A stretch of DNA of 64,000 nucleotides, from NCBI GenBank assembly GCA_030055465.1, contig JASFYF010000001.1, forward strand, positions 475,179 through 539,178, written 5' to 3'. Source of the stretch: Candidatus Nezhaarchaeota archaeon (GTDB taxonomy: Archaea > Thermoproteota > Methanomethylicia > Nezhaarchaeales > WYZ-LMO8). The notes under the pieces are model-generated. The model did not search any database. It was not told the origin of the DNA and saw nothing but the letters and a program-made list of their open reading frames with translations. How positions within the stretch are numbered: position 1 is the first letter of the stretch; each line of letters opens with the position of its first letter. The translations under genes were made by a program, and so were the position numbers. This document shows, one piece after another, positions 1 through 64,000 of this stretch.

Positions 1-358
1 AAGCAGCCGGGACGAATAGCAGGTACACTGCAAGAAACATGGCGTAGCCTATCGCAGCGACGAAGCCCCTTGGCAACAGCTTACCTCCTATCTTAGCGTA
101 ATGTTTAAACGCGAAGTCCAAGGCCTCGGCAACTGAGGCAGGAACGCAGTACCTGTCACCTCTCTTCTCAATGATTCCATGCTTCTTCATTTCCGCAAGG
201 CATTGATTTATGAGGGCCCTATTCGAGAAGCCCTTTAGAAGCCTGATCTCATCAATGGTGTAACCGCTCCTCCTCTTAGAGATTTGGTGGTACAGGTGCA
301 GGGTCTTCCCCTTGAGCTCCCTCCTAACCCTGAAGGGGTCCAGCTTTTCAGCAGACAA
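1..358 (-). CDS. Winged-helix DNA-binding protein with membrane segment (3' end outside window)
   Basis: Open frame running off the left edge, about 119 residues visible. The first 75 or so residues look like an archaeal winged-helix domain (YTIDEIRLLKGFSNRALINQ is a helix-turn-helix-like stretch, followed by a charged wing around EKRGDRYCVP). It then passes into a hydrophobic segment (GYAMFLAVYLLFVPAA) that is probably a membrane helix, so this may be a membrane-tethered regulator. The TTG start at 358 is chosen because GGAGG lies 8 bases upstream. The gene is divergent from the phosphatase gene. I do not recognise a named family; the regulator role is inference. Confidence 0.6.
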   Translation of the reverse strand, partial: MSAEKLDPFRVRRELKGKTLHLYHQISKRRSGYTIDEIRLLKGFSNRALINQCLAEMKKHGIIEKRGDRYCVPASVAEALDFAFKHYAKIGGKLLPRGFVAAIGYAMFLAVYLLFVPAA

Positions 359-432
359 GCACCAAGCCTCCTATCTTGCTTTAGTGATATTACCCCCTGC
401 CCTTTCAAGGCGGAGACTCAGGCTGTAAAACA

Positions 433-440
433 TTTTATAG
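433..440 (+). promoter_or_regulatory. TATA box of the phosphatase gene
   Basis: TTTTATAG lies 25-32 bases before the GTG at 465, the spacing expected for an archaeal TATA box and a leaderless transcript. Confidence 0.5.
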
Positions 441-464
441 CGGCAGCTAAGCTTTTACCGTTTC

Positions 465-1364
465 GTGGCTCGCAGAGAGGAGGATTTAGCCCCAGACCCA
501 GGAGAGCTCGAAGAGCTGTGCTTTAGGCTGAAGGAGAGGTTGGATGAGGAGAGGAGGAGGGTACAGGTAGGCGGGTACTCAGCGCATGGCGTTCTGGCGA
601 GGATAGGCCGCATCGACAGGCTGGTGGTGGTCGGCGACATCCACGGAGACCTTGAAAGCCTAGAAAAGGTGCTCTCGACGGCGGACTTAACGAGAGGGGT
701 GCCTGAAGGGTGCCTGCTGGTTTTCCTAGGCGACTACGTGGATAGGGGGGAGGCGTCGCTCCAAGTGGTTTACACCGTCTTCAAGCTTAAGCTGGAAAAC
801 AGCGGTTCAACCGTGCTTTTAAGGGGGAATCATGAAGGACCCCCACAGCTACCCGTGTATCCACACGATTTCCCCACGCGCCTCCAGAAGGCCTACGGAG
901 ACAGGTGGCTTAACCTGTACGAGGCCGTAACTGGCTGCTTCAGCCGCCTTTACGCGTGCGCGCTGCTGGAAGGAGCATTATTCCTGGTTCACGGCGGGGT
1001 CCCCACATCTAGAAGGGGGCTTGACGACCTTTCCAAGGCTGAAGGCCCGCTGCTGGAGGAGCTGCTGTGGAATGACCCGATGGAGGAATGCGGATGCGCC
1101 CCCTCGCCCAGAGGAGCTGGCTTCCTCTTCGGTCCAGACATAACGGACTCCTTCTTGAAGGGCATCGGGGCTAAAGCCGTCATCAGAAGCCACGAGCCAT
1201 GCAACGAGGGGTACAGGGTTTCGCAGAGCGGCAGGGTGCTCACGGTTTTCTCTAGGAAGGGATACCCGTACTTCAACAGTTACGGGGCCTACCTTGATAT
1301 ACGTAAACCACACCACATTGAAGGCGCCAATCAATTGGCTGAAGGCTATATCAAGAAGTTTTAA
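465..1364 (+). CDS. PPP-family metallophosphoesterase (PP1/PP2A-like Ser/Thr phosphatase)
   Basis: 299 residues with the PPP-family metal and catalytic motifs in order: GDIHG (about residue 58), GDYVDRG (about 90), RGNHE (about 120), a later VHGG and RSHEP. These bind the two-metal centre and phosphate. The fold and order match archaeal PP1-type protein phosphatases, predicted to remove phosphate from Ser/Thr. The first 45 residues are a charged, Glu/Arg-rich helix outside the catalytic core. The GTG at 465 is supported by the TATA box 25 bases upstream. It is monocistronic, and the next gene is convergent. Protein substrates cannot be predicted. Confidence 0.88.
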   Translation: MARREEDLAPDPGELEELCFRLKERLDEERRRVQVGGYSAHGVLARIGRIDRLVVVGDIHGDLESLEKVLSTADLTRGVPEGCLLVFLGDYVDRGEASLQVVYTVFKLKLENSGSTVLLRGNHEGPPQLPVYPHDFPTRLQKAYGDRWLNLYEAVTGCFSRLYACALLEGALFLVHGGVPTSRRGLDDLSKAEGPLLEELLWNDPMEECGCAPSPRGAGFLFGPDITDSFLKGIGAKAVIRSHEPCNEGYRVSQSGRVLTVFSRKGYPYFNSYGAYLDIRKPHHIEGANQLAEGYIKKF

Positions 1365-1392
1365 GGGCTGCCCAGCCGCAGAGCAACAACAA

Positions 1393-1551
1393 TCAAGGTT
1401 GACGGTTTTGGGTAATCCCTCTCAAAGCCTTGGAATGGAGGCGAATACCCTTCCCATCAAAGGGAGCAAGGGATGTGGCGTTCCACCCGCTGTCCTTCAC
1501 CGTGACGGCAAAAACATCAATTGCCCTACCATTATTCAAGCATGCCCCCAA
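1393..1551 (-). CDS. Small ORF of unknown function downstream of the GMC flavoprotein
   Basis: 52 residues from a TTG at 1551. The frame is open further upstream to the stop codon of the GMC gene but offers no better start. The inferred protein is mixed hydrophobic/polar with normal residue use (it contains AIDVFAVTVKDSGWN and LAPFDGKGIRLHSK) and looks more protein-like than the overlapping plus-strand frame. It may be a real small protein co-transcribed with the flavoprotein, or the degraded end of a lost gene. No family recognised. Confidence 0.3.
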   Translation of the reverse strand: MGACLNNGRAIDVFAVTVKDSGWNATSLAPFDGKGIRLHSKALRGITQNRQP

Positions 1552-1576
1552 GAACTCGTGGAGGCGGAGCGAAACA

Positions 1577-2827
1577 TCATCTTCTCAAGTACTCTTCAAT
1601 CCTCTTAGCTGCCTTTAAGGCTAAGGCCATTATCAACATTATGGGCGGTTTACCAAGAGGAGGTGGTATCAGGCTCGCATCAGCTACGAAGACTCCGTCG
1701 CAACCGTTAATCGTGAGGTCACGATCCACAACTCTACCTATGGCTGCCGTTCCGCCTGGGTGGGCCCCCCTAACAGGAGTCACGGCAATGTCTTTTTCCT
1801 TAACCCCCATTTCGACGAGGAGTTCCCTGGCTCGTCCAATGCCATTATTAAGGGCCTCCACATCCCTCTCGCTCATGCGCGTCACCACGGCCCCGCTGGG
1901 TAGAATCCTGCCTCCCCCCTCATCGGCCACCTTAACCATCAGTGAGGCTATGTTCCCCTCGTGGGCCCTTACGCCTTTAGCCGCCAGCTGGGGCAACAGC
2001 AGCCCAGAGTAGTGAGGCGAAATCATGTAGCCGTCTAGGTCTGCGTAAACTGCCATCTGTACCCCGAGCCTCGAGGTTTCACCGTTGTAAGGTCCACCCA
2101 GCGTTACAAAAGGATCGACGAATAGCCCGCGCCCCACATTCTCATCGTCGTGCAGTTGCGCCAGCAAGCTAGGTGTTTCCAAGGCCCCGGCCGCTAAAAC
2201 CAGCGCCTTACACGAAAGCAATGTTCTCCCGCCTCTTACTTCTCCCTCCACCAGTATCCTGGAATCCCCGCAACTCCTAGAAGCCTTAACTGCCCTTAAG
2301 CCCGTGGTCACCTTAAGCCCCATCGCCTCAGCGCGCAGGATCAAGTCAAGCGAAGTCCGCTTGGCGTTTCTACGACAACCGTAAGCGCATTCGCCGCATC
2401 CGATGCAAAGCTCGTGGAGTATTGATTTTGGCATTACCTTGGGCTTCAACCCCATATATTCGGCAACCCTGAAAAACTTGACAGCAAATGGGGGAAGCTT
2501 CTCCATGGGCGTCTCGGTCACGCACATGAGCTCCTTTACCCTCAGCAGCTCAGCAGAAAGGTCCACGCCCAGCCCCCTAATTTTAGAGAGCATGCCCTCG
2601 TCCGCAACCATGTTGCCCAAGGAGAGAAGCGCCGAGCCGCCTAGGCACTTAGCCCTTAAAACCTCCACCGACGAGGAGAGAGGAGAATAAGCCCTGCGAG
2701 ATTCACCCGCGCTCACCCTCTCGCCCTCCTCGATGAGGAGCACCTGAAATCCTCGGCTGGCAAGCTCGAATGCCACGGTCCCTCCCCCCGCACCGCTGCC
2801 AACCACGATTACCTCTGATTCCACCAC
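1577..2827 (-). CDS. GMC-type FAD-dependent oxidoreductase with ferredoxin-like Cys cluster
   Basis: 416 residues. The N-terminus has the FAD dinucleotide-binding motif GSGAGGG (residues 10-16), followed by a Glu (LLIEEG) for ribose binding. Residues 141-151 (CIGCGECAYGC) form a CX2CX2CX3C ferredoxin-like motif. The C-terminus has the GMC signature (HPGGTAAIGR, then VFVADASLIPPPLG with the second flavin contact). GMC enzymes oxidise alcohols, sugars or similar substrates; the Cys cluster suggests electrons may pass through an Fe-S cluster rather than to oxygen. The length is short for GMC proteins (usually 500 or more). Substrate unknown. Confidence 0.75.
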   Translation of the reverse strand: MVESEVIVVGSGAGGGTVAFELASRGFQVLLIEEGERVSAGESRRAYSPLSSSVEVLRAKCLGGSALLSLGNMVADEGMLSKIRGLGVDLSAELLRVKELMCVTETPMEKLPPFAVKFFRVAEYMGLKPKVMPKSILHELCIGCGECAYGCRRNAKRTSLDLILRAEAMGLKVTTGLRAVKASRSCGDSRILVEGEVRGGRTLLSCKALVLAAGALETPSLLAQLHDDENVGRGLFVDPFVTLGGPYNGETSRLGVQMAVYADLDGYMISPHYSGLLLPQLAAKGVRAHEGNIASLMVKVADEGGGRILPSGAVVTRMSERDVEALNNGIGRARELLVEMGVKEKDIAVTPVRGAHPGGTAAIGRVVDRDLTINGCDGVFVADASLIPPPLGKPPIMLIMALALKAAKRIEEYLRR

Positions 2828-2903
2828 GAGGAGCCACCAGTGTAAGAGGTAATCGGCGATCGCACTTAAAGATGTTAACGAGCGGCGCCGCGCCTCCTCA
2901 AAA

Positions 2904-2925
2904 AGCTTTATTCTTTAATAAAGCT
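2904..2925 (+). promoter_or_regulatory. Perfect 9-bp palindrome over the TATA region of the DUF2124-like gene
   Basis: AGCTTTATT, then CTTT, then AATAAAGCT. The right half and loop contain TTTAATAAA, a plausible TATA box 27-35 bases before the ATG at 2949. A symmetric site over the TATA box is what an archaeal repressor operator looks like; the regulator is unknown. Confidence 0.4.
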
Positions 2926-2948
2926 AAAAAGTACGTGGAGGTCTTAAT

Positions 2949-3464
2949 ATGCCCTCCCGAAAATCCGTATACTCCGGTAAGGGAATAGTAGGCTTGACCA
3001 GAGGCTTCAGGGAGGTTTTATCTAATCTGAGCCTGCCAAAGGGGAGCAAAGCAACGTTCTTTGGAACGCCCGCCGTGTGCCTTCCATTCATAGAGCTCCT
3101 CTCCTACGCTGTGAGGGACTTGACCGACAACATTGTGTACGTCCCGGGAATCTCGCTGGACAAGGCGGTTAAGCTCCGCTACGTGGATGGCTACGGATAT
3201 CAGGTGGGAGAGAGGGCAGACCCCTCCAACTCTGATGTAGTCGTCCTTCTAGGAGGCCTAGCAATGCCGATGGCCAACCTGAAGGTTGAAGATGTTGTGG
3301 AGGCCGTGGATAAAGCCCTGAAAAAAGGCGGACATATAGTGGGAGTTGGCTTCATGAGCATATTCGACCAAACCGGCTGGACTTACAGGGTGCCCTTCAC
3401 CTACGTAATCGACTGCTACTGTGAAGTGAAGGGCGAGGCGCTTCAGCTTGTAGGTGTAGATTGA
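2949..3464 (+). CDS. DUF2124-like protein
   Basis: 171 residues, soluble, alpha/beta pattern with alternating hydrophobic strands: ATFFGTPAVCLPFIELL, DNIVYVPGI, SDVVVLLGGLAMP and GGHIVGVGFMSIFD. This resembles the DUF2124 family of archaeal proteins of unknown function, often noted near one-carbon or methanogen-type genes. The ATG at 2949 follows GTGGAGGTC. It stands alone between the flavoprotein (divergent) and tRNA-Ser (convergent). The family assignment is from memory of the pattern and is moderate; no function is assigned. Confidence 0.6.
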   Translation: MPSRKSVYSGKGIVGLTRGFREVLSNLSLPKGSKATFFGTPAVCLPFIELLSYAVRDLTDNIVYVPGISLDKAVKLRYVDGYGYQVGERADPSNSDVVVLLGGLAMPMANLKVEDVVEAVDKALKKGGHIVGVGFMSIFDQTGWTYRVPFTYVIDCYCEVKGEALQLVGVD

Positions 3465-3527
3465 AAGTTCGTGGATGAGAGGTTGGAAGGCGAAGCTGAA
3501 GGGCAAAACATAAACGATGTCTATTGA

Positions 3528-3623
3528 CGCCGGGGGCGGGATTCGAACCCGCGAGGCCCAAAGGGCCACAGGCTATATGGAACGGCTCTCCAGGCCTGCC
3601 CCCTACCGCTAGGGTACCCCGGC
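3528..3623 (-). tRNA. tRNA-Ser(GGA) with 13-nt intron
   Basis: Acceptor GCCGGGG/CCCCGGC with G73, long variable arm (GGCCC-TTT-GGGCC) and T-arm GCGGG-TTCGAAT-CCCGC. The anticodon stem CAGGC/GCCTG encloses 20 bases; removing 13 bases (plus-strand 3575-3587) restores the loop CTGGAGA with anticodon GGA. The intron sits at the canonical 37/38 position; the boundary could shift by one base because both ends carry A. CCA is not encoded. Confidence 0.88.
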
Positions 3624-3650
3624 TCCAGCTATAGGATGGTTCAAGCTCCA

Positions 3651-4671
3651 TTATTTCTTTTTTTCTACACCCTCCTTGGACCTCCAGAGCTTCGGGTACG
3701 TGCCTGGGAGCATCACGACCCTTAACGGTTTGGCAACCATCCCCTTATGCGCCTCTAGGATTTCGCGAGCATCCATTAAAGCACTGGCGAGGGCAACGAG
3801 CTCCCCCTTCAACGTCATTATCGCAACGGTCTCCCCTTTCCTCACGTCGCTCGTCAACGTTAACACGCCAGGCGCGGTTAGAAAAGCGCCGTGGCACACT
3901 GCGTCCACGGCTGAGTCCCTCACAGTTATCTTAGGTAGCCCTCGAGCCACCACCTCAACGGGCATTACCGCCCTCCTTAGGGGCTCCTCATCTCCCAGCT
4001 CCTTCCAAGCCACGACGGCCTCGTGGAGCTCGTGCATCGTGACTAACCCCTCATCCTCGCTGAAGGGGCCTGCCTGCACTCTTCGAAGCTCAGCCATGTG
4101 GGCTCCCACGCCCAGCACCTCGCCTATGTCATAGCACAGCTTCCTGATGTAAGTTCCAGCCTCGCAGTGGACCACCATTAACACGAGCCTTCCCCTCACC
4201 TCCTGCACGTCAATTGAGAAGATCTTCCTAACCCTCAGCCTCCTCTCCACAGAGGCCTTCAGGGGCGGCCTCTGGTATATGGGGCCCACGAACTCCTGGC
4301 ATACCTCCCGTACGCGCTCTTCTGGGGCGACCCCATGAAGCGCCATGACGCACACGTACCTCTTGTCGGAGTGCACCACGTAGTTAAGCACGTTCCTAGC
4401 CCTGCCAAGCGCTATAGGCAGCACTCCCGTTACTTTAGGGTCTCCCCGCCCTTTAAACGGGCTCTAGGGTACCCCCATGGCCTGCCCTGCTCGCTCCGAC
4501 AAGCTTCCTCACCCACGAGGCCACTTCGTGGCTTGTGGGGCCCGGTGGCTTATCCAAGTTTATAATCCCCAGCTCCAAGTGCAACTCGATAGGCCTCTTG
4601 TCGGGCGGGCAACCGTGATTGCAGTCCGTTGTGTCCTCCGCCTTAACCAGAAGCTCCACCGCTTTCACCAA
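3651..4671 (-). CDS. cbf5: tRNA/rRNA pseudouridine synthase Cbf5 (gene with archaeal mRNA intron)
   Basis: Catalytic subunit of H/ACA RNPs, also active on tRNA U55. Two open frames on the minus strand join into one 332-residue protein once 22 bases (4442-4463) are removed. Exon 1 encodes the N-terminus (INLDKPPGPTSHEVASW, GHGGTL) and exon 2 begins DPKVTGVLPIALG, so splicing restores the TruB/Cbf5 motif GHGGTLDPKVTG with its catalytic Asp. A PUA domain follows (KGETVAIMTLKGELVALA near the C-terminus). Unspliced, the frame ends a few codons after GTLEPV. It starts at TTG 4671, 21 bases after eL14. 999 coding bases remain after splicing. Confidence 0.93.
4442..4463 (-). other. Bulge-helix-bulge intron in cbf5 (22 nt)
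   Basis: On the coding strand the site reads CCCU-AG|A-GCCC-GUUUAAA-GGGC-GGGG-AG|A. Symmetric AGA bulges flank the central helix CCCU/GGGG, and an intronic helix GCCC/GGGC closes the loop. This matches the substrate of archaeal tRNA splicing endonuclease. Cutting after AG on both sides removes 22 bases and restores the reading frame and the codon GAC for the catalytic Asp (split G|AC). Introns of this kind in cbf5 are known in Crenarchaeota. Confidence 0.9.
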
Positions 4672-4692
4672 AGAATAAGGTTGCAGAGGGAT

Positions 4693-4977
4693 TTATGGGG
4701 GTGTCGGAGACACCTTCTCCTTCATGAACTCCAGCTTGCCTGCTCTTTCAAGCGCCGACTTAACCTCCTCATCGCTTGCCCCCTTCGATATGTCCACCTT
4801 CTCGGGCGTGGGTACAAGGTGCTTTATGTTGGATCTCTTCCTTTTCACCCCCGTCACGTCTTTGGGGCCTGTCACGAGCACGAAGTTGTCGTCTATTACG
4901 TCAACTATCACGCACTTCCTTCCAGCAAGCCTACCCAAGTTTTTAACGCATATTCTGCCTACCTCTACTGCTGGCAT
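4693..4977 (-). CDS. rpl14e: Large ribosomal subunit protein eL14
   Basis: 94 residues beginning [19 protein letters not shown], the typical KOW-type start of archaeal eL14, followed by [20 protein letters not shown]. The ATG at 4977 is preferred to the in-frame GTG three codons upstream because AGGTGA lies just before it and family members start MPA. It lies between cmk and cbf5 in the conserved archaeal order cmk-rpl14e-cbf5. Confidence 0.95.
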
Positions 4978-4982
4978 GTGAA

Positions 4983-5531
4983 TCACCTAGTTGTCTGGCA
5001 CTTTAGGAGCTCTGAGATGAGTGTTTTTAACGTTTCGGATATGAGTTCCTTGGAGAGCCTCTCAGTGTTGAATATCACGTCGAATGAGGAGAGGTCGTCA
5101 AGGTTGAATCCGTATATCGCCTTAGCCCTCAGCTTGTTGCTGTACTCCCTGTACTTGAGCTCCTCAATGGCAGCTTCGTAGGATATGTTGTCCCTCCTGG
5201 CAACCCTGGCGGCTCGAACTTCAAGTGGAGCCGTAAAAAAAATCTTCAGGTCGGCCACCTCTCGGAGAACCCAGCCGGCCAAGTGACCCTCAACAATCAC
5301 GTTGCCCATCTTAGCCTCCTCTAATGCCCTCCCATCTATCGCCCTATCTATGTCGTGGTCCCCCTCGGCTTTTTTATGTAGCTCCGCCACGCTGATGCCC
5401 TTCTCCAGGGCCATCTGCCTGAAGAGGCTGCCAGAAGAGACGTACCTTAAGTTGAAGGATGAGGCAAGCTCCTTTGCGTAGGTTGTTTTCCCGGCTCCAG
5501 GTTTACCGCTAACGGCTATGACGAGCTTCAT
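4983..5531 (-). CDS. cmk: Cytidylate kinase (archaeal type)
   Basis: 182 residues. P-loop [10 protein letters not shown] at residues 8-17, NMP-binding region [11 protein letters not shown], and lid Arg residues near ARVARRDN. It phosphorylates CMP and dCMP with ATP. Archaeal Cmk is short like this one and sits between eL34 and eL14 in many genomes, as here. A TATA box at 5554-5562 places transcription start near the ATG, suggesting a leaderless mRNA for the cmk-eL14-cbf5 unit. Confidence 0.92.
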
Positions 5532-5553
5532 ACCCTACTTTGGCTTGGACTTC

Positions 5554-5562
5554 CTTATATAA
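5554..5562 (-). promoter_or_regulatory. TATA box of the cmk-eL14-cbf5 unit
   Basis: On the minus strand TTATATAAG lies 23-31 bases before the cmk ATG, the correct place for a leaderless archaeal transcript. Confidence 0.6.
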
Positions 5563-5652
5563 CCTACTCTTTACTGCTATGTATTTCCCCAGCTTGTCCC
5601 AGCGGAACCACGAAGGTTAAGGGGAGGATCTAGGGCGCACAGCCCATCCCTG

Positions 5653-5934
5653 TCAACCCGCAGCCGCACCTGAGGCTTTAACGACAGCATCCAGGAGGCC
5701 GGCCCTCAAGCACTTATGGCAGAGGTAGCCTCCAAAAGGCCTCTCGGGCCTCCTGCTGCTCTTAGGCAGCGAGCTGACGCCGCCCCTATTCGGGCTTGGA
5801 GTGCCTCGCAGCTCTTCATGGCACCAGGCGCACCTAGCCTTGCTCCTCTTGAACTTAACAAACCTCACAATGCTTCTCCCGCCCGGCGTCCTCAAAGCTT
5901 TACGCGGCTTGCCTCTTAAACCCGGCTTCACCAT
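5653..5934 (-). CDS. rpl34e: Large ribosomal subunit protein eL34
   Basis: 93 residues, basic. The start MVKPGLRGKPRKALRTPGG and a zinc-binding pair CAWC ... CHKC (about residues 36-39 and 74-77) identify eL34. It follows the EMC3-like gene by 11 bases, in the archaeal secY-DUF106-rpl34e order. There are 121 bases to cmk, which has its own promoter. Confidence 0.93.
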   Translation of the reverse strand: MVKPGLRGKPRKALRTPGGRSIVRFVKFKRSKARCAWCHEELRGTPSPNRGGVSSLPKSSRRPERPFGGYLCHKCLRAGLLDAVVKASGAAAG

Positions 5935-5945
5935 ATTTTAACACC

Positions 5946-6440
5946 TCAATCTGAGGATTGAAAATCCACATTTAAAGCTCTCTGCAACATCGGGTAGAAG
6001 CTGCTGTAAGCTATGAAGTACCACACCCAGAAGGGTATGGGGGACCCTATTAATGGCAGATATGCTATGGGCTGCGTGAACACCCCCGTGAAGAGCCAGT
6101 AAAGCACGAAGAGCGGGACGGTGTAGGCTATTGCCGGCTTCATCGTTTGAGAGGTGTAGCTGGCCTGCAGCTTATCCATGTAGGGCTTCTTTCTCATCAA
6201 TTTTTCGATGGCCTTCGCGTCCCTGGATCTTTGCGCTTTGAGGAGTTCCTTCCTCCACTTGCTCAGCTCAAGCGCCTGCTGCCTTATGACGTTAACGTCA
6301 AGTATGAGTCTTTGAAGGCCGGTTACAAGGAGGCTTATTGCGAAGGCTAGCAGGACAACGAAGGCCGTGCTTAGGGGAGGCTCCACGAATGGGCCTAAAG
6401 CCGCTCGAAGCCACTCCGTTAAGCTCTCAAACCAGTTCAC
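5946..6440 (-). CDS. EMC3/TMCO1-like membrane insertase (DUF106)
   Basis: About 164 residues: an N-terminal membrane helix (FVVLLAFAISLLVTGLQRLI), a charged coiled-coil hairpin with the family's KWRKELLKAQ segment, then two C-terminal membrane helices (YTVPLFVLYWLFTGVF; IPFWVWYFIAYSSFY). This is the archaeal Oxa1-superfamily DUF106 protein, related to EMC3/TMCO1 and thought to help insert membrane proteins beside SecY. The GTG at 6440 is chosen because GGAGGAGGTG lies 7 bases upstream and it avoids overlapping secY; a longer frame starts at 6464. Confidence 0.88.
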   Translation of the reverse strand: MNWFESLTEWLRAALGPFVEPPLSTAFVVLLAFAISLLVTGLQRLILDVNVIRQQALELSKWRKELLKAQRSRDAKAIEKLMRKKPYMDKLQASYTSQTMKPAIAYTVPLFVLYWLFTGVFTQPIAYLPLIGSPIPFWVWYFIAYSSFYPMLQRALNVDFQSSD

Positions 6441-6456
6441 GAGCTTACACCTCCTC

Positions 6457-7812
6457 CTACTCAACTCCTAGGAACTGCTTGAGCATCGGGTACATCTCCA
6501 CGGCCCTCTCCTTAGCTAAGGTCTGATAGTACTGGTAGAGTATGCCGACCATAAGCAGTATCCCAGTGCCTCCCCCTAAAACGCCGAGCACGTCGCCCAG
6601 GCTCGCTATGAGGGCAACTATGACCCCGCTAACCCAAGTCAAAGTATGGATGTACCTTGCCAGGTACTGCTCTATGATTGACGGCGCGCTCCTGAACCCG
6701 GGTATCTGAAGGCCGGATTTGATTATCTGCTCCGCCTGGCTCTTGGCTGACATGCCCGAGGCTTCAACCCAAGCCAGCGCGAGCAAGGCGCATGTGGCGC
6801 AAACGAGCAGAACGTAACCTAAGGCGTGTAGGGGATTTTGAACTACCTGCATAAGGCCATGAGGCGCAACGAACGCGAGGCTTATCCCAACTATGAATGG
6901 GTGACCAGTCAGCTGGGCCAGCATGTTTATGTTAGCCGCTATGACTCCGAAGAATATAACCGGAATGTTGGAGAGATAGAGGAACTTCAAAGGAGTCTTC
7001 GCCCTGAAGCCGCCGTACCTCGAGTGGACTATGGGGATCTCAACTCGCATGCTTTCGAACAATATGACGATAACTATCATAGCTACCATGGCTATGAAGC
7101 CAACGAAGGTGGGCAACCAGGGATATGTGGGCGAGCCAACTATTATCGTTCCAATGTCCTTTCCACCCATAGCATAAGAGACCATGGCCGCGAAGATTCC
7201 AAGGGGGCCACCATCCTCGCGTGCCGGTATTGGGCTGAAGCAGTACCAGAAGACCTGTTGAGCAACGCCGGCAGCTATGAATAGGCTGACGCCGCTGCCT
7301 ATCCCCCAACCCTTAGATACCATTTCGTCAAGGAGCATCAGTACAAGGGTTGCCACGAGGAGCTGGACAAATACAGCTACGGGAGTTAGCTGGGGGCCGA
7401 CAAGCCTATAGGCTAGCGCTGACGCCGCCGCTTCAACAGCTGTAACCACAACCGTCAACACCCTTTGAGCGTTGGTGAACGTTGCCCTATCAGTTGGATT
7501 CGTCATGTCAAGTCTCAGGAGGCCTGTACCGGCTAATATCTGCATTATGAGGCCTGCAGTCACGATTGGGCCTATTCCAAGCTCAAGGAGGGTTCCACGC
7601 CTAGCAGCGAAGATCACATTGAAGATCGTCTGCTGGAACGAAGGGCTTTCGCGGGGAATGCCGTACAACGGTATTTGACCCATAACCAAAAAAATCGTGA
7701 GCACCACGGCTGTCCATAGGATCCTCTCGGTGAAGCCGACCTTCCTTATAGGCCTCTGAACCTTGGGCACCGCCTTGGCGGCGGCTTCTATGGCCCCTCT
7801 AATGCTAACCAT
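6457..7812 (-). CDS. secY: Protein translocase subunit SecY
   Basis: 451 residues, about ten membrane helices. The N-terminal amphipathic start (RPIRKVGFTERILWT), plug region (IPLYGIP), and cytosolic loops (RVEIPIVHSRYGG; KSQAEQIIKSGLQIPGFR) are typical of archaeal SecY/Sec61 alpha. It forms the protein-conducting channel in the cytoplasmic membrane with SecE (secE is at 30205). It follows uL15 by 15 bases, the conserved ribosomal-operon arrangement. Confidence 0.96.
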   Translation of the reverse strand: MVSIRGAIEAAAKAVPKVQRPIRKVGFTERILWTAVVLTIFLVMGQIPLYGIPRESPSFQQTIFNVIFAARRGTLLELGIGPIVTAGLIMQILAGTGLLRLDMTNPTDRATFTNAQRVLTVVVTAVEAAASALAYRLVGPQLTPVAVFVQLLVATLVLMLLDEMVSKGWGIGSGVSLFIAAGVAQQVFWYCFSPIPAREDGGPLGIFAAMVSYAMGGKDIGTIIVGSPTYPWLPTFVGFIAMVAMIVIVILFESMRVEIPIVHSRYGGFRAKTPLKFLYLSNIPVIFFGVIAANINMLAQLTGHPFIVGISLAFVAPHGLMQVVQNPLHALGYVLLVCATCALLALAWVEASGMSAKSQAEQIIKSGLQIPGFRSAPSIIEQYLARYIHTLTWVSGVIVALIASLGDVLGVLGGGTGILLMVGILYQYYQTLAKERAVEMYPMLKQFLGVE

Positions 7813-7827
7813 CGCAGCTTACCCTGC

Positions 7828-8277
7828 CTAAACCGAATCTGCTATGACCTTGCCGCCGGCAGACTCAATTTTCCCCTTTGCTTTTTCGGTAACCACCGGA
7901 GCTATAAGCTGGATGGGCTTGGTAACCTCGCCTTCACCTAGAACCTTGTTGTAGCCTAGGCTCTTCACGTCGACCACGTAAAGCCCGCCCTCCACCTTGG
8001 CTAGGCCAGCTTCGAGGAGCTTGTCAACAGCTTGGCAGAGCTCCCCAACGTTAATTGGCTTAACCTCTTCGAGCAGCCTTCTAGGCCTCTTAAACCCCCT
8101 CCTCCCAAAATGCTCTGGTTTGTACTTGAGTATGCGGCTCCACCTGTGCTTATGAAGACCGCAGCCCCTTCTGCCTCCCTTCCCACCGTGTTTTCTATGT
8201 TGACCTGTTCTACCCCACCCGCAGACCCTGGATCCCCTCATCGCTCTAGACTTCTTCTCCCTACGCTTGGTAAGCAT
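7828..8277 (-). CDS. rpl15: Large ribosomal subunit protein uL15
   Basis: 149 residues. The Gly/Arg/His-rich N-terminus (RGSRVCGWGRTGQHRKHGGK) and the C-terminal KPIQLIAPVVTEKAKGKIESAG are diagnostic for archaeal uL15. It is the first gene of the minus-strand run uL15-secY-EMC3-like-eL34. The rest of the S10/spc operon is not in this window. Confidence 0.95.
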   Translation of the reverse strand: MLTKRREKKSRAMRGSRVCGWGRTGQHRKHGGKGGRRGCGLHKHRWSRILKYKPEHFGRRGFKRPRRLLEEVKPINVGELCQAVDKLLEAGLAKVEGGLYVVDVKSLGYNKVLGEGEVTKPIQLIAPVVTEKAKGKIESAGGKVIADSV

Positions 8278-8328
8278 GGTCTACCGCCCTACCCATAATG
8301 ATCCGTCGAGAGCTTAGAGTAGGCTTCT

Positions 8329-8847
8329 CTATTCTACCGTTATATTTTTTCCCCTTTTTTCGACTTTCTCCAGAACCACTTCTAAAACTCCGTTCTTGTA
8401 CGTGGCCTTGGAGTTGTCGGGGTTCACCTTAGCGGGCAACGCTACTTCCTTGTAGTACCTCCTCTGAGGGTTCTCCACGGAGATCACAAGCTTATTGTCG
8501 TCCGTGAGGTTTAGTCTAATGTCCTCCTTGTTAACGCCCGGTATCTCCGCGCACACCTTAACCGCATCCTTTTCATCAAATACATCAACTAATGGTTCAA
8601 CCTCTTCCTTCAGGATGGGCCCTCGAGGTGACGGCTTCACGTTGCCGAACTCCCTAACCACGGGCTTGCCATCAGGGCCCATGCTCACGCTGAAGCCGTA
8701 AACGAAGGACTGAGCTCCACCCCTCCTGGAGATCTCCTCGAAATCCTTCATGAACTCATCAATCATCCTTTCGAAGTCCCCGAAGCCCTCAAAGAACGAA
8801 TCCCAGAAACTCTTCTTCCTCCTCCTGAACCACTCATCGCTCACCAC
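8329..8847 (-). CDS. hsp20: Small heat-shock protein (Hsp20/alpha-crystallin)
   Basis: 172 residues: an N-terminal region rich in Phe and Asp (FFEGFGDFERMIDEFMKDFE), then an alpha-crystallin domain from about residue 85 (DVFDEKDAVKVCAEIPGVNK; YYKEVALPAKVNPD; YKNGVLEVVLEK). It is an ATP-independent chaperone that forms oligomers and holds unfolded proteins. It lacks the classic C-terminal IXI tail and ends NITVE. The start GTG 8847 is followed by a second GTG, so the exact start is uncertain by one codon. Confidence 0.92.
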   Translation of the reverse strand: MVSDEWFRRRKKSFWDSFFEGFGDFERMIDEFMKDFEEISRRGGAQSFVYGFSVSMGPDGKPVVREFGNVKPSPRGPILKEEVEPLVDVFDEKDAVKVCAEIPGVNKEDIRLNLTDDNKLVISVENPQRRYYKEVALPAKVNPDNSKATYKNGVLEVVLEKVEKRGKNITVE

Positions 8848-8957
8848 AATACACCCAAAGCAACATACAACTAGGCTAAGATAAAAACCTTAGCTGATGC
8901 TCATAAAGTAAAGCTTAAACATATCCTCTAACACTGTAGCCTGCGAAAAACCTGCGG

Positions 8958-9032
8958 GCGGCCGTGGTCTAGCCTGGATTAGGACACAGGCCTCCCGAGC
9001 CTGCAACCCGGGTTCAAATCCCGGCGGCCGCA
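8958..9032 (+). tRNA. tRNA-Gly(CCC)
   Basis: Acceptor GCGGCCG/CGGCCGC with A73 and encoded CCA (9033-9035). Anticodon arm CAGGC-CTCCCGA-GCCTG gives anticodon CCC; T-arm CCGGG-TTCAAAT-CCCGG. No intron. Confidence 0.95.
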
Positions 9033-9270
9033 CCAATCCTCGAAATCGAAATCCTAGATTCATGGCCTCACCCAGAGCGCGCAGGAAGCCCACAGATCTC
9101 CAAGGGCGTTGCGGAGCAAGCATCATGCGGTGCAGACCCTGAAAGCCAATCTCCCATCAGATGCTCAATAAGCTTTAAGTTTCTTGCTGAAGGTACCTTA
9201 CAATCGAATGCCTTGCCCTTTCGGGGCTAGGAAAAGAGAGCCTTGAAGCTTGCTGGAGGTTAATGGAATA

Positions 9271-10422
9271 ATGTCAGCCGAGCTCCATGAGACCTTAAGG
9301 GAGACCAAGTTTAATGTTTGCATACAATGCGGCACCTGCAGTGCCTCTTGTCCCCTGCTTGTAAATGCGAGGTCTCCTTTAAACCCGCGAATGCTCATGC
9401 TTGAAGTTGCCTACATACTTAGAGGCATAAACCCTCAAGAAAGCCTGAAGGAGCACAGCGAGGTGTGGGACTGCACGACGTGCTCGACGTGCTCCTCCCG
9501 CTGCCCAAGAGATGCAAGGCCATTGGATGTTATAGTAGGCCTGAGGAGGCTTCTCCTCGAACAGGGGTTAGTGCCCAGAAACTTGGGTAAAATGCTGGAG
9601 AAGGTCTACATGTACGGAAACGCTTGGGGAGGCATGGAGGATAGGGCTGCATGGGCTCAAGGATTAAGGGTGAGGCTGGCGCAGGAAAGAGGAGAGGCCG
9701 AAAAGCTCTACTTTGTGGGGTGCGCCTCCTCTTATGACCTCCGCGCGCGAAGAATAGCCAGAAGCACCGTACACGTCTTAAACTCCCTCAACGTGGAGTT
9801 TTCAATACTTGGAGGCGAAGAAAAGTGCTGTGGAGGCGAGGCCTACTCGCTTGGAGAGAAAGGGCTTTTCGAGGAGCTTGCCAACGCAAACCTCGAAGCA
9901 TTCGAACGATACAAGGTTAAAGAGGTTTTGACGAGTTGCCCCCACGGCTACAACGCCTTCAAATACAGGTACAGGAAGGCAGGCTTTGAAGTGTTTCACT
10001 ATACAACTTACCTAACAGCGCTGATCGATAGTGGAAGGCTCATGTTTTCAAGGAAAATGGAGAAAACGATAGCTTTTCACGACTCATGCTATCTGGGCAA
10101 GCACAACGGCATTTACGATGAGCCTAGGAAGGTGCTTGAAAGCATGCCTGGGGTGAGGCTGGTTGAGATGTCCCGCTCCAGGAAGATGAGCATGTGCTGT
10201 GAGGGGGGAGGAGGAAGGATGTGGCACGACATCCCCGGTTCACGCCTCTCCGACCTCCGCGTGAAGGATGCCCTCGAATCCGGCGCTGAAATTATCGCGA
10301 CGGCATGCCCCTTCTGCCTCCTAACCATAGAGGACAGCATTAAGACTTTAGGAGTGGAAAACAGGATTGCCGTAATGGATATAATGGAGCTCCTCGCAGA
10401 GTGTGGGCCTCGCCTAGTTTAA
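9271..10422 (+). CDS. HdrD-like Fe-S oxidoreductase (HdrC-HdrB type fusion)
   Basis: 383 residues from the ATG at 9271 (an in-frame TTG lies at 9250; GGAGGT precedes the ATG). Two 4Fe-4S motifs near the N-terminus (CIQCGTCSASCP, CTTCSTCSSRCP) are followed by two CCG domains, CCGGEA ... CPHG and CCEGGGG ... CPFC. This is the HdrD/GlpC/(Fe-S) oxidoreductase layout that carries a non-cubane cluster and moves electrons to disulfides or quinones. The first CCG domain lacks its last Cys (CPHG instead of CPxC), as is common. No hdrA or hdrE partner is in the window, so the electron donor and acceptor are unknown. Confidence 0.87.
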   Translation: MSAELHETLRETKFNVCIQCGTCSASCPLLVNARSPLNPRMLMLEVAYILRGINPQESLKEHSEVWDCTTCSTCSSRCPRDARPLDVIVGLRRLLLEQGLVPRNLGKMLEKVYMYGNAWGGMEDRAAWAQGLRVRLAQERGEAEKLYFVGCASSYDLRARRIARSTVHVLNSLNVEFSILGGEEKCCGGEAYSLGEKGLFEELANANLEAFERYKVKEVLTSCPHGYNAFKYRYRKAGFEVFHYTTYLTALIDSGRLMFSRKMEKTIAFHDSCYLGKHNGIYDEPRKVLESMPGVRLVEMSRSRKMSMCCEGGGGRMWHDIPGSRLSDLRVKDALESGAEIIATACPFCLLTIEDSIKTLGVENRIAVMDIMELLAECGPRLV

Positions 10423-10815
10423 TGTACGCTGAACACCGAAGAGGGCTTAAAGAAAAACCCCGTTAGATGCGGCAACCTATCAATAAGCGATGCGGAGCAT
10501 TATTCCTTTGCCTTCACGGAAGATCGCGCCCCTTACATCGCCTTTGAGGTATTGTGTCCCGGCGAAGCCATGCTAGAGCTGACCTCCTTCCCACCTTGAA
10601 GGAAGGATCTTTCACTTGTAAAGTAGGCGCGAGGGGCGAAAACCCAAAGGAGTGCTGAGGAAGCCACCCATGCGGCGGATGTCGATTTGACGAGTTCAGA
10701 TGACTACGCGATTGTTTGAGCGCTATGCTGCGCGATTAAGGGTATGCGTTTCGACGTGATGTTGATTGCTGAGCTTTGGTAGGTTGTGGAGCGCTTGATT
10801 TACTTCACGGAGCAT
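10423..10815. other. Intergenic stretch with no clear gene
   Basis: 393 bases between the HdrD-like gene and ribL (convergent). The HdrD frame stays open for 57 codons after its stop codon (to about 10596) with no start codon of its own. The rest has no ORF of note and no RNA motif I can support. Confidence 0.4.
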
Positions 10816-11304
10816 TTACGCACAACTCGTCTGCGCGGTGGAGTTTCGATTTTGAATGGAACTTTCAAGCTCCTTGCTTCTGTCAATTATCTCTTTTATT
10901 ATCTTGGAGGTGCTGCAAAGATTATGGGCTCGATAAGGCTCTTTAAGCCTTTTAATTTCGATGTTTAAGCCTCGAGCTTCAAGCTTCCTCTTCAAATCCT
11001 CCTCGGTGAAGGCTTGGTCTGGACCGAGCAGTATTACGTCGGGCTTTATCTCTTCAACTATTCTAAGCATGTCCACTCCTTCGTGGCCCAAGAAGGCCTC
11101 ATCCACCTTCTTTAAACTCCTCACAACCTCAAGCCTTTGACCTTCGGGTATCACCGGCCTCCTCCCCTTCAGCCTCTTTACGGTTGAGTCCCTAGCCACA
11201 ACCACTATTACATCCCCAAGCTCTGACGCCTTTGTTATTAGGTAAATGTGTCCTGGATGTATTATATCAAACACCCCTGCAACCATTACCTTCCTTCGAT
11301 TCAT
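10816..11304 (-). CDS. ribL: FAD synthase / FMN adenylyltransferase (archaeal RibL)
   Basis: 162 residues. Nucleotidyltransferase motif GVFDIIHPGHIYLI (HxGH at residues 16-19) and C-terminal SST-like signature LCSTSKIIKEI. It transfers AMP to FMN to give FAD. The C-terminus has a 20-residue polar tail. It overlaps the DUF357 gene by one base, forming an operon dphB-DUF357-ribL transcribed leftward; this grouping is widespread in archaea. Confidence 0.9.
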   Translation of the reverse strand: MNRRKVMVAGVFDIIHPGHIYLITKASELGDVIVVVARDSTVKRLKGRRPVIPEGQRLEVVRSLKKVDEAFLGHEGVDMLRIVEEIKPDVILLGPDQAFTEEDLKRKLEARGLNIEIKRLKEPYRAHNLCSTSKIIKEIIDRSKELESSIQNRNSTAQTSCA

Positions 11305-11564
11305 CAGTTCTGCACCTCCACCAAGCCGAGAAGCCTGAGCGCGTCGAGAAGTCCCTCACAGTAAGCTATGCACACGTAGCTTGTCGAGTAATCCTTTAAG
11401 GCCATGTAGTGTTTCGCGTCTTCGTAGTACCGCCTCGCATTATCTATCAACCACTCAACCCTCGATTTAAGCTCTCCAGAGGCCTTCACCGAGATCCGGC
11501 TCATGGTTTTCTCAGCGTAGGCAAAGTACTTGGATAGCCTATCCTCGTCGGATTGCATGAGCAT
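11304..11564 (-). CDS. DUF357 protein
   Basis: 86 residues, all-helical pattern with many Tyr and Ala (NARRYYEDAKHYMALKDYST, YCEGLLDALRLLG). This matches DUF357, a small archaeal helical family repeatedly found beside ribL and dphB. Function unknown. It overlaps both neighbours by one base, so it is translated in the same operon. Confidence 0.85.
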   Translation of the reverse strand: MLMQSDEDRLSKYFAYAEKTMSRISVKASGELKSRVEWLIDNARRYYEDAKHYMALKDYSTSYVCIAYCEGLLDALRLLGLVEVQN

Positions 11565-12352
11565 CAGTTCTCCACCTCGAGCCCGGCAAACGCCTTCAAG
11601 GCCTCAAGCTCCATGAAGTGGAGGGAGCCCGGCACTATCAAGACGTGCGGCGGCGGGCCGAAATCGTAGCTTAAGCCATCAGCCAGCTTCAGCGCTTTTA
11701 CAAGGCAGTTGTCCCAGCATGCTCTTGCAACGCCTACTATCAGGGTATCGCTTTTTACCACCCTTTCACCTCTAGCCTCCTCCAACTCCAGCAGAAGCTC
11801 TAAGGCTTCTCCTATGGACATGGCTTTAGAGCTTTCGGCGTCTAGATCTAAGTATAGGAGGGTGTGAAGGCCTCTTGCCATGTTATCCCTCAAAGCCTCG
11901 TAGGCTGAGCTGCTGGGGCCCCTATGCTTAAAGACCACGGTTGCAGACCTGCCGAACTTGTAGCTGGAGAGGCCTGTGAGGCCCGGTATGACGGATTGTA
12001 TGGAGGCGGAGGGCACGTACTTGACTGTTACGCCGGCCTTGATGGCTTCGAGCTTGAGGGCCACGTGGGTTGTCGCTATGAACGGGTCCCCAACTACGAG
12101 AAGCGCCACGCGGTCTCTTCTGGCAAGCTCAACCATCCTTCCCATGCCTTCGCCCTCCAGGTCACCCCTTCTCAGGGGTACAACGTGCCTCCCAATGATC
12201 TCCCTCAATGCTTTAAGGGAATCCCGAGGTAGCAAGCTCGTGTACGAATCTAGGAATACATGCTCAGCCTCCTTAGCTTCCCGCAGGCCTTCAAGGGTTA
12301 TGCCCAACCACGTCAAGCCAACTCCGATCAAGCTAAGCGTCATCCAGTACAC
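11564..12352 (-). CDS. dphB: Diphthine synthase
   Basis: 262 residues, tetrapyrrole-methylase fold: LSLIGVGLTW at the N-terminus, then VVGDPFIATTH, and PGLTGLSSYKFG. It is a SAM-dependent enzyme that methylates the modified His of elongation factor 2 during diphthamide synthesis. The length is normal for archaeal DphB (about 260). It leads the operon with DUF357 and ribL, and is divergent from taw1 with about 64 bases between them. Confidence 0.93.
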   Translation of the reverse strand: MYWMTLSLIGVGLTWLGITLEGLREAKEAEHVFLDSYTSLLPRDSLKALREIIGRHVVPLRRGDLEGEGMGRMVELARRDRVALLVVGDPFIATTHVALKLEAIKAGVTVKYVPSASIQSVIPGLTGLSSYKFGRSATVVFKHRGPSSSAYEALRDNMARGLHTLLYLDLDAESSKAMSIGEALELLLELEEARGERVVKSDTLIVGVARACWDNCLVKALKLADGLSYDFGPPPHVLIVPGSLHFMELEALKAFAGLEVEN

Positions 12353-12416
12353 CTCAACATTTATGCGCCTCTACAAACTTACCCTCCCTCGAAGAGGGGA
12401 ATTCGGGGACGCATAA

Positions 12417-13394
12417 ATGCTGTTGCCAACTCGAGGTTCAGGCCTAGCCGAAATGCTGAGGGAGCAGAAGTATCAGCTGATTGGGAGAAAAGCGACAGCA
12501 GCTGTCAAAAAGTGCTATTGGCTCCACGTAGCCCTCACAGGTGGCAGCTTCTGCTACAAGAGCTGGTACGGGATCGAAAGCCACAGGTGCGTTCAGATGA
12601 CCCCGACACTAGCGTGCCCGAACAGCTGCCTCCATTGCTGGAGGGTTGAGAGGGGGGATCCGGGCGTCTCAGCGCTTGATGAGGGGGCGCTGGTGAGCGA
12701 GGACCGCGAAGAAGAGCTGCTGCAGCAAGCAATCAAAGCGCAGCACAGGATATTAAGCGGTTACAAGTCCAACCCGAAGGTGGTCGGAGAACGCTACGTT
12801 GAAGCACTGCATCCGAAGCACTTCGCAATAAGCTTGGCGGGAGAGCCCACGCTCTACGCTAGGCTTGGCAACTTTATAGATCTGTGCAGGCGTAAGGGGT
12901 TCACGACGTTTTTAGTTACCAACGGCATGTATCCTAAGCAATTAGCTCAGCTAGTTGATGGGGGACAGCCCTCGCAGCTGTACGTGTCGGTCAACGCGTC
13001 TTCCGAGGAGATGTTTAAGCAGTTGGCTAGGAGCAGCTTGACGGATGGCTGGCGGAGGCTTCTTGAAAGCCTAGAGATGCTTGAAGGATTCAAGTGCCCC
13101 ACCGTCATCAGGGTGACGCTAATCAGGGGGATTAACGATCGTCAATCTAATGTGGATGGGTTTGCGGAGGTCATCAAGAGAGCCAAGCCATGGTACGTGG
13201 AGGTTAAAGGGTACATGTACTTGGGCTACTCGAGGCTCAGGCTAAAGGTGGATAACATGCCTAAACACGCAGAGATACTGCGCTTCGCCCGCAGCATGGC
13301 CAGAGCAACTGGCTACCAGCTTGTAGCTGAGAACTTGCCTTCAAGGGTCGCCCTGCTCTCAAGGGTTGGGGACCCAGTGAAGGTGAGACCCTAG
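12417..13394 (+). CDS. taw1: tRNA 4-demethylwyosine synthase (TYW1/Taw1)
   Basis: 325 residues. Radical SAM motif CPNSCLHCW (CX3CX2C, about residues 68-75) plus three upstream Cys (KKCYW, SFCYK, HRCVQ) that bind the second Fe-S cluster of Taw1. It makes the tricyclic base imG-14 at G37 of tRNA-Phe from pyruvate carbons. Later motifs NGMYP and VEVKGYMYLGYS fit the family. The start GTG/ATG region at 12417 precedes GTRGSGL-like residues, and an internal ATG occurs a few codons on. Confidence 0.92.
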   Translation: MLLPTRGSGLAEMLREQKYQLIGRKATAAVKKCYWLHVALTGGSFCYKSWYGIESHRCVQMTPTLACPNSCLHCWRVERGDPGVSALDEGALVSEDREEELLQQAIKAQHRILSGYKSNPKVVGERYVEALHPKHFAISLAGEPTLYARLGNFIDLCRRKGFTTFLVTNGMYPKQLAQLVDGGQPSQLYVSVNASSEEMFKQLARSSLTDGWRRLLESLEMLEGFKCPTVIRVTLIRGINDRQSNVDGFAEVIKRAKPWYVEVKGYMYLGYSRLRLKVDNMPKHAEILRFARSMARATGYQLVAENLPSRVALLSRVGDPVKVRP

Positions 13395-13400
13395 GCTCAC

Positions 13401-14039
13401 TCACTTGGCTGCGTGGAACTCCTCTTCGACGCCTCTGTCCGTCACCGTCAGCACGTCGATGCCGTCACCGCTCAGCGCATCCCTTTCTATCGCGGTCTTG
13501 ACGGCCTTCACCGCAAGCTTCTTGGCATCCTCCACCGTTATGTCCCTTCCGTAGCCTGATTCGAGTATGCCTATCGCTATTGTTGAGCCGCTGCCGAGGG
13601 CTGCGTAGTCGTCCTCGATTATGGAGCCTATGGGGTCCAGCACGTAGAGGTGGGCCCCCGTGTCGTCAAGGCCTCCGATCAGGGTTTCGCTTATCAATGG
13701 CGCGTAGCGCTGATTGAAGAGTATGTTCGCGAGGAGCTTGGCCACGGACTTTATGGGCATTCTCCTGTTTAAGTCGAGCTCGTAGAGCTTTACCTCAGCT
13801 TTGAGGGTGCGGGCTATGGCCTGCATATCGCCTATGAGGCCCGCGCAGGCCAGCCCAAGGTATTCGCTTACCTTGAATACCTTTTTAGCCGATTTGCTTG
13901 TCACTGTGAAGCCATAGCTGACCCTCTTCTCCGAGGCTAGGACCACGCCCCCGCTGACCCTCACGCCCACTGTTGTGGCGCCCAGCGCCCAGTACGCTCC
14001 CCTCTGAGAGTCCATAAAGTTGTTCCCGAAGCTCTGCAT
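13401..14039 (-). CDS. psmB: Proteasome beta subunit
   Basis: 212 residues. A short propeptide (about 21 residues) ends before TTVGVRVSGG, giving a catalytic N-terminal Thr; the active-site Lys is in ASEKRVSYG. GSGSTIAIGILESGY and the SGDGIDVLTV segment match the family. It forms the proteolytic ring of the 20S proteasome with alpha subunits, which are not in this window. It is convergent with taw1, the ends being 6 bases apart. Confidence 0.93.
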   Translation of the reverse strand: MQSFGNNFMDSQRGAYWALGATTVGVRVSGGVVLASEKRVSYGFTVTSKSAKKVFKVSEYLGLACAGLIGDMQAIARTLKAEVKLYELDLNRRMPIKSVAKLLANILFNQRYAPLISETLIGGLDDTGAHLYVLDPIGSIIEDDYAALGSGSTIAIGILESGYGRDITVEDAKKLAVKAVKTAIERDALSGDGIDVLTVTDRGVEEEFHAAK

Positions 14040-14100
14040 GGATACACCTCTAATTAACTGCTTGATGCTTGTTTAAACACTTTTCGGGGCTAGCCGAACG

Positions 14101-14108
14101 TTTATAAC
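14101..14108 (+). promoter_or_regulatory. TATA box of the nog1-rtcA operon
   Basis: TTTATAAC lies 46-53 bases before the ATG at 14154; a second AT-rich box (GTTTAAT) lies at 14114-14120. Transcription would start near 14127. Confidence 0.45.
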
Positions 14109-14153
14109 TAGACGTTTAATAGAGGCTTGGGCTCCTTCTCTCCTGGGGAAGCT

Positions 14154-15179
14154 ATGGTTCAAGAGCAGCCCTTCAGGGAGGTGATTGATGTGCCTACCCC
14201 AAGCCAATTGATAGACACAGCGTTTAGGAGGTCATCAAGGATCTCGGTTAAGGTGCCAGCCAAGAGGGACAAGCTGTTGGTAGCCAAGCTAAAGGAGGAA
14301 ATGAGGGTAAGAGCTGTGGCCTCAACGATAACCGATAAGCTTAGGAGGATAAAGAATTCAATGCCCATGGTAGATTCACTACACCCGTTCTACAGGGACC
14401 TCTTCTACCTGGTAGTCGACGTAGATAGGTTCAAGGTAGCGCTGTTCAGGACCTCGAAGGCCTCGAAAATCGTTGAGAATCTTTACAGGGAGTACAGATC
14501 CAGGATTAGGAGGGTTGGATCAACGCTTGAAGCGGCTAGGGCCCGACGAGAGTTCTACGGTAGAGTAGCCTCGGTGCTCAGGGAGCTTGAAGGTGACTTG
14601 AAGGTGCTTTCAGAGGTCAAGAAGCTCAGGAGGCTTCCATCGATAGACTTCGAGGTGCCCACCATAATTGTAAGCGGAGCCCCAAACGTTGGAAAGTCAT
14701 CGTTTGTCAAATGCGTATCAACAGCCCAGCCTGAGGTGGCGGAATACCCATTCACCACTAAGAGAATTGAGGTTGGCCACGTGATGGGACAGCGTGGGAT
14801 CCTAGCTCAAGTGGTTGACACTCCCGGGCTGCTCGACAGGCCTCTTGAAGAGCGGAATAACATAGAGAGGCAAGCGATCGTGGCCCTTAAAAACCTTGAA
14901 GGCGGCATAGCGTTTCTCATTGACCCAACGGAGACGTGCGGTTTCCCTTTGAGCTATCAGGTCAATGTGCTTCAAAGCGTCTCAGAAACATTCAAGGATA
15001 AACCCATGGTAGTAGCTTTGACGAAGATGGACATAGCCTCCAAGGAACACGTAGAGAGGGCGCTGGAGCGCCTGGAAGGATACAGGGTTTTTCTATGCGA
15101 CACCTTGAAGTGCGAGGGCACCAAAGAAGTTGTCGAAGAACTCCTCAGGAAGGTGAAGAAATGTGCTGGTCGAAGTTGA
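14154..15179 (+). CDS. nog1: Nog1-family GTPase (ribosome assembly)
   Basis: 341 residues from the ATG at 14154 (an in-frame TTG is at 14127; the family N-terminus PFREVIDVPTPSQLIDTAFR follows the ATG). An N-terminal helical domain is followed by an OBG-type G domain: G1 SGAPNVGKSS, G3 VVDTPGLLDRP, G4 TKMD. Nog1 binds the large subunit precursor during maturation. It overlaps rtcA by 17 bases, so the two are one transcription unit. Confidence 0.9.
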   Translation: MVQEQPFREVIDVPTPSQLIDTAFRRSSRISVKVPAKRDKLLVAKLKEEMRVRAVASTITDKLRRIKNSMPMVDSLHPFYRDLFYLVVDVDRFKVALFRTSKASKIVENLYREYRSRIRRVGSTLEAARARREFYGRVASVLRELEGDLKVLSEVKKLRRLPSIDFEVPTIIVSGAPNVGKSSFVKCVSTAQPEVAEYPFTTKRIEVGHVMGQRGILAQVVDTPGLLDRPLEERNNIERQAIVALKNLEGGIAFLIDPTETCGFPLSYQVNVLQSVSETFKDKPMVVALTKMDIASKEHVERALERLEGYRVFLCDTLKCEGTKEVVEELLRKVKKCAGRS

Positions 15180-16236
15180 CGGCAGCATGCTTGAGGGCGG
15201 CGGACAGATATTGAGGATGGCCGTGGCAATCTCGGCGGTTACGAAGATTCCAGTGAGTATCTTCAACATAAGGGCGAAGAGGAGGGATCCAGGCCTCAAA
15301 GCGCAGCACGCAACAGCGATAAGGGCCGTGGCGAGGCTTGTCGATGCCGATGTTGATGGTCTAGCCCTAGGGGCGCGGGAGCTGCTATTTAAGCCCAAGG
15401 CTATTAGGGGAGGGGAATTCAGGTTTGATGTTGGAACAGCTGGCTCCACAACGCTTGTGCTTCAAAGCCTTCTGCCAGCAGCCGCGTTTGCGCCGTCAAC
15501 AGTGCGCGTGGAGGTTAAAGGAGGCACCGATAACCCCCTGGCGCCGCCGATCGACTACCTGAGCAACGTGTTGAGACCGCTCATAGACATGATGGGGTAC
15601 AGGTTCGAGGTCAACACCATTAAAAGGGGCTTCTATCCCAGAGGGGGCGGGATCATCAGATCATCGATGACGCCCGTCCCCAAGCTGAGCCCTCTAAGGA
15701 TTGAGGATCAAGGAATCGTGAAGATCGTTAAGGGCGTGTCGCACAGCTCCATGCTGCCGAGCCACGTAGCTCAGAGGATGGCCGAAAGCGCACGCAGAGT
15801 TTTAGCCAACCGCGGATACGACGTCGACATAGCCATTGAAGTGCTGCAGCCTGAACATCCGAAGTGCGCCTTGAATCCTGGTTGCGGCATCGTTTTGTGG
15901 GCTGAGACCACGAAGGGCGCCGTAGTGGGAGCTGATAGCCTAGGCGAGGTGGGGAAACCGGCTGAGGTTGTTGGCGAGGAGGCTGCTAGGAGGCTGATAA
16001 ATGAAATTGAAGGGGGCGCGACGATTGATGTACACGCAGCCGACCAGCTTGTAGTGTACATGGCTTTGGCGGAGGGGGAATCGGTGGTGAAGGTAAGCGA
16101 GCTAAGCATGCATGCGTTGACGTGCATAGAGCTCAGCAAGAAGCTGATGCGAGGGGTCAAATTCGAGGTTAAAGAGGGAAGGCCCACCACCCTCCGTTGT
16201 AGGGGCGTAGGCTTAAAAAACGAGTACATGGCCTAG
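15163..16236 (+). CDS. rtcA: RNA 3'-terminal phosphate cyclase
   Basis: 357 residues. Motifs DGSMLEGGGQILR at the N-terminus, KRRDPGLKAQH, GTAGSTTLVLQSLLP and the RGGGI signature (FYPRGGGIIRSS); catalytic His near the C-terminus in DVHAADQLVVYMAL. It converts 3'-phosphates to 2',3'-cyclic ends using ATP via an enzyme-AMP intermediate. It overlaps nog1 upstream and its stop overlaps the convergent ftsY end by 4 bases. Confidence 0.95.
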   Translation: MLVEVDGSMLEGGGQILRMAVAISAVTKIPVSIFNIRAKRRDPGLKAQHATAIRAVARLVDADVDGLALGARELLFKPKAIRGGEFRFDVGTAGSTTLVLQSLLPAAAFAPSTVRVEVKGGTDNPLAPPIDYLSNVLRPLIDMMGYRFEVNTIKRGFYPRGGGIIRSSMTPVPKLSPLRIEDQGIVKIVKGVSHSSMLPSHVAQRMAESARRVLANRGYDVDIAIEVLQPEHPKCALNPGCGIVLWAETTKGAVVGADSLGEVGKPAEVVGEEAARRLINEIEGGATIDVHAADQLVVYMALAEGESVVKVSELSMHALTCIELSKKLMRGVKFEVKEGRPTTLRCRGVGLKNEYMA

Positions 16237-17144
16237 TCTAGGGGTAAAATCTTATCTATAAGCCAGCCCGCGTCGAACCTCTGAAGGTCATCATAGTTTT
16301 GGCCTATACCCATGTAGATGATTGGCTTTTTCGTAACGGCGGTTATTGATATGGCTGCTCCTCCCTTAACGTCTGCGTCCACTTTGGTGAGGATTGAGGC
16401 ATCCACTCCAACCCATTCATTAAACTTAACGGCCATGTCGTAGGCGTCGTTGCCCGTAAGCGCGTCAACGACAAGTATCTTGTAGTCCGGCTTCGCTACC
16501 CGCGCTATCTTTTTAAGCTCATCCATCAACCCCCTGTCGGTCTGAAGCCGCCCAGCCGTATCTATCAGCACGCAGTTCAGACCCCTCGACTTAGCGTGTG
16601 CCACAGCGTCGTACGCTACGGCAGCCGGATCCGCTCCGTACCGGTGCCTTATGGCCTTGACGCCCAGCCTAGCTGCGTGAACTTCAAGTTGCTCCTCGGC
16701 TCCCGCCCTGAAGGTGTCGCTGCACGCCAACACGACGGATAGCTCATTCTTGAGGAGAATGCGAGCTACCTTAGCCACAGTCAACGTTTTCCCGTGGCCG
16801 TTGGGCCCTATGAACATTAAGGTTAGCAGTTTCCCCTCTTTCCTCCGATTGATGGCCTCTTTTACTATGTCTAGTTGCGGGACGCCGTTGAATAGGTTGA
16901 AGATGGTTTCCCGGAGCCTATCTAGAACAATCCTATGCACGTCATCAGTCCTCTTAACTCTTAACCCCTTCAAGTTGGAGACGAGGCCGCTAACGATGTC
17001 AGAGGCCACGGGTAGAGCTACGTCGTTCTCCACGAGGGTTAAGGTTAGCTTCTCAGCTGCAGCAGCCAAGTTCTCCTCGTCGAGCTCCTTCGTTGATACC
17101 TCTAGAATTATGGACTTCAGCTTGTTCTTCAGGGATTCGAACAA
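16233..17144 (-). CDS. ftsY: Signal recognition particle receptor FtsY
   Basis: 303 residues: an N-terminal four-helix N domain, then an SRP-type GTPase domain with P-loop FIGPNGHGKTLTVAK, the insertion-box region ACSDTFRAGAEEQLEVHA, G3 DTAGRLQTD and G4 TKVDAD. It docks SRP-ribosome complexes at the membrane. G1 reads GPNGHGKT, so a His replaces the usual Ser/Val beside the Lys. It is the last gene of the minus-strand run that includes pfdA and eL20. Confidence 0.95.
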   Translation of the reverse strand: MFESLKNKLKSIILEVSTKELDEENLAAAAEKLTLTLVENDVALPVASDIVSGLVSNLKGLRVKRTDDVHRIVLDRLRETIFNLFNGVPQLDIVKEAINRRKEGKLLTLMFIGPNGHGKTLTVAKVARILLKNELSVVLACSDTFRAGAEEQLEVHAARLGVKAIRHRYGADPAAVAYDAVAHAKSRGLNCVLIDTAGRLQTDRGLMDELKKIARVAKPDYKILVVDALTGNDAYDMAVKFNEWVGVDASILTKVDADVKGGAAISITAVTKKPIIYMGIGQNYDDLQRFDAGWLIDKILPLD

Positions 17145-17152
17145 CTCGTTTT

Positions 17153-17602
17153 TTAACCTCCACCTTGGCTTTCGGCTACTTTTCTCAGCTCCGGTTCCAG
17201 CTTAGAGAGCCTGCCGGTCACGCTGGCCAGCTGCTGCTGAGTTTCAACAACCACTTTCTTTAGGCCCTCTATCCTGGACTCGAAGAACTTCCTCGCGTCT
17301 TCAAGGCTCTTCTCGACGAGAAGATCCGCGCCTATGTTCACCAAGATCCTGCGGGTCTCCGTTATTTTTCCTTTGGCGTATGCGTTCGCCCCCAACAGGA
17401 AGAGGGTCTCGGTTTCTTGGCTCAGCTTGCCGAGCTCGTCGATGGCCTGCACGGTGTTCTCCATTTCGGTTATGGCTGCTGTGGCCAAGTCAATCCTCTG
17501 CTTTAGGGCTTCAGCCAAGCTTTGGAGGTACTGCCATTCAGCCACCAGCTTGCCCGCGTCCTCTCGACGCTCCTTAGGCTTGCCTCCCTCAGCCAACTTC
17601 AA
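17153..17602 (-). CDS. pfdA: Prefoldin alpha subunit
   Basis: 149 residues: two long coiled-coil helices (start to about 60, and about 100 to the end) around a beta hairpin (TLFLLGANAYAKGKI). It forms the hexameric prefoldin chaperone with beta subunits. The TTG start at 17602 overlaps the end of eL20 by 14 bases. The eL20-pfdA-ftsY order is conserved in archaea. Confidence 0.92.
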   Translation of the reverse strand: MKLAEGGKPKERREDAGKLVAEWQYLQSLAEALKQRIDLATAAITEMENTVQAIDELGKLSQETETLFLLGANAYAKGKITETRRILVNIGADLLVEKSLEDARKFFESRIEGLKKVVVETQQQLASVTGRLSKLEPELRKVAESQGGG

Positions 17603-17798
17603 CCATCTCCTTTACCTCGTCAACCTTTATGTCAAACCTCTTAAGCTTATGCCTGCTGCCCAAGTTTGAGTACACGGACTCCAACGCGTGTTCCGGCCTC
17701 AGCGCCTTTAAAGTTGTGGAGAAGGGCAGCCACCTGTTCTTTATCCTCATCTTTCCGGAAACCTGGTACGTCTTAACGTCGGAGACCACAAGCACCAC
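17589..17798 (-). CDS. rplX: Large ribosomal subunit protein eL20 (LX/L18a)
   Basis: 69 residues; VKTYQVSGKMRIKNRWLPFS and the later YSNLGSRHKLKRFDIKVD are diagnostic of archaeal LX. It abuts eIF6 (stop and start adjacent) and overlaps pfdA. The first seven codons may precede the true start, since family members usually start just before the VKTYQV-like strand. Confidence 0.92.
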   Translation of the reverse strand: MVLVVSDVKTYQVSGKMRIKNRWLPFSTTLKALRPEHALESVYSNLGSRHKLKRFDIKVDEVKEMVEVG

Positions 17799-18464
17799 CT
17801 ACAAGAATAAAACCTGCTCTATCCTAGCCAACTCAGGCCCACTAGTGGTGGGCGCTACAAGTGCGCCCCTGGAATTTAAAACCATCGCTACCCTAAGCAG
17901 GTTGGATCCCATCATAACCGTCCCGACGTCCGCCCTAACCTTCATAACGTCGGAGACCCACTTCAACTCATCCTCGGTTGCGAGCGGGTGGACGAGTGCC
18001 CCCTTGTTGTTAGCAACGGCCACCGAGCCCACGAGAGATGATCCCCCCAGCCTACCCTTAACCACCTCCACGTCCAATGTGTCTTCGATTACCTTCAGCT
18101 CGTGCTTGGTGAAGTCGCTGTGAACTATGGCGGCCTTATCGTTTGTGAGTATCATGTTGCCCAAAGCCGTCTTACTCGATAGGAGGGTTGAAACCTCAAT
18201 TCCAAGCTCCCTCTTGATCATGGAAACCTCCGCCTCAAGCGCCAAGAATGGGAGTATAAGCCCCCGCGAGTTTCCGACTGCGAGTATCCCCGTTATAGGC
18301 GACATACCTATGCTTAGCCTGTAGGCCGGAACCTCAAGGTTCTCCTCGACTAGCCTTCTGAACTTTTCGTCGGCGTCCCGAGGTATCAGCGCGTACTTGT
18401 CCGTAGCTAAGCAGAATGCCCCTACAAACTCGCTGCCATAGATTGCTGCGAACTCTATGGGCAC
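17799..18464 (-). CDS. eif6: Translation initiation/anti-association factor aIF6
   Basis: 221 residues in a five-fold alpha/beta repeat. Repeated segments include GMSPITGILAVGNSRGLILP, TALGNMILTNDKAAIVHSD, VGSVAVANNKGALVHP and GTVMMGSNLLRVAMVLNSRG. aIF6 binds the large subunit and blocks early joining to the small subunit. It lies in the conserved eL31-eIF6-eL20 order. Confidence 0.96.
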   Translation of the reverse strand: MPIEFAAIYGSEFVGAFCLATDKYALIPRDADEKFRRLVEENLEVPAYRLSIGMSPITGILAVGNSRGLILPFLALEAEVSMIKRELGIEVSTLLSSKTALGNMILTNDKAAIVHSDFTKHELKVIEDTLDVEVVKGRLGGSSLVGSVAVANNKGALVHPLATEDELKWVSDVMKVRADVGTVMMGSNLLRVAMVLNSRGALVAPTTSGPELARIEQVLFL

Positions 18465-18475
18465 TCTTAAACCCC

Positions 18476-18760
18476 CTAGGCCAGCTCCACCCTGACCGTC
18501 CCATCCTTGTACTTTATCGCCTTAACCTTAATCCTCCTAGGGGGCTTCTTCGCCCCTCGGCTCCATATGTACTCGGATGCTGTGGAATCTATTTTGACCT
18601 CCTCGGATTTCATGTGCTTAGATATGAAGCTTCTCAAGAACCTTACAGCCCTAGCGGCCCTCCTCCACCTGGGCACCCTCAACGCTACTTTTAAGGGCAC
18701 GGTGTAGAGCCTCTCGGCCTCGACTTCAGCTTCCCCTTCCTTCCTCTCCGGCGTTGACAT
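18476..18760 (-). CDS. rpl31e: Large ribosomal subunit protein eL31
   Basis: 94 residues. It contains YTVPLKVALRVPRWRRA and AVRFLRSFISKHMK, typical of eL31, which sits near the tunnel exit. The N-terminal 14 residues are acidic and variable. It is 11 bases from eIF6 and 14 bases from eL39. Confidence 0.94.
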   Translation of the reverse strand: MSTPERKEGEAEVEAERLYTVPLKVALRVPRWRRAARAVRFLRSFISKHMKSEEVKIDSTASEYIWSRGAKKPPRRIKVKAIKYKDGTVRVELA

Positions 18761-18774
18761 TGAGGAACCTCCCC

Positions 18775-18930
18775 CTAAAGCTTCAATTTAACCCTTCTCC
18801 AGTGCCTCAGCTTGGGGTGGGATCTAAAGTGCCTCCTAGTCTTCATGACCACCCACAGCGGCACCGCACTGTTCTCCTTGCAGGCCCTCGCCAGCCGCTT
18901 CTTCCTAGCTAAAGGCTTGCATCTAGCCAA
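18775..18930 (-). CDS. rpl39e: Large ribosomal subunit protein eL39
   Basis: 51 residues from TTG 18930: [18 protein letters not shown], then [13 protein letters not shown] and [10 protein letters not shown] at the end. This is the standard small basic eL39 of the exit tunnel, easily missed because of its size. It lies 4 bases after the PDCD5 gene stop and 14 bases before eL31. A Cys at position 4 replaces the more usual Asn. Confidence 0.95.
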
Positions 18931-18934
18931 CTCC

Positions 18935-19279
18935 CTATGCCCTCCTTATCTTTATCTCCCTGCGCGGGGGTTGAACCGTCTCAAGTATCTTCTTCAAGTG
19001 CTCATCTGTTACGGGCACAGGCAACCTACCCGACTGGGCGAGCTGTATGAGTTGATTCTCAAGCTGCTCGGCGAACTCCGGCTTAACCATCTTTATGTTT
19101 GCGAGCCTCATCCTAGCTTCGGGGGTCAGTATGGCCCTTAAGGCCGCCTGCTTCCTAGCCTCGTACTCCCTCCTAAGCCTCTCCTGCTCCTCGGCTGCTG
19201 CAGCCCTCCTCTGGAGCTCGGCGAGCTTACGCTGCTTAAGCTCCTCGAGCTCCGCATCCCTATCCTCAACTTCCGCCAT
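18935..19279 (-). CDS. PDCD5-family DNA-binding protein
   Basis: 114 residues from ATG 19279 (a longer frame from 19300 would overlap eS19). A highly charged N-terminal helix ([20 protein letters not shown]) is followed by the triple-helix core ending [20 protein letters not shown], the signature of archaeal homologues of human PDCD5. Its biological role is unclear; nucleic-acid binding has been reported for the family. It is embedded between eS19 and eL39 as in many archaea. Confidence 0.93.
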
Positions 19280-19292
19280 GATTCGCAGCCCC

Positions 19293-19754
19293 CTACGCAT
19301 ACTTCTTGAGTTCGGGCACGTCCTTCTGCAGGTCCCTGAAGACCTTGTGGGCTAATCTGTCCAGAAGCGACTTGCCCTTAGCAGTGAGAGTCCTGCCAGA
19401 CCTATGCTTCTCTACAAGCTGAGCCTGCTCAAGCTGCTGCAGCAACTTCCTTATGATGGATCCGCCTGCCTTCCTGAAGTGCTCCCGCCCCCTAGCTCCA
19501 GGCCTCTGCCTACAACCAAAAGCCGTCCTGAGGCTTCCCACGCCCACAGGGCCATACAGGTAGAGCTTCCTCAGTATTGCCGCGCACCTCACATACCACC
19601 AGTCCTCCCCAGCCGGCGGCCTCTCCCTGCCCGAACCCGTCTTAACTATGAGTGCCCAAGGAGGCGGCTTTATGACGTCTGAGAACGATTCCTTAAGCTG
19701 CTTGGCCAGCTCATCTATCAACAACGCTGACGGTACCTTCTGAACCTCAGACAT
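19293..19754 (-). CDS. rps19e: Small ribosomal subunit protein eS19
   Basis: 153 residues with [38 protein letters not shown] and the Arg/Gly-rich [20 protein letters not shown] loop, all typical of eS19, a winged-helix-like protein of the small-subunit head. It precedes the PDCD5-family gene by 13 bases. Confidence 0.96.
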
Positions 19755-19806
19755 ACATGCTCACTCTACATCTCTGTCGGGCGTAATGGATACGCGCACC
19801 AACTTA

Positions 19807-20097
19807 TTAAAGTGTTCCTCTCCTTCGCCGCTTCCTGTAGAGCACGACAGTGTGGCCCCTCACCTCGACGGCGTCGGGCTTGAGCTTGCCCACCAAGCAG
19901 TTCACTATTTCTTCGCAGTCGTCGACGCCTTCTGATGTCAGAGCAGCCCTCAGTACCCTCACCTTCACGAGCTCGCTGTCGTTGAGTCTTCTATCTATCT
20001 CCTCCAGAACAGAGGTTGTCAATCCCCGCTTGCCCACGTTGACGTCTACCCTCCCAGTCATCCTCCTCTTAACCTTAAGCTTCGCGCTTCCCCTCAT
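19807..20097 (-). CDS. YhbY/CRS1-type RNA-binding protein
   Basis: 96 residues: VNVGKRGLTTSVLEEIDRRL and VRGHTVVLYRKRR show the KH-like YhbY fold with the family's GKRG-type motif. YhbY proteins bind pre-ribosomal RNA. The start overlaps the end of rnp4 by 23 bases, so the two are translationally linked. Confidence 0.88.
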   Translation of the reverse strand: MRGSAKLKVKRRMTGRVDVNVGKRGLTTSVLEEIDRRLNDSELVKVRVLRAALTSEGVDDCEEIVNCLVGKLKPDAVEVRGHTVVLYRKRRRRGTL

Positions 20098-20419
20098 CTT
20101 TCAACCCCCTTAAATTAAGCCTCATGGTCTTACCGCACTCCAAGCACGTCACAGCTACGTGGGGCTCCCTCCTCTTCGCTACCCTCACCCTGCAGTTTAC
20201 ACCGGGCCTGAGGAACTTATAACAGTAGTGGCAAAACCTCCGCCTCAAGTATCGGGGGATGCGCACCCTGCACCTCATCGATATCCTCCTAGCTAACTCG
20301 ACGTACCTGTGGGAGAGTACAGGGTCCACGTGAAAGACCTCGTCAGCCGCCTCGAAGAGCCTGTCTATCCTCTCGAGGGCGATCCTCCTGACCTCAACCC
20401 TCTGCCTCCTGCAAGGCAT
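20075..20419 (-). CDS. rnp4: RNase P protein component 4 (Rpp21)
   Basis: 114 residues. Two N-terminal helices (ERIDRLFEAADEVFHVDPVL; HRYVELARRISMRCRVRIP) and a zinc ribbon with CHYC ... CLEC. It binds the specificity side of RNase P RNA with Rpp29. It is the first gene of the leftward run, with yhbY overlapping its end. Confidence 0.92.
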   Translation of the reverse strand: MPCRRQRVEVRRIALERIDRLFEAADEVFHVDPVLSHRYVELARRISMRCRVRIPRYLRRRFCHYCYKFLRPGVNCRVRVAKRREPHVAVTCLECGKTMRLNLRGLKDEGKREA

Positions 20420-20495
20420 CGCCGCTCAAAGTTTAGAAGTGGGGGCACGCAAGTTATTAAGCGATCTGGGAGCTCAGCTGCAAGCGTGAGTAGAA

Positions 20496-21197
20496 TTGAA
20501 GCCAGAATTCAGGGTGGCCCTCCTGCTCGCGGACTCATCGCTTGAGCTTGTGCCCAAGGAGCTTGCCGGGCACCCCTCAGTGAGGAAGGCGTCAAGGAGA
20601 AGGGGTAGAAGCCCCCTCACAACGCTTCTGGACAAGTCCATCCACTACCACGCCATGAAGAGGTTGCGGAACCAGGAGAAGAGGGGCAGGCCGGACATAG
20701 TGCACCTCTGCATGCTTGAGGCTTTGGAGTCGCTTCTCTGCAGCGGAGGGTTCATGCAGCTCTACGTTCACACGCTTCACAGCTTAGTGGTAAAGGTGAG
20801 AAGCGACGTAAGGCTACCCAAAAACTACAACCGATTCGTTGGGTTGATGGAGCAGCTGCTGCTGCGCGGGAGAGTTCCCGGAGAGGGCGAGGCGCTCCTA
20901 GAAGTCATCGGGAGAGGGATAGGAAGGGCCGTGGAGGATTTCAAGCCATCCAAGAAGTTGCTCCTATCCGAGGAGGGGAGATTCAAGGCCCCGCTCAGGC
21001 TGGCCGAGGAGCTCGCATCCGAGGAGAGACCAATGATAATTGTGGGGGCATTCCCCCATGGGGACTTCAGCAAGGAGGTGAAGAGCGTAGCAGACGATGA
21101 AGTCTCCCTATGCAGAGAAGTACTTGAAAGCTTCACGGCAGTATCAGCCGTCACGAGGGCCCTCGAGTTCACGCTAAACCTCTACAAGGCCGAATGA
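20496..21197 (+). CDS. nep1: 16S rRNA pseudouridine N1-methyltransferase Nep1
   Basis: 233 residues from TTG 20496. SPOUT-fold elements include LLDKSIHYHAMKRL, GRPDIVHLCMLEALES, LYVHTLHSLVVKVRSDVRLP and YNRFVGLMEQLL; the C-terminal knot IIVGAFPHGDF binds SAM. Nep1/Emg1 methylates the hypermodified pseudouridine in the small-subunit rRNA. It is divergent from rnp4 and followed by two tRNA genes. Confidence 0.95.
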   Translation: MKPEFRVALLLADSSLELVPKELAGHPSVRKASRRRGRSPLTTLLDKSIHYHAMKRLRNQEKRGRPDIVHLCMLEALESLLCSGGFMQLYVHTLHSLVVKVRSDVRLPKNYNRFVGLMEQLLLRGRVPGEGEALLEVIGRGIGRAVEDFKPSKKLLLSEEGRFKAPLRLAEELASEERPMIIVGAFPHGDFSKEVKSVADDEVSLCREVLESFTAVSAVTRALEFTLNLYKAE

Positions 21198-21251
21198 GGC
21201 TGGCCCGGAAACGTTTAAGTGGAGAAGGCCCTTGTCTCCCCTACTAGGCGT

Positions 21252-21359
21252 GGCCGAGGTAGCGTAGATTGGCTAACGCGCCGGCCTGTACCACCAAGGT
21301 TTCGAAAACCGGTGGGGGCAAGGAGCCGGAGATCGCGGGTTCAAGTCCCGCCCTCGGCC
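21252..21359 (+). tRNA. tRNA-His(GTG) with 32-nt intron splitting the anticodon
   Basis: Acceptor GCCGAGG/CCTCGGC with an encoded G at -1 (21252) and C73, the tRNA-His identity pair. D-arm GCGT/ACGC, T-arm GCGGG/CCCGC. An intron at 21290-21321 lies between positions 35 and 36. Its bulge-helix-bulge has exon GCCT paired to intron GGGC, bulges GT|A and AA|G, and intron helix CCACC/GGTGG. Splicing gives loop CTGTGGA with anticodon GTG. Unspliced, the loop misleadingly shows GTA. Confidence 0.88.
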
Positions 21360-21373
21360 CTCAAACACCCAGC

Positions 21374-21447
21374 GGGCCGGTAGATCAGCCTGGTTGATCG
21401 CCCGCTTTGCAAGCGGGAGGTCGCGGGTTCAAGTCCCGCCCGGTCCA
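21374..21447 (+). tRNA. tRNA-Ala(TGC)
   Basis: Acceptor GGGCCGG/CCGGTCC (one G-U pair), A73 and encoded CCA (21448-21450). Anticodon arm CCCGC-TTTGCAA-GCGGG gives TGC; T-arm GCGGG-TTCAAGT-CCCGC. It lies 14 bases after tRNA-His, so the pair may be co-transcribed. Confidence 0.96.
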
Positions 21448-21594
21448 CCAAATACATTCAAGGTAGCTATTAGCTTAGAAAGCCTTAGGATGCAGCGTCT
21501 TCTTCAAGAGACCCCCAGATCTAAGGTTATGTAGGCTCTAGGAGAGAGCACTAGAAAGTTTTTTCTTAACTTTACCAAGAAAAGCGCACGATGT

Positions 21595-22236
21595 ATGGTG
21601 GGTGTCCGCTGTATGGAGACCTCTAGGAGAAGAAGACTGTACCGGCTCCTCCTAATCCTACTACCCGTAATAGCGGCCACGGCGACCTGCGCAAGTGTAT
21701 TCCTCTACCACCCCATCAACATGAAGGTTGAGCCGCAAAAATCCCCGATAAGATTCGCGTACGGGGGCAACGCCAACCAATTCGACATAGGCTCCGGCAA
21801 AACCATAAGTGTAGAGCTCATAGGTTATACCCAAGCATCAATAACTCTCCACCCAACCAATGGCTCCACCTACTATAAAGATGTCCTTAGGGTTGAGAAT
21901 ACCGATAGCAAAGCCTACAACGTTTACGTAGTGATCGTAGATCCACTAGCATGGAATAACGATTACAATGCAAGTCTGCTTGTGTTCTATAGTGATGCAA
22001 CCAGGTATCTTAACTTCGATGCCAACGGTAGGGTCACAAGCGTAGATGGATGCGCCTGCTGCGTCGATTTAACCGGGACTCGAGGAGATTTGAGTGATTC
22101 ATTCCTTATTGATAGCGGGGACACCATAGATTTGGACTTATACTTCTACGTTCCCCACAACGCTGCCCCGCCAAGCGATAACAACGTAAACTTTCTATTG
22201 GTATACACGCCGTCAAGCGAGGAGCCACCCTCGTAG
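21595..22236 (+). CDS. Secreted surface protein, TasA/bundling-pilin-like (paralogue 1)
   Basis: 213 residues (or 207 from the ATG at 21613). An Arg-rich start and a hydrophobic signal (LYRLLLILLPVIAATATC) precede a beta-rich outer domain. Key shared segments: VEPQKSPIRFAYGGNANQ just after the signal, YYKDVLRVENTD, AYNVYVVIVD, and an end IDLDLYFYVP ... FLLVYTPSSEEPPS. GCACC supplies close Cys. The same motifs recur in the next two genes, so the three are paralogues. Size, signal and strand-first layout recall TasA-like archaeal bundling pilins; that match is inference. Confidence 0.6.
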   Translation: MVGVRCMETSRRRRLYRLLLILLPVIAATATCASVFLYHPINMKVEPQKSPIRFAYGGNANQFDIGSGKTISVELIGYTQASITLHPTNGSTYYKDVLRVENTDSKAYNVYVVIVDPLAWNNDYNASLLVFYSDATRYLNFDANGRVTSVDGCACCVDLTGTRGDLSDSFLIDSGDTIDLDLYFYVPHNAAPPSDNNVNFLLVYTPSSEEPPS

Positions 22237-22277
22237 CTTTAGAATAACTTCCTTTTTTGGTGGTCTTATTGGGATTT

Positions 22278-22859
22278 ATGCGATTTAGTGTTCTCTGCGT
22301 CGTACTGCTCGTGGCTGTGGGCTTGGTCTGCGGTGGGTTTTTCGCTTACTGCCCTGTGCGGGTTGCTGTTGAGGTCGTCGAGCCCCCGATTGTTTTTTAT
22401 GGCGGGAACAACGCAAACGCTTCTGGCCTGAGCGGGCAGCTCGTGCAGGTTTACATCGGTTGTGGCGGTGCCTCGGCTAACGTCACCGTCCACGCGGCTG
22501 CGAGGGCGTCTTACTACGTGGATGTGTTGAGGGTTTTCAACAGAGGTAATGCCGGTTACAACGTGTACCTGAGGGTTGTTGAGGCGCTGAGAGGGCTTCC
22601 CGCCTGCGGGTGCATCTACCTTTACGGTGAGGGCGCTGAGAGGGTCTTCGCTGGGTGGCCTGCGCCGGCGCCAGAAGGCTACTTGGATGAGCTGAGCTTG
22701 ACTGATGAGGGGACGGCTGGCCCAATACTTCTTGGACCTAGAGAAACGATTGAGGTGGACCTCCACGTTTACTCGCCTATTGGGGCTGAGCTGCCAACAA
22801 CGCTTTCCAGGGCACGCTTAATTCTGATTTACACGCCCAGCGGAGAGGAGCCACCGTGA
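22278..22859 (+). CDS. Secreted surface protein, TasA/bundling-pilin-like (paralogue 2)
   Basis: 193 residues from ATG 22278 (a TTG frame opens at 22257). Signal peptide MRFSVLCVVLLVAVGLVCGG, then EVVEPPIVFYGGNNANAS, SANVTVHAAARASYYVDVLR, YNVYLRVVE and the closing IEVDLHVYSP ... LILIYTPSGEEPP. Aligned segment by segment with the upstream paralogue it is a clear relative. An internal ACGC pair may form a disulfide. It follows paralogue 1 by about 40 bases and overlaps the third gene by 4 bases (GTGA), so it is one operon. Confidence 0.6.
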   Translation: MRFSVLCVVLLVAVGLVCGGFFAYCPVRVAVEVVEPPIVFYGGNNANASGLSGQLVQVYIGCGGASANVTVHAAARASYYVDVLRVFNRGNAGYNVYLRVVEALRGLPACGCIYLYGEGAERVFAGWPAPAPEGYLDELSLTDEGTAGPILLGPRETIEVDLHVYSPIGAELPTTLSRARLILIYTPSGEEPP

Positions 22860-24286
22860 GCGTTGGCTTGACCTGTAAGCCCTTCCTTTTGTGGTTTATG
22901 TCTTTCATGCTCGCAGCCATCGCAGTCTCGGCGGTGGCCCTACGCGGCGTCTCCTCGTCGGTCTACGTGTACTACCCTGAAACCCAAGACGTAGCATTTC
23001 TTCCACCACCAATCGTATTCTCGCATCCCCCATCGGTCGGGGGCGGCTACGACGTTGACTTAGCGGATAGGCTGGCGCTCGTCTTCACGGACTTTGAGGC
23101 CTACCCCCTCCCAGGATGGAGCTCGAGGGGTGGAAGCTGGAGCCTGGACAGCGGATATAAGGGTTACGGGCTGCGGGGCTACGACACCAATAGGGGTGGC
23201 ATCAGGGGCGAGGCCTCCCACTACTACTTGACAGCCCCCATATCCGGGTACACGCGATATTACGTTGCGGTGAAGGTTAAACTGGTTGATGGCGCAGGCG
23301 ACTGCGGGATATCGCTCCTGAATTCTGCGGCTAACAACTTCTATGAGGCTTCGGTTAGCGCGAGCAGCATGTTCATCTCCAGGTTTGACCACCCGGAGAC
23401 CTTCACCTTGTTGAACAGCACCTCGGTTAGCCTAGCTGTAGGCAAGTGGTACATCTTGTTGTTGGAGTACGTAAGGGCCGAGGGCCACAACACCTTCACG
23501 TTGAAGGTCTACGACTCCTCGGGAACCGAGCTAAAAACGTTGAGGGCAAGTGACTCCAAGTTTCAGCCATACTATGCTGGGGTCCTGGTCGATGAAGAGA
23601 CTGTGATCTTCGACGACTTCGCGTTTTCGATGGGCGATCCGCGCGTGATCAGGGTTATCGGCGCGCCATCCGGCGCCTCCTTCAGCGTATACGATGACCT
23701 GGGCACACTGGTGGCGAGCTCAGCCGCGGAGGGGGGAGTTGCAGAGCTGCCGGTCTTAACCGACATCGTTGTTGGAAGGGGGTGGAACGGAAGATTATAT
23801 AGCCCAGAGCTCAGCATAAATAGGACCTTCAGTTCGATAATCGGCGGCGACCTCTACGAGGTGTATGGAACCGCATATGACCGCTTAAACATCGTTTGTG
23901 GCCCAAGAATGTGCAGCGCCAACATCACCGTGGACCTCTCCGGGTTAGCTGGTACATACGACTGCAACGTGCTAAACATCAGCGTAGCGGACGGCTATAC
24001 CTACTACGCCAGCCTAATGCTAGCATATTTAGAGGGTTCCCCAAGCCTCAACCTATCCATCGCGAGCTCGCTGGGCAGCGAGCTGCAACCCCTCCGCATA
24101 GTGGATGGATCGGTTATACCCGATGAGGTAAGCGAAGTGGAGGTCGCAGGCGTCGGAAGCTACATCCGGTTGAGGTGTCCTCCAACGACGAGTGGAACCG
24201 TCTACCTTTACTTGGTCTACCGAGCAGCTTACGGCCCCGCAGGGGTGGTGGTCGCCTACCCTATCATGCTTATGCTTCAGAGGTGA
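22856..24286 (+). CDS. Large secreted protein: paralogue domain interrupted by a lectin-like module
   Basis: 476 residues. Signal-like helix (LLWFMSFMLAAIAVSAVAL), then the family start YVYYPETQDVAFLPPPIVF. From about residue 75 to 265 an inserted region (VFTDFEAYPLPGWSSRGGSW, YYVAVKVKLVDG, WYILLLEYVRAEG, TVIFDDFAF) has the strand pattern of a concanavalin-like/LamG-type jelly roll. The family domain resumes at CGPRMCSANITVDLSG and ends in VYLYLVYRAAYGP plus a hydrophobic tail. It is probably a sugar-binding surface protein exported with its two small paralogues. No enzyme motif seen. Confidence 0.6.
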   Translation: MSVGLTCKPFLLWFMSFMLAAIAVSAVALRGVSSSVYVYYPETQDVAFLPPPIVFSHPPSVGGGYDVDLADRLALVFTDFEAYPLPGWSSRGGSWSLDSGYKGYGLRGYDTNRGGIRGEASHYYLTAPISGYTRYYVAVKVKLVDGAGDCGISLLNSAANNFYEASVSASSMFISRFDHPETFTLLNSTSVSLAVGKWYILLLEYVRAEGHNTFTLKVYDSSGTELKTLRASDSKFQPYYAGVLVDEETVIFDDFAFSMGDPRVIRVIGAPSGASFSVYDDLGTLVASSAAEGGVAELPVLTDIVVGRGWNGRLYSPELSINRTFSSIIGGDLYEVYGTAYDRLNIVCGPRMCSANITVDLSGLAGTYDCNVLNISVADGYTYYASLMLAYLEGSPSLNLSIASSLGSELQPLRIVDGSVIPDEVSEVEVAGVGSYIRLRCPPTTSGTVYLYLVYRAAYGPAGVVVAYPIMLMLQR

Positions 24287-24435
24287 TGTTCTACTTTATG
24301 GGGCCTCATATTAACCTCACGGTTGCCGCCCTCCTATCGATCTTCACGCTTCTCAGCTTCGTGAACTTGCCATTCATGCTGGCTCCTGAGGGCGTGAAGC
24401 CCGCAAGGAATGGGGGACTTCCTTATTGCAGATAA
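24286..24435 (+). CDS. Small membrane ORF overlapping the lectin-like gene stop
   Basis: 49 residues. The ATG overlaps the upstream stop as TGATG, the usual sign of translational coupling. One membrane helix (LTVAALLSIFTLLSFVNLPF) is followed by a short polar end. It could be a small membrane partner or the signal-peptide remnant of a fourth, truncated paralogue. No family recognised. Confidence 0.35.
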   Translation: MFYFMGPHINLTVAALLSIFTLLSFVNLPFMLAPEGVKPARNGGLPYCR

Positions 24436-24822
24436 AGGTGAACACGGCATTGACAGCGCTGTATGGAACGTTACGCTAATCTACAAAATAGCCCATCGCG
24501 TGGTTGGGCTGAAGAAGCCGTGCGGCCGCTAAGGGCAGACACAGCAAGCTACGCTCACAGCAAGACTTCTTCCCCTTTAAGGCTTCCCGTCGCTGCACGC
24601 GCTTCTCTCGGGGTCTCCTTCACGTTTCCCACGTTGACGATTACACCGTGCGATGCGGCTCCACGAATGGCACGCCTTCAAGTCTTCAGGAAGTCAAGCT
24701 GAAGAGATCCCTAGCGGTCTTGTACGTGCACGGCAGCCTGCCCTAACGTGACAAGCTGCCTCAGGGGCTTCCCAACGGTTTAAGGTATCGGTGCAACGCC
24801 TTGAGTGTGGGTGGGCATGGCT
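24436..24822. other. Intergenic stretch, nothing recognised
   Basis: 387 bases between the surface-protein operon and the MFS gene (convergent). Only short frames without supporting signals; no tRNA, repeat or clear terminator. Confidence 0.4.
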
Positions 24823-26055
24823 TCAACGAAGCGCAGCCCTTTCAGCTTGGCTGCCTAGATTGGTCTGCCTTCTCAGGCCCAAGATCAAAAGCGCCATTGC
24901 TACTAGATGCGCGAGGGACCCAATGACCAATGACCACCCATAGCTTCCGGTGAGGTCAGCCGTCAGGCCCCCAACTATGGGGGATGCCAAGGAGCCTACG
25001 CCAAGCATGAGGGTCCACAGGCCGAGCACGGTCCCCTCAGAGCCTGGGAATATGTCGCCTGCGCACGCAGCGTAGCCCGGCCACAGCGCTCCGAAGAATA
25101 CTCCGTAGAACGCAACTATCACAACTACCGCTCCGACTAGAAAAGCGTCGCCCGGAAGCTTGGAGAGCACGAATAGGCATACAGCCGAGGCCACGTTGCT
25201 CACCGCTAAAATGAGCCTTCTGCCAACCTTATCGGAAAGCCAGGTGAGCGCAACGGCCCCCAGTATGCCTACGAAGCCCATCACGCTGACGGTGTTCGAC
25301 GCCTGGACGTATGGCAACCCAACTTCGCGTTCCAGGTAGTCCGCGAGGAACGTGAGGATTATGTAGCTCGCGAAGGCCATGAACGAATACGACAAGCCAA
25401 CAAACCAAAAGCGGCCTGAAGCCAGCACATGCCTGTACCCTGTTAGCCTCCTGCCCTTAAGCTTCGTTTGCCCCAGCCTGCCCCTCGACAACAAGTAAAA
25501 GAGAAGCCCATACGCGAATAGGGGCACCGATAGAACCAGCCAAGCATACCTCCAGCCGCCAGCCAACACAAGCACGGGGACAAGGAGGCCCACCGCGCCC
25601 TGAGAGGTCCTTATCCCAGACTCCAAGATCCCAACGCTCCTGCCCCTCCACGAGGCAGGCAAGTTTGATGACACCATAGCAACCATAGGCGTCCACGAGG
25701 AGGCACATCCCAAGCCAGCTATTATCATCGAGAGGACTAGAAGCTGATAGCTGGGTGAAAGGCCCACAAGGACCATGCCCAAGCCCTGGACGCAGCTCAA
25801 CACCACGACCACCCTGGTTCCAAGCCTGTCAAACAGCCTTCCCGAGGCAACCGAGAACGCAGAGTACGTCAAGATGAATAGCGAGTAGGCCAATCCAGCC
25901 TCAGCCCTTGTAATTCCCAATTCATCGATTATTCTGGGCAACGTCACTCCATACCCGAACCTAGCCATGTATGAGAAGAACAAGAACGACGTAGCCAAGC
26001 ACAGCACGAGAAAGTAGAAGAGCCTCTCGCGGTGGTTTTCATATTTCATCAGCAT
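24823..26055 (-). CDS. Major facilitator superfamily transporter
   Basis: About 410 residues, twelve predicted membrane helices in two halves with a cytosolic loop around RGRLGQTKLKGRRL. The MFS motif A lies after helix 2 (GRLFDRLGTRVVVVLS) and its weaker copy in the second half (TWLSDKVGRRLILAVS). The best local resemblance is to oxalate/formate- or monocarboxylate-type MFS carriers, but the substrate cannot be read. An upstream extension to 26124 has no membrane character; ATG 26055 or 26049 is likelier, since a TTTAAG box lies some 45 bases upstream. It stands alone. Confidence 0.85.
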   Translation of the reverse strand: MLMKYENHRERLFYFLVLCLATSFLFFSYMARFGYGVTLPRIIDELGITRAEAGLAYSLFILTYSAFSVASGRLFDRLGTRVVVVLSCVQGLGMVLVGLSPSYQLLVLSMIIAGLGCASSWTPMVAMVSSNLPASWRGRSVGILESGIRTSQGAVGLLVPVLVLAGGWRYAWLVLSVPLFAYGLLFYLLSRGRLGQTKLKGRRLTGYRHVLASGRFWFVGLSYSFMAFASYIILTFLADYLEREVGLPYVQASNTVSVMGFVGILGAVALTWLSDKVGRRLILAVSNVASAVCLFVLSKLPGDAFLVGAVVVIVAFYGVFFGALWPGYAACAGDIFPGSEGTVLGLWTLMLGVGSLASPIVGGLTADLTGSYGWSLVIGSLAHLVAMALLILGLRRQTNLGSQAERAALR

Positions 26056-26124
26056 CGCCTTAGGCTTTGAATGAAGTTCTATTAGGAATGGATCCCACTT
26101 AAAGGTTTGCGGGAATGCTTTCAA

Positions 26125-26592
26125 GCTTGAAGTAGAAGCACGCTGATTTCCGCTTAGCCCCTCGGCATTTCGAGGAGGCTTAAAGGATGGCGACAGCCCT
26201 GCACACTTGGGAGCTCAACCCCAAGCTTCATGGCTGCCCTTTATTGAGCTGAGCTTTAATCCATCCACGCGGGCCCCCCTTAAACGGCTCTTAGGGCTGC
26301 CAGGGTTGCCTCGCTTCATTGCTGGCTGCCCAAACGGCTGCAGCTAGGAGCTGTTCGGCCTTCTCGACCGGATAAGTTAAGGGTGTAAATTCCTTTAATC
26401 CTAAAAGGACTCAATCGCCCGACAGTCAGCTGAACGCATCTATTCGCGGGGATCGTCTATGTGGAATTGAAAGGCAGCGTGAATCGGGAAAGTGTAGAGG
26501 TCCACAAGGCTCCGCCCACATGAAAAAGACGTCGCCCGTGGACTTACATCGCCGGTTGAGCAGCAGCTTATATGGCAACTGGAAAAACTGCA
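26125..26592. other. Intergenic stretch upstream of the MFS gene
   Basis: 468 bases between the MFS start and the pdxT stop. It contains a short inverted repeat TCCTTT ... AAAGGA at 26391-26409 but no gene-like frame or RNA fold I can support. Confidence 0.4.
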
Positions 26593-27213
26593 TCAATCGC
26601 GCTTCAGCGCTAGCTCTACAAAGAGCTCGTGGATCCGGGTGTCGTCCGTTAGCTCCGGATGGAAAGTTGAAGCGATCATGTCCCCCTGCCGTGCAAGCAC
26701 GGGGAAGCCATCATAGGTTGCCAAGACCTTAACCGACGGCCCCACCGATTCTATCACTGGCGCCCTTATGAATACACCTCTGAAAGGCCTCTCACCGAGG
26801 GCAGGTATGTTTATGTCGACCTCGAATGACTCCCTCTGCCTACCATAGTAGTTCCTCACTACCTTCATGTCCATGAGGCCTATGAGCGGCTGCTCGACCT
26901 TTCCCACCCTTGCGTCGAGCACCTCCCTAGCCAGCAGGACTGTCCCAGCACATGTGCCGAGGACGGGCAGGCCTTCCCTTATCCTCTCCTTCAAGCTGCT
27001 CAGCAGTCCAGTTCTCTCGGCAACCCTACCTATAACGGTGCTCTCCCCTCCAGGTATCACTATGCCGTGCACCTTCTCGAGGTCGGCAGGCTTCTTCACT
27101 GGACGGACCTCCCCAGCCGCCTTAAGCTTCGCTAACGCCTCCTTCAGGGAGACAACGTGCTCTGAGACGGCACCTTGCATCGCTAGGACGCCGAGAACAA
27201 GCAATTCATGCAC
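26593..27213 (-). CDS. pdxT: Pyridoxal 5'-phosphate synthase glutaminase subunit
   Basis: 206 residues. N-terminal [12 protein letters not shown], oxyanion GGEST, nucleophile elbow [10 protein letters not shown] (Cys about 88), and catalytic His and Glu in TFHPELTDD. It releases ammonia from glutamine and feeds it to PdxS. It overlaps the pdxS end by 8 bases, so pdxS-pdxT is one operon giving vitamin B6 by the deoxyxylulose-independent route. Confidence 0.96.
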
Positions 27214-28201
27214 CTCTAAGCTGAAGCATTTCCTCGGGCTTCAGGGTTTTAACGTCTATCCCCATCATTGAGCTCTTCTCGGAGGTCATCCTGCAGGCCT
27301 CAACCACGACCTCCGGGTCGTCCCAGTACGTAGTCGCCAGCACTATCGCCTTAGCCCTAGACTCGGGATCCGCAGACTTGAATATCCCTGAGCCCACGAA
27401 GACTCCGTCAGCTCCTAATAGCATCATTAATGCCGCGTCCGCAGGAGTAGCTATTCCGCCTGCTGCAAAGTTGACGACTGGAAGCCTCCCCAGCCTCGCC
27501 GTCTCCTTCATGAGCTCGTAGGGCACATCGTGGTTCTTGGCTGCGTCCAGCAGCTCCTCGTCGTTCATGGCCCTCAAAGTTCTTATCTCGCCCATTATGA
27601 GCTTCATGTGCTTCACGGCTTCGGACACATTTCCCGTTCCAGCCTCACCTTTGGTCCTGATCATTGATGCACCCTCGTATATTCTCCTGAGCGCTTCGCC
27701 AAGGCTTCTGGCACCGTTGACAAATGGAGTTCTGAACAGCCACTTGTTTATGTGGTGTTTCTCGTCTGCCGGCGTCAGCACCTCGCTTTCGTCTATCATG
27801 TCGACCCCAACGCTTTCAAGCACCTTGGCTTCCATGTAGTGGCCTATCCTGCACTTGGCCATGACAGGGATGGTCACGTGATCCATGACGTCCTCTATTA
27901 CCTTGACGTCTGCCATCCTCGCAACGCCACCGGCCTTCCTCACGTCGTAGGGCAGCTTGTCAAGCACCATCACCGACACCGCCCCCGCCTCCTCGGCTAT
28001 CTGTGCTTGCTCCACGTTCGTGACATCCATGCACACCCCGCCCTTCTGCATCCTCGCAAAGCCCCTCTTCACTACGACAGTCCCTCGGAGGGGTACCCTG
28101 AGCTCTGAGGGGGCTTCCCTACGCGAGTACGCGTCCCTCAGCCTGTCCCTCGCCTCCAGTAGACCGTAAAAGAACTCTCTGAGATCCTCTAGCCTCTCCA
28201 T
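27206..28201 (-). CDS. pdxS: Pyridoxal 5'-phosphate synthase PdxS
   Basis: 331 residues, TIM barrel: [20 protein letters not shown], catalytic Lys in [13 protein letters not shown] and in [10 protein letters not shown], phosphate loop [13 protein letters not shown] and [10 protein letters not shown]. It builds PLP from ribose 5-phosphate, glyceraldehyde 3-phosphate and ammonia from PdxT. The N-terminus carries some 30 extra charged residues compared with the usual 290-residue enzymes. It is divergent from argF. Confidence 0.96.
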
Positions 28202-28242
28202 TGGTAACCAACCTCTTCCTCTAGAAGAGTAATGCAGAACTG

Positions 28243-28250
28243 CTTATAAG
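28243..28250 (+). promoter_or_regulatory. Symmetric TATA box upstream of argF
   Basis: CTTATAAG, within the palindrome GCTTATAAGC, lies 23-30 bases before the GTG of argF, so the transcript is probably leaderless. Being symmetric it could also serve pdxS on the other strand, 42-49 bases from its start. Confidence 0.5.
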
Positions 28251-28272
28251 CATTGATGTCTTCATTCATATA

Positions 28273-29235
28273 GTGGATTTGAAGGTGGCTTTAACCATGA
28301 AGGAGAAAAGGGACGTTTTAACGCTTCAAGAGATGTCTCCAAGCGATATCCTCGCAGTGATGGATAAATGCTTTGAGCTTAAAGACGAGTGGAGGAGAGG
28401 GTTGAGGAGGAGGAGCGACCTCGAAGGCAAGTACCTATGCCTCCTCTTCGAGAAGCCGTCAACTAGGACGAGGCTGGCCTTCGAGGTGGCCGCCGCGAGC
28501 TTAGGCGCATATCCCGTGTACGCGTCATCCTCCGAGCTGCAGCTCGCGCGGGGCGAAGCCATCCCAGACACCGCCAAGGTGCTTTCCAGGCTTGTAGATT
28601 GCGTTGTGGCCAGAGTTAAAGCACACTCCACGATCGAAGAGCTGGCGAGCTGCTCTTCAATCCCGGTGATAAACGGGTTAAGTGACCTACACCACCCCAC
28701 GCAGGCATTGACCGATGTCTTCACCATGTTCGAGGTCAAAGGCAAGAAGAAGTTTAAGGTTGCCTTCATTGGGGATGGAGGGGCTAACACGTGCCACAGC
28801 CTACTAATATGCTGTAGCAAGCTCGGCTTAGACGTGGACGTTGCGTGCCCTCAAGGCTTCAGGCCGAAAGCCGAGGTGCTAAGCCTAGCCGACGAGAACT
28901 CGAAGAAGAGCGGCTCACAGATCAGGATATTGGAGGATCCCACCCAAGCGGTTAGGGACGCCGACTTCATTTACGTGGATGTATTCGTGAGCATGGGTTT
29001 CGAGGGCGAGAGGGAGCTGAGGCTGAGAAAGTTTCTGCCGAAGTTTCAGGTGAACAAGAGGCTCGTGGAGGAGGCTCCCGAGGACTACGTGTTCATGCAC
29101 TGCCTCCCAGCTAGGAGGGGTGAAGAGGTGACGGATGATGTTATGGATGACCCTGAACACTCAGCTGTGTGGGTGCAGTCGGAGAACAAGCTTCACGTTG
29201 CTAGGGCGCTCCTAACAACTGTACTTGGGCGATAG
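28273..29235 (+). CDS. argF: Ornithine carbamoyltransferase
   Basis: 320 residues. Carbamoyl-phosphate loop EKPSTRTRLAFEVAA, HPTQALTDVFTMFE, and ornithine-binding FMHCLPARRGEEV with the catalytic Cys. It makes citrulline from ornithine for arginine synthesis. The HCLPxRRGEEV form and the SMGFEGE-type loop favour ornithine over other carbamoylation partners. It is followed after 2 bases by dtdA. Confidence 0.94.
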   Translation: MDLKVALTMKEKRDVLTLQEMSPSDILAVMDKCFELKDEWRRGLRRRSDLEGKYLCLLFEKPSTRTRLAFEVAAASLGAYPVYASSSELQLARGEAIPDTAKVLSRLVDCVVARVKAHSTIEELASCSSIPVINGLSDLHHPTQALTDVFTMFEVKGKKKFKVAFIGDGGANTCHSLLICCSKLGLDVDVACPQGFRPKAEVLSLADENSKKSGSQIRILEDPTQAVRDADFIYVDVFVSMGFEGERELRLRKFLPKFQVNKRLVEEAPEDYVFMHCLPARRGEEVTDDVMDDPEHSAVWVQSENKLHVARALLTTVLGR

Positions 29236-29237
29236 GC

Positions 29238-30071
29238 TTGTTGGAGTCGCGCCTTGCGATAGTGTGCTCGAAGGCTGATCCAGCAAGCTTGAACATAAAG
29301 AGGGCTCTATTAGAGAGGGGCGCCTTCAGGAGGGTTGATGAGAAGCTATTCGGCGAAGACGTTCACGCAATCGATGACGTGTTGCTTTTAACAGTCAGCT
29401 CAGAGCTCCTATACCTCGATGAACTCGAAGAGCATGTTAAGACACGTGGAGTGATATTTGCGTCGCGACACGCATCGGAGTCCGGTGCACCGGCCTTTCT
29501 AACTCACACGCCGGGCAATTGGACTGAAGAGGCGCTATATGGAGGTAAGCCCAGAAAAGTGTGCATCGCGATGCCGTTTCATCTAAGGGAGGCCGTAACC
29601 GCGCTTGAGAAGCTGAAAGCGGAGAACCAGTTGAGCGAATGGAGGTGCGGTTTAGAGGTTACCCATCACGGTCCATACCTTGAGAATACCCCAGCCATCT
29701 TCGTGGAGCTCGGCAGCACAATTAAGGAGTGGAGTAATGTGAGGGCCGCCGAGGTGGTCGCTCAAGCAATCCTAGGCTTACTGGAGGTCAGAGAAGATAA
29801 GGAGGATGGAGTGGTTGCGGTGGGCTTCGGGGGGCCTCATTATGCACCTAACTTCACCAAGATTGTTTTAAAGGAGGGCATAGCCGTGTCGCATATAATA
29901 CCGAAGTACGCTTTCCCAAAGCTTAGCAAGAGGGAAGTAATGCTTGCCATTGAGAGAAACACCGTTCCACCATTAATTGCGTTGATGGACTGGAAGGGGC
30001 TTAAAACCGAAGATAGAAGGCTAGTTGTTGAGGCCTGCAGCGGTGCAGGGTTGCAGGTGAAGAGGCTGTAA
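29238..30071 (+). CDS. dtdA: D-aminoacyl-tRNA deacylase (archaeal DtdA/GEK1 type)
   Basis: 277 residues. It contains SRHASESGAPAFLTHTPGNW, GLEVTHHGPYLENTPAIFVE, VGFGGPHYAPNFTKI and HIIPKYAF, all hallmarks of archaeal/plant DtdA. The conserved His and Glu residues bind zinc. The enzyme removes D-amino acids wrongly loaded on tRNA. TTG start 2 bases after argF stop. Confidence 0.94.
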   Translation: MLESRLAIVCSKADPASLNIKRALLERGAFRRVDEKLFGEDVHAIDDVLLLTVSSELLYLDELEEHVKTRGVIFASRHASESGAPAFLTHTPGNWTEEALYGGKPRKVCIAMPFHLREAVTALEKLKAENQLSEWRCGLEVTHHGPYLENTPAIFVELGSTIKEWSNVRAAEVVAQAILGLLEVREDKEDGVVAVGFGGPHYAPNFTKIVLKEGIAVSHIIPKYAFPKLSKREVMLAIERNTVPPLIALMDWKGLKTEDRRLVVEACSGAGLQVKRL

Positions 30072-30204
30072 GCATATTCATGCGTGATTCGTTAGCCAAT
30101 GCTATTGGACAATGAATAGGCGCTATGCTCTATAAGCGTAAAAAGAAAAGTTCTAATACAGGGTTTCTTCTAGTGAAGTCAATCAAGTTTAAGGGGTTTT
30201 AATC

Positions 30205-30378
30205 TTGGTAGTGAGGCAGGCGTTGACAGAAGTGCTGAGAATGCTCAGGGTCGTCAGGAAGCCCAGTAGAAGGGAGTTCATGTTGATGTTGAAGGTCTGC
30301 AGTCTAGGCCTTGCGATACTCGGCGTTTACGGCTTCATAATTCTATACTTGTCATTCGTGTTCCTCTACGGAGTTTAG
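30205..30378 (+). CDS. secE: Protein translocase subunit SecE (Sec61 gamma)
   Basis: 57 residues from TTG 30205. An amphipathic part (EVLRMLRVVRKPSRREF) is followed by one membrane helix (SLGLAILGVYGFIILYLSFV). The RKPSRREF motif is the SecE/Sec61 gamma signature. It precedes spt5 by about 14 bases, the universal archaeal secE-spt5-uL11-uL1-uL10 order. Too short for most ORF filters. Confidence 0.92.
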   Translation: MVVRQALTEVLRMLRVVRKPSRREFMLMLKVCSLGLAILGVYGFIILYLSFVFLYGV

Positions 30379-30392
30379 TAAAGGTGGAGGAA

Positions 30393-30863
30393 ATGTCGTC
30401 ATCCAATAAGCCTAGCCTCTATTTAGTCCGGACAACCATAGGCCAAGAAAAAAGCGTGGCCATGATGGCTGAGGACAGGATACTGCACGCGAACATCCCC
30501 ATAAGATCCATCGCAGTCATTGAGGGTTTGCGGGGCTACGTCCTCGTCGAAACCGAGAGGATGGACACTATTGACAGGGCGTTTTACGGCATCAAGCACG
30601 TGAAGGGCGTTGTGCACAGGAAGGTGAACGTTGAAGAGGTTGAAGGCTACCTCGTACCTAAACCCTCCATAGAGGGCATGGATGTGGGCGATGTCGTTGA
30701 AATAGTGGCAGGACCCTTAAAGGGACTTAAGGGAAGCATAACAAGGATAGACAAGGGCAAGGAGGAGGTCACCTTGGAGCTCCACGAAACGAGCTATCCT
30801 CTACCAATAACCGTTCACGGCGACTACGTAAAAGTCATCGAGAAGGCTAAGAAGGTGAGTTAG
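30393..30863 (+). CDS. spt5: Transcription elongation factor Spt5 (NusG)
   Basis: 156 residues from ATG 30393 (GTG 30384 also possible; AGGTGG sits just before the ATG). NGN domain: YLVRTTIGQEKSVAMMAEDR ... YVLVETERM ... VKGVVH, then a KOW domain VGDVVEIVAGPLKGLKGSIT. It binds the RNA polymerase clamp with Spt4 for processive elongation. Confidence 0.94.
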   Translation: MSSSNKPSLYLVRTTIGQEKSVAMMAEDRILHANIPIRSIAVIEGLRGYVLVETERMDTIDRAFYGIKHVKGVVHRKVNVEEVEGYLVPKPSIEGMDVGDVVEIVAGPLKGLKGSITRIDKGKEEVTLELHETSYPLPITVHGDYVKVIEKAKKVS

Positions 30864-30865
30864 CC

Positions 30866-31381
30866 TTGACTCAGAGGAAAACCGTTAGGTTCATAGTCGA
30901 AGGTGGTCGAGCGACTGCCGGTCCACCAATAGGTCCAGCCCTCGGCCCTACGGGGCTAAACGTTATGGCAGTGGTGAACAAGATCAACGAGCTCACAAAG
31001 GAGTTTGCGGGTATGAGGGTTCCAGTCGACGTGGCTTACGATGTTGAAACTAAGGACTTTGAAGTGAATGTCGGCATACCGACGACAGCTGCCCTTCTGC
31101 TGAGGGAGTTGAAGGCTGAGAAGGGTTCCTCATCCCCTGCGAAGCAGAAGATAGGCGACATAAGCCTAGAACAGGTTGTTAAGGTTGCACTAGTCAAGAA
31201 GCCGGACCTACTGTCGAAAACCCTAAAAGCTGCTGTAAAGGAGATCCTAGGCACATGCTTAAGCTTGGGCATAACAGTGGAAGGAAGAAGCCCCAAAGAA
31301 TTGCAGAAGGCGTTGGATGAGGGCTCTTACGATGATTTGCTAAAAAGGTATGAGGGCGAGTGGCATGAGCATCCACGTTAA
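30866..31381 (+). CDS. rpl11: Large ribosomal subunit protein uL11
   Basis: 171 residues. GGRATAGPPIGPALGPTGLN (proline-rich signature), VPVDVAYDVETKDFEVNVG and PTTAALLLRE. Part of the GTPase-associated centre with uL10 and P1. It overlaps the uL1 start by 17 bases. Confidence 0.96.
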   Translation: MTQRKTVRFIVEGGRATAGPPIGPALGPTGLNVMAVVNKINELTKEFAGMRVPVDVAYDVETKDFEVNVGIPTTAALLLRELKAEKGSSSPAKQKIGDISLEQVVKVALVKKPDLLSKTLKAAVKEILGTCLSLGITVEGRSPKELQKALDEGSYDDLLKRYEGEWHEHPR

Positions 31382-32027
31382 TAGCATTCTAGAGGCAGTG
31401 AGGAAGGCCCGCACAGGGGCGGGGAAGAGAAACTTTGAGCAGGCGTTCGAACTCATAGTGGCCTACGAGGGCTTGAACCTGAAGGATCCCGCCAGCAGGA
31501 TAAACGAAGTGTTGACCCTACCTAACCCGATTAAAGGCAAAGAGGCCAAGGTATGCGTCTTCGCCGAGGGTGACTTGGCCTTAAAGGCTAAGGATGCTCG
31601 GGCAGACCTCGTTGTAGGCAAAGCCGAGATCCAAAGATGCCAGTCAGACAAGAAGTACGCGAAGGCCCTAGCAAAGGAATACGACTTCTTTCTAGCTCAA
31701 ACAGACCTGATGCCGGTTATAGGTAGGGTCCTCGGCCCTTACTTGGGACCGAGGGGTAAGATGCCTACGCCGATAGCCCTTAACTCGGACATCGCAGGGC
31801 TCATCAATAGGTACAGGAACTCGGTTCGGGTGAAGATAAGGAATAACCCAGTTGTCCAATGTAGGATAGGCGTTGAACACATGGAAGACGAGAAGGTAGC
31901 TGAAAACGCGAAAGCCATAATTGACTTTTTACAGGAAAAAGTAAAACACCCAGCCAAGATAAGCGGGGCATATGTCAAGCTGACAATGGGGCCTCCCGTT
32001 AAAATCTCAACGGGACGTGGAGGTTGA
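31365..32027 (+). CDS. rpl1: Large ribosomal subunit protein uL1
   Basis: 220 residues from ATG 31365. NFEQAFELIVAYEGLNLKDP, LGPYLGPRGKMPTPIA (family signature) and GVEHMEDEKVAENAKAI. Forms the mobile L1 stalk. uL1 often represses its own operon by binding the mRNA in archaea; I did not identify such a site here. Confidence 0.95.
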   Translation: MSIHVNSILEAVRKARTGAGKRNFEQAFELIVAYEGLNLKDPASRINEVLTLPNPIKGKEAKVCVFAEGDLALKAKDARADLVVGKAEIQRCQSDKKYAKALAKEYDFFLAQTDLMPVIGRVLGPYLGPRGKMPTPIALNSDIAGLINRYRNSVRVKIRNNPVVQCRIGVEHMEDEKVAENAKAIIDFLQEKVKHPAKISGAYVKLTMGPPVKISTGRGG

Positions 32028-32033
32028 AGAGGG

Positions 32034-32909
32034 ATGTCGTTCCAGATACTAAAAGCTGCAGATAAGAAAAGGAAGGTGCTCCAGGAAATAGTGGAAATGA
32101 TGAGTAGGTACAAGACCATCGCGGTTGCTGACATCACAGGGCTCAGAGCGGTGCAGTTCCAAAGGCTCAAGAAGGGAATCAGGGGGCGGCTGAACGTCAA
32201 GGTAGCCAAGAACAGCCTCATAAGGAAGGCCGTGGAGGAGCTTAAGGAGCAGAGGGGTATAGATGCAACCGCGTTGAACGGAGTTTTAGAGGGACAGACA
32301 GCCATTGTCGTATCCGACCTGAACCCCTTCGAGATCTACAACATCCTCGAGAAGTTCAAGGTTCCGGCAAAAGCCAAGCCTGGAGATGTGGCCATAAAGG
32401 ATATAGTGCTACCAGCCGGCAACACCGGTTTAACCCCGGGGCCAGTCCTAAGCTTGTTTAAGAAGTTCAAGGTACCCATAAAGATAGAGGAGGGTTCCAT
32501 TCACGTAACCAAGGACACCATCGTTATAAGGACCGGCGAAGTCATACCAGCTGAAGTGGCCGATCTCCTAAGCAAGCTGGGCATAGAACCCATGGAAGTA
32601 GGCCTTAAAATTAAGGCTGCATACTCCGAAGGTCTCGTCTACAAGGCTGACAACCTCAAAATAGATGTGGGCCACTTCAGGGAAAGCATTGTGGATGCCG
32701 CATCTAAGGCGCTTTCACTTGCCATCAATTCAGCCTTCTTCAGTAGGGAGAGCAGCCCACACATACTTGCTAAAGCCGTTGTTGAGGCGACGCTTCTTGC
32801 AATTAAAGCAAGGTATCCAGCGGGAGAGGCACTTAGCTACATGGTGGCTGAGGCACATGCCAAGGCCATGGCCCTCAACAACATCCTAAGCAAGCTCTCG
32901 AGCAACTAA
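32034..32909 (+). CDS. rplP0: Large ribosomal subunit protein uL10 (P0), lacking the acidic tail
   Basis: 291 residues. N-terminal rRNA-binding domain (YKTIAVADITGLRAVQFQRL, VAKNSLIRKAVEEL), insertion domain (PGPVLSLFKKFKVPIKIEEG) and C-terminal helices for P1 dimers (SKALSLAINSAFF, AVVEATLLAIKARYPAGEAL). It stops at LSKLSSN right after the last P1-binding helix, so the usual acidic hinge and GLxxLFG-type end are absent. Archaeal homologues are usually about 310-340 residues. Confidence 0.94.
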   Translation: MSFQILKAADKKRKVLQEIVEMMSRYKTIAVADITGLRAVQFQRLKKGIRGRLNVKVAKNSLIRKAVEELKEQRGIDATALNGVLEGQTAIVVSDLNPFEIYNILEKFKVPAKAKPGDVAIKDIVLPAGNTGLTPGPVLSLFKKFKVPIKIEEGSIHVTKDTIVIRTGEVIPAEVADLLSKLGIEPMEVGLKIKAAYSEGLVYKADNLKIDVGHFRESIVDAASKALSLAINSAFFSRESSPHILAKAVVEATLLAIKARYPAGEALSYMVAEAHAKAMALNNILSKLSSN

Positions 32910-32912
32910 AAA

Positions 32913-32920
32913 TTTATAAA
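32913..32920 (+). promoter_or_regulatory. Internal TATA box before the P1 gene
   Basis: TTTATAAA just after the uL10 stop, 44-51 bases before the GTG of P1. A start near 32943 would leave a short leader with a GGGGG ribosome-binding site. Extra P1 transcription fits its multiple copies per ribosome. Confidence 0.5.
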
Positions 32921-32963
32921 GGCTCTAGTAGGAGCTAACCAGTCAAAATAATAAGGGGGTTTC

Positions 32964-33290
32964 GTGAAGTTGGAGTACGTTTACGCAGCACTGCTGCTTC
33001 ATCAAGCTGGTAAGGACGTAACCGAAGAGGCAATTAAGTCCATAATGAAGGCTGCAGGCATCGACGTGGACGAGGTTAGGGTTAAAGCGCTCTGCGCGGC
33101 GCTGAAGGAGATAAACATCAGCGATGCGATTAAAGGAGCCATGGTTCCTGCGGTCGCCCCTGCAACTGCACCCGCACAGGCGGCTCCTGCCCAAACGCCA
33201 TCGGAGAAGAAAGAAGAGAAGAAAGAAGAGAAGAAAGAAGAGGCCTCAGAGGAAACCATTGCAGAAGGACTTAGCTCCCTCTTCGGTTAA
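32964..33290 (+). CDS. rpl12: Ribosomal protein P1 (aL12)
   Basis: 108 residues. N-terminal dimerisation helices (MKLEYVYAALLLHQAGKDVT, IKSIMKAAGIDVDEVRVKAL), Ala/Pro hinge, a lysine-glutamate run, and the tail EGLSSLFG that recruits translation factors. GTG start. The Lys/Glu run is encoded by a near-perfect 12-base tandem repeat, so length may vary between strains. Confidence 0.95.
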   Translation: MKLEYVYAALLLHQAGKDVTEEAIKSIMKAAGIDVDEVRVKALCAALKEINISDAIKGAMVPAVAPATAPAQAAPAQTPSEKKEEKKEEKKEEASEETIAEGLSSLFG

Positions 33291-33377
33291 GAGGGGAAAA
33301 CGTTTCATAGCAGTTTACTCCTCTTTTCTATTCACTCGTGAAGCTATTTAATGTCCCTGAAGTCAGGGTTGAGTAGG

Positions 33378-36089
33378 ATGGCGGTCTCAGAGGAAGAGTA
33401 CAAGTTGAAGTTCTTTGTCGATAAGGGCTTCGTCAGAAAGAAGTGTAGGGTTTGCAACGCTGCTTTCTGGACCCTGGACGAGAGTAGAGAGGTATGCGGA
33501 GACTCGCCCTGCCAAGAATACGAGTTCATAGGCAGGGAGCTGAAAGCTAACGTGGACGTATCCTCTATTAGGAGGCTTTTCCTGGGCTTTTTTGAGGGTA
33601 AAGATCATAGAATCCTGAAGCCGTATCCAGTCGTTGCGAGGTGGCGCGACGACATCTACTTGACCATAGCTAGCATAGCGGTGTTCCAGCCTTTCGTCAC
33701 TGAGGGCATCGTGCCGCCCCCCGCAAACCCCCTCGTAATCTCGCAGCCCTGCATCCGGCTCGTGGACATAGATAACGTGGGTTTAACGGCTGGCAGGCAT
33801 TTAACGATATTCGAGATGGGTGGACACCACGCCTTCAACTACCCGGGGGAGGAGGTTTACTGGAAGGAGGAGACCGTTGAGTACTGTCACGAGTTCTTAA
33901 CCAACCTCGTCGGCATAGACGAGAAATCCATAACCTACAAGGAAGACTTCTGGGTTGGTGGAGGAAATGCCGGGCCGGACGTTGAAGTGTGCGTCGACGG
34001 CTTAGAGCTCGCGACCCTTGTCTTCATGTGCCTTAAAGTTGTAGACGAAGAAAAGTACGTTCCAATGCCCGTGAAGGTTGTCGATACGGGCTACGGCATC
34101 GAAAGGTTCACGTGGTTTTTGACGGGTAAGCCCACGGCTTTTCATGCGATATACGGCAACCTGATAAACGACGTTGCCGTTAATGCTGGTTTGGAAGTGC
34201 CCGACGAAGAACTCTTAAGCAGGGTTGCAAGGGCTTCAGCCCTCATGAGGGTTGAAAGGGGGAAGACCCTCGAGGAGCTTAGAAGAGAGCTTTCAAGCGT
34301 CACGAAGATACCTTTAGAGGTCCTTGAAAGGGAGGTTGCGCCCTTCGAGATGGTCTCCGCGCTTGTCGACCACTCCAAGTGCATTGCCTTCATGCTGTCG
34401 GATGGGGTTGTGCCGTCCAACGTCGGCGAGGGATACCTTGCGAGGCTCGTCATAAGGAGAGGCTTGAGGCTCTGTAACCTTTTACGCCTAGAAGAAGGCT
34501 ACTTGAAGCGGCTTGTTAATATACAGCTGAACTTGTGGAGTGACTTCTACCCAAAGCTGCTTGAAGCCAAGAAGGCGATAGATGAGATCCTCGACCTAGA
34601 AGAAGAAAAGTTCAAGCTTTTGGTTTCCCGCGGGAGGAGCTTCATACTGAAAGCCCTCAAAGAATTGAAGGGAAAGAGCCTCCCATTAGACTCGCTTCTG
34701 CAGCTTTACGATTCGCACGGCTTACCCCCTGAGCTCGTTAAAGAAGAGGCCGAAAATCTCGGGGTCAAACTCCAAGTACCGGGAAACTTCTATGGCCTCG
34801 TGGCGCGGCTACATCAACAAACAAGGGCTTCGAAGGCACAGCCCGAATACGATGTTCGTGGGCTACCGCCCACCAAAGCTCTATACTACGAAGATCAGCA
34901 TCAACTCGTCTTCGAGGCCAAAGTCCTGAAAAGCGGAGAGGGCTATGTGATCCTCGACCAAACATGCTTTTACCCTAGAGGTGGAGGACAAGATTCTGAT
35001 AGGGGTCTCCTGCTGCACGGGGATTTAAGGGTTGAAGTGGTGGACGCAGTAAAGGTTGGCGACGTCGTCGTTCACGTGATCAACGGTAAGATACCAGAGG
35101 GGGTGCGGGTCAAAGGCGAGGTGAACGCTGAAAGAAGGCTGGGCCTAACAAGACACCACAGCGCGACCCACGTACTTCTAGAGGCGATACGCAGAGTCAT
35201 TGGGGTCCATGCATGGCAGTCAGGAGCGCAGAAGTGGCCGGATAGAGCGCACATAGATATAACGCACTACAAACAATTGAGCCCGCAGGAGCTGGAAACA
35301 ATAGAAAACCTGGCGAACAACGTGGTTTTCAAGAACCTGCCAGTTAAAACGTATTTCCTTGGGAGAAGGAAGGCTGAAGACACATACGGTTTAGAGATAT
35401 ACCAGGGCGGCGTGGTGCCAGGAAAAGATGTTAGGATCGTCGAGGTGGAGGGATGGAACGCCCAAGCGTGCGGGGGAACGCACGTTTCATCAACTGGTGA
35501 GATAGGTCTAATAAAGGTTGTAAAGGTCGACAGAATACAGGACGGCATATTGAGGTTCGAATTTAAGGCTGGCAGAGCAGCACTAGACTACGTTAGAGAG
35601 CTCGAGAAGCAGATGTACAGCACTGCTCAGGTGCTCGAAAGCTCCGTAGATCAAGTACCCTATGCTGCCAGCAAGTTAAAGCTTGAAGTCAAGCAGCTTA
35701 GAAAAGAGGTGGAGAAGTTAAAGAGCAGGGTTATGGAAAGCCTGATGCCAAGTATAAGGGAGAGGTACAGAAGAGGAGAGCAGATAATAGATGTTGAGTT
35801 GGTGGACGTCGACTACGATGATATGATAGCGCTGGCCGAGAAAGCCGTAAGAGAAATGAGTGAAGCGGTCCTGCTACTCCTATCTAGGAGGGCAGACAAC
35901 TCGCTTCTCACAGTTGCCTGCGGCCCTAAAGCCATAGAAAAAGGCTTTGAAGCCAACAGGGTAGCCTCCGAGATAGTTCAAGTAGCCGGCGGAAAAGCTG
36001 GAGGCAAAAGGGATATAGCGAAAGGAATAGTCGAGGATTTAAACAAAGTTAAAGAAAAGATTAAAGAGCTAAACCTCAAACTCCTTTAG
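33378..36089 (+). CDS. alaS: Alanyl-tRNA synthetase
   Basis: 903 residues from ATG 33378 (ATG 33351 is in frame; a TATA-like CTATTTAAT near 33342-33350 favours a leaderless start at 33378). N-terminal archaeal zinc-like segment CRVCNAAFWTLDE, class II core (FEMGGHHAFNYPG; VDTGYGIERFTWF), editing domain (TRHHSATHVLLEAIRRV, QACGGTHVSSTGE) and C-terminal coiled coil/C-Ala (VAGGKAGGKRDIA). Its stop codon shares its last base with tRNA-Arg. Confidence 0.96.
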   Translation: MAVSEEEYKLKFFVDKGFVRKKCRVCNAAFWTLDESREVCGDSPCQEYEFIGRELKANVDVSSIRRLFLGFFEGKDHRILKPYPVVARWRDDIYLTIASIAVFQPFVTEGIVPPPANPLVISQPCIRLVDIDNVGLTAGRHLTIFEMGGHHAFNYPGEEVYWKEETVEYCHEFLTNLVGIDEKSITYKEDFWVGGGNAGPDVEVCVDGLELATLVFMCLKVVDEEKYVPMPVKVVDTGYGIERFTWFLTGKPTAFHAIYGNLINDVAVNAGLEVPDEELLSRVARASALMRVERGKTLEELRRELSSVTKIPLEVLEREVAPFEMVSALVDHSKCIAFMLSDGVVPSNVGEGYLARLVIRRGLRLCNLLRLEEGYLKRLVNIQLNLWSDFYPKLLEAKKAIDEILDLEEEKFKLLVSRGRSFILKALKELKGKSLPLDSLLQLYDSHGLPPELVKEEAENLGVKLQVPGNFYGLVARLHQQTRASKAQPEYDVRGLPPTKALYYEDQHQLVFEAKVLKSGEGYVILDQTCFYPRGGGQDSDRGLLLHGDLRVEVVDAVKVGDVVVHVINGKIPEGVRVKGEVNAERRLGLTRHHSATHVLLEAIRRVIGVHAWQSGAQKWPDRAHIDITHYKQLSPQELETIENLANNVVFKNLPVKTYFLGRRKAEDTYGLEIYQGGVVPGKDVRIVEVEGWNAQACGGTHVSSTGEIGLIKVVKVDRIQDGILRFEFKAGRAALDYVRELEKQMYSTAQVLESSVDQVPYAASKLKLEVKQLRKEVEKLKSRVMESLMPSIRERYRRGEQIIDVELVDVDYDDMIALAEKAVREMSEAVLLLLSRRADNSLLTVACGPKAIEKGFEANRVASEIVQVAGGKAGGKRDIAKGIVEDLNKVKEKIKELNLKLL

Positions 36090-36184
36090 GGCCCGTGGCG
36101 CAGCCCGGATAGCGCGGCATCAACTTAAAGGTTGCCGCAAGCCTTCTAAGCTGAAGGTCCCGGGTTCAAATCCCGGCGGGCCCG
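36089..36184 (+). tRNA. tRNA-Arg(TCT) with 21-nt intron in the anticodon stem
   Basis: Acceptor GGGCCCG/CGGGCCC, G73, encoded CCA (36185-36187). D-arm GCGC/GCGC, T-arm CCGGG/CCCGG. An intron at 36120-36140 lies between positions 29 and 30. It forms a complete bulge-helix-bulge: exon GCGG pairs intron CCGC, bulges CA|T and AA|G, intron helix CAAC/GTTG. Spliced loop CTTCTAA gives anticodon TCT. The stem keeps four pairs plus a G27-A43 mismatch. The first base is the last base of the alaS stop. Confidence 0.87.
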
Positions 36185-36187
36185 CCA

Positions 36188-36639
36188 TGTTGATCTCCGC
36201 TTTTCTGAGAAACCTATTAAGGGTATAGCCTCAGAAAGCCTAGAGGGGTTTGTAATCGTTGCCCCCCTTTGGGGGCCTTATCCTCAACTTGACGAGCTCT
36301 CTATCCATAATCGAACAGCTCCCAAAACTAAGAAATGGTAGAAAGGCTCGCGATTTTTTCCCTCCAACTTTAACATCAGCCGCGCATATCCACTGATGCT
36401 GTAAGCGTTAGGTGTAGCGTCATTAATTACGGGAAAGAGGAGCTCTGCATCGGAGCTTTCACATCGCAAGTGAGTGTACATAAGCACACACCCTACTGAA
36501 TGAAGGCATCCTCAACGACGTTTAAAACCTTGAATTTGTTGTTTGAGGGGTAGATGGAGTCACCAACAATGTGGGCCTTTACTTCTTCCGAATATTAATG
36601 AAGAGAGAACCAATGGACGCCGATCATTTTTAAGGGGGC
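36188..36639. other. Intergenic stretch, no supported gene
   Basis: 452 bases between tRNA-Arg and a convergent small gene. A GC-rich hairpin (CCCCC-TTT-GGGGG near 36264-36277) may act as a terminator. A minus-strand frame of 67 codons (36284-36487) has no ribosome-binding site or family match and is not called. Confidence 0.35.
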
Positions 36640-36864
36640 TTAATCGACTACGAGTATCTCGAAGCGTGAGCGTAGGGTTTTCTTACCGTAAACACAGAAG
36701 ACCACTACTTTTTTGCCCTTCTCAAGGGGTTTTTCTGAGAAGAAGTACTCCACTAAGGAGCCCTCTTTAACGCCCACGGCATATCCCCTATCCGTTTTCT
36801 CGACTTCTACGACTACACCTTCTCTGTAGAGCTCCCTCTTCTCGTCAGCCACGCTTCTTCCCAC
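36640..36864 (-). CDS. Small conserved-looking protein in the speH-speE operon
   Basis: 74 residues starting GTG right after the speE stop (second GTG four codons on). Mostly beta strand pattern (REGVVVEVEKTDRGYAVGVK, KKVVVFCVYGKKTLRSRFEI), consistent with a small barrel such as an OB or SH3-like fold. I do not recognise a family. Its position suggests co-expression with polyamine synthesis genes. Confidence 0.6.
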   Translation of the reverse strand: MGRSVADEKRELYREGVVVEVEKTDRGYAVGVKEGSLVEYFFSEKPLEKGKKVVVFCVYGKKTLRSRFEILVVD

Positions 36865-37782
36865 TTACGCTGGCATGAATGTTGGGTTTTCGTCGGTGGC
36901 TACCTCTTTCTCCTCTTCTAAGGCCTTTTTCAAGTAAGTTGGCAGCTTAAAGAGCGCTTCATGGTATTCAGGAGAGTAAAACTTGATGTCTACGACGTTC
37001 CTCCAAGTTAGCCGGTTCCTGATTTCTTCCTCGCTTAGGCTTAGCGGGTCATGTTTTAACGATGCCAAAACAAACCCCCACAGGGAATTATATGATGGTA
37101 CCCACGCACTATACGCCCTAACTATGGGGAATACTTTCCTCAACGTATTGAATATCAAAGCATAGGATTTCCTGCTGTAAAAGGTTGACGTTGCCTGTGT
37201 GACCATAATCCCATCATCCCGAAGGTGCCCCCTCACTATTTCATAAAATTGCTTAGTGTAAAGCATATAGGAGGGGCCCCCTCTGATAGGGTCCGTAACG
37301 TCTATCATGACGACATCATATTTTTCCCCACTCTTTTCGAGATAAGCCCTGCCGTCACCAAAGATAAGGTTTAACCTTCTATCCTTAAACGCCCCCGCAC
37401 TCAATTGAGGCATGAACTCCTCTGATACTCGAACAACTTCTTCATCTACGTCAACCATAAAAACCCTTTTAACCACACGGTGCTTAAGCGCTTCGCGTAC
37501 GGTCGCCCCTTCACCTCCACCAATTACGAGAATGCACTCCGGCGAAGGATGCGTCACCATGGCTGGGTGAACCAAAGCCTCGTGATATATGAATTCATCA
37601 GCTGTGGATGACTGGACTTTGCCGTCCAGCACAAGGCAGATGCCATAGTCTCTGGTTTCCACTACATCTATCTCTTGAAACCGAGACCTGCCACTGTAGA
37701 TGTATCTCTCCACTTTGTGTATCACTGCGGTGCCCTCAGTTTGATGCTCTACAATCCATCTCCATTTACTCGTGTAAATCAC
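36865..37782 (-). CDS. speE: Polyamine aminopropyltransferase (spermidine synthase family)
   Basis: 305 residues. N-terminal beta domain, then the Rossmann core: LVIGGGEGATVREALKH (SAM-type loop), VFMVDVDEEVV, FGDGRAYLE and MIDVTDPIRGGPSYMLYT, where the Asp residues bind the amine. It transfers aminopropyl from decarboxylated SAM to a polyamine. The exact acceptor (putrescine, agmatine, spermidine) cannot be read; DVTDP rather than DSSDP resembles the long-chain/thermospermine-type branch. It overlaps speH by 17 bases. Confidence 0.93.
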   Translation of the reverse strand: MIYTSKWRWIVEHQTEGTAVIHKVERYIYSGRSRFQEIDVVETRDYGICLVLDGKVQSSTADEFIYHEALVHPAMVTHPSPECILVIGGGEGATVREALKHRVVKRVFMVDVDEEVVRVSEEFMPQLSAGAFKDRRLNLIFGDGRAYLEKSGEKYDVVMIDVTDPIRGGPSYMLYTKQFYEIVRGHLRDDGIMVTQATSTFYSRKSYALIFNTLRKVFPIVRAYSAWVPSYNSLWGFVLASLKHDPLSLSEEEIRNRLTWRNVVDIKFYSPEYHEALFKLPTYLKKALEEEKEVATDENPTFMPA

Positions 37783-38170
37783 CCAGCATGCAGGTAGCCC
37801 TTCTAGGTAGGACTCCCCTCTTTATCTCGAGCACGTTCACGTTCAATGGCTTAAAGCGCTTTATCAGGTACTCGCATGCCTTCCAAGGATCCATGCGTTC
37901 ACCACACGTAAACACATCAACAGCGGCGTAGCCGTGTTCGGGCCACGTGTGGATAGACACATGCGACTCGGATATCACCACGACGCCCGTAATGCCTTGA
38001 GGGTTGAACTTATGAAAGAAGACGCCGCAAACGTTGCCGTTCGCCCTCCTTACAGCCTCAACCATAGCCTCCCTCACCGCCGCCTCATCATCGAGAAGCC
38101 TTGGAGAACACTCATACATTTCCAATATGACGTGTCTTCCCAGCTCTATCTTAGGTCTTTCTTCGTTCAA
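37766..38170 (-). CDS. speH: S-adenosylmethionine decarboxylase proenzyme
   Basis: 134 residues, prokaryotic class. The self-cleavage site is in ISESHVSIHTWPEHGYAAVD (between Glu and Ser, the Ser becoming pyruvoyl) and the catalytic Cys in DVFTCGE. It supplies decarboxylated SAM to SpeE, whose gene overlaps its end. It leads the speH-speE-small gene operon. Confidence 0.95.
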   Translation of the reverse strand: MNEERPKIELGRHVILEMYECSPRLLDDEAAVREAMVEAVRRANGNVCGVFFHKFNPQGITGVVVISESHVSIHTWPEHGYAAVDVFTCGERMDPWKACEYLIKRFKPLNVNVLEIKRGVLPRRATCMLGDLHE

Positions 38171-38303
38171 CTCACATCTCAGCCCCCTTTCTTGGCGTTC
38201 ATCCCGTTTTTTGGGACCCCCTCAACCTTTAAACATTTCGCACTTGGAGCTCTATAATCTGATGTTCGGAAATGAAGGTTCTTGAGATCTGAGGAGAATA
38301 AAA

Positions 38304-38368
38304 CAATATTGATTACTTTCAATATATTGAGGAGGTAAGGTTTAGGAGTTTATTACACACCAATATTG
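38304..38368 (+). repeat. Cluster of CAATATTG-type palindromes
   Basis: CAATATTG at 38304-38311, CAATATATTG at 38320-38329 and CAATATTG at 38361-38368, in the 259-base gap upstream of speH. Three near-identical AT palindromes within 65 bases could be binding sites for a dimeric regulator. No function is shown. Confidence 0.4.
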
Positions 38369-38429
38369 GTATTGTGGCACCCTTCAACATTGATGAGTGG
38401 AAAAGTAAGGCTTAGTTAAAGCTGAGTCC

Positions 38430-40136
38430 TTAAAGTTTCACCTCCAACTTATCAGCTACGCTTTTCGTCACGATGCTTTCGAACTCCTCGACATTCTTGA
38501 AGGGGCGCTTCTTCAATATTAACTCTATAGTGTTCCTGGAGAGGCCGGGTATGCTCTCCCACATTTTGCGGGGAGCGCTATTTACGCTTATGGGCGTTTC
38601 AATGCCCACTACGGACCTGAACCCATGCGAAGTCACCAACACATCAATCTTCTCCCCTAGGCCCCGGGAGTATGGCAGAAAAACCAAGACCGGGTAAGAT
38701 CCTGCCTGTCTAGCGTAGGTGCCTCCACCACCATGCTTCTCAACGTAGCATCCCCTCAACTTACTCCACGTGGGCAAAACCCTCCTAATCATTGGGAGGT
38801 CCACCTCCATTCGCATCCTCCGCTTGTAGGCTTGAAAAATCCTCTTGTTCCTCTTCATTATCCTATCTCCCACCTCCCACATGGGGGTGTTGGGAAATAC
38901 CATCACCTGCCTTATGTTCACTCTGCGGACCATAAGTCCCTCTTCCAGAACTTTCTTCATGAAATCGAGGTTTTCCTCGTATGTTCTCTCGGTCTCCCCC
39001 TTAAGTCCGTGGACGAAGTTCACACCGGGTAACAAGTGCGGCAACCCGTTGTACCCCCTTGCAGACCCCACGGAGTTTATTACTCGTATAGCTTCCAGGG
39101 CCTCCTCCGGGTAGACCTTTAAATTGTTGCTCTTCACAACGTTCGGATCTGCCGACTCGACGCCTAAGGCAGCCACATCGCCTGAAGTGTGGTTTTCAAC
39201 TATGATTTTACATGCCTCTACGGATTCTTCTTTGTGGTGGTAGATGGTTCCCGGATTAACGTTATCTATGTGGAGGGTTTCGAGCGCTGGGGCCACGGCC
39301 CTTATGCCTTCAAACAGCTTCCTTATGGCCTCGACGTTGGGCTTTGGAAACTCCTCAACCCCAACCTCCTTAGACTGATATGCAAGTATGTCGGGTTGCC
39401 TCCCCAACCTTATGTTTCTTACGCCAGCTTCGTAGAGCGCTTTGACCTCACACACAACGTGCTCTATAGCCCTGAACTTTGGCTCCCCGTAGAGCGGCTC
39501 CACGCAAAAAGAGCACCCCCCAACTATGAATCGAGGACAGCCCCAATACGTCTCCACCTCGCATATCAAGTTGAACCCGTAGTTGGGGTGCTGCCCCACT
39601 ATTTTCACACCGCGAACGGCCGCCTCAGCCACCAGCTTCGGGCTTCTTTCATGGGTTGAAATGGAGAGGCCGCGTTTAAAGCAGTTCAAAGCAAGCTCGT
39701 ACAGCCCGCTCTCGAAAGAGAAGTGGAACATGTAGTCGAAGTCTCGCTTCAGTTCTTCGGGCATAATTGCCGCCCGCCCACCTTCAATCCCAAAGCCGAA
39801 GGATACGACTGGACCCACCAAAACCTTAACCGGTTCCGGCAAGAGGCGGGACCACGTCTTAAGCTCCCTGAAGCTTATGGGTGTTCCACCTAGGTAGCTT
39901 CCAGGGACAGTTACCCCCGCTATGAAGATTACCGCGTCGAGCTTCGACAACATTTTAAGATAACCGCTTATATCACTTCGAAGCTGATCCACGGTTAAGT
40001 ACAGCACCTCGGCGCGCGGATCCGCCAGCCACACAGCACCCGCCGAGTACCGGGCATAGACATCAAGGTATGGCGGGACCCCTAAGCCGCTGGGCTCATC
40101 GATATAGCCATCAACTATGCATACCCTGAGCGTCAT
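38430..40136 (-). CDS. COG1031-type radical SAM protein with C-terminal helix-hairpin-helix
   Basis: 568 residues. N-terminal alpha/beta region, then a radical SAM core whose cysteines are spaced CX7CX2C (GCPRFIVGGCSFC, about residue 197) rather than CX3CX2C. The N-terminal third resembles cobalamin-binding Rossmann folds of the B12-radical SAM type (AVIFIAGVTVPGSYLG). The end (IPGLSRNTIELILKKRPFKN) is a helix-hairpin-helix. COG1031 is an uncharacterised archaeal Fe-S family. Divergent from thiL. Confidence 0.85.
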   Translation of the reverse strand: MTLRVCIVDGYIDEPSGLGVPPYLDVYARYSAGAVWLADPRAEVLYLTVDQLRSDISGYLKMLSKLDAVIFIAGVTVPGSYLGGTPISFRELKTWSRLLPEPVKVLVGPVVSFGFGIEGGRAAIMPEELKRDFDYMFHFSFESGLYELALNCFKRGLSISTHERSPKLVAEAAVRGVKIVGQHPNYGFNLICEVETYWGCPRFIVGGCSFCVEPLYGEPKFRAIEHVVCEVKALYEAGVRNIRLGRQPDILAYQSKEVGVEEFPKPNVEAIRKLFEGIRAVAPALETLHIDNVNPGTIYHHKEESVEACKIIVENHTSGDVAALGVESADPNVVKSNNLKVYPEEALEAIRVINSVGSARGYNGLPHLLPGVNFVHGLKGETERTYEENLDFMKKVLEEGLMVRRVNIRQVMVFPNTPMWEVGDRIMKRNKRIFQAYKRRMRMEVDLPMIRRVLPTWSKLRGCYVEKHGGGGTYARQAGSYPVLVFLPYSRGLGEKIDVLVTSHGFRSVVGIETPISVNSAPRKMWESIPGLSRNTIELILKKRPFKNVEEFESIVTKSVADKLEVKL

Positions 40137-40187
40137 GGTTGCTTAAAGTTAAATGCCCACGCATCTTAATAAAGTCGAGGGGTACAC

Positions 40188-41168
40188 TTGAGCGTATCTG
40201 AAGTAGGTGAGTGGAAGCTCATAGAAGCGATATGGGACGTAATAGAGAGGGACCCCGAAGAAGTTATGGGCGCGAACGACGACGTCGTAGCGCGAAGAAT
40301 TGGAGGAAACAAGCTCCTCGTGTCTCACGTTGACACGCTCGCGTGGAGCACGGACGTCCTACCGGGAATGACCCCGCACAGCATTGGGTTTAAGTCCGTT
40401 ATAATGAATGTAAGCGACATGGCTGCTAAAGGGGTAAGGCCCCTAGGAATGCTCTTCTCGCTTGGGGTGCCTCGAAACTGCGAAGTTAAATGCATTGAAG
40501 AGATAGCCAAAGGATGGAGAGATGCAGCCGCAAAGTATCGACTGCACGTATGGGGAGGGGACATAACCGAGGCGCCCGAGCTGATGTTAACTGGGGCGAT
40601 AATGGGCATTACAGGCGAAGGTAAAATAATGAGGAGGAGGGGGGCTAGTGAAGGAGATCTTGTCGCCTGCATAGGCACCTTCGGATTAACGAGCGTTGCC
40701 TACCTGATGCTCCTTCAAGGTAGGGCGGCGCCCTCAAAAATTGTTGAGCTCAAGGCCAAAAGGGCGGCATACTACCCCAAGGCCCACCTGAAGGAAGGAA
40801 TGCTGTTGGCGAGGACGGGTGCGGTCACAGCATCAATGGATTGCAGTGATGGACTCGCTTGGAGCTTGCACACTCTGTGCTCGTTGAATAACGTGGGAAT
40901 GGTCATAAAATGCATACCCATGCCCCCCGAAGTTGAAGCGTACGCGAAAGCCCATGGCTTGGACCCAATCGATTTGGCGCTTTACGGTGGAGAGGAGTAC
41001 TCGCTAATCTTCACGCTGAAGCGCAGCTCCCTAAAAAGCATGCCAAAAAGCTTGGTTAGAAAGATGTACATAATGGGTGAAGTGACATCCGACAAAAAAT
41101 TAAGGCTCCTCCTAGATGAGGAGGAAAAAGAGATAGAGAAACGAGGATGGGAACACCTGAGGCGTTAA
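40188..41168 (+). CDS. thiL: Thiamine-monophosphate kinase
   Basis: 326 residues. GANDDVVARRIG and VSHVDTLAWSTDVLPG correspond to the AIR-synthase-fold ATP/Mg loop (GDDAAV, DTLVEGVHF in bacterial ThiL). Later MNVSDMAAKGVRPLGMLFSL, GGDITEAP, MDCSDGLAWSL and YGGEEYSLIF match the family. It phosphorylates ThMP to ThDP. TTG start about 50 bases from the COG1031 gene. Confidence 0.92.
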   Translation: MSVSEVGEWKLIEAIWDVIERDPEEVMGANDDVVARRIGGNKLLVSHVDTLAWSTDVLPGMTPHSIGFKSVIMNVSDMAAKGVRPLGMLFSLGVPRNCEVKCIEEIAKGWRDAAAKYRLHVWGGDITEAPELMLTGAIMGITGEGKIMRRRGASEGDLVACIGTFGLTSVAYLMLLQGRAAPSKIVELKAKRAAYYPKAHLKEGMLLARTGAVTASMDCSDGLAWSLHTLCSLNNVGMVIKCIPMPPEVEAYAKAHGLDPIDLALYGGEEYSLIFTLKRSSLKSMPKSLVRKMYIMGEVTSDKKLRLLLDEEEKEIEKRGWEHLRR

Positions 41169-41248
41169 TCATTAGCCCTAACATCCTCGGGTGCAAGTAG
41201 GGCTTCGGGCTTAATCATGCTATCCCTTTCACGGAACCCCCTTTGGAA

Positions 41249-41398
41249 TCAATGAGGGTCCAGCGGCATCGGGGTCTTCCCATTGTAGCTGCCACAATTA
41301 GCATACTGGACCTGCTTCCTAACACTCACATTCAACCCATACTTAGTCCACTCCTTGTAGGGCTGCCTGTTAATCCAAGCGCTTAAAATACTGCTTCG
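41249..41398 (-). pseudogene. Decayed coding fragment, possibly from a mobile gene
   Basis: A 49-codon open frame without a start codon (includes LSAWINRQPYKEWTKYGLNV and VQYANCGSYNGKTPMPLDPH). A second open piece in the neighbouring frame lies just upstream (FGPASVTKQYFKRL), suggesting a frameshifted relic. Protein-like composition, no family recognised; transposase origin is a guess. Confidence 0.3.
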
Positions 41399-41661
41399 TC
41401 ACCGACGCCGGACCAAATGATGTATGATTTGAATATGGCGCACGGGCTAGTGGCACAGTTTAGAATCCTCGGCCTTAGATGTCGAGACTCTTCACTAAAT
41501 AACCTAGAAAGGGCAATGATACTTCACCATAGAGCAGCCAGCTTAACCTAGCTCAGCGGCCCCCAAGCCTCTCAGCGATGTCGCGGAGATTCATTGACGT
41601 GACAAGCTCTGCGCCTGAAGACTTAGAAGAATTGATCGAGCCCTGAAGCTATGGATGTTGG

Positions 41662-41734
41662 AGCCCCGGGCGGGGGTTGAACCCGCGACCTGCCGCTTAC
41701 GAGGCGGCCGCCCTAACCGCTAGGCAACCGGGGC
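41662..41734 (-). tRNA. tRNA-Thr(CGT)
   Basis: Acceptor GCCCCGG/CCGGGGC with T73, as usual for archaeal tRNA-Thr. Anticodon arm GCCGC-CTCGTAA-GCGGC gives CGT; T-arm GCGGG-TTCAACC-CCCGC. No intron; CCA not encoded. Confidence 0.95.
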
Positions 41735-43134
41735 TTCCGCTTCTAGTAGAAGTTGAGTTAATAAAAGGTTTGTTCACCTAGAAAGCCTGCCCCACCCTAT
41801 CGCTTTTCGCTTTACTGCACCTTCATCTCTTTACTCTTCCTTTATTTCTCGGTTTCAGGTTATGCTTCCACGATGATTGTAATAATAACTATATTAATAA
41901 TAGAAACGCGTATTCATCGACGACGCGCCAATTGGCAGCAAACATGGAATCTAAACTCCTCCTACCCAAGAGCAAACGTTGTTTAGCTGATTTAACAATT
42001 ATTAAAGAACAATCGAAACAATTATGGCTATAACAGCATAGCAGCACGAGCTTGTTTCTGCCCTTCTATCCTAGGGGTTAAAATGATGTTGTTAACGCTC
42101 ATCAGAATGATTGCTGCAACTGTTCATGGTAACCACGAAGAAAACTCACACCTCCAGGTTTTTACAACTTGAGGCTACCGCCCAAGCCTCGACCCCACAT
42201 TATCAGGGGTTGGCCATTTGATAAGGCTTTTTAATATTGCTATTGGACGAAGTTCTACGCATAAATCTTTTGAAAAATTATAGGATAAGCCATTTAATGG
42301 GGTGGCGCTGCCTATTTTTGTGTTCAGTGCAAGGTAAGCCCCTCATTGATTAAGAATATCATGGCTGAGTTAGGCGGATTCCCAGCCTCTAAGAATATAG
42401 ATGTAACGTTGCTGAAACTTGTTGGCCCATCATAATTAACCTTCCCTCGACATCTAAAAAGCTAAGATTAAACATCTACTTCAATAATCATAATGGGTGT
42501 AATCTCATGCCAATTCTAATACACTGTTCGTCCATTAACATTATCTCAGAGGCTTTCCTTTGCAGCCCTAGTCGTACAGAGAACATTAAGTTACATGCTA
42601 AGAGTTTTGGTAGCCTCTTCACATGATCTAAGTGAGCATCAATAATATCAGTACCTAAGTCTTCCTCAGAAAGCACGTGAAAGAGCAAAAAGTGGAATTG
42701 ATATGGCTATCTTTCTACACTTTTTGCTTTGAAACCGGTGATGAACTCTCTACCTCGAAAGACAAAAAGAAGCGTGAACGGCCAATCCCCTAGCATCGCT
42801 AAAGACGTCAAATAGTTCGCGTATAGTGCCCTCATAACGTCAATGATCTTGAGGTCCCGCGATTAATCCCTTTCTTCAAACTTACTTCTCCAAGTTTTCG
42901 GAGAAACATGCTTGTTTACCATTTTTCAAATTACGCTTTAGCTCTTTAAAACCTTATGATTTTTAAACATTTGCTGTTGAGGTGAAGCTCGAACCCATTG
43001 TTGGGCTGGATCCCACGTAAGCTCGCCTCTTCTTTTATTTACATAGCATTAAGTCATGAGTAAATATTTGTTATTAATCGACGTGAAACCGTTTAAAATG
43101 AAAAAATGGTGGTTAGTTTGCGCGTTACAGAGTT
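41735..43134. other. AT-rich gene-poor stretch
   Basis: 1.4 kb with markedly more A/T than its neighbours and no gene I can support. A minus-strand frame at 42488-42688 (VLSEEDLGTDIIDAHLDHVK) and a 24-codon plus frame at 42361 are short, protein-like but unmatched. It begins at tRNA-Thr, a common integration target, so a decayed element is possible. Confidence 0.4.
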
Positions 43135-45123
43135 CTAGCCTGCCGTTTTTCTGCGTTGCATTATGGAGTAGATGGAAGCTACTGCTGCTATCAGCGCTAG
43201 GATTACAGCCGCGTAGATTGGAATGGTCATGGCGTTTGCGGCTAATTGGGCGGCTTCAGCGGCGCCCTTTACGCCTGAAATGTCGGCCTTTATTGTGCCC
43301 ACATCTGTTCTTATTGTGGCTACGTTTCCATCCACTGCCTCAACCCTGCCCTTGATTACTCCAACATTCGTTTGGATTATGGCTACCCCATCCTTTATTT
43401 CCGTCACAACTGGTCTAATCGCTGCAACATCCACTTTGAGTGTTCCAACATCGGTCTTTATGGTGGCTACGTCACCTTCAATTGACATTATCTTAGCATT
43501 AAGAGTTTCCAGCACAGATTTCAACGTAAGCTCTGTAGCCGAGAACGCCATGAGTCCCTTTAAGTATTTGCATAGCTCTTGCGCTCTCGCAAAGCTCATG
43601 CTGGCCTCTCCGTAGAGCTTTAAAGCTTCAACCTTCTCATCGCTAAGCTCAGCCAAAGCCATCTTGCGCATGCCTTCCCAGTAGAGTGCCTTAGCTTCAT
43701 CAAACATGTTATTTAGCAAAACCCTGCTCCAGTCATTGCTTGGGCTCAGCTTCTCCACGGCTTGAGCCGCCGAGAACAGCTCTCGAAGAGCCTCATCGCA
43801 GAGGGCCTTCGTCGTAGCTAATGGGCCGTCCTTGAGGTATACCTTCACGTACTGGCCCGTCTGGCCAGGGGATAAACGCCCCCATTCAGGGTACTTCGGA
43901 TTTCCTGCGCAGACGTAGAGGACTCCATCAGCTGGCACTGCAACCTTGGAGTGAAGCGTTGCTGATGTCAAACCGAAGCGGTTTATTGTATTTCCTGTCC
44001 ATCCAGCATTTCTGATCCAGGCAGACCCGTTCCAGTAATCCGTACTGCTCATGATGTCCATTATCGTTTGAACGTTGAGCTTCCCATAAAAGTCCTTTAT
44101 GTACCTTTCAGCCGTCAAGTAACGGAACCAGCTTGACGGGTAGTAAAGCTTAGGATCCCACGGCACCTGTGAAGGCATCATTGTTGAGTTTATAAAGTGG
44201 TTTATTGCTATTATGTAGTCCTTTTCCCCGAAGGCGCCAGGTCTTCTCACGGCTTTAAGCGAGGCTGTAGCCTCTATTACGTAAGCGTTTCCCCTCACGT
44301 CTACTATTAAGTGATTGATGCCGTTGCTTGCTGGAACACTTAGAATGACGTCTTTAGCCTCATCAGCGGTCGAACAGGTCATTGCTATGTACGGCCCCAA
44401 TATGAAGTCAGTGATGCCATAGTCTACATCTTCCCTTCTGGCGTTAGGCCCTTTATTGGACTCGTGAACTAGTCCCTTATCGTTCATCTGAAAGTTGTCT
44501 CCGAGCCTACCTGCTATTCCAAAGGAGACAAAAGCATTGCCGCCATTCGGGTATGCTATCACTATAACTATGTACGAGTAGCCCCTCCCGAAGGGGTAGT
44601 CAAAGTTTGAGCCAGCTATGGTTTTCCCATCACTTGTAGCGGAGCCCCAAACAGCTATGTTGGAGCACGAAACAGGTAAAGGAAGCCATTCGAATTCCAC
44701 TTGATAGTTTATAAGAAGTACATCCCAGTAGGTGACGTTGTATCCGGAGTCTTGAGCTCCATCAGCTATGCCTTCCAGTATTTCCCAGTACTTTACCTTG
44801 GTGAGCCACTGCTTCAAGCACCGGTCGTAAGCCGCGAGCTTCTCGAGTATAAGGCTCCTGTCATACCTTTCTAGCAGGGCAGACCATAATCCGTCCTTAA
44901 CCAATGTGATGTACTTTGCAACCTGTCTACCGTATTGGTAGCCCATTTCGTATTCTGACCCGGAGACATAGACCACAGGAAAGAACCCTGGAGGAACCTC
45001 TTGTGAAGACGTAAAGGTAGAGGTAACTTCTATACTGCCAGTGGTCAAAGGAGCTGAGCATAACGTGAAGAACAGCACCACGAGCAGGACGCACGAAAAG
45101 AGCGTCGCCTTCATACTTAACAT
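43135..45123 (-). CDS. Surface-anchored Ntn-hydrolase (C45/acyltransferase-like) on a coiled-coil stalk
   Basis: 662 residues. Signal peptide (LFSCVLLVVLFFTLCSAP). The catalytic domain has the C45/penicillin-acylase-like signature: Cys153 in PVSCSNIAVWG, then DGKTIAGSNFDYPFGRG. Residues about 540-625 form a heptad coiled coil (VATIKTDVGTLKVDVAAI and relatives), and about 632-654 a membrane helix with a short RRKTAG tail. Hence an enzyme held outside the cell on a stalk, cutting amide bonds of peptides or acyl amides. The nucleophile would become N-terminal by self-processing. It is monocistronic. Confidence 0.8.
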   Translation of the reverse strand: MLSMKATLFSCVLLVVLFFTLCSAPLTTGSIEVTSTFTSSQEVPPGFFPVVYVSGSEYEMGYQYGRQVAKYITLVKDGLWSALLERYDRSLILEKLAAYDRCLKQWLTKVKYWEILEGIADGAQDSGYNVTYWDVLLINYQVEFEWLPLPVSCSNIAVWGSATSDGKTIAGSNFDYPFGRGYSYIVIVIAYPNGGNAFVSFGIAGRLGDNFQMNDKGLVHESNKGPNARREDVDYGITDFILGPYIAMTCSTADEAKDVILSVPASNGINHLIVDVRGNAYVIEATASLKAVRRPGAFGEKDYIIAINHFINSTMMPSQVPWDPKLYYPSSWFRYLTAERYIKDFYGKLNVQTIMDIMSSTDYWNGSAWIRNAGWTGNTINRFGLTSATLHSKVAVPADGVLYVCAGNPKYPEWGRLSPGQTGQYVKVYLKDGPLATTKALCDEALRELFSAAQAVEKLSPSNDWSRVLLNNMFDEAKALYWEGMRKMALAELSDEKVEALKLYGEASMSFARAQELCKYLKGLMAFSATELTLKSVLETLNAKIMSIEGDVATIKTDVGTLKVDVAAIRPVVTEIKDGVAIIQTNVGVIKGRVEAVDGNVATIRTDVGTIKADISGVKGAAEAAQLAANAMTIPIYAAVILALIAAVASIYSIMQRRKTAG

Positions 45124-45497
45124 CTCTGTAAATAGAACTGAGTAGAATTAAATATATAGATTGTGCGCATAAACGTAGAATAATTGCCTTTCATTTTTTC
45201 TTTCAAATAGGTTTGTTTTTTATTTCGTTATATTTTCATCGATATTTGTAGGAATCTATTTAGTGTTAATTAAACAACTTTTGTATTTGATTTTATTAGT
45301 TTTTTAAGTAATATAACCTATTATTAGGCTTTGTATATGGTAAGGCTTTAGGAATGCCACTATGCCCGTGAAGTATGCGAGCTTGAATGCAGAACTCCAG
45401 GCCATACGACCTTCAGCTGGTTTATTATCCGTGCCAGCTCTGAAAGCTGTTTAGGAATCCTAAACAGTTAGGGTAAAGTTGTGGAGTTCATCCATGG
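45124..45497. other. AT-rich intergenic stretch
   Basis: 374 bases upstream of the Ntn-hydrolase gene and downstream of tRNA-Leu. AT-rich in its first half, which likely holds the hydrolase promoter (AAATATATAG near 45150-45160). No gene seen. Confidence 0.4.
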
Positions 45498-45582
45498 TGC
45501 GGGGGGTGGGATTTGAACCCACGCAGGCCTACGCCATGGGAGCCTCAGTCCCACGCCTTTGACCTGACTCGGCCACCCCCGC
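45498..45582 (-). tRNA. tRNA-Leu(GAG)
   Basis: Acceptor GCGGGGG/CCCCCGC with A73 and encoded CCA (plus-strand 45495-45497). Anticodon arm TGGGA-CTGAGGC-TCCCA gives GAG; long variable arm; T-arm GTGGG-TTCAAAT-CCCAC. No intron. Confidence 0.95.
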
Positions 45583-45828
45583 CTCCACTCTCAGCGTAGC
45601 ATAGCGTTGTGTTATATACTTTATTTCGTTGCAGCCTCCGCCACCTAAAGGTTAGGGTTCTTAAATCTTTGTTGGCTTGGAGCTTAAGCGGCATTACAGG
45701 CCTTTGTTGACGTTGAATTATCAGGAACTTTGCTTGAATGGCGGGTGGCTGCTGGAAGCATATTTAACTACCAACTTTTAAATAGCTGAAGCTTGTGGTG
45801 CCGATATTGGAAGAATCGGTGAGCACTC

Positions 45829-46494
45829 TTGAACTTAAAGGATGCTCTACGCGACTATTCCATTAACGAGTTGGGCTTCAATGTCATAGGGTTTACCTCA
45901 GCTGATAGCCTAAAAAGCTATGTAGATGCGTGGGCTAAAACGGTGGTTATAGCCGGCATCGTGGTTTGGGATGAACTTTTCGACGCTGTCATCTACAGGA
46001 ATGGTAGAAGCGGGCTTGACGTTTACTACGTCTACGAGGTCATCCTAGCTGAGAAGGCTCTAAAGCTGTGCATGCACCTAAGAGAGATTGGCTTTAAAGC
46101 TAAACATGAGCCGTATAGAATACCATTGAAGGTTGCTGCGAGCAAGGCGGGTGTTGGCTGTTACGGCAAAAACTCCCTCATTATAAACCTAGCTTATGGC
46201 TCAAAAATAAGGTTGACCTCCGTAGTTACAAACGTGGAGGTAGAGCCCGACCCACCATTGAATGAAGATCTTTGTAGGGGGTGCACAAGGTGTGTGGAGG
46301 CCTGCCCTCTCAACGCTATACATGAGCCCTACAAGGTTGACCCTCAACGTTGCGTAAACTCCCTGCTTCCACCTCCTCGAGAAGTTTCGGAAGGCGTTGT
46401 TGAGGCTTCAAAAAGGCTGATTAAGAGGCCCACGCGAGGCTCTGCCATCCCATGCATGATATGCCAGAACGTGTGTCCCTACAATCGGCTCTAG
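45829..46494 (+). CDS. QueG-like Fe-S reductase (epoxyqueuosine reductase family)
   Basis: 221 residues. Middle part resembles the QueG/reductive dehalogenase fold (YRIPLKVAASKAGVGCYGKN with the family's GWxGKN-like region). C-terminal two-cluster ferredoxin: CRGCTRCVEACP and CMICQNVCP with a further Cys in RCVN. Shorter than bacterial QueG (about 350), lacking the C-terminal HEAT part. Queuosine-type substrate in this archaeon is uncertain; a generic 2[4Fe-4S] reductase is as likely. A TATA box TTTTAAATAG lies near 45776; TTG start. Confidence 0.72.
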   Translation: MNLKDALRDYSINELGFNVIGFTSADSLKSYVDAWAKTVVIAGIVVWDELFDAVIYRNGRSGLDVYYVYEVILAEKALKLCMHLREIGFKAKHEPYRIPLKVAASKAGVGCYGKNSLIINLAYGSKIRLTSVVTNVEVEPDPPLNEDLCRGCTRCVEACPLNAIHEPYKVDPQRCVNSLLPPPREVSEGVVEASKRLIKRPTRGSAIPCMICQNVCPYNRL

Positions 46495-46574
46495 GAAAAG
46501 CTTCTAAGGCTACGCTTAGCCCTTATATTTAAGGCAATGATGACTCTGACCTCGACGATGCGATGAAGAGGATC

Positions 46575-46664
46575 TTGAGTGCTGAGCCCTACTACCAAAA
46601 TCCATCGTCGGATTTTGGGTTGAGTGGTAAAGCTGTGAGCTCACCCCAGCTCCTTTCCCTGTAA
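46575..46664 (+). CDS. Possible 29-residue peptide ORF
   Basis: From TTG 46575, preceded by AAGAGGAT and, about 50 bases upstream, a TATA-like TTATATTTAA (46523-46532). The peptide is Ser/Pro/Tyr-rich (begins MSAEPYYQNPSSDFGL). An 18-base inverted repeat (CCAAAATCC ... GGATTTTGG, 46595-46618) lies inside it. It faces a radical SAM/SPASM gene. Could be a peptide substrate or chance. Confidence 0.22.
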   Translation: MSAEPYYQNPSSDFGLSGKAVSSPQLLSL

Positions 46665-46828
46665 CTATTTCACATTAATCAACTCGTTGATGTTCCTCGA
46701 GATGGGAAACTTGTTCCTCCACCCATGCTGTAGGCTAGGGCTGCCGCCACTATAATTTTGCTAGGAGCGCGAATCATTACTTGGAGATTCTGTTGAAGAC
46801 CATATAATGATGTGCTCATCATTAATGG

Positions 46829-48049
46829 CTATGGTATTATTTCTACCGTGTTTGCAAACTTTGGGTACTCCAAGTCTTCAATAGCGATTCTACCGTCTTC
46901 AACCGCTTCCTCGAATAAGGGCTTAGCGCTTTGAAGTGCATCTATGAGCGTTTTGGCGGAGAGGCAGAGGAGCTTGAAGCCGTCTTCACCCCAAAGCCGT
47001 TCATAATGTGCGTATAGACATCGGCCTCCGCAGAGGCTTATGTAACGGCATCTTTCGCATGGCTCCCCTATTCCAAGTTGGGCTCTAGCCTTCTCCAGCA
47101 GCTCCTCGCGGCTAGACGTCTTTATGTTGCCCATCCTCGCCCACTCAACATCCACGGCTATCGGACAGGCCAAGACGTCGCCATTGGTATTCACCGTTAG
47201 CGCGTTCCAGCCAGCCCCGCAGGGCGGCTTCCCCAGCGGGCTGCCCCTCACAATCGCATGCGTCAACGCCTTGAATGGGGCTATCCCGAGGATTTTACCA
47301 TCCAAGACCTTTGATACCCAAAAATCCACTAGCCGGCTGAGCTTTGGAAGATAGGTGTTCACCAGCCAGTTCCTAAATCCAAGCTCGTTGGGGCTCCATA
47401 CAGCGTCGAGCTGCCAGTGCACGTGATCGAAAAGCTGAAGGCCCAGCAGGTGCTTCACGTCACGGTCGATATCGCTTTGCATAGTCGCGGTCATCCTAGC
47501 TACCAAATCACCCTTGTAGCCCAAGGCCCTCAGCTTCGAGGCGGCTGAAACAACCTTCTTGTAGGTGCCTGAACCCCTATAATAATCGGTTAGCCGCTCC
47601 ACTCCGTCTATCGACAGGAGCACCGTATCCATTCGAAGCCAGTATTGGCTGGGCAGCGCATCGATTAAGAAGCCGTTCGTCTGGATAACGTAGTGTTGAG
47701 CCCTAACTTCATCCATGATTTCGGCTATTAATGCTGCGTTGAGCAGCGGTTCACCACCGTAAAAGGCTATAGTCAACTCATCGTCTCCATGCAGGAAATC
47801 CCTGAGCTCATCGATTGTGTATCCGATTTTTGGGGGTACGAGGCTTGACGGGAAGCTGCCACCGCAATACTTACATTTCAAGTTGCATTTACCAGTTGTG
47901 ATGATGTAGCAGAGCATTCCCACCAGCACCTCACCCTTGTTGTGGAAAGGCAGATCCAAGCAGCTTCCACCTTTGCCTTCCGCTAAAAGCCTATCGTCCA
48001 GGCAGCGCAACCCAAGGCAGCTAACCTTTTCTCCGACCGCCCGTAGCAT
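46829..48049 (-). CDS. Radical SAM/SPASM enzyme, putative peptide-modifying type
   Basis: About 406 residues from ATG 48049, or 362 from ATG 47917 (AGGTG upstream); a still longer frame to 48205 would run into the divergent THUMP gene. Radical SAM motif CNLKCKYC (CX3CX2C), YGGEPLLN, and a C-terminal SPASM region (CGAGWNALTVNTNGDVLACP ... CERCRYISLCGGRC) binding auxiliary Fe-S clusters. This layout matches archaeal enzymes classed as putative peptide modifiers. The segment before the core carries three Cys (VSCLGLRCLDD, GGSCLDLPF). Confidence 0.82.
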   Translation of the reverse strand: MLRAVGEKVSCLGLRCLDDRLLAEGKGGSCLDLPFHNKGEVLVGMLCYIITTGKCNLKCKYCGGSFPSSLVPPKIGYTIDELRDFLHGDDELTIAFYGGEPLLNAALIAEIMDEVRAQHYVIQTNGFLIDALPSQYWLRMDTVLLSIDGVERLTDYYRGSGTYKKVVSAASKLRALGYKGDLVARMTATMQSDIDRDVKHLLGLQLFDHVHWQLDAVWSPNELGFRNWLVNTYLPKLSRLVDFWVSKVLDGKILGIAPFKALTHAIVRGSPLGKPPCGAGWNALTVNTNGDVLACPIAVDVEWARMGNIKTSSREELLEKARAQLGIGEPCERCRYISLCGGRCLYAHYERLWGEDGFKLLCLSAKTLIDALQSAKPLFEEAVEDGRIAIEDLEYPKFANTVEIIP

Positions 48050-48054
48050 TATGG

Positions 48055-48609
48055 GTGGGTTCAGCGTTGTGGAGGCTTCTAGTGACAACCGATGTTGGCA
48101 GGGAGCAGTGGACCAGGTGGGAAGTGCTGGACACGGTGTTTCCCTACGATCAGGGGGTTCGAGTCCGAGTTTTCGATAGAAAGGGCGTTTTACTCGTATG
48201 GTCAAGCTTGGAAAGCAACAACTTGCTGCAGCTCTTGGTTGGTAGGTTGACTAGGGCTCGTAGACTCGTACGCTTTGATGACAGCTGCTCGTGTAAGCTT
48301 AGAGACATAGTATACTCCGCGAAGAGGATAGTTGGAGGTTTCCGAAACTTTAAAGTGAAAAGCGAGGTGCGGGGGGGCTACCTGTGCATGGGGTGTGAGG
48401 AGCTTTCGAACGCCGTGTCCGTGGAGCTCGGATGTTTAGGAGGCATTGAGACCCTGTTGATAGAAGTTGTCTGGGACGTTGTAGGTTTATCGTTTTCGCG
48501 TTTGGGGAAATTATCGGAGAGAGCGGCTCGGGCGCCCCGCAAGGACTTCAACCCTTCAGGAGGAGAGGGTACAATTTCAAAGAGCCACCTTATAAGGGAG
48601 GGTACTTGA
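48055..48609 (+). CDS. THUMP-domain RNA-binding protein (COG1818-like)
   Basis: 184 residues from GTG 48055 (TTG 48067 also fits, before LLVTTDVGREQW). The strand-helix order, VRVRVFDRKGVLLVWSS, an RRLVRFDDSCSC segment and the closing IEVVWDVVGLSFSRLG resemble THUMP domains of archaeal RNA-binding proteins, probably acting on tRNA. Cys pairs (CSC, CMGC) may bind metal. The assignment rests on pattern resemblance. The last 30 residues are polar and perhaps disordered. Divergent from the radical SAM gene. Confidence 0.55.
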   Translation: MGSALWRLLVTTDVGREQWTRWEVLDTVFPYDQGVRVRVFDRKGVLLVWSSLESNNLLQLLVGRLTRARRLVRFDDSCSCKLRDIVYSAKRIVGGFRNFKVKSEVRGGYLCMGCEELSNAVSVELGCLGGIETLLIEVVWDVVGLSFSRLGKLSERAARAPRKDFNPSGGEGTISKSHLIREGT

Positions 48610-48665
48610 AGATAAGCAGCGTAAAAGTTTAGAGCACATATTGAATGGTGCTCAGGTGAAGGGCC

Positions 48666-49124
48666 TTGAAGGTTATGATGGTTGACGTGTCAAGCAAAGA
48701 AGAGGTTTACAGGGAGGCTGAGGCTGAGGGTTTCATAAAGCTTAAACGGGAAACACTGGAGAGGATCGCGAAGAACGAGGTGGAAAAAGGTGATGTCCTA
48801 TCGGTTACCACAACCGCCGCTATAATGGCAGCTAAGAAGACCGCCGAAATATTGCCGCTCTGCCATCAATTGCCGTTAACAAACGTGTCAATAAAGATCG
48901 CACTGGAAGATGAAGGGGTAAGGGTGAGGTCCCTTGTTAAAACCGTTGGGAAGACCGGTGTAGAGATGGAGGCGTTGGTCGCCGTTGCGGCAGCCCTCCT
49001 CAACATATGGGATATGGTTAAAAGGTACGAGAAAGATGATGCTGGTCAATATCCTCACACTGAAATTACATGCATAAGGGTTAAGAAGAAGGCAAAGGTG
49101 GAAGTGAATGAGCAAAACGGTTGA
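48666..49124 (+). CDS. moaC: Cyclic pyranopterin monophosphate synthase MoaC
   Basis: 152 residues. MMVDVSSKEEVYREAEAEGF, VLSVTTTAAIMAAKKTAEIL, PLCHQLPLTNVSI and KTGVEMEALVAVAAAL are the MoaC active-site segments. It forms cPMP from the MoaA product in molybdopterin synthesis. It overlaps moaB by 17 bases. MoaA is not in this window. Confidence 0.95.
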   Translation: MKVMMVDVSSKEEVYREAEAEGFIKLKRETLERIAKNEVEKGDVLSVTTTAAIMAAKKTAEILPLCHQLPLTNVSIKIALEDEGVRVRSLVKTVGKTGVEMEALVAVAAALLNIWDMVKRYEKDDAGQYPHTEITCIRVKKKAKVEVNEQNG

Positions 49125-49641
49125 GGAGCACAGGAGGAAGGCCTCCAAGCCGCCGTCCTTCTACGTTATTGTTACCAGCGACACCCTTTACGCTGCGCTG
49201 AGGAGAGGAGAGAGGATTGAAGACGAAAACGGCCTAAGAATAATGAGGTTGGTGACGGCTGAAGGATACGAATTCAAGGGCAGATCCATAGTCCCCAACG
49301 ATCCCGACACCATAAGAGGCGAGATAGTGAAGGTTGTAGAAGCATTAAAGCCAGACGTCATCGTAACCACTGGTGGCACAGGACTTGGAGCGAAAGACCT
49401 CACGATAGAGGTCGTTGAAGGTCTCCTAGAGAAGAGGATACCGGGCTTCGGCGAGCTGTTGAGGTTGCTAAGCTACAATGAGATAGGGAGCGCAGCTATG
49501 TTGACTCGGGCGACAGCTGGCACTCATCGAGGCACTGTTATTTTTTCGATACCGGGCTCGCCCCACGCCGTTGAGCTTGCCCTGAAAAAACTGATAATCC
49601 CCGAGGCCAAGCACATCGTAGCTCATCTGAGGGGGTATTAG
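49108..49641 (+). CDS. moaB: Molybdopterin adenylyltransferase MoaB
   Basis: 177 residues. TTGGTGLGAKDLTIE (the MPT-binding TTGGTG loop), then AMLTRATAGTHRGTVIFSIP and PGSPHAVELAL. Adenylates molybdopterin before metal insertion. Immediately followed by the MobB-like gene: moaC-moaB-mobB-like operon. Confidence 0.93.
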   Translation: MSKTVEEHRRKASKPPSFYVIVTSDTLYAALRRGERIEDENGLRIMRLVTAEGYEFKGRSIVPNDPDTIRGEIVKVVEALKPDVIVTTGGTGLGAKDLTIEVVEGLLEKRIPGFGELLRLLSYNEIGSAAMLTRATAGTHRGTVIFSIPGSPHAVELALKKLIIPEAKHIVAHLRGY

Positions 49642-50364
49642 TTGAAGAGCCTGATCGGAGTGGTGGGCGCTAACAGAATTGCCCGAGTAAGTTTTCTATG
49701 TGAGGCCTCAAGGAGGCTGGCCAAAAGGGGCTACCGCGTTGTCTCGGTGACCTGCGATGACAACTTCGATGCCTGCTTGGAAGATGCGGAAAGCTCGTTA
49801 AGCGCCAGCATAATTGGCTCTAAGACTTTCATTAAGTCGTCCTTTAAGCTAAGGATAGATGAAATCAGCAGCATTGTGCCCTATGCATGGTGTCTGGTGT
49901 TAATGGAGGGGGTCGGCCCCGGCGGCAACGTCCTGGTGGCCTCCTCTTCTCAAGATGTTGAGGAGTGGTCCGAAAAGAGCATAGCCGTAGTTCCCCTCAA
50001 CGACGAGGCTAGGATTAGCGCTGAGGCTCGAGGAGCAAGGGTTACGGACCTCGAAGGTGCTGTTGAGGTCATATTCGATAGGGCATTGAGGGATGTCCTA
50101 TCTCTACTGGCCCAGGAAGACTGCGGAGAATGCGGTTACGGCAGCTGTAGGGGATTGGCTGAATCCGTACTTAAAGGCACGGAACATCCAGTCAGATGCG
50201 CCAAGAGAACTATGCCCCTCCGAGTACTCGTTAACGGAGAACAGCTAATCTTAAACCCGTTCACGACGAAGATGTTCTCCCAGGTGATAACAAGCCTTCT
50301 TCAGATACTGAAAGGAGTCCCGAGAAACCCTAGGAGAATTCACATCGATTTGTGGGCCGATTAA
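49642..50364 (+). CDS. MobB-like protein with degenerate P-loop and Fe-S domain
   Basis: 240 residues. The start has the Rossmann-like first strand and loop (LIGVVGANRIARVSFLCEAS) where MobB normally has GKT; the Walker Lys is missing. The C-terminal part has CGECGYGSC ... C (about residues 157-185), a 4Fe-4S domain seen with molybdopterin-linked MobB homologues. Its place after moaC-moaB points to molybdopterin or tungstopterin work, but nucleotide binding is doubtful. Convergent with rfcL, ends overlapping by 4 bases. Confidence 0.72.
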   Translation: MKSLIGVVGANRIARVSFLCEASRRLAKRGYRVVSVTCDDNFDACLEDAESSLSASIIGSKTFIKSSFKLRIDEISSIVPYAWCLVLMEGVGPGGNVLVASSSQDVEEWSEKSIAVVPLNDEARISAEARGARVTDLEGAVEVIFDRALRDVLSLLAQEDCGECGYGSCRGLAESVLKGTEHPVRCAKRTMPLRVLVNGEQLILNPFTTKMFSQVITSLLQILKGVPRNPRRIHIDLWAD

Positions 50365-51596
50365 GCACCTCTCTTTAATAGGGATTCCATGGGCCCCTCC
50401 AGCCCAAGCCACTTAGATACGTCGTGCTTAGACAATCCCGGGGCCTCGTATATTGCATGGAGGAACGGCATAATCTCGCTGCTCGCCTTCCTCTTTGATA
50501 GGTGGCACTTCGAGGCTATCTTTTCGCAGATGGACTCCCTTGTACTTCTCGTCTGCCTAGCTTTGGCCATGAGTAGGATTTTTTGCGGGAAACTGTACTT
50601 CACAAATTTGTAAGGGCTCCTCCTCGCCATTGACACCCCAGCAGTCATTAAGTATATCACATGCCTCAACAGCTCCCACTTCTGCGTCCTCCTCATCCTG
50701 CCCAAGAATAAGTCAGCCCTAGCCAGGTAATAGTACGCCTCAGCAAGTTCGTCAACGTCTGTATACTGCCTCGGTAAGTTCTCGTCTATCCACGACATGA
50801 GGGACTCGTAATCCAGAACGAATAGGTCGACCACGTTTCGGGCATCCTCACATCTCTTAGCTGTAAAGAGCATCCTCAATACGTCGAAGGCTTGGTACTG
50901 CCTATTCCTAGCCCTAAGCCAGGATACGTCGCTGACGCTCAAAGCATTTTTGCCTTGGGCTGCGGCTTGGAGGTCGTTGACGGCAGACCTCATGTCTCCC
51001 TCCGATATATCCGCAATTATCTTAAGTGCCCTCTCATCAGCTTGTATGCCCTCGCGGGAGCATATCCTCTTTAAGTGCTTAACTATCGAGGCCTTTCCAA
51101 GGCGCTTGAACTCGATTAACAATGAGAGGTCTCTGAGGGGCCTTAACTTAGGATCCCAGGGATCGTTTGCGGTCATGGCTACTGGAAACCTGGACTCAGC
51201 GATTACGCTTACCACCGCTTTTACGCCCCCAGCGTCCTCGGTACCAGTCAACCCATCAATTTCGTCTAAAAATATCAGCTTGCCCCTAGCGCCGTAAAGG
51301 CTTATCGACTGAGATGATAGTCCAGCAAGCCTCTTGACAACCGCCTCGGAGCGCGTATCGCTCGCGTTGAGCTCCATCAATTCATATCGGAGCTCTCGGG
51401 CTGCAACCTCCACTAACAGCGTTTTGCCAACCCCGGGAGGGCCGTAAAGCAGCGCAGCCTTATCTCCGGGCTTCCAGCCCTTCAGCCACGAGAGGAACTT
51501 AATTATGTAGTCGGCCTCGCCAACTACCTCCTTGATTTCGCCTATCGTGCGCGGCTTGTGTTTCTCGGTCCAAGGAACGTGGTGCGGCATTGTCAT
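50361..51596 (-). CDS. rfcL: Replication factor C large subunit
   Basis: 411 residues. PWTEKHKPRTIGEI, Walker A LLYGPPGVGKTLLVE, Walker B KLIFLDEIDGLTG, sensor MTANDPWD and the C-terminal collar domain. Works with RfcS to load PCNA on DNA. Slightly shorter than many archaeal RfcL (about 400-480), with no long charged tail or PIP-like end visible. It starts 4 bases after the rfcS stop. Confidence 0.95.
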   Translation of the reverse strand: MTMPHHVPWTEKHKPRTIGEIKEVVGEADYIIKFLSWLKGWKPGDKAALLYGPPGVGKTLLVEVAARELRYELMELNASDTRSEAVVKRLAGLSSQSISLYGARGKLIFLDEIDGLTGTEDAGGVKAVVSVIAESRFPVAMTANDPWDPKLRPLRDLSLLIEFKRLGKASIVKHLKRICSREGIQADERALKIIADISEGDMRSAVNDLQAAAQGKNALSVSDVSWLRARNRQYQAFDVLRMLFTAKRCEDARNVVDLFVLDYESLMSWIDENLPRQYTDVDELAEAYYYLARADLFLGRMRRTQKWELLRHVIYLMTAGVSMARRSPYKFVKYSFPQKILLMAKARQTRSTRESICEKIASKCHLSKRKASSEIMPFLHAIYEAPGLSKHDVSKWLGLEGPMESLLKRGA

Positions 51597-51599
51597 AGC

Positions 51600-52580
51600 C
51601 TAGCCCGCCGTTTTTCTGCCCATCCTTGCCAGTTGGGCGAGGAGGGCTGACAGCTGTATATCTTCATTGGCTCCTTCAACAAGCCTGTAGTCAACCTCAG
51701 CTATGTGGTCCTCTATCTCGACCTTCAGGTGTTCAGGTATGCTGAGCTTGAAGAGCTCAACGTGCATTTGCCTTATTATGTCAGTCCCCGTTAAGCCGTA
51801 ATTTATCATCAGGTCATGCACTTTCTGCTTAGCTGACAGGACGTCCCCTTTTAGTGCCATGTTAAGTGCCTCTTGGATTTCCGCGGGCCTCGCCTTTCCG
51901 GCTACCCTGTAGACCGCGGTGTCGTCAACCACCCCCCCATAGGCCGCAGCAGCTTGAAGAAGGTTTATAGCCCTCCTCAGGTCCCCACCAGCGATGTACC
52001 ATATAGCTTCAAGGCCAGCCTCAGTCACCTCTACCCCCTCAAGAGATGCTATGAGGCCAATCCGCTTAACAACGTCGTCTTTTGAAAGCATTGAGAACCT
52101 GAAAATAGCACAACGTGATTGTATCGGCTCTATAATCTTTGAACCGTAATTCGCTATCAGTATGAACCTCGTCGTCCTCCAAAACATCTCCATTATGCGC
52201 CTAAGGCTCCACTGGGCCTCGGAGGTCATGGCATCGCATTCGTCGAGTATTATGGTCTTAAACGGCGCGTCACCCACGGCCACCGTCTTTGCGTAATCTT
52301 TCACCCTTTCCCTTATGGTTTGGATGCCGCGCTCATCCGAGGCGTTGAGTTCCAATACGTTTTGCCTCCATGCCTCTCCGTAGAGCTCGTAGACTAGGCA
52401 CAGCGCAGCGGTGGTTTTGCCGGTCCCGGGAGGGCCTACAAACAGCAGGTGAGGAATGTTTTTCTCCTCCGCGAACTTCTTAAGCCTCTCCACGACTTCC
52501 CTTTGGTTAACTATATCGTCAAGCTTCCTTGGCCTGTACTTTTCAACCCATAATGCGGGGACTTCCTCCCTAAGGGCCAT
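51600..52580 (-). CDS. rfcS: Replication factor C small subunit
   Basis: 326 residues. VEKYRPRKLDDIVNQREVVE, Walker A FVGPPGTGKTTAALC, DEXX box IILDECDAMT, the SRC motif SRCAIFRFS with arginine finger, and collar helices. Only one rfcS occurs next to rfcL. A TATA box (CTATAAAG on the minus strand near 52609-52616) lies about 30 bases upstream of the ATG. Confidence 0.96.
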   Translation of the reverse strand: MALREEVPALWVEKYRPRKLDDIVNQREVVERLKKFAEEKNIPHLLFVGPPGTGKTTAALCLVYELYGEAWRQNVLELNASDERGIQTIRERVKDYAKTVAVGDAPFKTIILDECDAMTSEAQWSLRRIMEMFWRTTRFILIANYGSKIIEPIQSRCAIFRFSMLSKDDVVKRIGLIASLEGVEVTEAGLEAIWYIAGGDLRRAINLLQAAAAYGGVVDDTAVYRVAGKARPAEIQEALNMALKGDVLSAKQKVHDLMINYGLTGTDIIRQMHVELFKLSIPEHLKVEIEDHIAEVDYRLVEGANEDIQLSALLAQLARMGRKTAG

Positions 52581-52792
52581 ACAAATCTCAAAGAATAACT
52601 GTCGCTTTGTGCTTTATAGAGTTTAGCTCCTAAACAAAAACCCGGAAACCGCCTGAACTGGTGCCTGAAGAATTGACGTTAAGCGCTTAGGGGCAAGGCC
52701 GAGAATTTCGACGGCTTATTCATTTTTGCTTGGGATCCCCCTTCACAGCGTTATTTGAGAAGGATTTTAAAACAGCGGAAGCCTATTAAAAT

Positions 52793-53350
52793 ATGCTGAG
52801 AATGATGAATTCATCCTCCGCCGGCGACGTCTTCTACGCCTTCGAGAAGGTTAAAGTGAGGTTCTTGAAGAGAACGCCGGAAGTAGAGGTTGGAGGTGAA
52901 GTTTTAGGCCCATTCAATCAGAACCAGGAGGTAGAGGTCGATCGATGGATAGCCCGTATGTTAAGCGAGGAGGGTTACGCCGAGGTAATCGATGAGAAGG
53001 GCGTTGACCTAAACGCGCTCTCCAAGATCGCATGGAAGGAGAGCCGAAACCCGCAGCTATCGCGCCTTGAGCCTACGTTTTACGTTAAGGCAAGGCATTA
53101 CCTTCAGAAGCTCGCTGAAAAAGCGAGTAGAGCACCTGAAGCTTTAACGGAAAAGAAGTCGGCAGAAGTCAAGCTCACAGACATAATTAACTGCAGGTTA
53201 CAGAAGATTGTTCACATGGCTCTGGTTGGCACTCAACCACCACGAGAAGTGCTGGAAAACCTCACTCCTGAGGAGAAGCTGCTGCTCGAAGAGCTTAGCA
53301 CGATGATCTCTCAGTGGAGGCGAGACATCAGGGGCGAGAATCATGGTTGA
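52793..53350 (+). CDS. gins23: GINS complex subunit (Gins23 type)
   Basis: 185 residues. The B domain comes first (FEKVKVRFLKRTPEVEVGGE ... GPFNQNQEVEVDRWIARML), then the helical A domain (ARHYLQKLAEKAS, LQKIVHMALVGTQ), the order of PSF2/PSF3-like archaeal Gins23. It connects MCM with primase/GAN as part of the CMG-like helicase. Overlaps mcm by 8 bases. A TATA box (TTTTAAAAC near 52763) fits a leaderless start at 52793. Confidence 0.85.
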   Translation: MLRMMNSSSAGDVFYAFEKVKVRFLKRTPEVEVGGEVLGPFNQNQEVEVDRWIARMLSEEGYAEVIDEKGVDLNALSKIAWKESRNPQLSRLEPTFYVKARHYLQKLAEKASRAPEALTEKKSAEVKLTDIINCRLQKIVHMALVGTQPPREVLENLTPEEKLLLEELSTMISQWRRDIRGENHG

Positions 53351-55391
53351 GGCGAAGCTTGAGGATCCCATTGGCCAGTTCGCAGAGTTCTTCAAGTCCT
53401 TTAGTGAAGGCAGGATCAGAAAGTACGAAGAGAGGGTTCGACAGCTGATCATCTCCAGCTCCAGGTCGCTGGTGGTGGACTTCGACGACCTGCTCCTCTT
53501 CGATAAGGAGCTAGCGAGGAACGTTGTGGACAAGCCTTACACCTACTTGGAGTACGCTTCCTCAGCTCTTTACGACGTCGTTAAGAGCATAGATAGGAGC
53601 TATGCTGAGAAGGTTAAGAGATTTCACGTCAGGCTTAGGGGCGCAGGCGACGTAGTTCCAGTAAGGAGGGTGAGGGCTGAACACATAAACAGGATGATCA
53701 CTGTGGAGGGCGTTCTCGTGAGGGCCAGCACTATAAAGCAAAAACTTGTAGAAGGCACTTTCATATGCAGGAACAAGGATTGCGGAGAGATCATAAAGAT
53801 CCCGCAGACTTCAAGGACTTTTATGGCTCCAGCCTTCTGCAGCAGGTGTGGCAAGAAAGGCGTTTTGGAGTTCAGCCCCGAGGACTCCACCTATATGGAC
53901 GTGCAAACCTTAGTTGTTCAAGAGAGGCCAGAAGAACTTCCTCCAGGCCAGCTGCCACGCTCAATAGAGGTCACTCTAAGCGACGACCTTGTGGACACAG
54001 CGAGGCCGGGCGATAGGGTACTGGTGAGCGGCGTGCTCTCCATAAGGCAGGAGCACTCACCTAAGGTAGGTAAGCTGTCAACATTTACAACTTACCTAGA
54101 TGCCAACTACGTTGAAGTCTCCACCAGAGGCATTGAGGACATAGATATAACTACTGATGACGAAATCAAGTTTAGAGAGGCTGCTAAAGACCCCGAGATA
54201 GTGAATAAGATAGTTATGTCGTTAGCCCCCTCAATCTTCGGCATGGAAGAAATCAAAGAGGCGATAGCTTACATGCTCTTCGGCGGGGTCCCAAAGGTGA
54301 TGCCAGATGGCGTGAAGATTCGAGGGGACATACACGTCTTGATAGTTGGAGATCCTGGGACAGCTAAAAGCCAGCTGCTCCAATACGTGGCCAAATTAGC
54401 TCCACGAGGAATCTACACCTCCGGCAAAGGCTCAACAGCGGCAGGCCTCACAGCCACGGTGTTGAGGGACAAGAACACGGGGGACTTCTTCTTGGAGGCT
54501 GGAGCCTTAGTGCTCGCTGATAACGGCGTTGCCGCGGTGGACGAAATAGACAAGATGAGGCCTGAAGACAGAGTGGCAATGCATGAAGCCATGGAGCAAC
54601 AAACCATAAGCATAGCCAAGGCAGGCATAGTAGCCATGTTGAATGCGCGGGCATCAATCTTGGCTGCAGCCAACCCTACCTTTGGGAGGTATATGTCGAG
54701 CAGGCCGGTATCCGAAAACATAAACCTGCCAGTTACGATACTTTCGAGGTTTGACTTCATATTTGTGGTTCCAGATAAGCCCAGCAAAGCCAGGGATTCA
54801 TTGCTTGTAGACCACGTTCTGAGCCTTCGAGCCTCTAGAAACAGCGCGGTGTCGCCGTTTCCCCCAGAATTCCTTAAAAAGTACATAGTCTACGCAAAGA
54901 AGAACGTTAGGCCTCAGCTAACAGATGCAGCAATGGAGAGAATAAAATCATACTTTCTTAGCTTAAGAGAAAAGGCTTCCGAAGAAGCCCCCGTACCCAT
55001 AACTGTGAGGCAGCTCGAGACGCTCGTAAGAGCCGCTGAGGCGAGGGCTAGGATGGCGCTTAGAAGCGAAGTCACCGCGGAGGATGCTGAAGCAGCCATC
55101 AGGCTTATGGACTACTACCTGAGAACCGTGGGCACAGACGCTGCCGGTAGACAGGACATCGACATCATCATGACCGGCAGGCCCAGGACAGTGCAGCAGA
55201 AAATAGCTAGGCTTATAGGGATAGTAGAAGAGCTTCAGAAGGAGCTTCACGGCGACGTTAGTAAAGACCTGATAGTTGAGAAGGCCTTGCAGGAAGGCAT
55301 GGATAAACCATTTGTAGAGAAAACGTTGAAGCAACTGTTAAACGATGGAGTGCTCTACCAACCACATGACGGTTATTATAAGAAGGTCTAA
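53343..55391 (+). CDS. mcm: Replicative DNA helicase MCM
   Basis: 682 residues. N-terminal OB domain with zinc ligands (CRNKDCGE ... FCSRCGKKG), AAA+ core with Walker A GDPGTAKSQLLQY, Walker B AAVDEIDKM, arginine finger SRFDFIF, and a C-terminal winged helix. Hexameric 3'-5' helicase at the fork. Operon with gins23, as in Sulfolobus. Confidence 0.97.
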   Translation: MVEAKLEDPIGQFAEFFKSFSEGRIRKYEERVRQLIISSSRSLVVDFDDLLLFDKELARNVVDKPYTYLEYASSALYDVVKSIDRSYAEKVKRFHVRLRGAGDVVPVRRVRAEHINRMITVEGVLVRASTIKQKLVEGTFICRNKDCGEIIKIPQTSRTFMAPAFCSRCGKKGVLEFSPEDSTYMDVQTLVVQERPEELPPGQLPRSIEVTLSDDLVDTARPGDRVLVSGVLSIRQEHSPKVGKLSTFTTYLDANYVEVSTRGIEDIDITTDDEIKFREAAKDPEIVNKIVMSLAPSIFGMEEIKEAIAYMLFGGVPKVMPDGVKIRGDIHVLIVGDPGTAKSQLLQYVAKLAPRGIYTSGKGSTAAGLTATVLRDKNTGDFFLEAGALVLADNGVAAVDEIDKMRPEDRVAMHEAMEQQTISIAKAGIVAMLNARASILAAANPTFGRYMSSRPVSENINLPVTILSRFDFIFVVPDKPSKARDSLLVDHVLSLRASRNSAVSPFPPEFLKKYIVYAKKNVRPQLTDAAMERIKSYFLSLREKASEEAPVPITVRQLETLVRAAEARARMALRSEVTAEDAEAAIRLMDYYLRTVGTDAAGRQDIDIIMTGRPRTVQQKIARLIGIVEELQKELHGDVSKDLIVEKALQEGMDKPFVEKTLKQLLNDGVLYQPHDGYYKKV

Positions 55392-55417
55392 CTATTCTAA
55401 CGCTTAGGTGATAGACG

Positions 55418-57571
55418 ATAGACGTCGACGCTCTTGAAATACCATTAGAAGTTAAGCGGGTTCTCATAGAACAAGGCGTGAAGTGGCTTTACCCAACGCA
55501 GGAAAAAGCGATAGAGGCAGGCTTACTGAGGGGGAAAAGTGTCGTCGTCTCCGCGCCTACGGCATCTGGAAAGACCCTCATAGCCGAGCTAGCAATAACC
55601 AAGAAGGTCCTAGGCGAAGGAGTTAAAGCGTTATACCTAACGCCGCTGAGGGCATTAGCATATGAGAAGTGGCTCGAGTTCAAGAAGTACGAGGAACGCA
55701 AGCTAATGAAGGTCGCCGTAACTACAGGCGACTATGACAGCGACGACAGGTGGCTGACGGATTACAACCTCATAATATGCACCAATGAGAAGTTGGACAG
55801 CTTGATGAGGCATGGCGCTCCTTGGATAAGAGAGGTTGGAGTGGTGGTTTCAGACGAGGTACACCTGATAAACGATGTAGACAGGGGCCCAACCCTTGAG
55901 GTTGTGCTGGCTAGGTTAAAGAGCCTCATAGAGAATGTGCAAATAGTGGCTCTAAGCGCTACCATAAAGAATGCGGAGGCCATAGCAAAGTGGCTTGACG
56001 CTGAAGTTGTTAAGGTAAACTGGCGACCCGTACCGTTGAAGGTTGGCGTATGCCTGGAGAACAAGATAATGTTCAACACGGGCGAGGAGCACGTCTTCGA
56101 GAGGGTTTCCGGGGACCCTGTAATCGACATGGCGTTGGAGACCGTTAAGAGCGGTGGTCAATGCTTGGTCTTCGCCAACACCCGCCAAAATGCCATGAAG
56201 TACGCGAGAAAGATGGCAGAGCGCTTAGAGCCGCTGGTAAGGCCAAAGGATGTAGACGACTTGTGCGCTGAAATGAGCGAGGGGGAAGAGGCGTCGCTCA
56301 TAAATGCGGAGCTCGTTAGCTTATTGAGGAGGGGCAGCGCGTTTCATCATGCAGGCCTTTCTGCAAGGCAGCGGAGAATAATAGAGGAGGGCTTCAGGGG
56401 GTTTAAGATAAAGGTTGTGTGTTCAACGCCCACCCTAGCAGCCGGTGTCAATCTCCCGGCGAGGAGGGTTATAATCCAAGATTATAGAAGATATGATGTG
56501 GATCGCGGAATGCAAATGATCCCCATCTTAGAATTTCAGCAGATGGCGGGCAGAGCCGGTAGACCCCAATACGACGAATACGGCGAGGCAGTGGCTGTAG
56601 CGAGAAGCGAGGTTGAGGCTCACAACCTCTTTGAGCATTACGTATGCTCTGAACCGGAGGATATCACATCGCAGTTGACCAACGAGGCCTCTCTGAGGAA
56701 ACACGTGCTGGCGGCCGTGGCTTCCTTTGGAAAAACCACAAGCTTCGACGAGATAATGGGGTTCATTGCCAAGACGTTTTACGCCCACCAATTCACGCTT
56801 GTTGGTACATCGTTAACCGTACGCGGAGTCTTGAAGTTTCTGGAGAAGGAGGGGTTCATCAACGCCGAGGGGAGGGGGTTTCTCAGGGCCACGGAGCTAG
56901 GCCGCAGGGTGTCCGAGCTGTACATTGATCCTCTCTCAGCGCTCGTAGTGTTGAGGGGCCTGAAAGGCCTCAAGCTGATTGACGATTTGAGGTGCCTGCA
57001 CTTGGTGTGCAAGACGCCTGAAGTACCGAAGCTTCATGCAAGGAAGAAAGACTTTGAAATAATCGGAAGGCTTGCCGAGGAGATGGGAGAGACATCATTA
57101 AACGACGAGGGCGAGGAGGACATCATGTTAACGATATCCGAAATTAAAACTGCCCTGCTCATCTACGACTGGATGAACGAATTGTCGGAGGACGAAATAA
57201 TTTCAAGATATGACGTAGGGCCCGGAGACATACACAGCGTGGTGCAAGCTGCTGAGTGGATTTGCTATGCTACAAGCGAGCTAGCCAAGATAGCGGGCTA
57301 CCCCTCACACTCCAAGAAGTTTAGCACGTTAGCTCCACGCGTGAGGCTGGGAGTAAAGGAAGAGCTCCTAGAGCTAACTAAGCTTGAAGGCGTTGGAAGG
57401 GTGAGGGCGAGGGTATTGTATGAGCACGGCTATAAGAGCATTAAAGACGTTGCGAGGGCGAGGGCAAAGGACGTTGAGGGGCTCCCAAAAATAGGCCCCC
57501 GAATGGCGCGTAGGCTGGTGGAGCAAGCCCAAAGGATCTTAAAGGGAAGTGGTGGGGCCGGGGGGATTTGA
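55418..57571 (+). CDS. hel308: Hel308 DNA helicase (likely AUA start)
   Basis: 717 residues if started at ATA 55418; the first standard start is GTG 55478. The extra residues (DVDALEIPLEVKRVLIEQG) match the usual Hel308 N-terminus before LYPTQEKAIEAG, and AGGTGAT lies 5 bases before the ATA. Motifs: Q region, Walker A APTASGKT, DEVH, SAT, QMAGRAGRPQYDEYG, and a C-terminal HhH (LEGVGRVRARVLYEHG, LPKIGPRMARRL). Unwinds lagging-strand forks and branched DNA. Its 3' end overlaps tRNA-Pro by 19 bases. Confidence 0.93.
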   Translation: MDVDALEIPLEVKRVLIEQGVKWLYPTQEKAIEAGLLRGKSVVVSAPTASGKTLIAELAITKKVLGEGVKALYLTPLRALAYEKWLEFKKYEERKLMKVAVTTGDYDSDDRWLTDYNLIICTNEKLDSLMRHGAPWIREVGVVVSDEVHLINDVDRGPTLEVVLARLKSLIENVQIVALSATIKNAEAIAKWLDAEVVKVNWRPVPLKVGVCLENKIMFNTGEEHVFERVSGDPVIDMALETVKSGGQCLVFANTRQNAMKYARKMAERLEPLVRPKDVDDLCAEMSEGEEASLINAELVSLLRRGSAFHHAGLSARQRRIIEEGFRGFKIKVVCSTPTLAAGVNLPARRVIIQDYRRYDVDRGMQMIPILEFQQMAGRAGRPQYDEYGEAVAVARSEVEAHNLFEHYVCSEPEDITSQLTNEASLRKHVLAAVASFGKTTSFDEIMGFIAKTFYAHQFTLVGTSLTVRGVLKFLEKEGFINAEGRGFLRATELGRRVSELYIDPLSALVVLRGLKGLKLIDDLRCLHLVCKTPEVPKLHARKKDFEIIGRLAEEMGETSLNDEGEEDIMLTISEIKTALLIYDWMNELSEDEIISRYDVGPGDIHSVVQAAEWICYATSELAKIAGYPSHSKKFSTLAPRVRLGVKEELLELTKLEGVGRVRARVLYEHGYKSIKDVARARAKDVEGLPKIGPRMARRLVEQAQRILKGSGGAGGI

Positions 57572-57649
57572 ACCCCCGATCACCAGCGGTCCGTGAAGTG
57601 GGGACTTCTCCCCAGGCTGGCATCCTAATCCAAGCTAGACTACGGCCCC
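57553..57649 (-). tRNA. tRNA-Pro(GGG) with 21-nt intron
   Basis: Acceptor GGGGCCG/CGGCCCC, A73, encoded CCA (plus-strand 57550-57552). Anticodon stem CCAGC/GCTGG encloses 28 bases; a 21-base intron (plus 57589-57609) at 37/38 folds with helix GAAGT/ACTTC around CCCC, and exon CTGG pairs (3 of 4) with intron ACGG. Spliced loop CTGGGGC gives GGG with G37. The tRNA 3' end overlaps the hel308 coding end on the other strand. Confidence 0.86.
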
Positions 57650-57690
57650 CACCTCATTAAAGGCTGGGGATTGGCTATTTATCTTTGTCT

Positions 57691-58449
57691 CTACTCCTTT
57701 AAGGGCAATTCCTTTAGCACCCTATAAAAGGACTCCTCCGAGAGAGAGCGTTTGTACTCTCGCAGGGCTTTCAACGCTGAGCCTTCCTCAAAAGGCGCGT
57801 TAAGCTTTTGAATTAAAGACCGCGAGACCTCATTCTTCGAGAAGAAGAGGAAGCTGAGAATTGAAGATACGTTTGAAGTCCTCCTCTGAATGCTTGAACT
57901 ACCGAAGTCCAACAGCACGGGCCTAAACTGCGCCGTTACGATTACGTGCCTATGCGCCCTTGAAAGCTCCCCGTGGTCTAACCCCACCGCATCAAGGCTT
58001 CGGCATTGACCTATCAAATCTCTCAGGGTTACAGCTAAATGCTCTCTTTGAGCCTTAGATGCGAAGATCCCTATGGGGTCTCCTTCCACAAGCTCCATAG
58101 CTATGAAGTCGTTGCTAAAACCGCGGATCTTGGCTCCCACTCCGACGCTGTTCGCTATCTTTTGGTTTATTCCCTCCTGGAAGAGCGATTTAACGTGCGA
58201 GTCTGTCCTTCTAACCTTGAGCGCAACGGGTTTACCATCTAAAAATGCCTTGACGACGATGCTGTCGCATCCTTTGCCTAAGACGTTAACGCCGCTGACG
58301 TCTAGAGGGCCCTCCAACATCAACCCTTCTATCCCCAGCTCCTCCAACTGTTTAATCCTCCTTCTCAGCTCTTCGACGTTAAATGTTGGATAGCAGATGA
58401 CCCTGCTGACCGCAGGGCTCCGAAGAGGGTGTAGTGGCGGTGACTTCAT
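57691..58449 (-). CDS. Predicted Ser/Thr protein kinase (COG2112, RIO/Kae1-associated-like fold)
   Basis: 252 residues from ATG 58449 (frame opens at 58464). Glycine loop VLGKGCDSIVV, catalytic Lys in VALKVRRTD, hinge MELVEGDPIG, catalytic region LDHGELSRAHRHVI and metal motif LLDFGSS. HGELS in place of HRD and the compact size match archaeal COG2112 kinases. Targets unknown. Overlaps the cca end by 4 bases, so it ends the prs-thpR-cca-kinase operon. Confidence 0.85.
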   Translation of the reverse strand: MKSPPLHPLRSPAVSRVICYPTFNVEELRRRIKQLEELGIEGLMLEGPLDVSGVNVLGKGCDSIVVKAFLDGKPVALKVRRTDSHVKSLFQEGINQKIANSVGVGAKIRGFSNDFIAMELVEGDPIGIFASKAQREHLAVTLRDLIGQCRSLDAVGLDHGELSRAHRHVIVTAQFRPVLLDFGSSSIQRRTSNVSSILSFLFFSKNEVSRSLIQKLNAPFEEGSALKALREYKRSLSEESFYRVLKELPLKE

Positions 58450-59891
58450 GGTCTTGGAAGCCAATGCGGTGAGCCCCTCAAGTAAGACATTATGAATTGC
58501 CTGTACTCTTTGATGTGTTTGACTGGTAGGTCAACAACGTCCTCGTCGACGGCCACTTCAAGCCTAATCCTAAAAGCCTCCAAGAATGACCTGCTCAAGT
58601 CGGCTTTTCCAATACCATCCTTTATAAATGATACGGCGTCTTCAGCCCTCTTAATAGTTAAGACCACAAGCCTATCGCCTTCAACATATGGCCCAGCAAC
58701 TGTATTGGGCGAAGAAACGTGCTTCCCCAGAAACTTCATGACGTCATCAATCGCGGTTACAGGGGGGCCCATGCGTTTCACCGTTGGTGTTAGTCTTCTA
58801 CTTTCAAGCTCGAAGAGGAATACTACTTCCTCAACGTCATCAGACCAGGCTGACCACCTCAACACCTTGAAGCCCTCTCTTTCGAGCAGCTTAGCAATTC
58901 CATTACAAGATCTATTTATTTGCCCCCATAGAACGTCAGGAGGTGACGGCTCCAACCTAGTCATCAAGGCTATGAGGGTCGTCTTGCTCCTCTCGAGGTA
59001 CTTCTTCGCGTCGCTCCTGCTGGCCTCTTGAAGCACCTCGGGGGCTTGCTTGAAGTATCGTTCATTGGGCTTTAATAAGAATAGGTGAGATGCAAGTATG
59101 AACTGAGAGAGCTTCTCAAGCGACAAAGCGGCCGCAGCATTTCTATTGCTGTCCACGGGATCCACCACAACTAAAGGGCTCTTAAAGAAGCTCAGCGCTT
59201 GACTTGGGGATTCATAGTGGTTGGCAACGTCTATTACCGTGGCAAAAGGGCGCCATTTCCTAGCATTGTTCAAGACGTTTAAAAATGACCCATAGTATAT
59301 CGTTATGAGTTCGCATAAGTATCCAGAAAATCCCCCTACCTTTATTTCAGCACCGTAGACGCCTATCCCCTTCATGAAGCCCTTAAGGAGCCTAACTTCG
59401 TTCTTCAGTTTTTCGTTCGCTTTCTCCCTGACAAACATTGTATGCAACGGTGTCCGGTCCACGGCCGTGAGGGGCTTAGATCCTCCCTTACTATTCATCT
59501 CTATGCATGGGACTAAGTCTACGACGTACCCGTTTATGAAGGCCTTTACGTATGGATGCTCAGCGTAGCACTCCATGTAGTTTGACCCAGCAGAAAGCCT
59601 AGCGATTTCAAGCCCCAACCTTCTAGCCTCTTCGGGCGGTGTTCCCTTGGAGAATATTATGAAGATATCTATGTCCCTGTCTCCGCTTATCCACGTATCC
59701 TTCGCTATTGACCCTTGAAGCTCGGCTCTAGCCTTTACACCCATCTCCCTGCATAACTTGTTAATTCTCTCCGTAAGCCCGTCAACTATGGCTTGGATCC
59801 TCTTCCTTTCGTGTTCTCTCGGCAAGAGCCCTTTCAACACATTGGAGAGGAGTTCCTCGACCTTGAGTGGCGCCATAGAGCTTGAAGTCAC
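58446..59891 (-). CDS. cca: CCA-adding enzyme (archaeal class I)
   Basis: 481 residues. Nucleotidyltransferase head: AELQGSIAKDTWISGDRDID (GS motif and DxD), VDLVPC third carboxylate, then PVDSNRNAAAALS of the tail domain typical of archaeal CCA enzymes. Builds or repairs the tRNA CCA end. Needed here because some tRNA genes (Ser, Thr) lack encoded CCA. Overlaps thpR by 4 bases. Confidence 0.95.
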   Translation of the reverse strand: MTSSSMAPLKVEELLSNVLKGLLPREHERKRIQAIVDGLTERINKLCREMGVKARAELQGSIAKDTWISGDRDIDIFIIFSKGTPPEEARRLGLEIARLSAGSNYMECYAEHPYVKAFINGYVVDLVPCIEMNSKGGSKPLTAVDRTPLHTMFVREKANEKLKNEVRLLKGFMKGIGVYGAEIKVGGFSGYLCELITIYYGSFLNVLNNARKWRPFATVIDVANHYESPSQALSFFKSPLVVVDPVDSNRNAAAALSLEKLSQFILASHLFLLKPNERYFKQAPEVLQEASRSDAKKYLERSKTTLIALMTRLEPSPPDVLWGQINRSCNGIAKLLEREGFKVLRWSAWSDDVEEVVFLFELESRRLTPTVKRMGPPVTAIDDVMKFLGKHVSSPNTVAGPYVEGDRLVVLTIKRAEDAVSFIKDGIGKADLSRSFLEAFRIRLEVAVDEDVVDLPVKHIKEYRQFIMSYLRGSPHWLPRP

Positions 59892-60451
59892 CCTCTAGCC
59901 TCAAACATCGTCTCGTATACGGGGCCCCGCGGCGTTAACGTGCTTTTCTTTAGCTTAACCGATTTAACTTCTTGGGCTCCCAGCTCCACATCCTTAAGTT
60001 CCATAAGGGTTTTTCTGAGGGCGTAACCGCAAAACTTAACCCTCGCAAGAGTGATGTGCGGGGTAAACGAGGACTCCGGCTCTAACCTGATAGGTATTGA
60101 TCGAAGCCTCGCCCTCAGCTCATAATATATCTTCCTAACTTCCTCGAATCCCTCTGCTATTCCAACCCATACAACTCTAGGCCTATCATTCGACGGAAAG
60201 GCTCCTATTCCTTGGAGCTTTATCGTGAATGGTTTGAAGCTTATTCCCAGCATAACTTCTCGAACCCTCTCAACGACGCTAGGTGGCTGTTCACCCAGAA
60301 AGAACAATGTCAAGTGAAGGTTTTCGGCTTCCACAGCTTTCAACTTTGAACCTTCAGTTTGAAGTGCCCTCTGAATTTCAATTATTCTGTTGACTACATC
60401 TGGAGCATCGATGTCTATCGCTATAAAACACCTGACCGTATGGGGCATCAC
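59888..60451 (-). CDS. thpR: RNA 2',3'-cyclic phosphodiesterase (LigT/ThpR)
   Basis: 187 residues with two HxTx motifs: NLHLTLFFLG and FTPHITLARVK, the 2H-phosphoesterase pair. Opens 2',3'-cyclic phosphates to 2'-phosphates in vitro, also called RNA 2'-5' ligase. FIAIDIDAP at the start is typical. Overlaps prs and cca by 4 bases each. Confidence 0.93.
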   Translation of the reverse strand: MMPHTVRCFIAIDIDAPDVVNRIIEIQRALQTEGSKLKAVEAENLHLTLFFLGEQPPSVVERVREVMLGISFKPFTIKLQGIGAFPSNDRPRVVWVGIAEGFEEVRKIYYELRARLRSIPIRLEPESSFTPHITLARVKFCGYALRKTLMELKDVELGAQEVKSVKLKKSTLTPRGPVYETMFEARG

Positions 60452-61341
60452 AGCAAGTCCTCCATTACTTGTCTTAGAGAGCTTGACAACGCCCCCGCCA
60501 CGCTCACCTTTGAGGTCCCACTTTCTATGGTGTCAGTGCTTATAAGTTCGCTTATCCCCGCGGCCAGGAGCTTCTCTACGGCGTTAGCGGCGTAGAGGCC
60601 GTGCACGCATGCCGCCATAATTCTCTTGGGCTTGTTCTTGGAGACTATCCTTGCGGCGTTGATTATTGTGCCCCCTGTGCTTATTATGTCGTCGACTATG
60701 ATAACGTCTCTGCCCATCACGTCTAAGGCCTTCTCCTCTGTTACTACGCTACCCGTCAGCGGATCCCTCCTCTTATCGAGGAAGGCGGACTCGCATCCGA
60801 GCCTCTGCGCTACTCGGACCGCTTCCGGGTGCCTCTTCCGGTCGGGTGACAGCACCACGGGATCCTTTAGGTCGAGGGATTTAATGTAGGACGCTATCTC
60901 CGAGAACGCGTCAACGTTTACCGCTTTCACCTTGAAATACTTTAGCACGGCTTCACTGTGGACGTTAACCGTGACGAAAGCCCGAACACCCATAGCGCAT
61001 AAAACGTTGGCCACTATCTCTGAGCTCAGCGCCTCATAGTTTAGAAATACCTTGTCTTGCCTTGAGTAGGCTAAATAGGGCGCGACGGCTATAACCTTAG
61101 ATGCCCCAGCTCTTCGAGAGGCATCTACTAGTTGGAGGAGCTCAATCAACCTCTTATCTTGAGGTGGAGGGCACGATTGAACTACTACGGCAACGTCCCC
61201 TTTCAGGGGCTCCTCCAATCTGATGTAAGATTCACCATCAGGGAAAACCCGGTAGCTTACCTTTACCTCGCTAAGGCCGGAAATCTCAGATAAACGCTGT
61301 GATAGTTGCGGAGAGGCCGGCCCCGGTACCAAGATAGGCAT
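60448..61341 (-). CDS. prs: Ribose-phosphate pyrophosphokinase
   Basis: 297 residues from ATG 61341 (GGAGG 8 bases upstream; frame opens at 61356). VSYRVFPDGESYIRLE, YLAYSRQDKVF, LSPDRKRHPEAVRVAQ and the PRPP loop DVIIVDDIISTGGT. Makes PRPP from ribose 5-phosphate and ATP for nucleotide synthesis. Archaeal short form. First gene of the leftward operon. Confidence 0.95.
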   Translation of the reverse strand: MPILVPGPASPQLSQRLSEISGLSEVKVSYRVFPDGESYIRLEEPLKGDVAVVVQSCPPPQDKRLIELLQLVDASRRAGASKVIAVAPYLAYSRQDKVFLNYEALSSEIVANVLCAMGVRAFVTVNVHSEAVLKYFKVKAVNVDAFSEIASYIKSLDLKDPVVLSPDRKRHPEAVRVAQRLGCESAFLDKRRDPLTGSVVTEEKALDVMGRDVIIVDDIISTGGTIINAARIVSKNKPKRIMAACVHGLYAANAVEKLLAAGISELISTDTIESGTSKVSVAGALSSSLRQVMEDLL

Positions 61342-61417
61342 TAATAAAACCTCCAAAACCTATTCGCATAAAGAAGAAAAATGTTTTTCCACACCAGAAG
61401 TTGGTGGTGCTACCCGG

Positions 61418-62185
61418 ATGAGCAATGATAAGGTGCGGATAGGCGGTATCGTAGATCTCTCAACAGTGGATTGGCCGTTTAACCTGTGCAGCGTGGTCTT
61501 CTTCTCAGGCTGCAATTTCAGGTGTCCCTACTGCCAAAACGCCAAGCTGGTGGATCCAAGTTATGGAAAGCTAGTCGACGTAGATGAGGTGGTTAAAGAG
61601 GTCTCGAGAAATAAAGGGCTCATCGATGGCGTCGTAATAAGTGGAGGGGAGTGCACCCTCCAGCTCGATGCCCTAATAAAGCTGTCTCGAAGCTTGAAGG
61701 GCAGCAACTTGAAGGTGGGCATAGATACGAATGGGTCAACACCAGAAGCAGTTGAGGAGCTAATAAAAGAGGGGCTTTTGGACAGAGTTGCACTAGACGT
61801 TAAAGCACCTTTAAACCCGGAAATATATGGAAAGGTTATTGGGCTTCCACAGAGCGGAGACGAAGTTGTAAGGAGAGTTGAAAAAACCATTAGCGCGCTC
61901 CTAAAAGCGGGAATAGAGGTAGAGGTGAGGGTTCTCGTAGTCCCTGGATTAATGGACGGGCTTGATAATGTCAGGAGGATAGCTAGGACGGTTAAATATG
62001 CCACGAGACTTGTAATACAGCAGTTTAGGCCTGAAGCAGACCTGCTAGATGGAGGTCTTAAGAGCCTCAAGCCCCATTCAAGGGTGGAGCTCATCGCTAA
62101 GGCCCGAGCCGCCCTCTCCGAGGGCGTTAAAAACGTCTACGTGAGAACTAGGGAGGGCGGGCTGGAGAAGGTGGGGAGAGGATAG
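61418..62185 (+). CDS. Radical SAM activating enzyme (NrdG/PflA-like)
   Basis: 255 residues. Radical SAM motif CNFRCPYC after FFSGC, with VDLSTVDWPFNLCSVVFFSG at the start as in anaerobic ribonucleotide reductase activators. GGECTLQ replaces the usual GGEPTLQ. It installs a glycyl radical on a partner that is not in this window. Followed after 2 bases by the UPF0200 gene. Confidence 0.85.
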   Translation: MSNDKVRIGGIVDLSTVDWPFNLCSVVFFSGCNFRCPYCQNAKLVDPSYGKLVDVDEVVKEVSRNKGLIDGVVISGGECTLQLDALIKLSRSLKGSNLKVGIDTNGSTPEAVEELIKEGLLDRVALDVKAPLNPEIYGKVIGLPQSGDEVVRRVEKTISALLKAGIEVEVRVLVVPGLMDGLDNVRRIARTVKYATRLVIQQFRPEADLLDGGLKSLKPHSRVELIAKARAALSEGVKNVYVRTREGGLEKVGRG

Positions 62186-62187
62186 CC

Positions 62188-62742
62188 TTGAAGAAGCTCA
62201 TATGCCTAACCGGCATGCCTGGAGCTGGGAAAACCGTAGCAGCGGAAGTGGCGAGAAGCATGGGACTGAAGGTTTACTCGATGGGTGATATCGTGCGCGA
62301 GGAGATATTGCGGGAGAAGGGACACATATCCTGGGATGAAATGAAAAAAGCTATGTTTGAGTTAAGGCAGAAGGAAGGCCCTGGGGCCATAGCTAAAAGG
62401 GTTGCACGCCTCATTCCCAAGGATTCGTTGAACGTAGCGGTGATAGAAGGCGTCAGAAGCCTCGACGAGGTGGAGGAGTTCAAGGAGCTGGGTGAAGTGG
62501 TTGTTTTAGCTATACACAGCTCACCCATCAACAGGTACTTGAGGTTAAAAAGGAGAGGTAGGAAAGGTGACCCTCAAGGCTTCGAGGAGCTGAAAGAGCG
62601 GGACCTCAAGGAGCTTTCGCTCGGCTTAGGAAACGTTATAGCGCTCTCGGATTACATGATAGTGAACAACGGCACATTAGGTGAATTCGAGGGCGAAGTG
62701 AGGTCGCTCCTATCAAAAATAGTTGGAGAGGGAGACAATTGA
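62188..62742 (+). CDS. UPF0200 nucleotide kinase-like protein
   Basis: 184 residues. P-loop LTGMPGAGKTVAAEVA (residues 7-22), VYSMGDIVREEI, IEGVRSLDEVEEF and a lid segment RLKRRGRKGDPQ. UPF0200 archaeal proteins resemble dephospho-CoA and adenylate kinases; substrate not established. Overlaps UPF0201 by 4 bases. Confidence 0.87.
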   Translation: MKKLICLTGMPGAGKTVAAEVARSMGLKVYSMGDIVREEILREKGHISWDEMKKAMFELRQKEGPGAIAKRVARLIPKDSLNVAVIEGVRSLDEVEEFKELGEVVVLAIHSSPINRYLRLKRRGRKGDPQGFEELKERDLKELSLGLGNVIALSDYMIVNNGTLGEFEGEVRSLLSKIVGEGDN

Positions 62743-63167
62743 AGATACTGGCCGAGGTAGAGTTAAGGCCAACCGAAGATGAAGCTAAGGTGAAAAGCGC
62801 CCTCCTCAACATAATGACGCCGTGTAGGCTAAGCATTAATGAGAGAGGAAGCTCAAAGGTGTTGGTGGCAGAAGCTGAAAGTCCAGGGGCACTGGAGAAG
62901 CTGCACGTAAAGCTGCGGAGGCAACAGATCTTGGACGCAGCGAGGGCGATGATGCTCTCGTATTCTAACAAAGACAAGGTGCTCTTCTACCTGCATAAAC
63001 AGGCGGCATTTATGGATGTTGTCGCTTTCTGCCAACCAGAGGGAGAGTCCCCGCTGGGATCTATAAAGGTCGAGATAACAGGGGTCGACGCTAAAGCGGT
63101 TGTGGATTGGCTTGCCCCACCGACCTTAAAGGGGAAACCCCTCTTTGAGGGGGGACCTCCAAGGTGA
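62739..63167 (+). CDS. UPF0201 protein
   Basis: 142 residues. VELRPTEDEAKVKSALLNIM, LRRQQILDAARAMML and FYLHKQAAFMDVVAFCQPEG PLGSI-type segment are typical of archaeal UPF0201, a small RNA-binding-like fold of unknown role. The UPF0200-UPF0201 pair is common in Thermoproteota. Confidence 0.88.
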   Translation: MKILAEVELRPTEDEAKVKSALLNIMTPCRLSINERGSSKVLVAEAESPGALEKLHVKLRRQQILDAARAMMLSYSNKDKVLFYLHKQAAFMDVVAFCQPEGESPLGSIKVEITGVDAKAVVDWLAPPTLKGKPLFEGGPPR

Positions 63168-63171
63168 GAAC

Positions 63172-63963
63172 TTGGATATCTACCTATCCTCTTTAGCTGG
63201 AATTCTGAGGCCCCTTACATCATTCATAGTTGAGGCTACAAAGAGGGGCTTCAAAAAAATAGAAGTAGTAGACGAATGGGGACATGCGCTCAACGTCAAG
63301 AGACTTAACGAGCTCATCTCTTTAAAGCTCTCCTACTCCTTGGACTACCTGGTGCATGCTCCCTTCGACGGACTAAACATAGCAACGCCCCAACGCTCGT
63401 TAAGGAAGGCATCGTTAAAGCTTGTGAAAAAATCCATGCACGCCGCGCATGAGCTTGAAGCCAAGCTCATAGTAGTTCACCCTGGATTCAGATCGCCCCT
63501 GGATTACGTTAAGCCCGAGACAACGTGGGGCGTGTTCTTGGAGGTCTTGAAGCTTCTAGACAAAGAGGCCAACGATTTAGACATTCATGTAGGAGTGGAA
63601 AACATGCCCTTAGACTCGCATGCACTGCTCCGCACGCATAAAGACGCCCTGCGGCTTCTGGGCTTTATAAGCTCCCTTAACAGGGTAAGACTCACATTGG
63701 ATTTGGGTCATTCTAACACTGTGAGCGCCGATGAGGTGAAGGAGTTTATTTCGGCTTTAGGCAACAACATAATCCACGTTCACGTACACGACAACAACGG
63801 TAAAATCGATGAACATCTGCCTGTGGGTTCGGGCACAGTAAACTGGGAGGGTTTTGCAGGGTTGCTCAGCGGGCTCCAACTTGTAGGAGGTTTAACCCTC
63901 GAAGTGATGAGCGTTGCGTCAGCTAGGGATAGCGCAGCAAGGTTGATTGAAGCTCTTAGATGA
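63172..63963 (+). CDS. TIM-barrel sugar isomerase/AP endonuclease-like protein
   Basis: 263 residues from TTG 63172 (AAGGTGA 5 bases upstream; frame opens at 63145). Xylose-isomerase-like barrel: HAPFDGLNIATP, LIVVHPGF, HVGVENMPLDS, LTLDLGHSN and HVHVHDNNGKIDEHLPVGSG, with His, Glu and Asp placed as metal ligands. Could be a sugar phosphate isomerase/epimerase or an endonuclease IV relative. Last gene of the operon. Confidence 0.78.
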   Translation: MDIYLSSLAGILRPLTSFIVEATKRGFKKIEVVDEWGHALNVKRLNELISLKLSYSLDYLVHAPFDGLNIATPQRSLRKASLKLVKKSMHAAHELEAKLIVVHPGFRSPLDYVKPETTWGVFLEVLKLLDKEANDLDIHVGVENMPLDSHALLRTHKDALRLLGFISSLNRVRLTLDLGHSNTVSADEVKEFISALGNNIIHVHVHDNNGKIDEHLPVGSGTVNWEGFAGLLSGLQLVGGLTLEVMSVASARDSAARLIEALR

Positions 63964-63968
63964 GCCAT

Positions 63969-64000
63969 CTACCTCAGCTCAATGCTCATGAGGTCTTCAG
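63969..64000 (-). CDS. Possible C-terminal end of a gene running off the right edge
   Basis: A minus-strand frame ends here (EDLMSIELR then stop). Too short to identify. Confidence 0.25.
   Translation of the reverse strand, partial: EDLMSIELR

Follow-up and report, generated by a model that had tools for sequence, protein, structure and literature searches.

A predicted cbf5 pre-mRNA intron within the catalytic codon in a Methanomethylicia archaeon, and its occurrence across Thermoproteota

Introns of this kind in cbf5, the gene of the RNA-modifying enzyme Cbf5, were first described from other thermophilic archaea in 2002 (Watanabe 2002; also Yoshinari 2006). They have been reported in Desulfurococcales and Sulfolobales only, measure 16-44 nt, mostly fold into an unconventional bulge-helix-bulge (BHB) motif and have their boundary between the first and second letters of the catalytic Asp codon (PMC2738675, Yokobori 2009). 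The table of that 2009 survey reports spliced cDNA for several species, and a gain in the common ancestor of the two orders followed by losses was proposed, because both had the intron and the other groups sampled did not. In passages quoted there, some earlier annotators had read the crenarchaeal cases as frameshifts, and the intron had been proposed in 2002 to act as a negative regulator. As late as 2020, a paper named the cbf5 mRNA of crenarchaea as the sole other example and gave its function as unknown. In the open-access literature we found no cbf5 intron described from Methanomethylicia, Bathyarchaeota or Aigarchaeota, which is a lead rather than proof. Judging from the genome sequences, what is new here appears to be the range of the intron, in Methanomethylicia and widely across Thermoproteota, the kind of intron being already known.

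The window, a stretch of 64,000 nt from a Candidatus Nezhaarchaeota archaeon, contains a cbf5 gene interrupted by 22 nt at 4442-4463 (Table 1). We consider it nearly certain that this interruption is an archaeal cbf5 pre-mRNA intron of the type cut by the tRNA-splicing endonuclease EndA and joined by RtcB. The original prediction had given exactly these coordinates and left the strand, which is the minus strand, unstated. Unspliced, the frame reads ...GGTLEPV and ends there, at an in-frame TAA inside the intron (4455-4453), and the 22 nt also shift the frame; the message cannot yield the full enzyme in this form, as had been claimed. Removing the 22 nt gives GGTLDPKVTGVLP, and the product has the predicted 332 aa and reads GGTLDPKVTG across the junction, including the GTLDPKVTG foreseen. 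In the message, the junction is 5'-GGG GGT ACC CTA G/agcccgtttaaagggcggggag/AC CCT AAA GTA ACG GGA-3'. The codon of the catalytic Asp is thus divided G/AC between bases 4464 and 4441, again as predicted, and exactly at the published boundary (PMC2738675). The spliced product scores 442 bits against the NCBIfam model NF003280 for Cbf5 (cut-off 242) and 419 bits against TIGR00425. It aligns to the archaeal Cbf5 of PDB entry 2aus_C with an E-value of 3e-111 and no gap at the junction, and it resembles archaeal Cbf5 end to end, the match beginning at residue 6.

Table 1. Features of the interrupted cbf5 gene and of its predicted splicing motif (positions in the window)
Feature	Position	Strand	Details and evidence
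cbf5 exon 1	4464..4671	-	Putative TTG start at 4671; 69 codons plus G of GAC; ORF list, Cbf5 match
cbf5 intron, 22 nt, agcccgtttaaagggcggggag	4442..4463	-	In-frame TAA at 4455-4453; phase conserved in 106 distinct genes
cbf5 exon 2	3651..4441	-	Opens with AC of the Asp codon; stop codon included; Cbf5 match
Predicted spliced cbf5 junction	GGTACCCTAG^ACCCTAAAG	-	
Central helix, 5' strand CCCU	4466..4469	-	Exon 1, part of the Thr-Leu codons; pairs with 4444-4447
5' bulge AG/A	4463..4465	-	Fold; cut expected at 4464/4463 from the published rule
Intron helix, 5' strand GCCC	4459..4462	-	Covaries with 4448-4451 in 92 introns of at least 18 nt
Intron helix, 3' strand GGGC	4448..4451	-	Covaries with 4459-4462 in 92 introns of at least 18 nt
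Central helix, 3' strand GGGG (intron)	4444..4447	-	Pairs with 4466-4469 in 420 of 424 cells over 106 genes
3' bulge AG/A, relaxed	4441..4443	-	Fold; cut expected at 4442/4441

Upstream of cbf5, the same strand encodes a (d)CMP kinase and ribosomal protein L14e. A 96-nt tRNA-Gly(GCC) gene (3528-3623, minus strand) starts 27 nt downstream of cbf5; given its length, it probably has an intron of its own, and the two genes may share both a transcript and the endonuclease. Three other tRNA loci of the window are also of note. The one at 36089-36187 (plus strand) was called tRNA-Stop(tta) by ARAGORN and missed by Rfam. Removing about 21 nt leaves a tRNA-Arg(UCU) with an encoded CCA, which makes an unusually placed intron, of approximate borders, the probable explanation. 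Those at 21253-21359 (plus strand) and 57553-57649 (minus strand) were detected with the Rfam model and missed by ARAGORN, and they are long enough to suggest unusually placed introns.

Folding the RNA around the junctions recovered the two helices described in the original prediction, CCCU/GGGG in the centre and GCCC/GGGC in the intron, along with a 7-nt loop and, at the 5' junction, an AGA bulge of 3 nt. The 'textbook' BHB with AGA bulges on both sides stood only in part: the 5' bulge and both helices are canonical, while the 3' side is relaxed. There, the fold of lowest energy shows AG as a 2-nt bulge opposite one unpaired A, and imposing a strict 3-nt AGA bulge leaves the first two positions of the outer helix (A-C and U-C) unpaired. 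The intron therefore departs from the canonical hBHBh' form, in which two 3-nt bulges separated by 4 bp are both flanked by helices, and a BHB-like structure in the wider sense, canonical or relaxed, is present at both junctions by fold and covariation. On this model, the motif is a relaxed form of hBHBh' that would work like it. The fold energy, -20.5 kcal/mol for 46 nt (z -2.1, with 5 of 200 shuffles equally good), is only modestly beyond chance and is a weak argument alone, so it is the comparative evidence that carries the intron claim.

Relatives were collected by a protein search over 60, after which the junctions were read directly, and in total 106 distinct intron-bearing and 112 intron-less cbf5 genes were compared. 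Each of the five other genomes of the family has the intron in the identical codon phase, and so does each of the three others of the order. Within the class, the junctions of families f4, f7 and f8 also contain it, and the genes read in f5, f6 and f9 were without it. Of the 424 central-helix cells of the 106 genes, 420 are paired (98, 99, 99 and 100% by position); for the first 35 genes, 139 of 140 cells were paired, where shuffled introns gave 66 on average. Among introns of at least 18 nt, the intron helix is paired at 98, 97, 93 and 90% by position, exceeding every letter reshuffling, and its first three positions pair in 265 of 276 cases in register, compared with 148 and 111 when slid. 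The exon side is constrained by the RNA structure as well: the Leu codon beside the intron is CTA in 93 of the 106 intron-bearing genes versus 9 of the 112 intron-less ones, and the Gly codon is GGG in 71 versus 19, a large contrast, although p-values for these pairing and codon statistics are not to be taken literally, the compared sequences being related rather than independent. Two readings of individual genes were rejected. Absence of the intron in G001 did not hold, as the frame-keeping 21-nt intron there contains a TAA, and a 44-nt 'intron' in L128 was a parsing artefact in an intron-less gene.

At ten loci, the cbf5 intron measures just 13-14 nt, below the published range of 16-44 nt and too short to leave space for an intron helix. 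Most of these introns form 7-8 of the 8 possible outer exon-exon pairs, giving a nearly perfect 8-bp outer helix. The mean number of outer pairs is 7.1 for introns shorter than 18 nt, 4.6 for longer ones and 3.5 at the same positions of intron-less genes, so that the inner and outer helices look as though they are traded against each other in short introns. As natural substrates of EndA, introns of 13-14 nt would be very small.

When 398 Thermoproteota genomes were scanned with a DNA pattern of the interrupted motif, 141 gave a match, and none matched the reversed control pattern; a specificity control with the pattern one base short gave 2 chance matches in the 398 genomes. Five matched rows were not cbf5 by sequence (those in G210, G222 and G303 and one of the two in each of G050 and G246), which leaves about 138 genomes, in some 40 families, with a true cbf5 intron. 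The uninterrupted pattern matched 174 of the 398. Six genomes served as a positive control, their intron sizes being those given in Table 1 of PMC2738675 for the species that we take them to be: S. acidocaldarius (22 nt), S. tokodaii (31 nt), D. mucosus (16 nt), S. hellenicus (36 nt), I. aggregans (39 nt) and C. lagunensis (29 nt).

Both states occur within several families, f10, f17, f32, f34, f39 and f55 included. On a Cbf5 tree of 218 sequences, at least 21 changes of state are needed, 14 of which are forced by well-supported branches; the tree was built by a fast method, has long branches and cannot distinguish gain from loss. The letters at the intron ends, agCC...GGcGGGGa, are common to Methanomethylicia, Desulfurococcales and Sulfolobales and fit common descent, although part of them is imposed by pairing with the exon. 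We lean slightly towards an intron far older than published, placed near the base of Thermoproteota, with many losses and forms down to 13 nt; the alternatives are that this codon gained an intron several times independently or that the intron was passed from one lineage to another. In the same tree, intron-bearing Cbf5 sequences of Methanomethylicia lie near those of methanosarcinal Euryarchaeota, whose cbf5 genes are without the intron; this proximity could be due to gene transfer or to an artefact of the fast tree.

An intron placed inside the catalytic codon and kept in many families might be thought to serve as a regulatory gate, with the rate of splicing setting the level of Cbf5 and of H/ACA pseudouridylation. 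The idea, raised in the original prediction, had already been put forward in 2002 in the form of a negative regulator (as quoted in PMC2738675), and it would be a function added to the intron rather than an alternative to it. We regard it as improbable: the distribution is patchy on the tree, one family of the class lacks the intron throughout, and the split codon alone explains retention. The many related lineages without the intron argue in particular against an essential regulatory role. The intron is probably old and kept mainly because of its flanks: these code for the invariant GTLDP motif, and the gene stays functional only if the deletion is exact. We infer that it persists because nothing but an exact loss is tolerated at the catalytic codon.

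The two open frames lie close together, and crenarchaeal cases were once annotated as frameshifts (as quoted in PMC2738675), as would suit programmed frameshifting or ribosomal bypassing in place of RNA splicing. This reading is very unlikely, given the in-frame stop within the 22 nt and the lengths of the 106 introns, which range from 13 to 40 nt and fall into all three classes modulo 3 (42, 37 and 27 genes), with the unspliced frame shifted or stopped in all 106. What is conserved is a BHB-like structure with its pairing, not a slippery site, and spliced cDNA has been reported for the same intron elsewhere (PMC2738675). That the 22 bases are a sequencing or assembly error absent from the organism is negligibly probable: the assembly is incomplete, but independent assemblies of the family and order are interrupted at the identical place by sequences of their own with matching helices. 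Equally negligible is a split Cbf5 made as two polypeptides, for although each frame could start at a codon of its own, the second would begin in frame no earlier than the GTG at 4424, past the catalytic Asp, so that neither piece would carry that residue, and the spliced product aligns gap-free to known Cbf5.

For the spliced intron, we propose the following course by analogy with what has been published for this intron in other archaea, which is the source for EndA cutting, RtcB joining and any effect on expression. In the transcript, CCCU of exon 1 would pair with GGGG near the 3' end of the intron, and the GCCC/GGGC intron helix would close the remainder, presenting two bulges. In each bulge, a heterotetrameric (alpha-beta)2 EndA would cut behind the second base; RtcB would join the exons, restoring the catalytic Asp codon GAC and the 332-aa Cbf5. 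The literature ties the heterotetrameric enzyme both to relaxed motifs and to the cbf5 intron. The genome itself has one EndA-like gene, of 177 aa, which aligns with the second, structural-type paralogue of its relatives. By alignment, it is without the DHAPF segment of the catalytic type, which we take to hold the catalytic His. The catalytic EndA subunit and RtcB were not found in this assembly, a single 1.02-Mb contig; as it is 67% complete, both are probably gaps. Two EndA paralogues were present in 13 of the 14 relatives searched, which fits a heterotetrameric enzyme, and RtcB in all 14.

These results bear on annotation, since cbf5 in about a third of the Thermoproteota sampled is called as two broken frames unless the intron is modelled. 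For evolution, the phylum-wide patchiness reopens the questions of when the intron arose and how it was lost so exactly.

Compared with the cbf5 introns of Desulfurococcales and Sulfolobales, the one described here shares the gene, the codon, the phase, a size within 16-44 nt, the relaxed BHB-like motif and the end letters. It differs in its host, which belongs to the class Methanomethylicia and thus lies outside both orders and the published range (itself not a mechanistic criterion), and in that its splicing is a prediction. The original assignment to the known crenarchaeal kind of cbf5 intron accordingly holds for the kind but not for Crenarchaeota as the frame of reference, as the genome groups with Ca. 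Methanomethylicota. The EndA-cut introns of archaeal tRNAs resemble the cbf5 intron in having a bulge-helix-bulge and a similar size, with the same enzyme expected, whereas the cbf5 intron lies in an mRNA without a tRNA body and its exon pairing is imposed on codons. With Haloferax HVO_1309 (PMC7714728), it would share an mRNA as substrate of EndA; the euryarchaeal BHB sites are located in the 5' untranslated region of another gene, whereas the cbf5 intron sits inside a catalytic codon.
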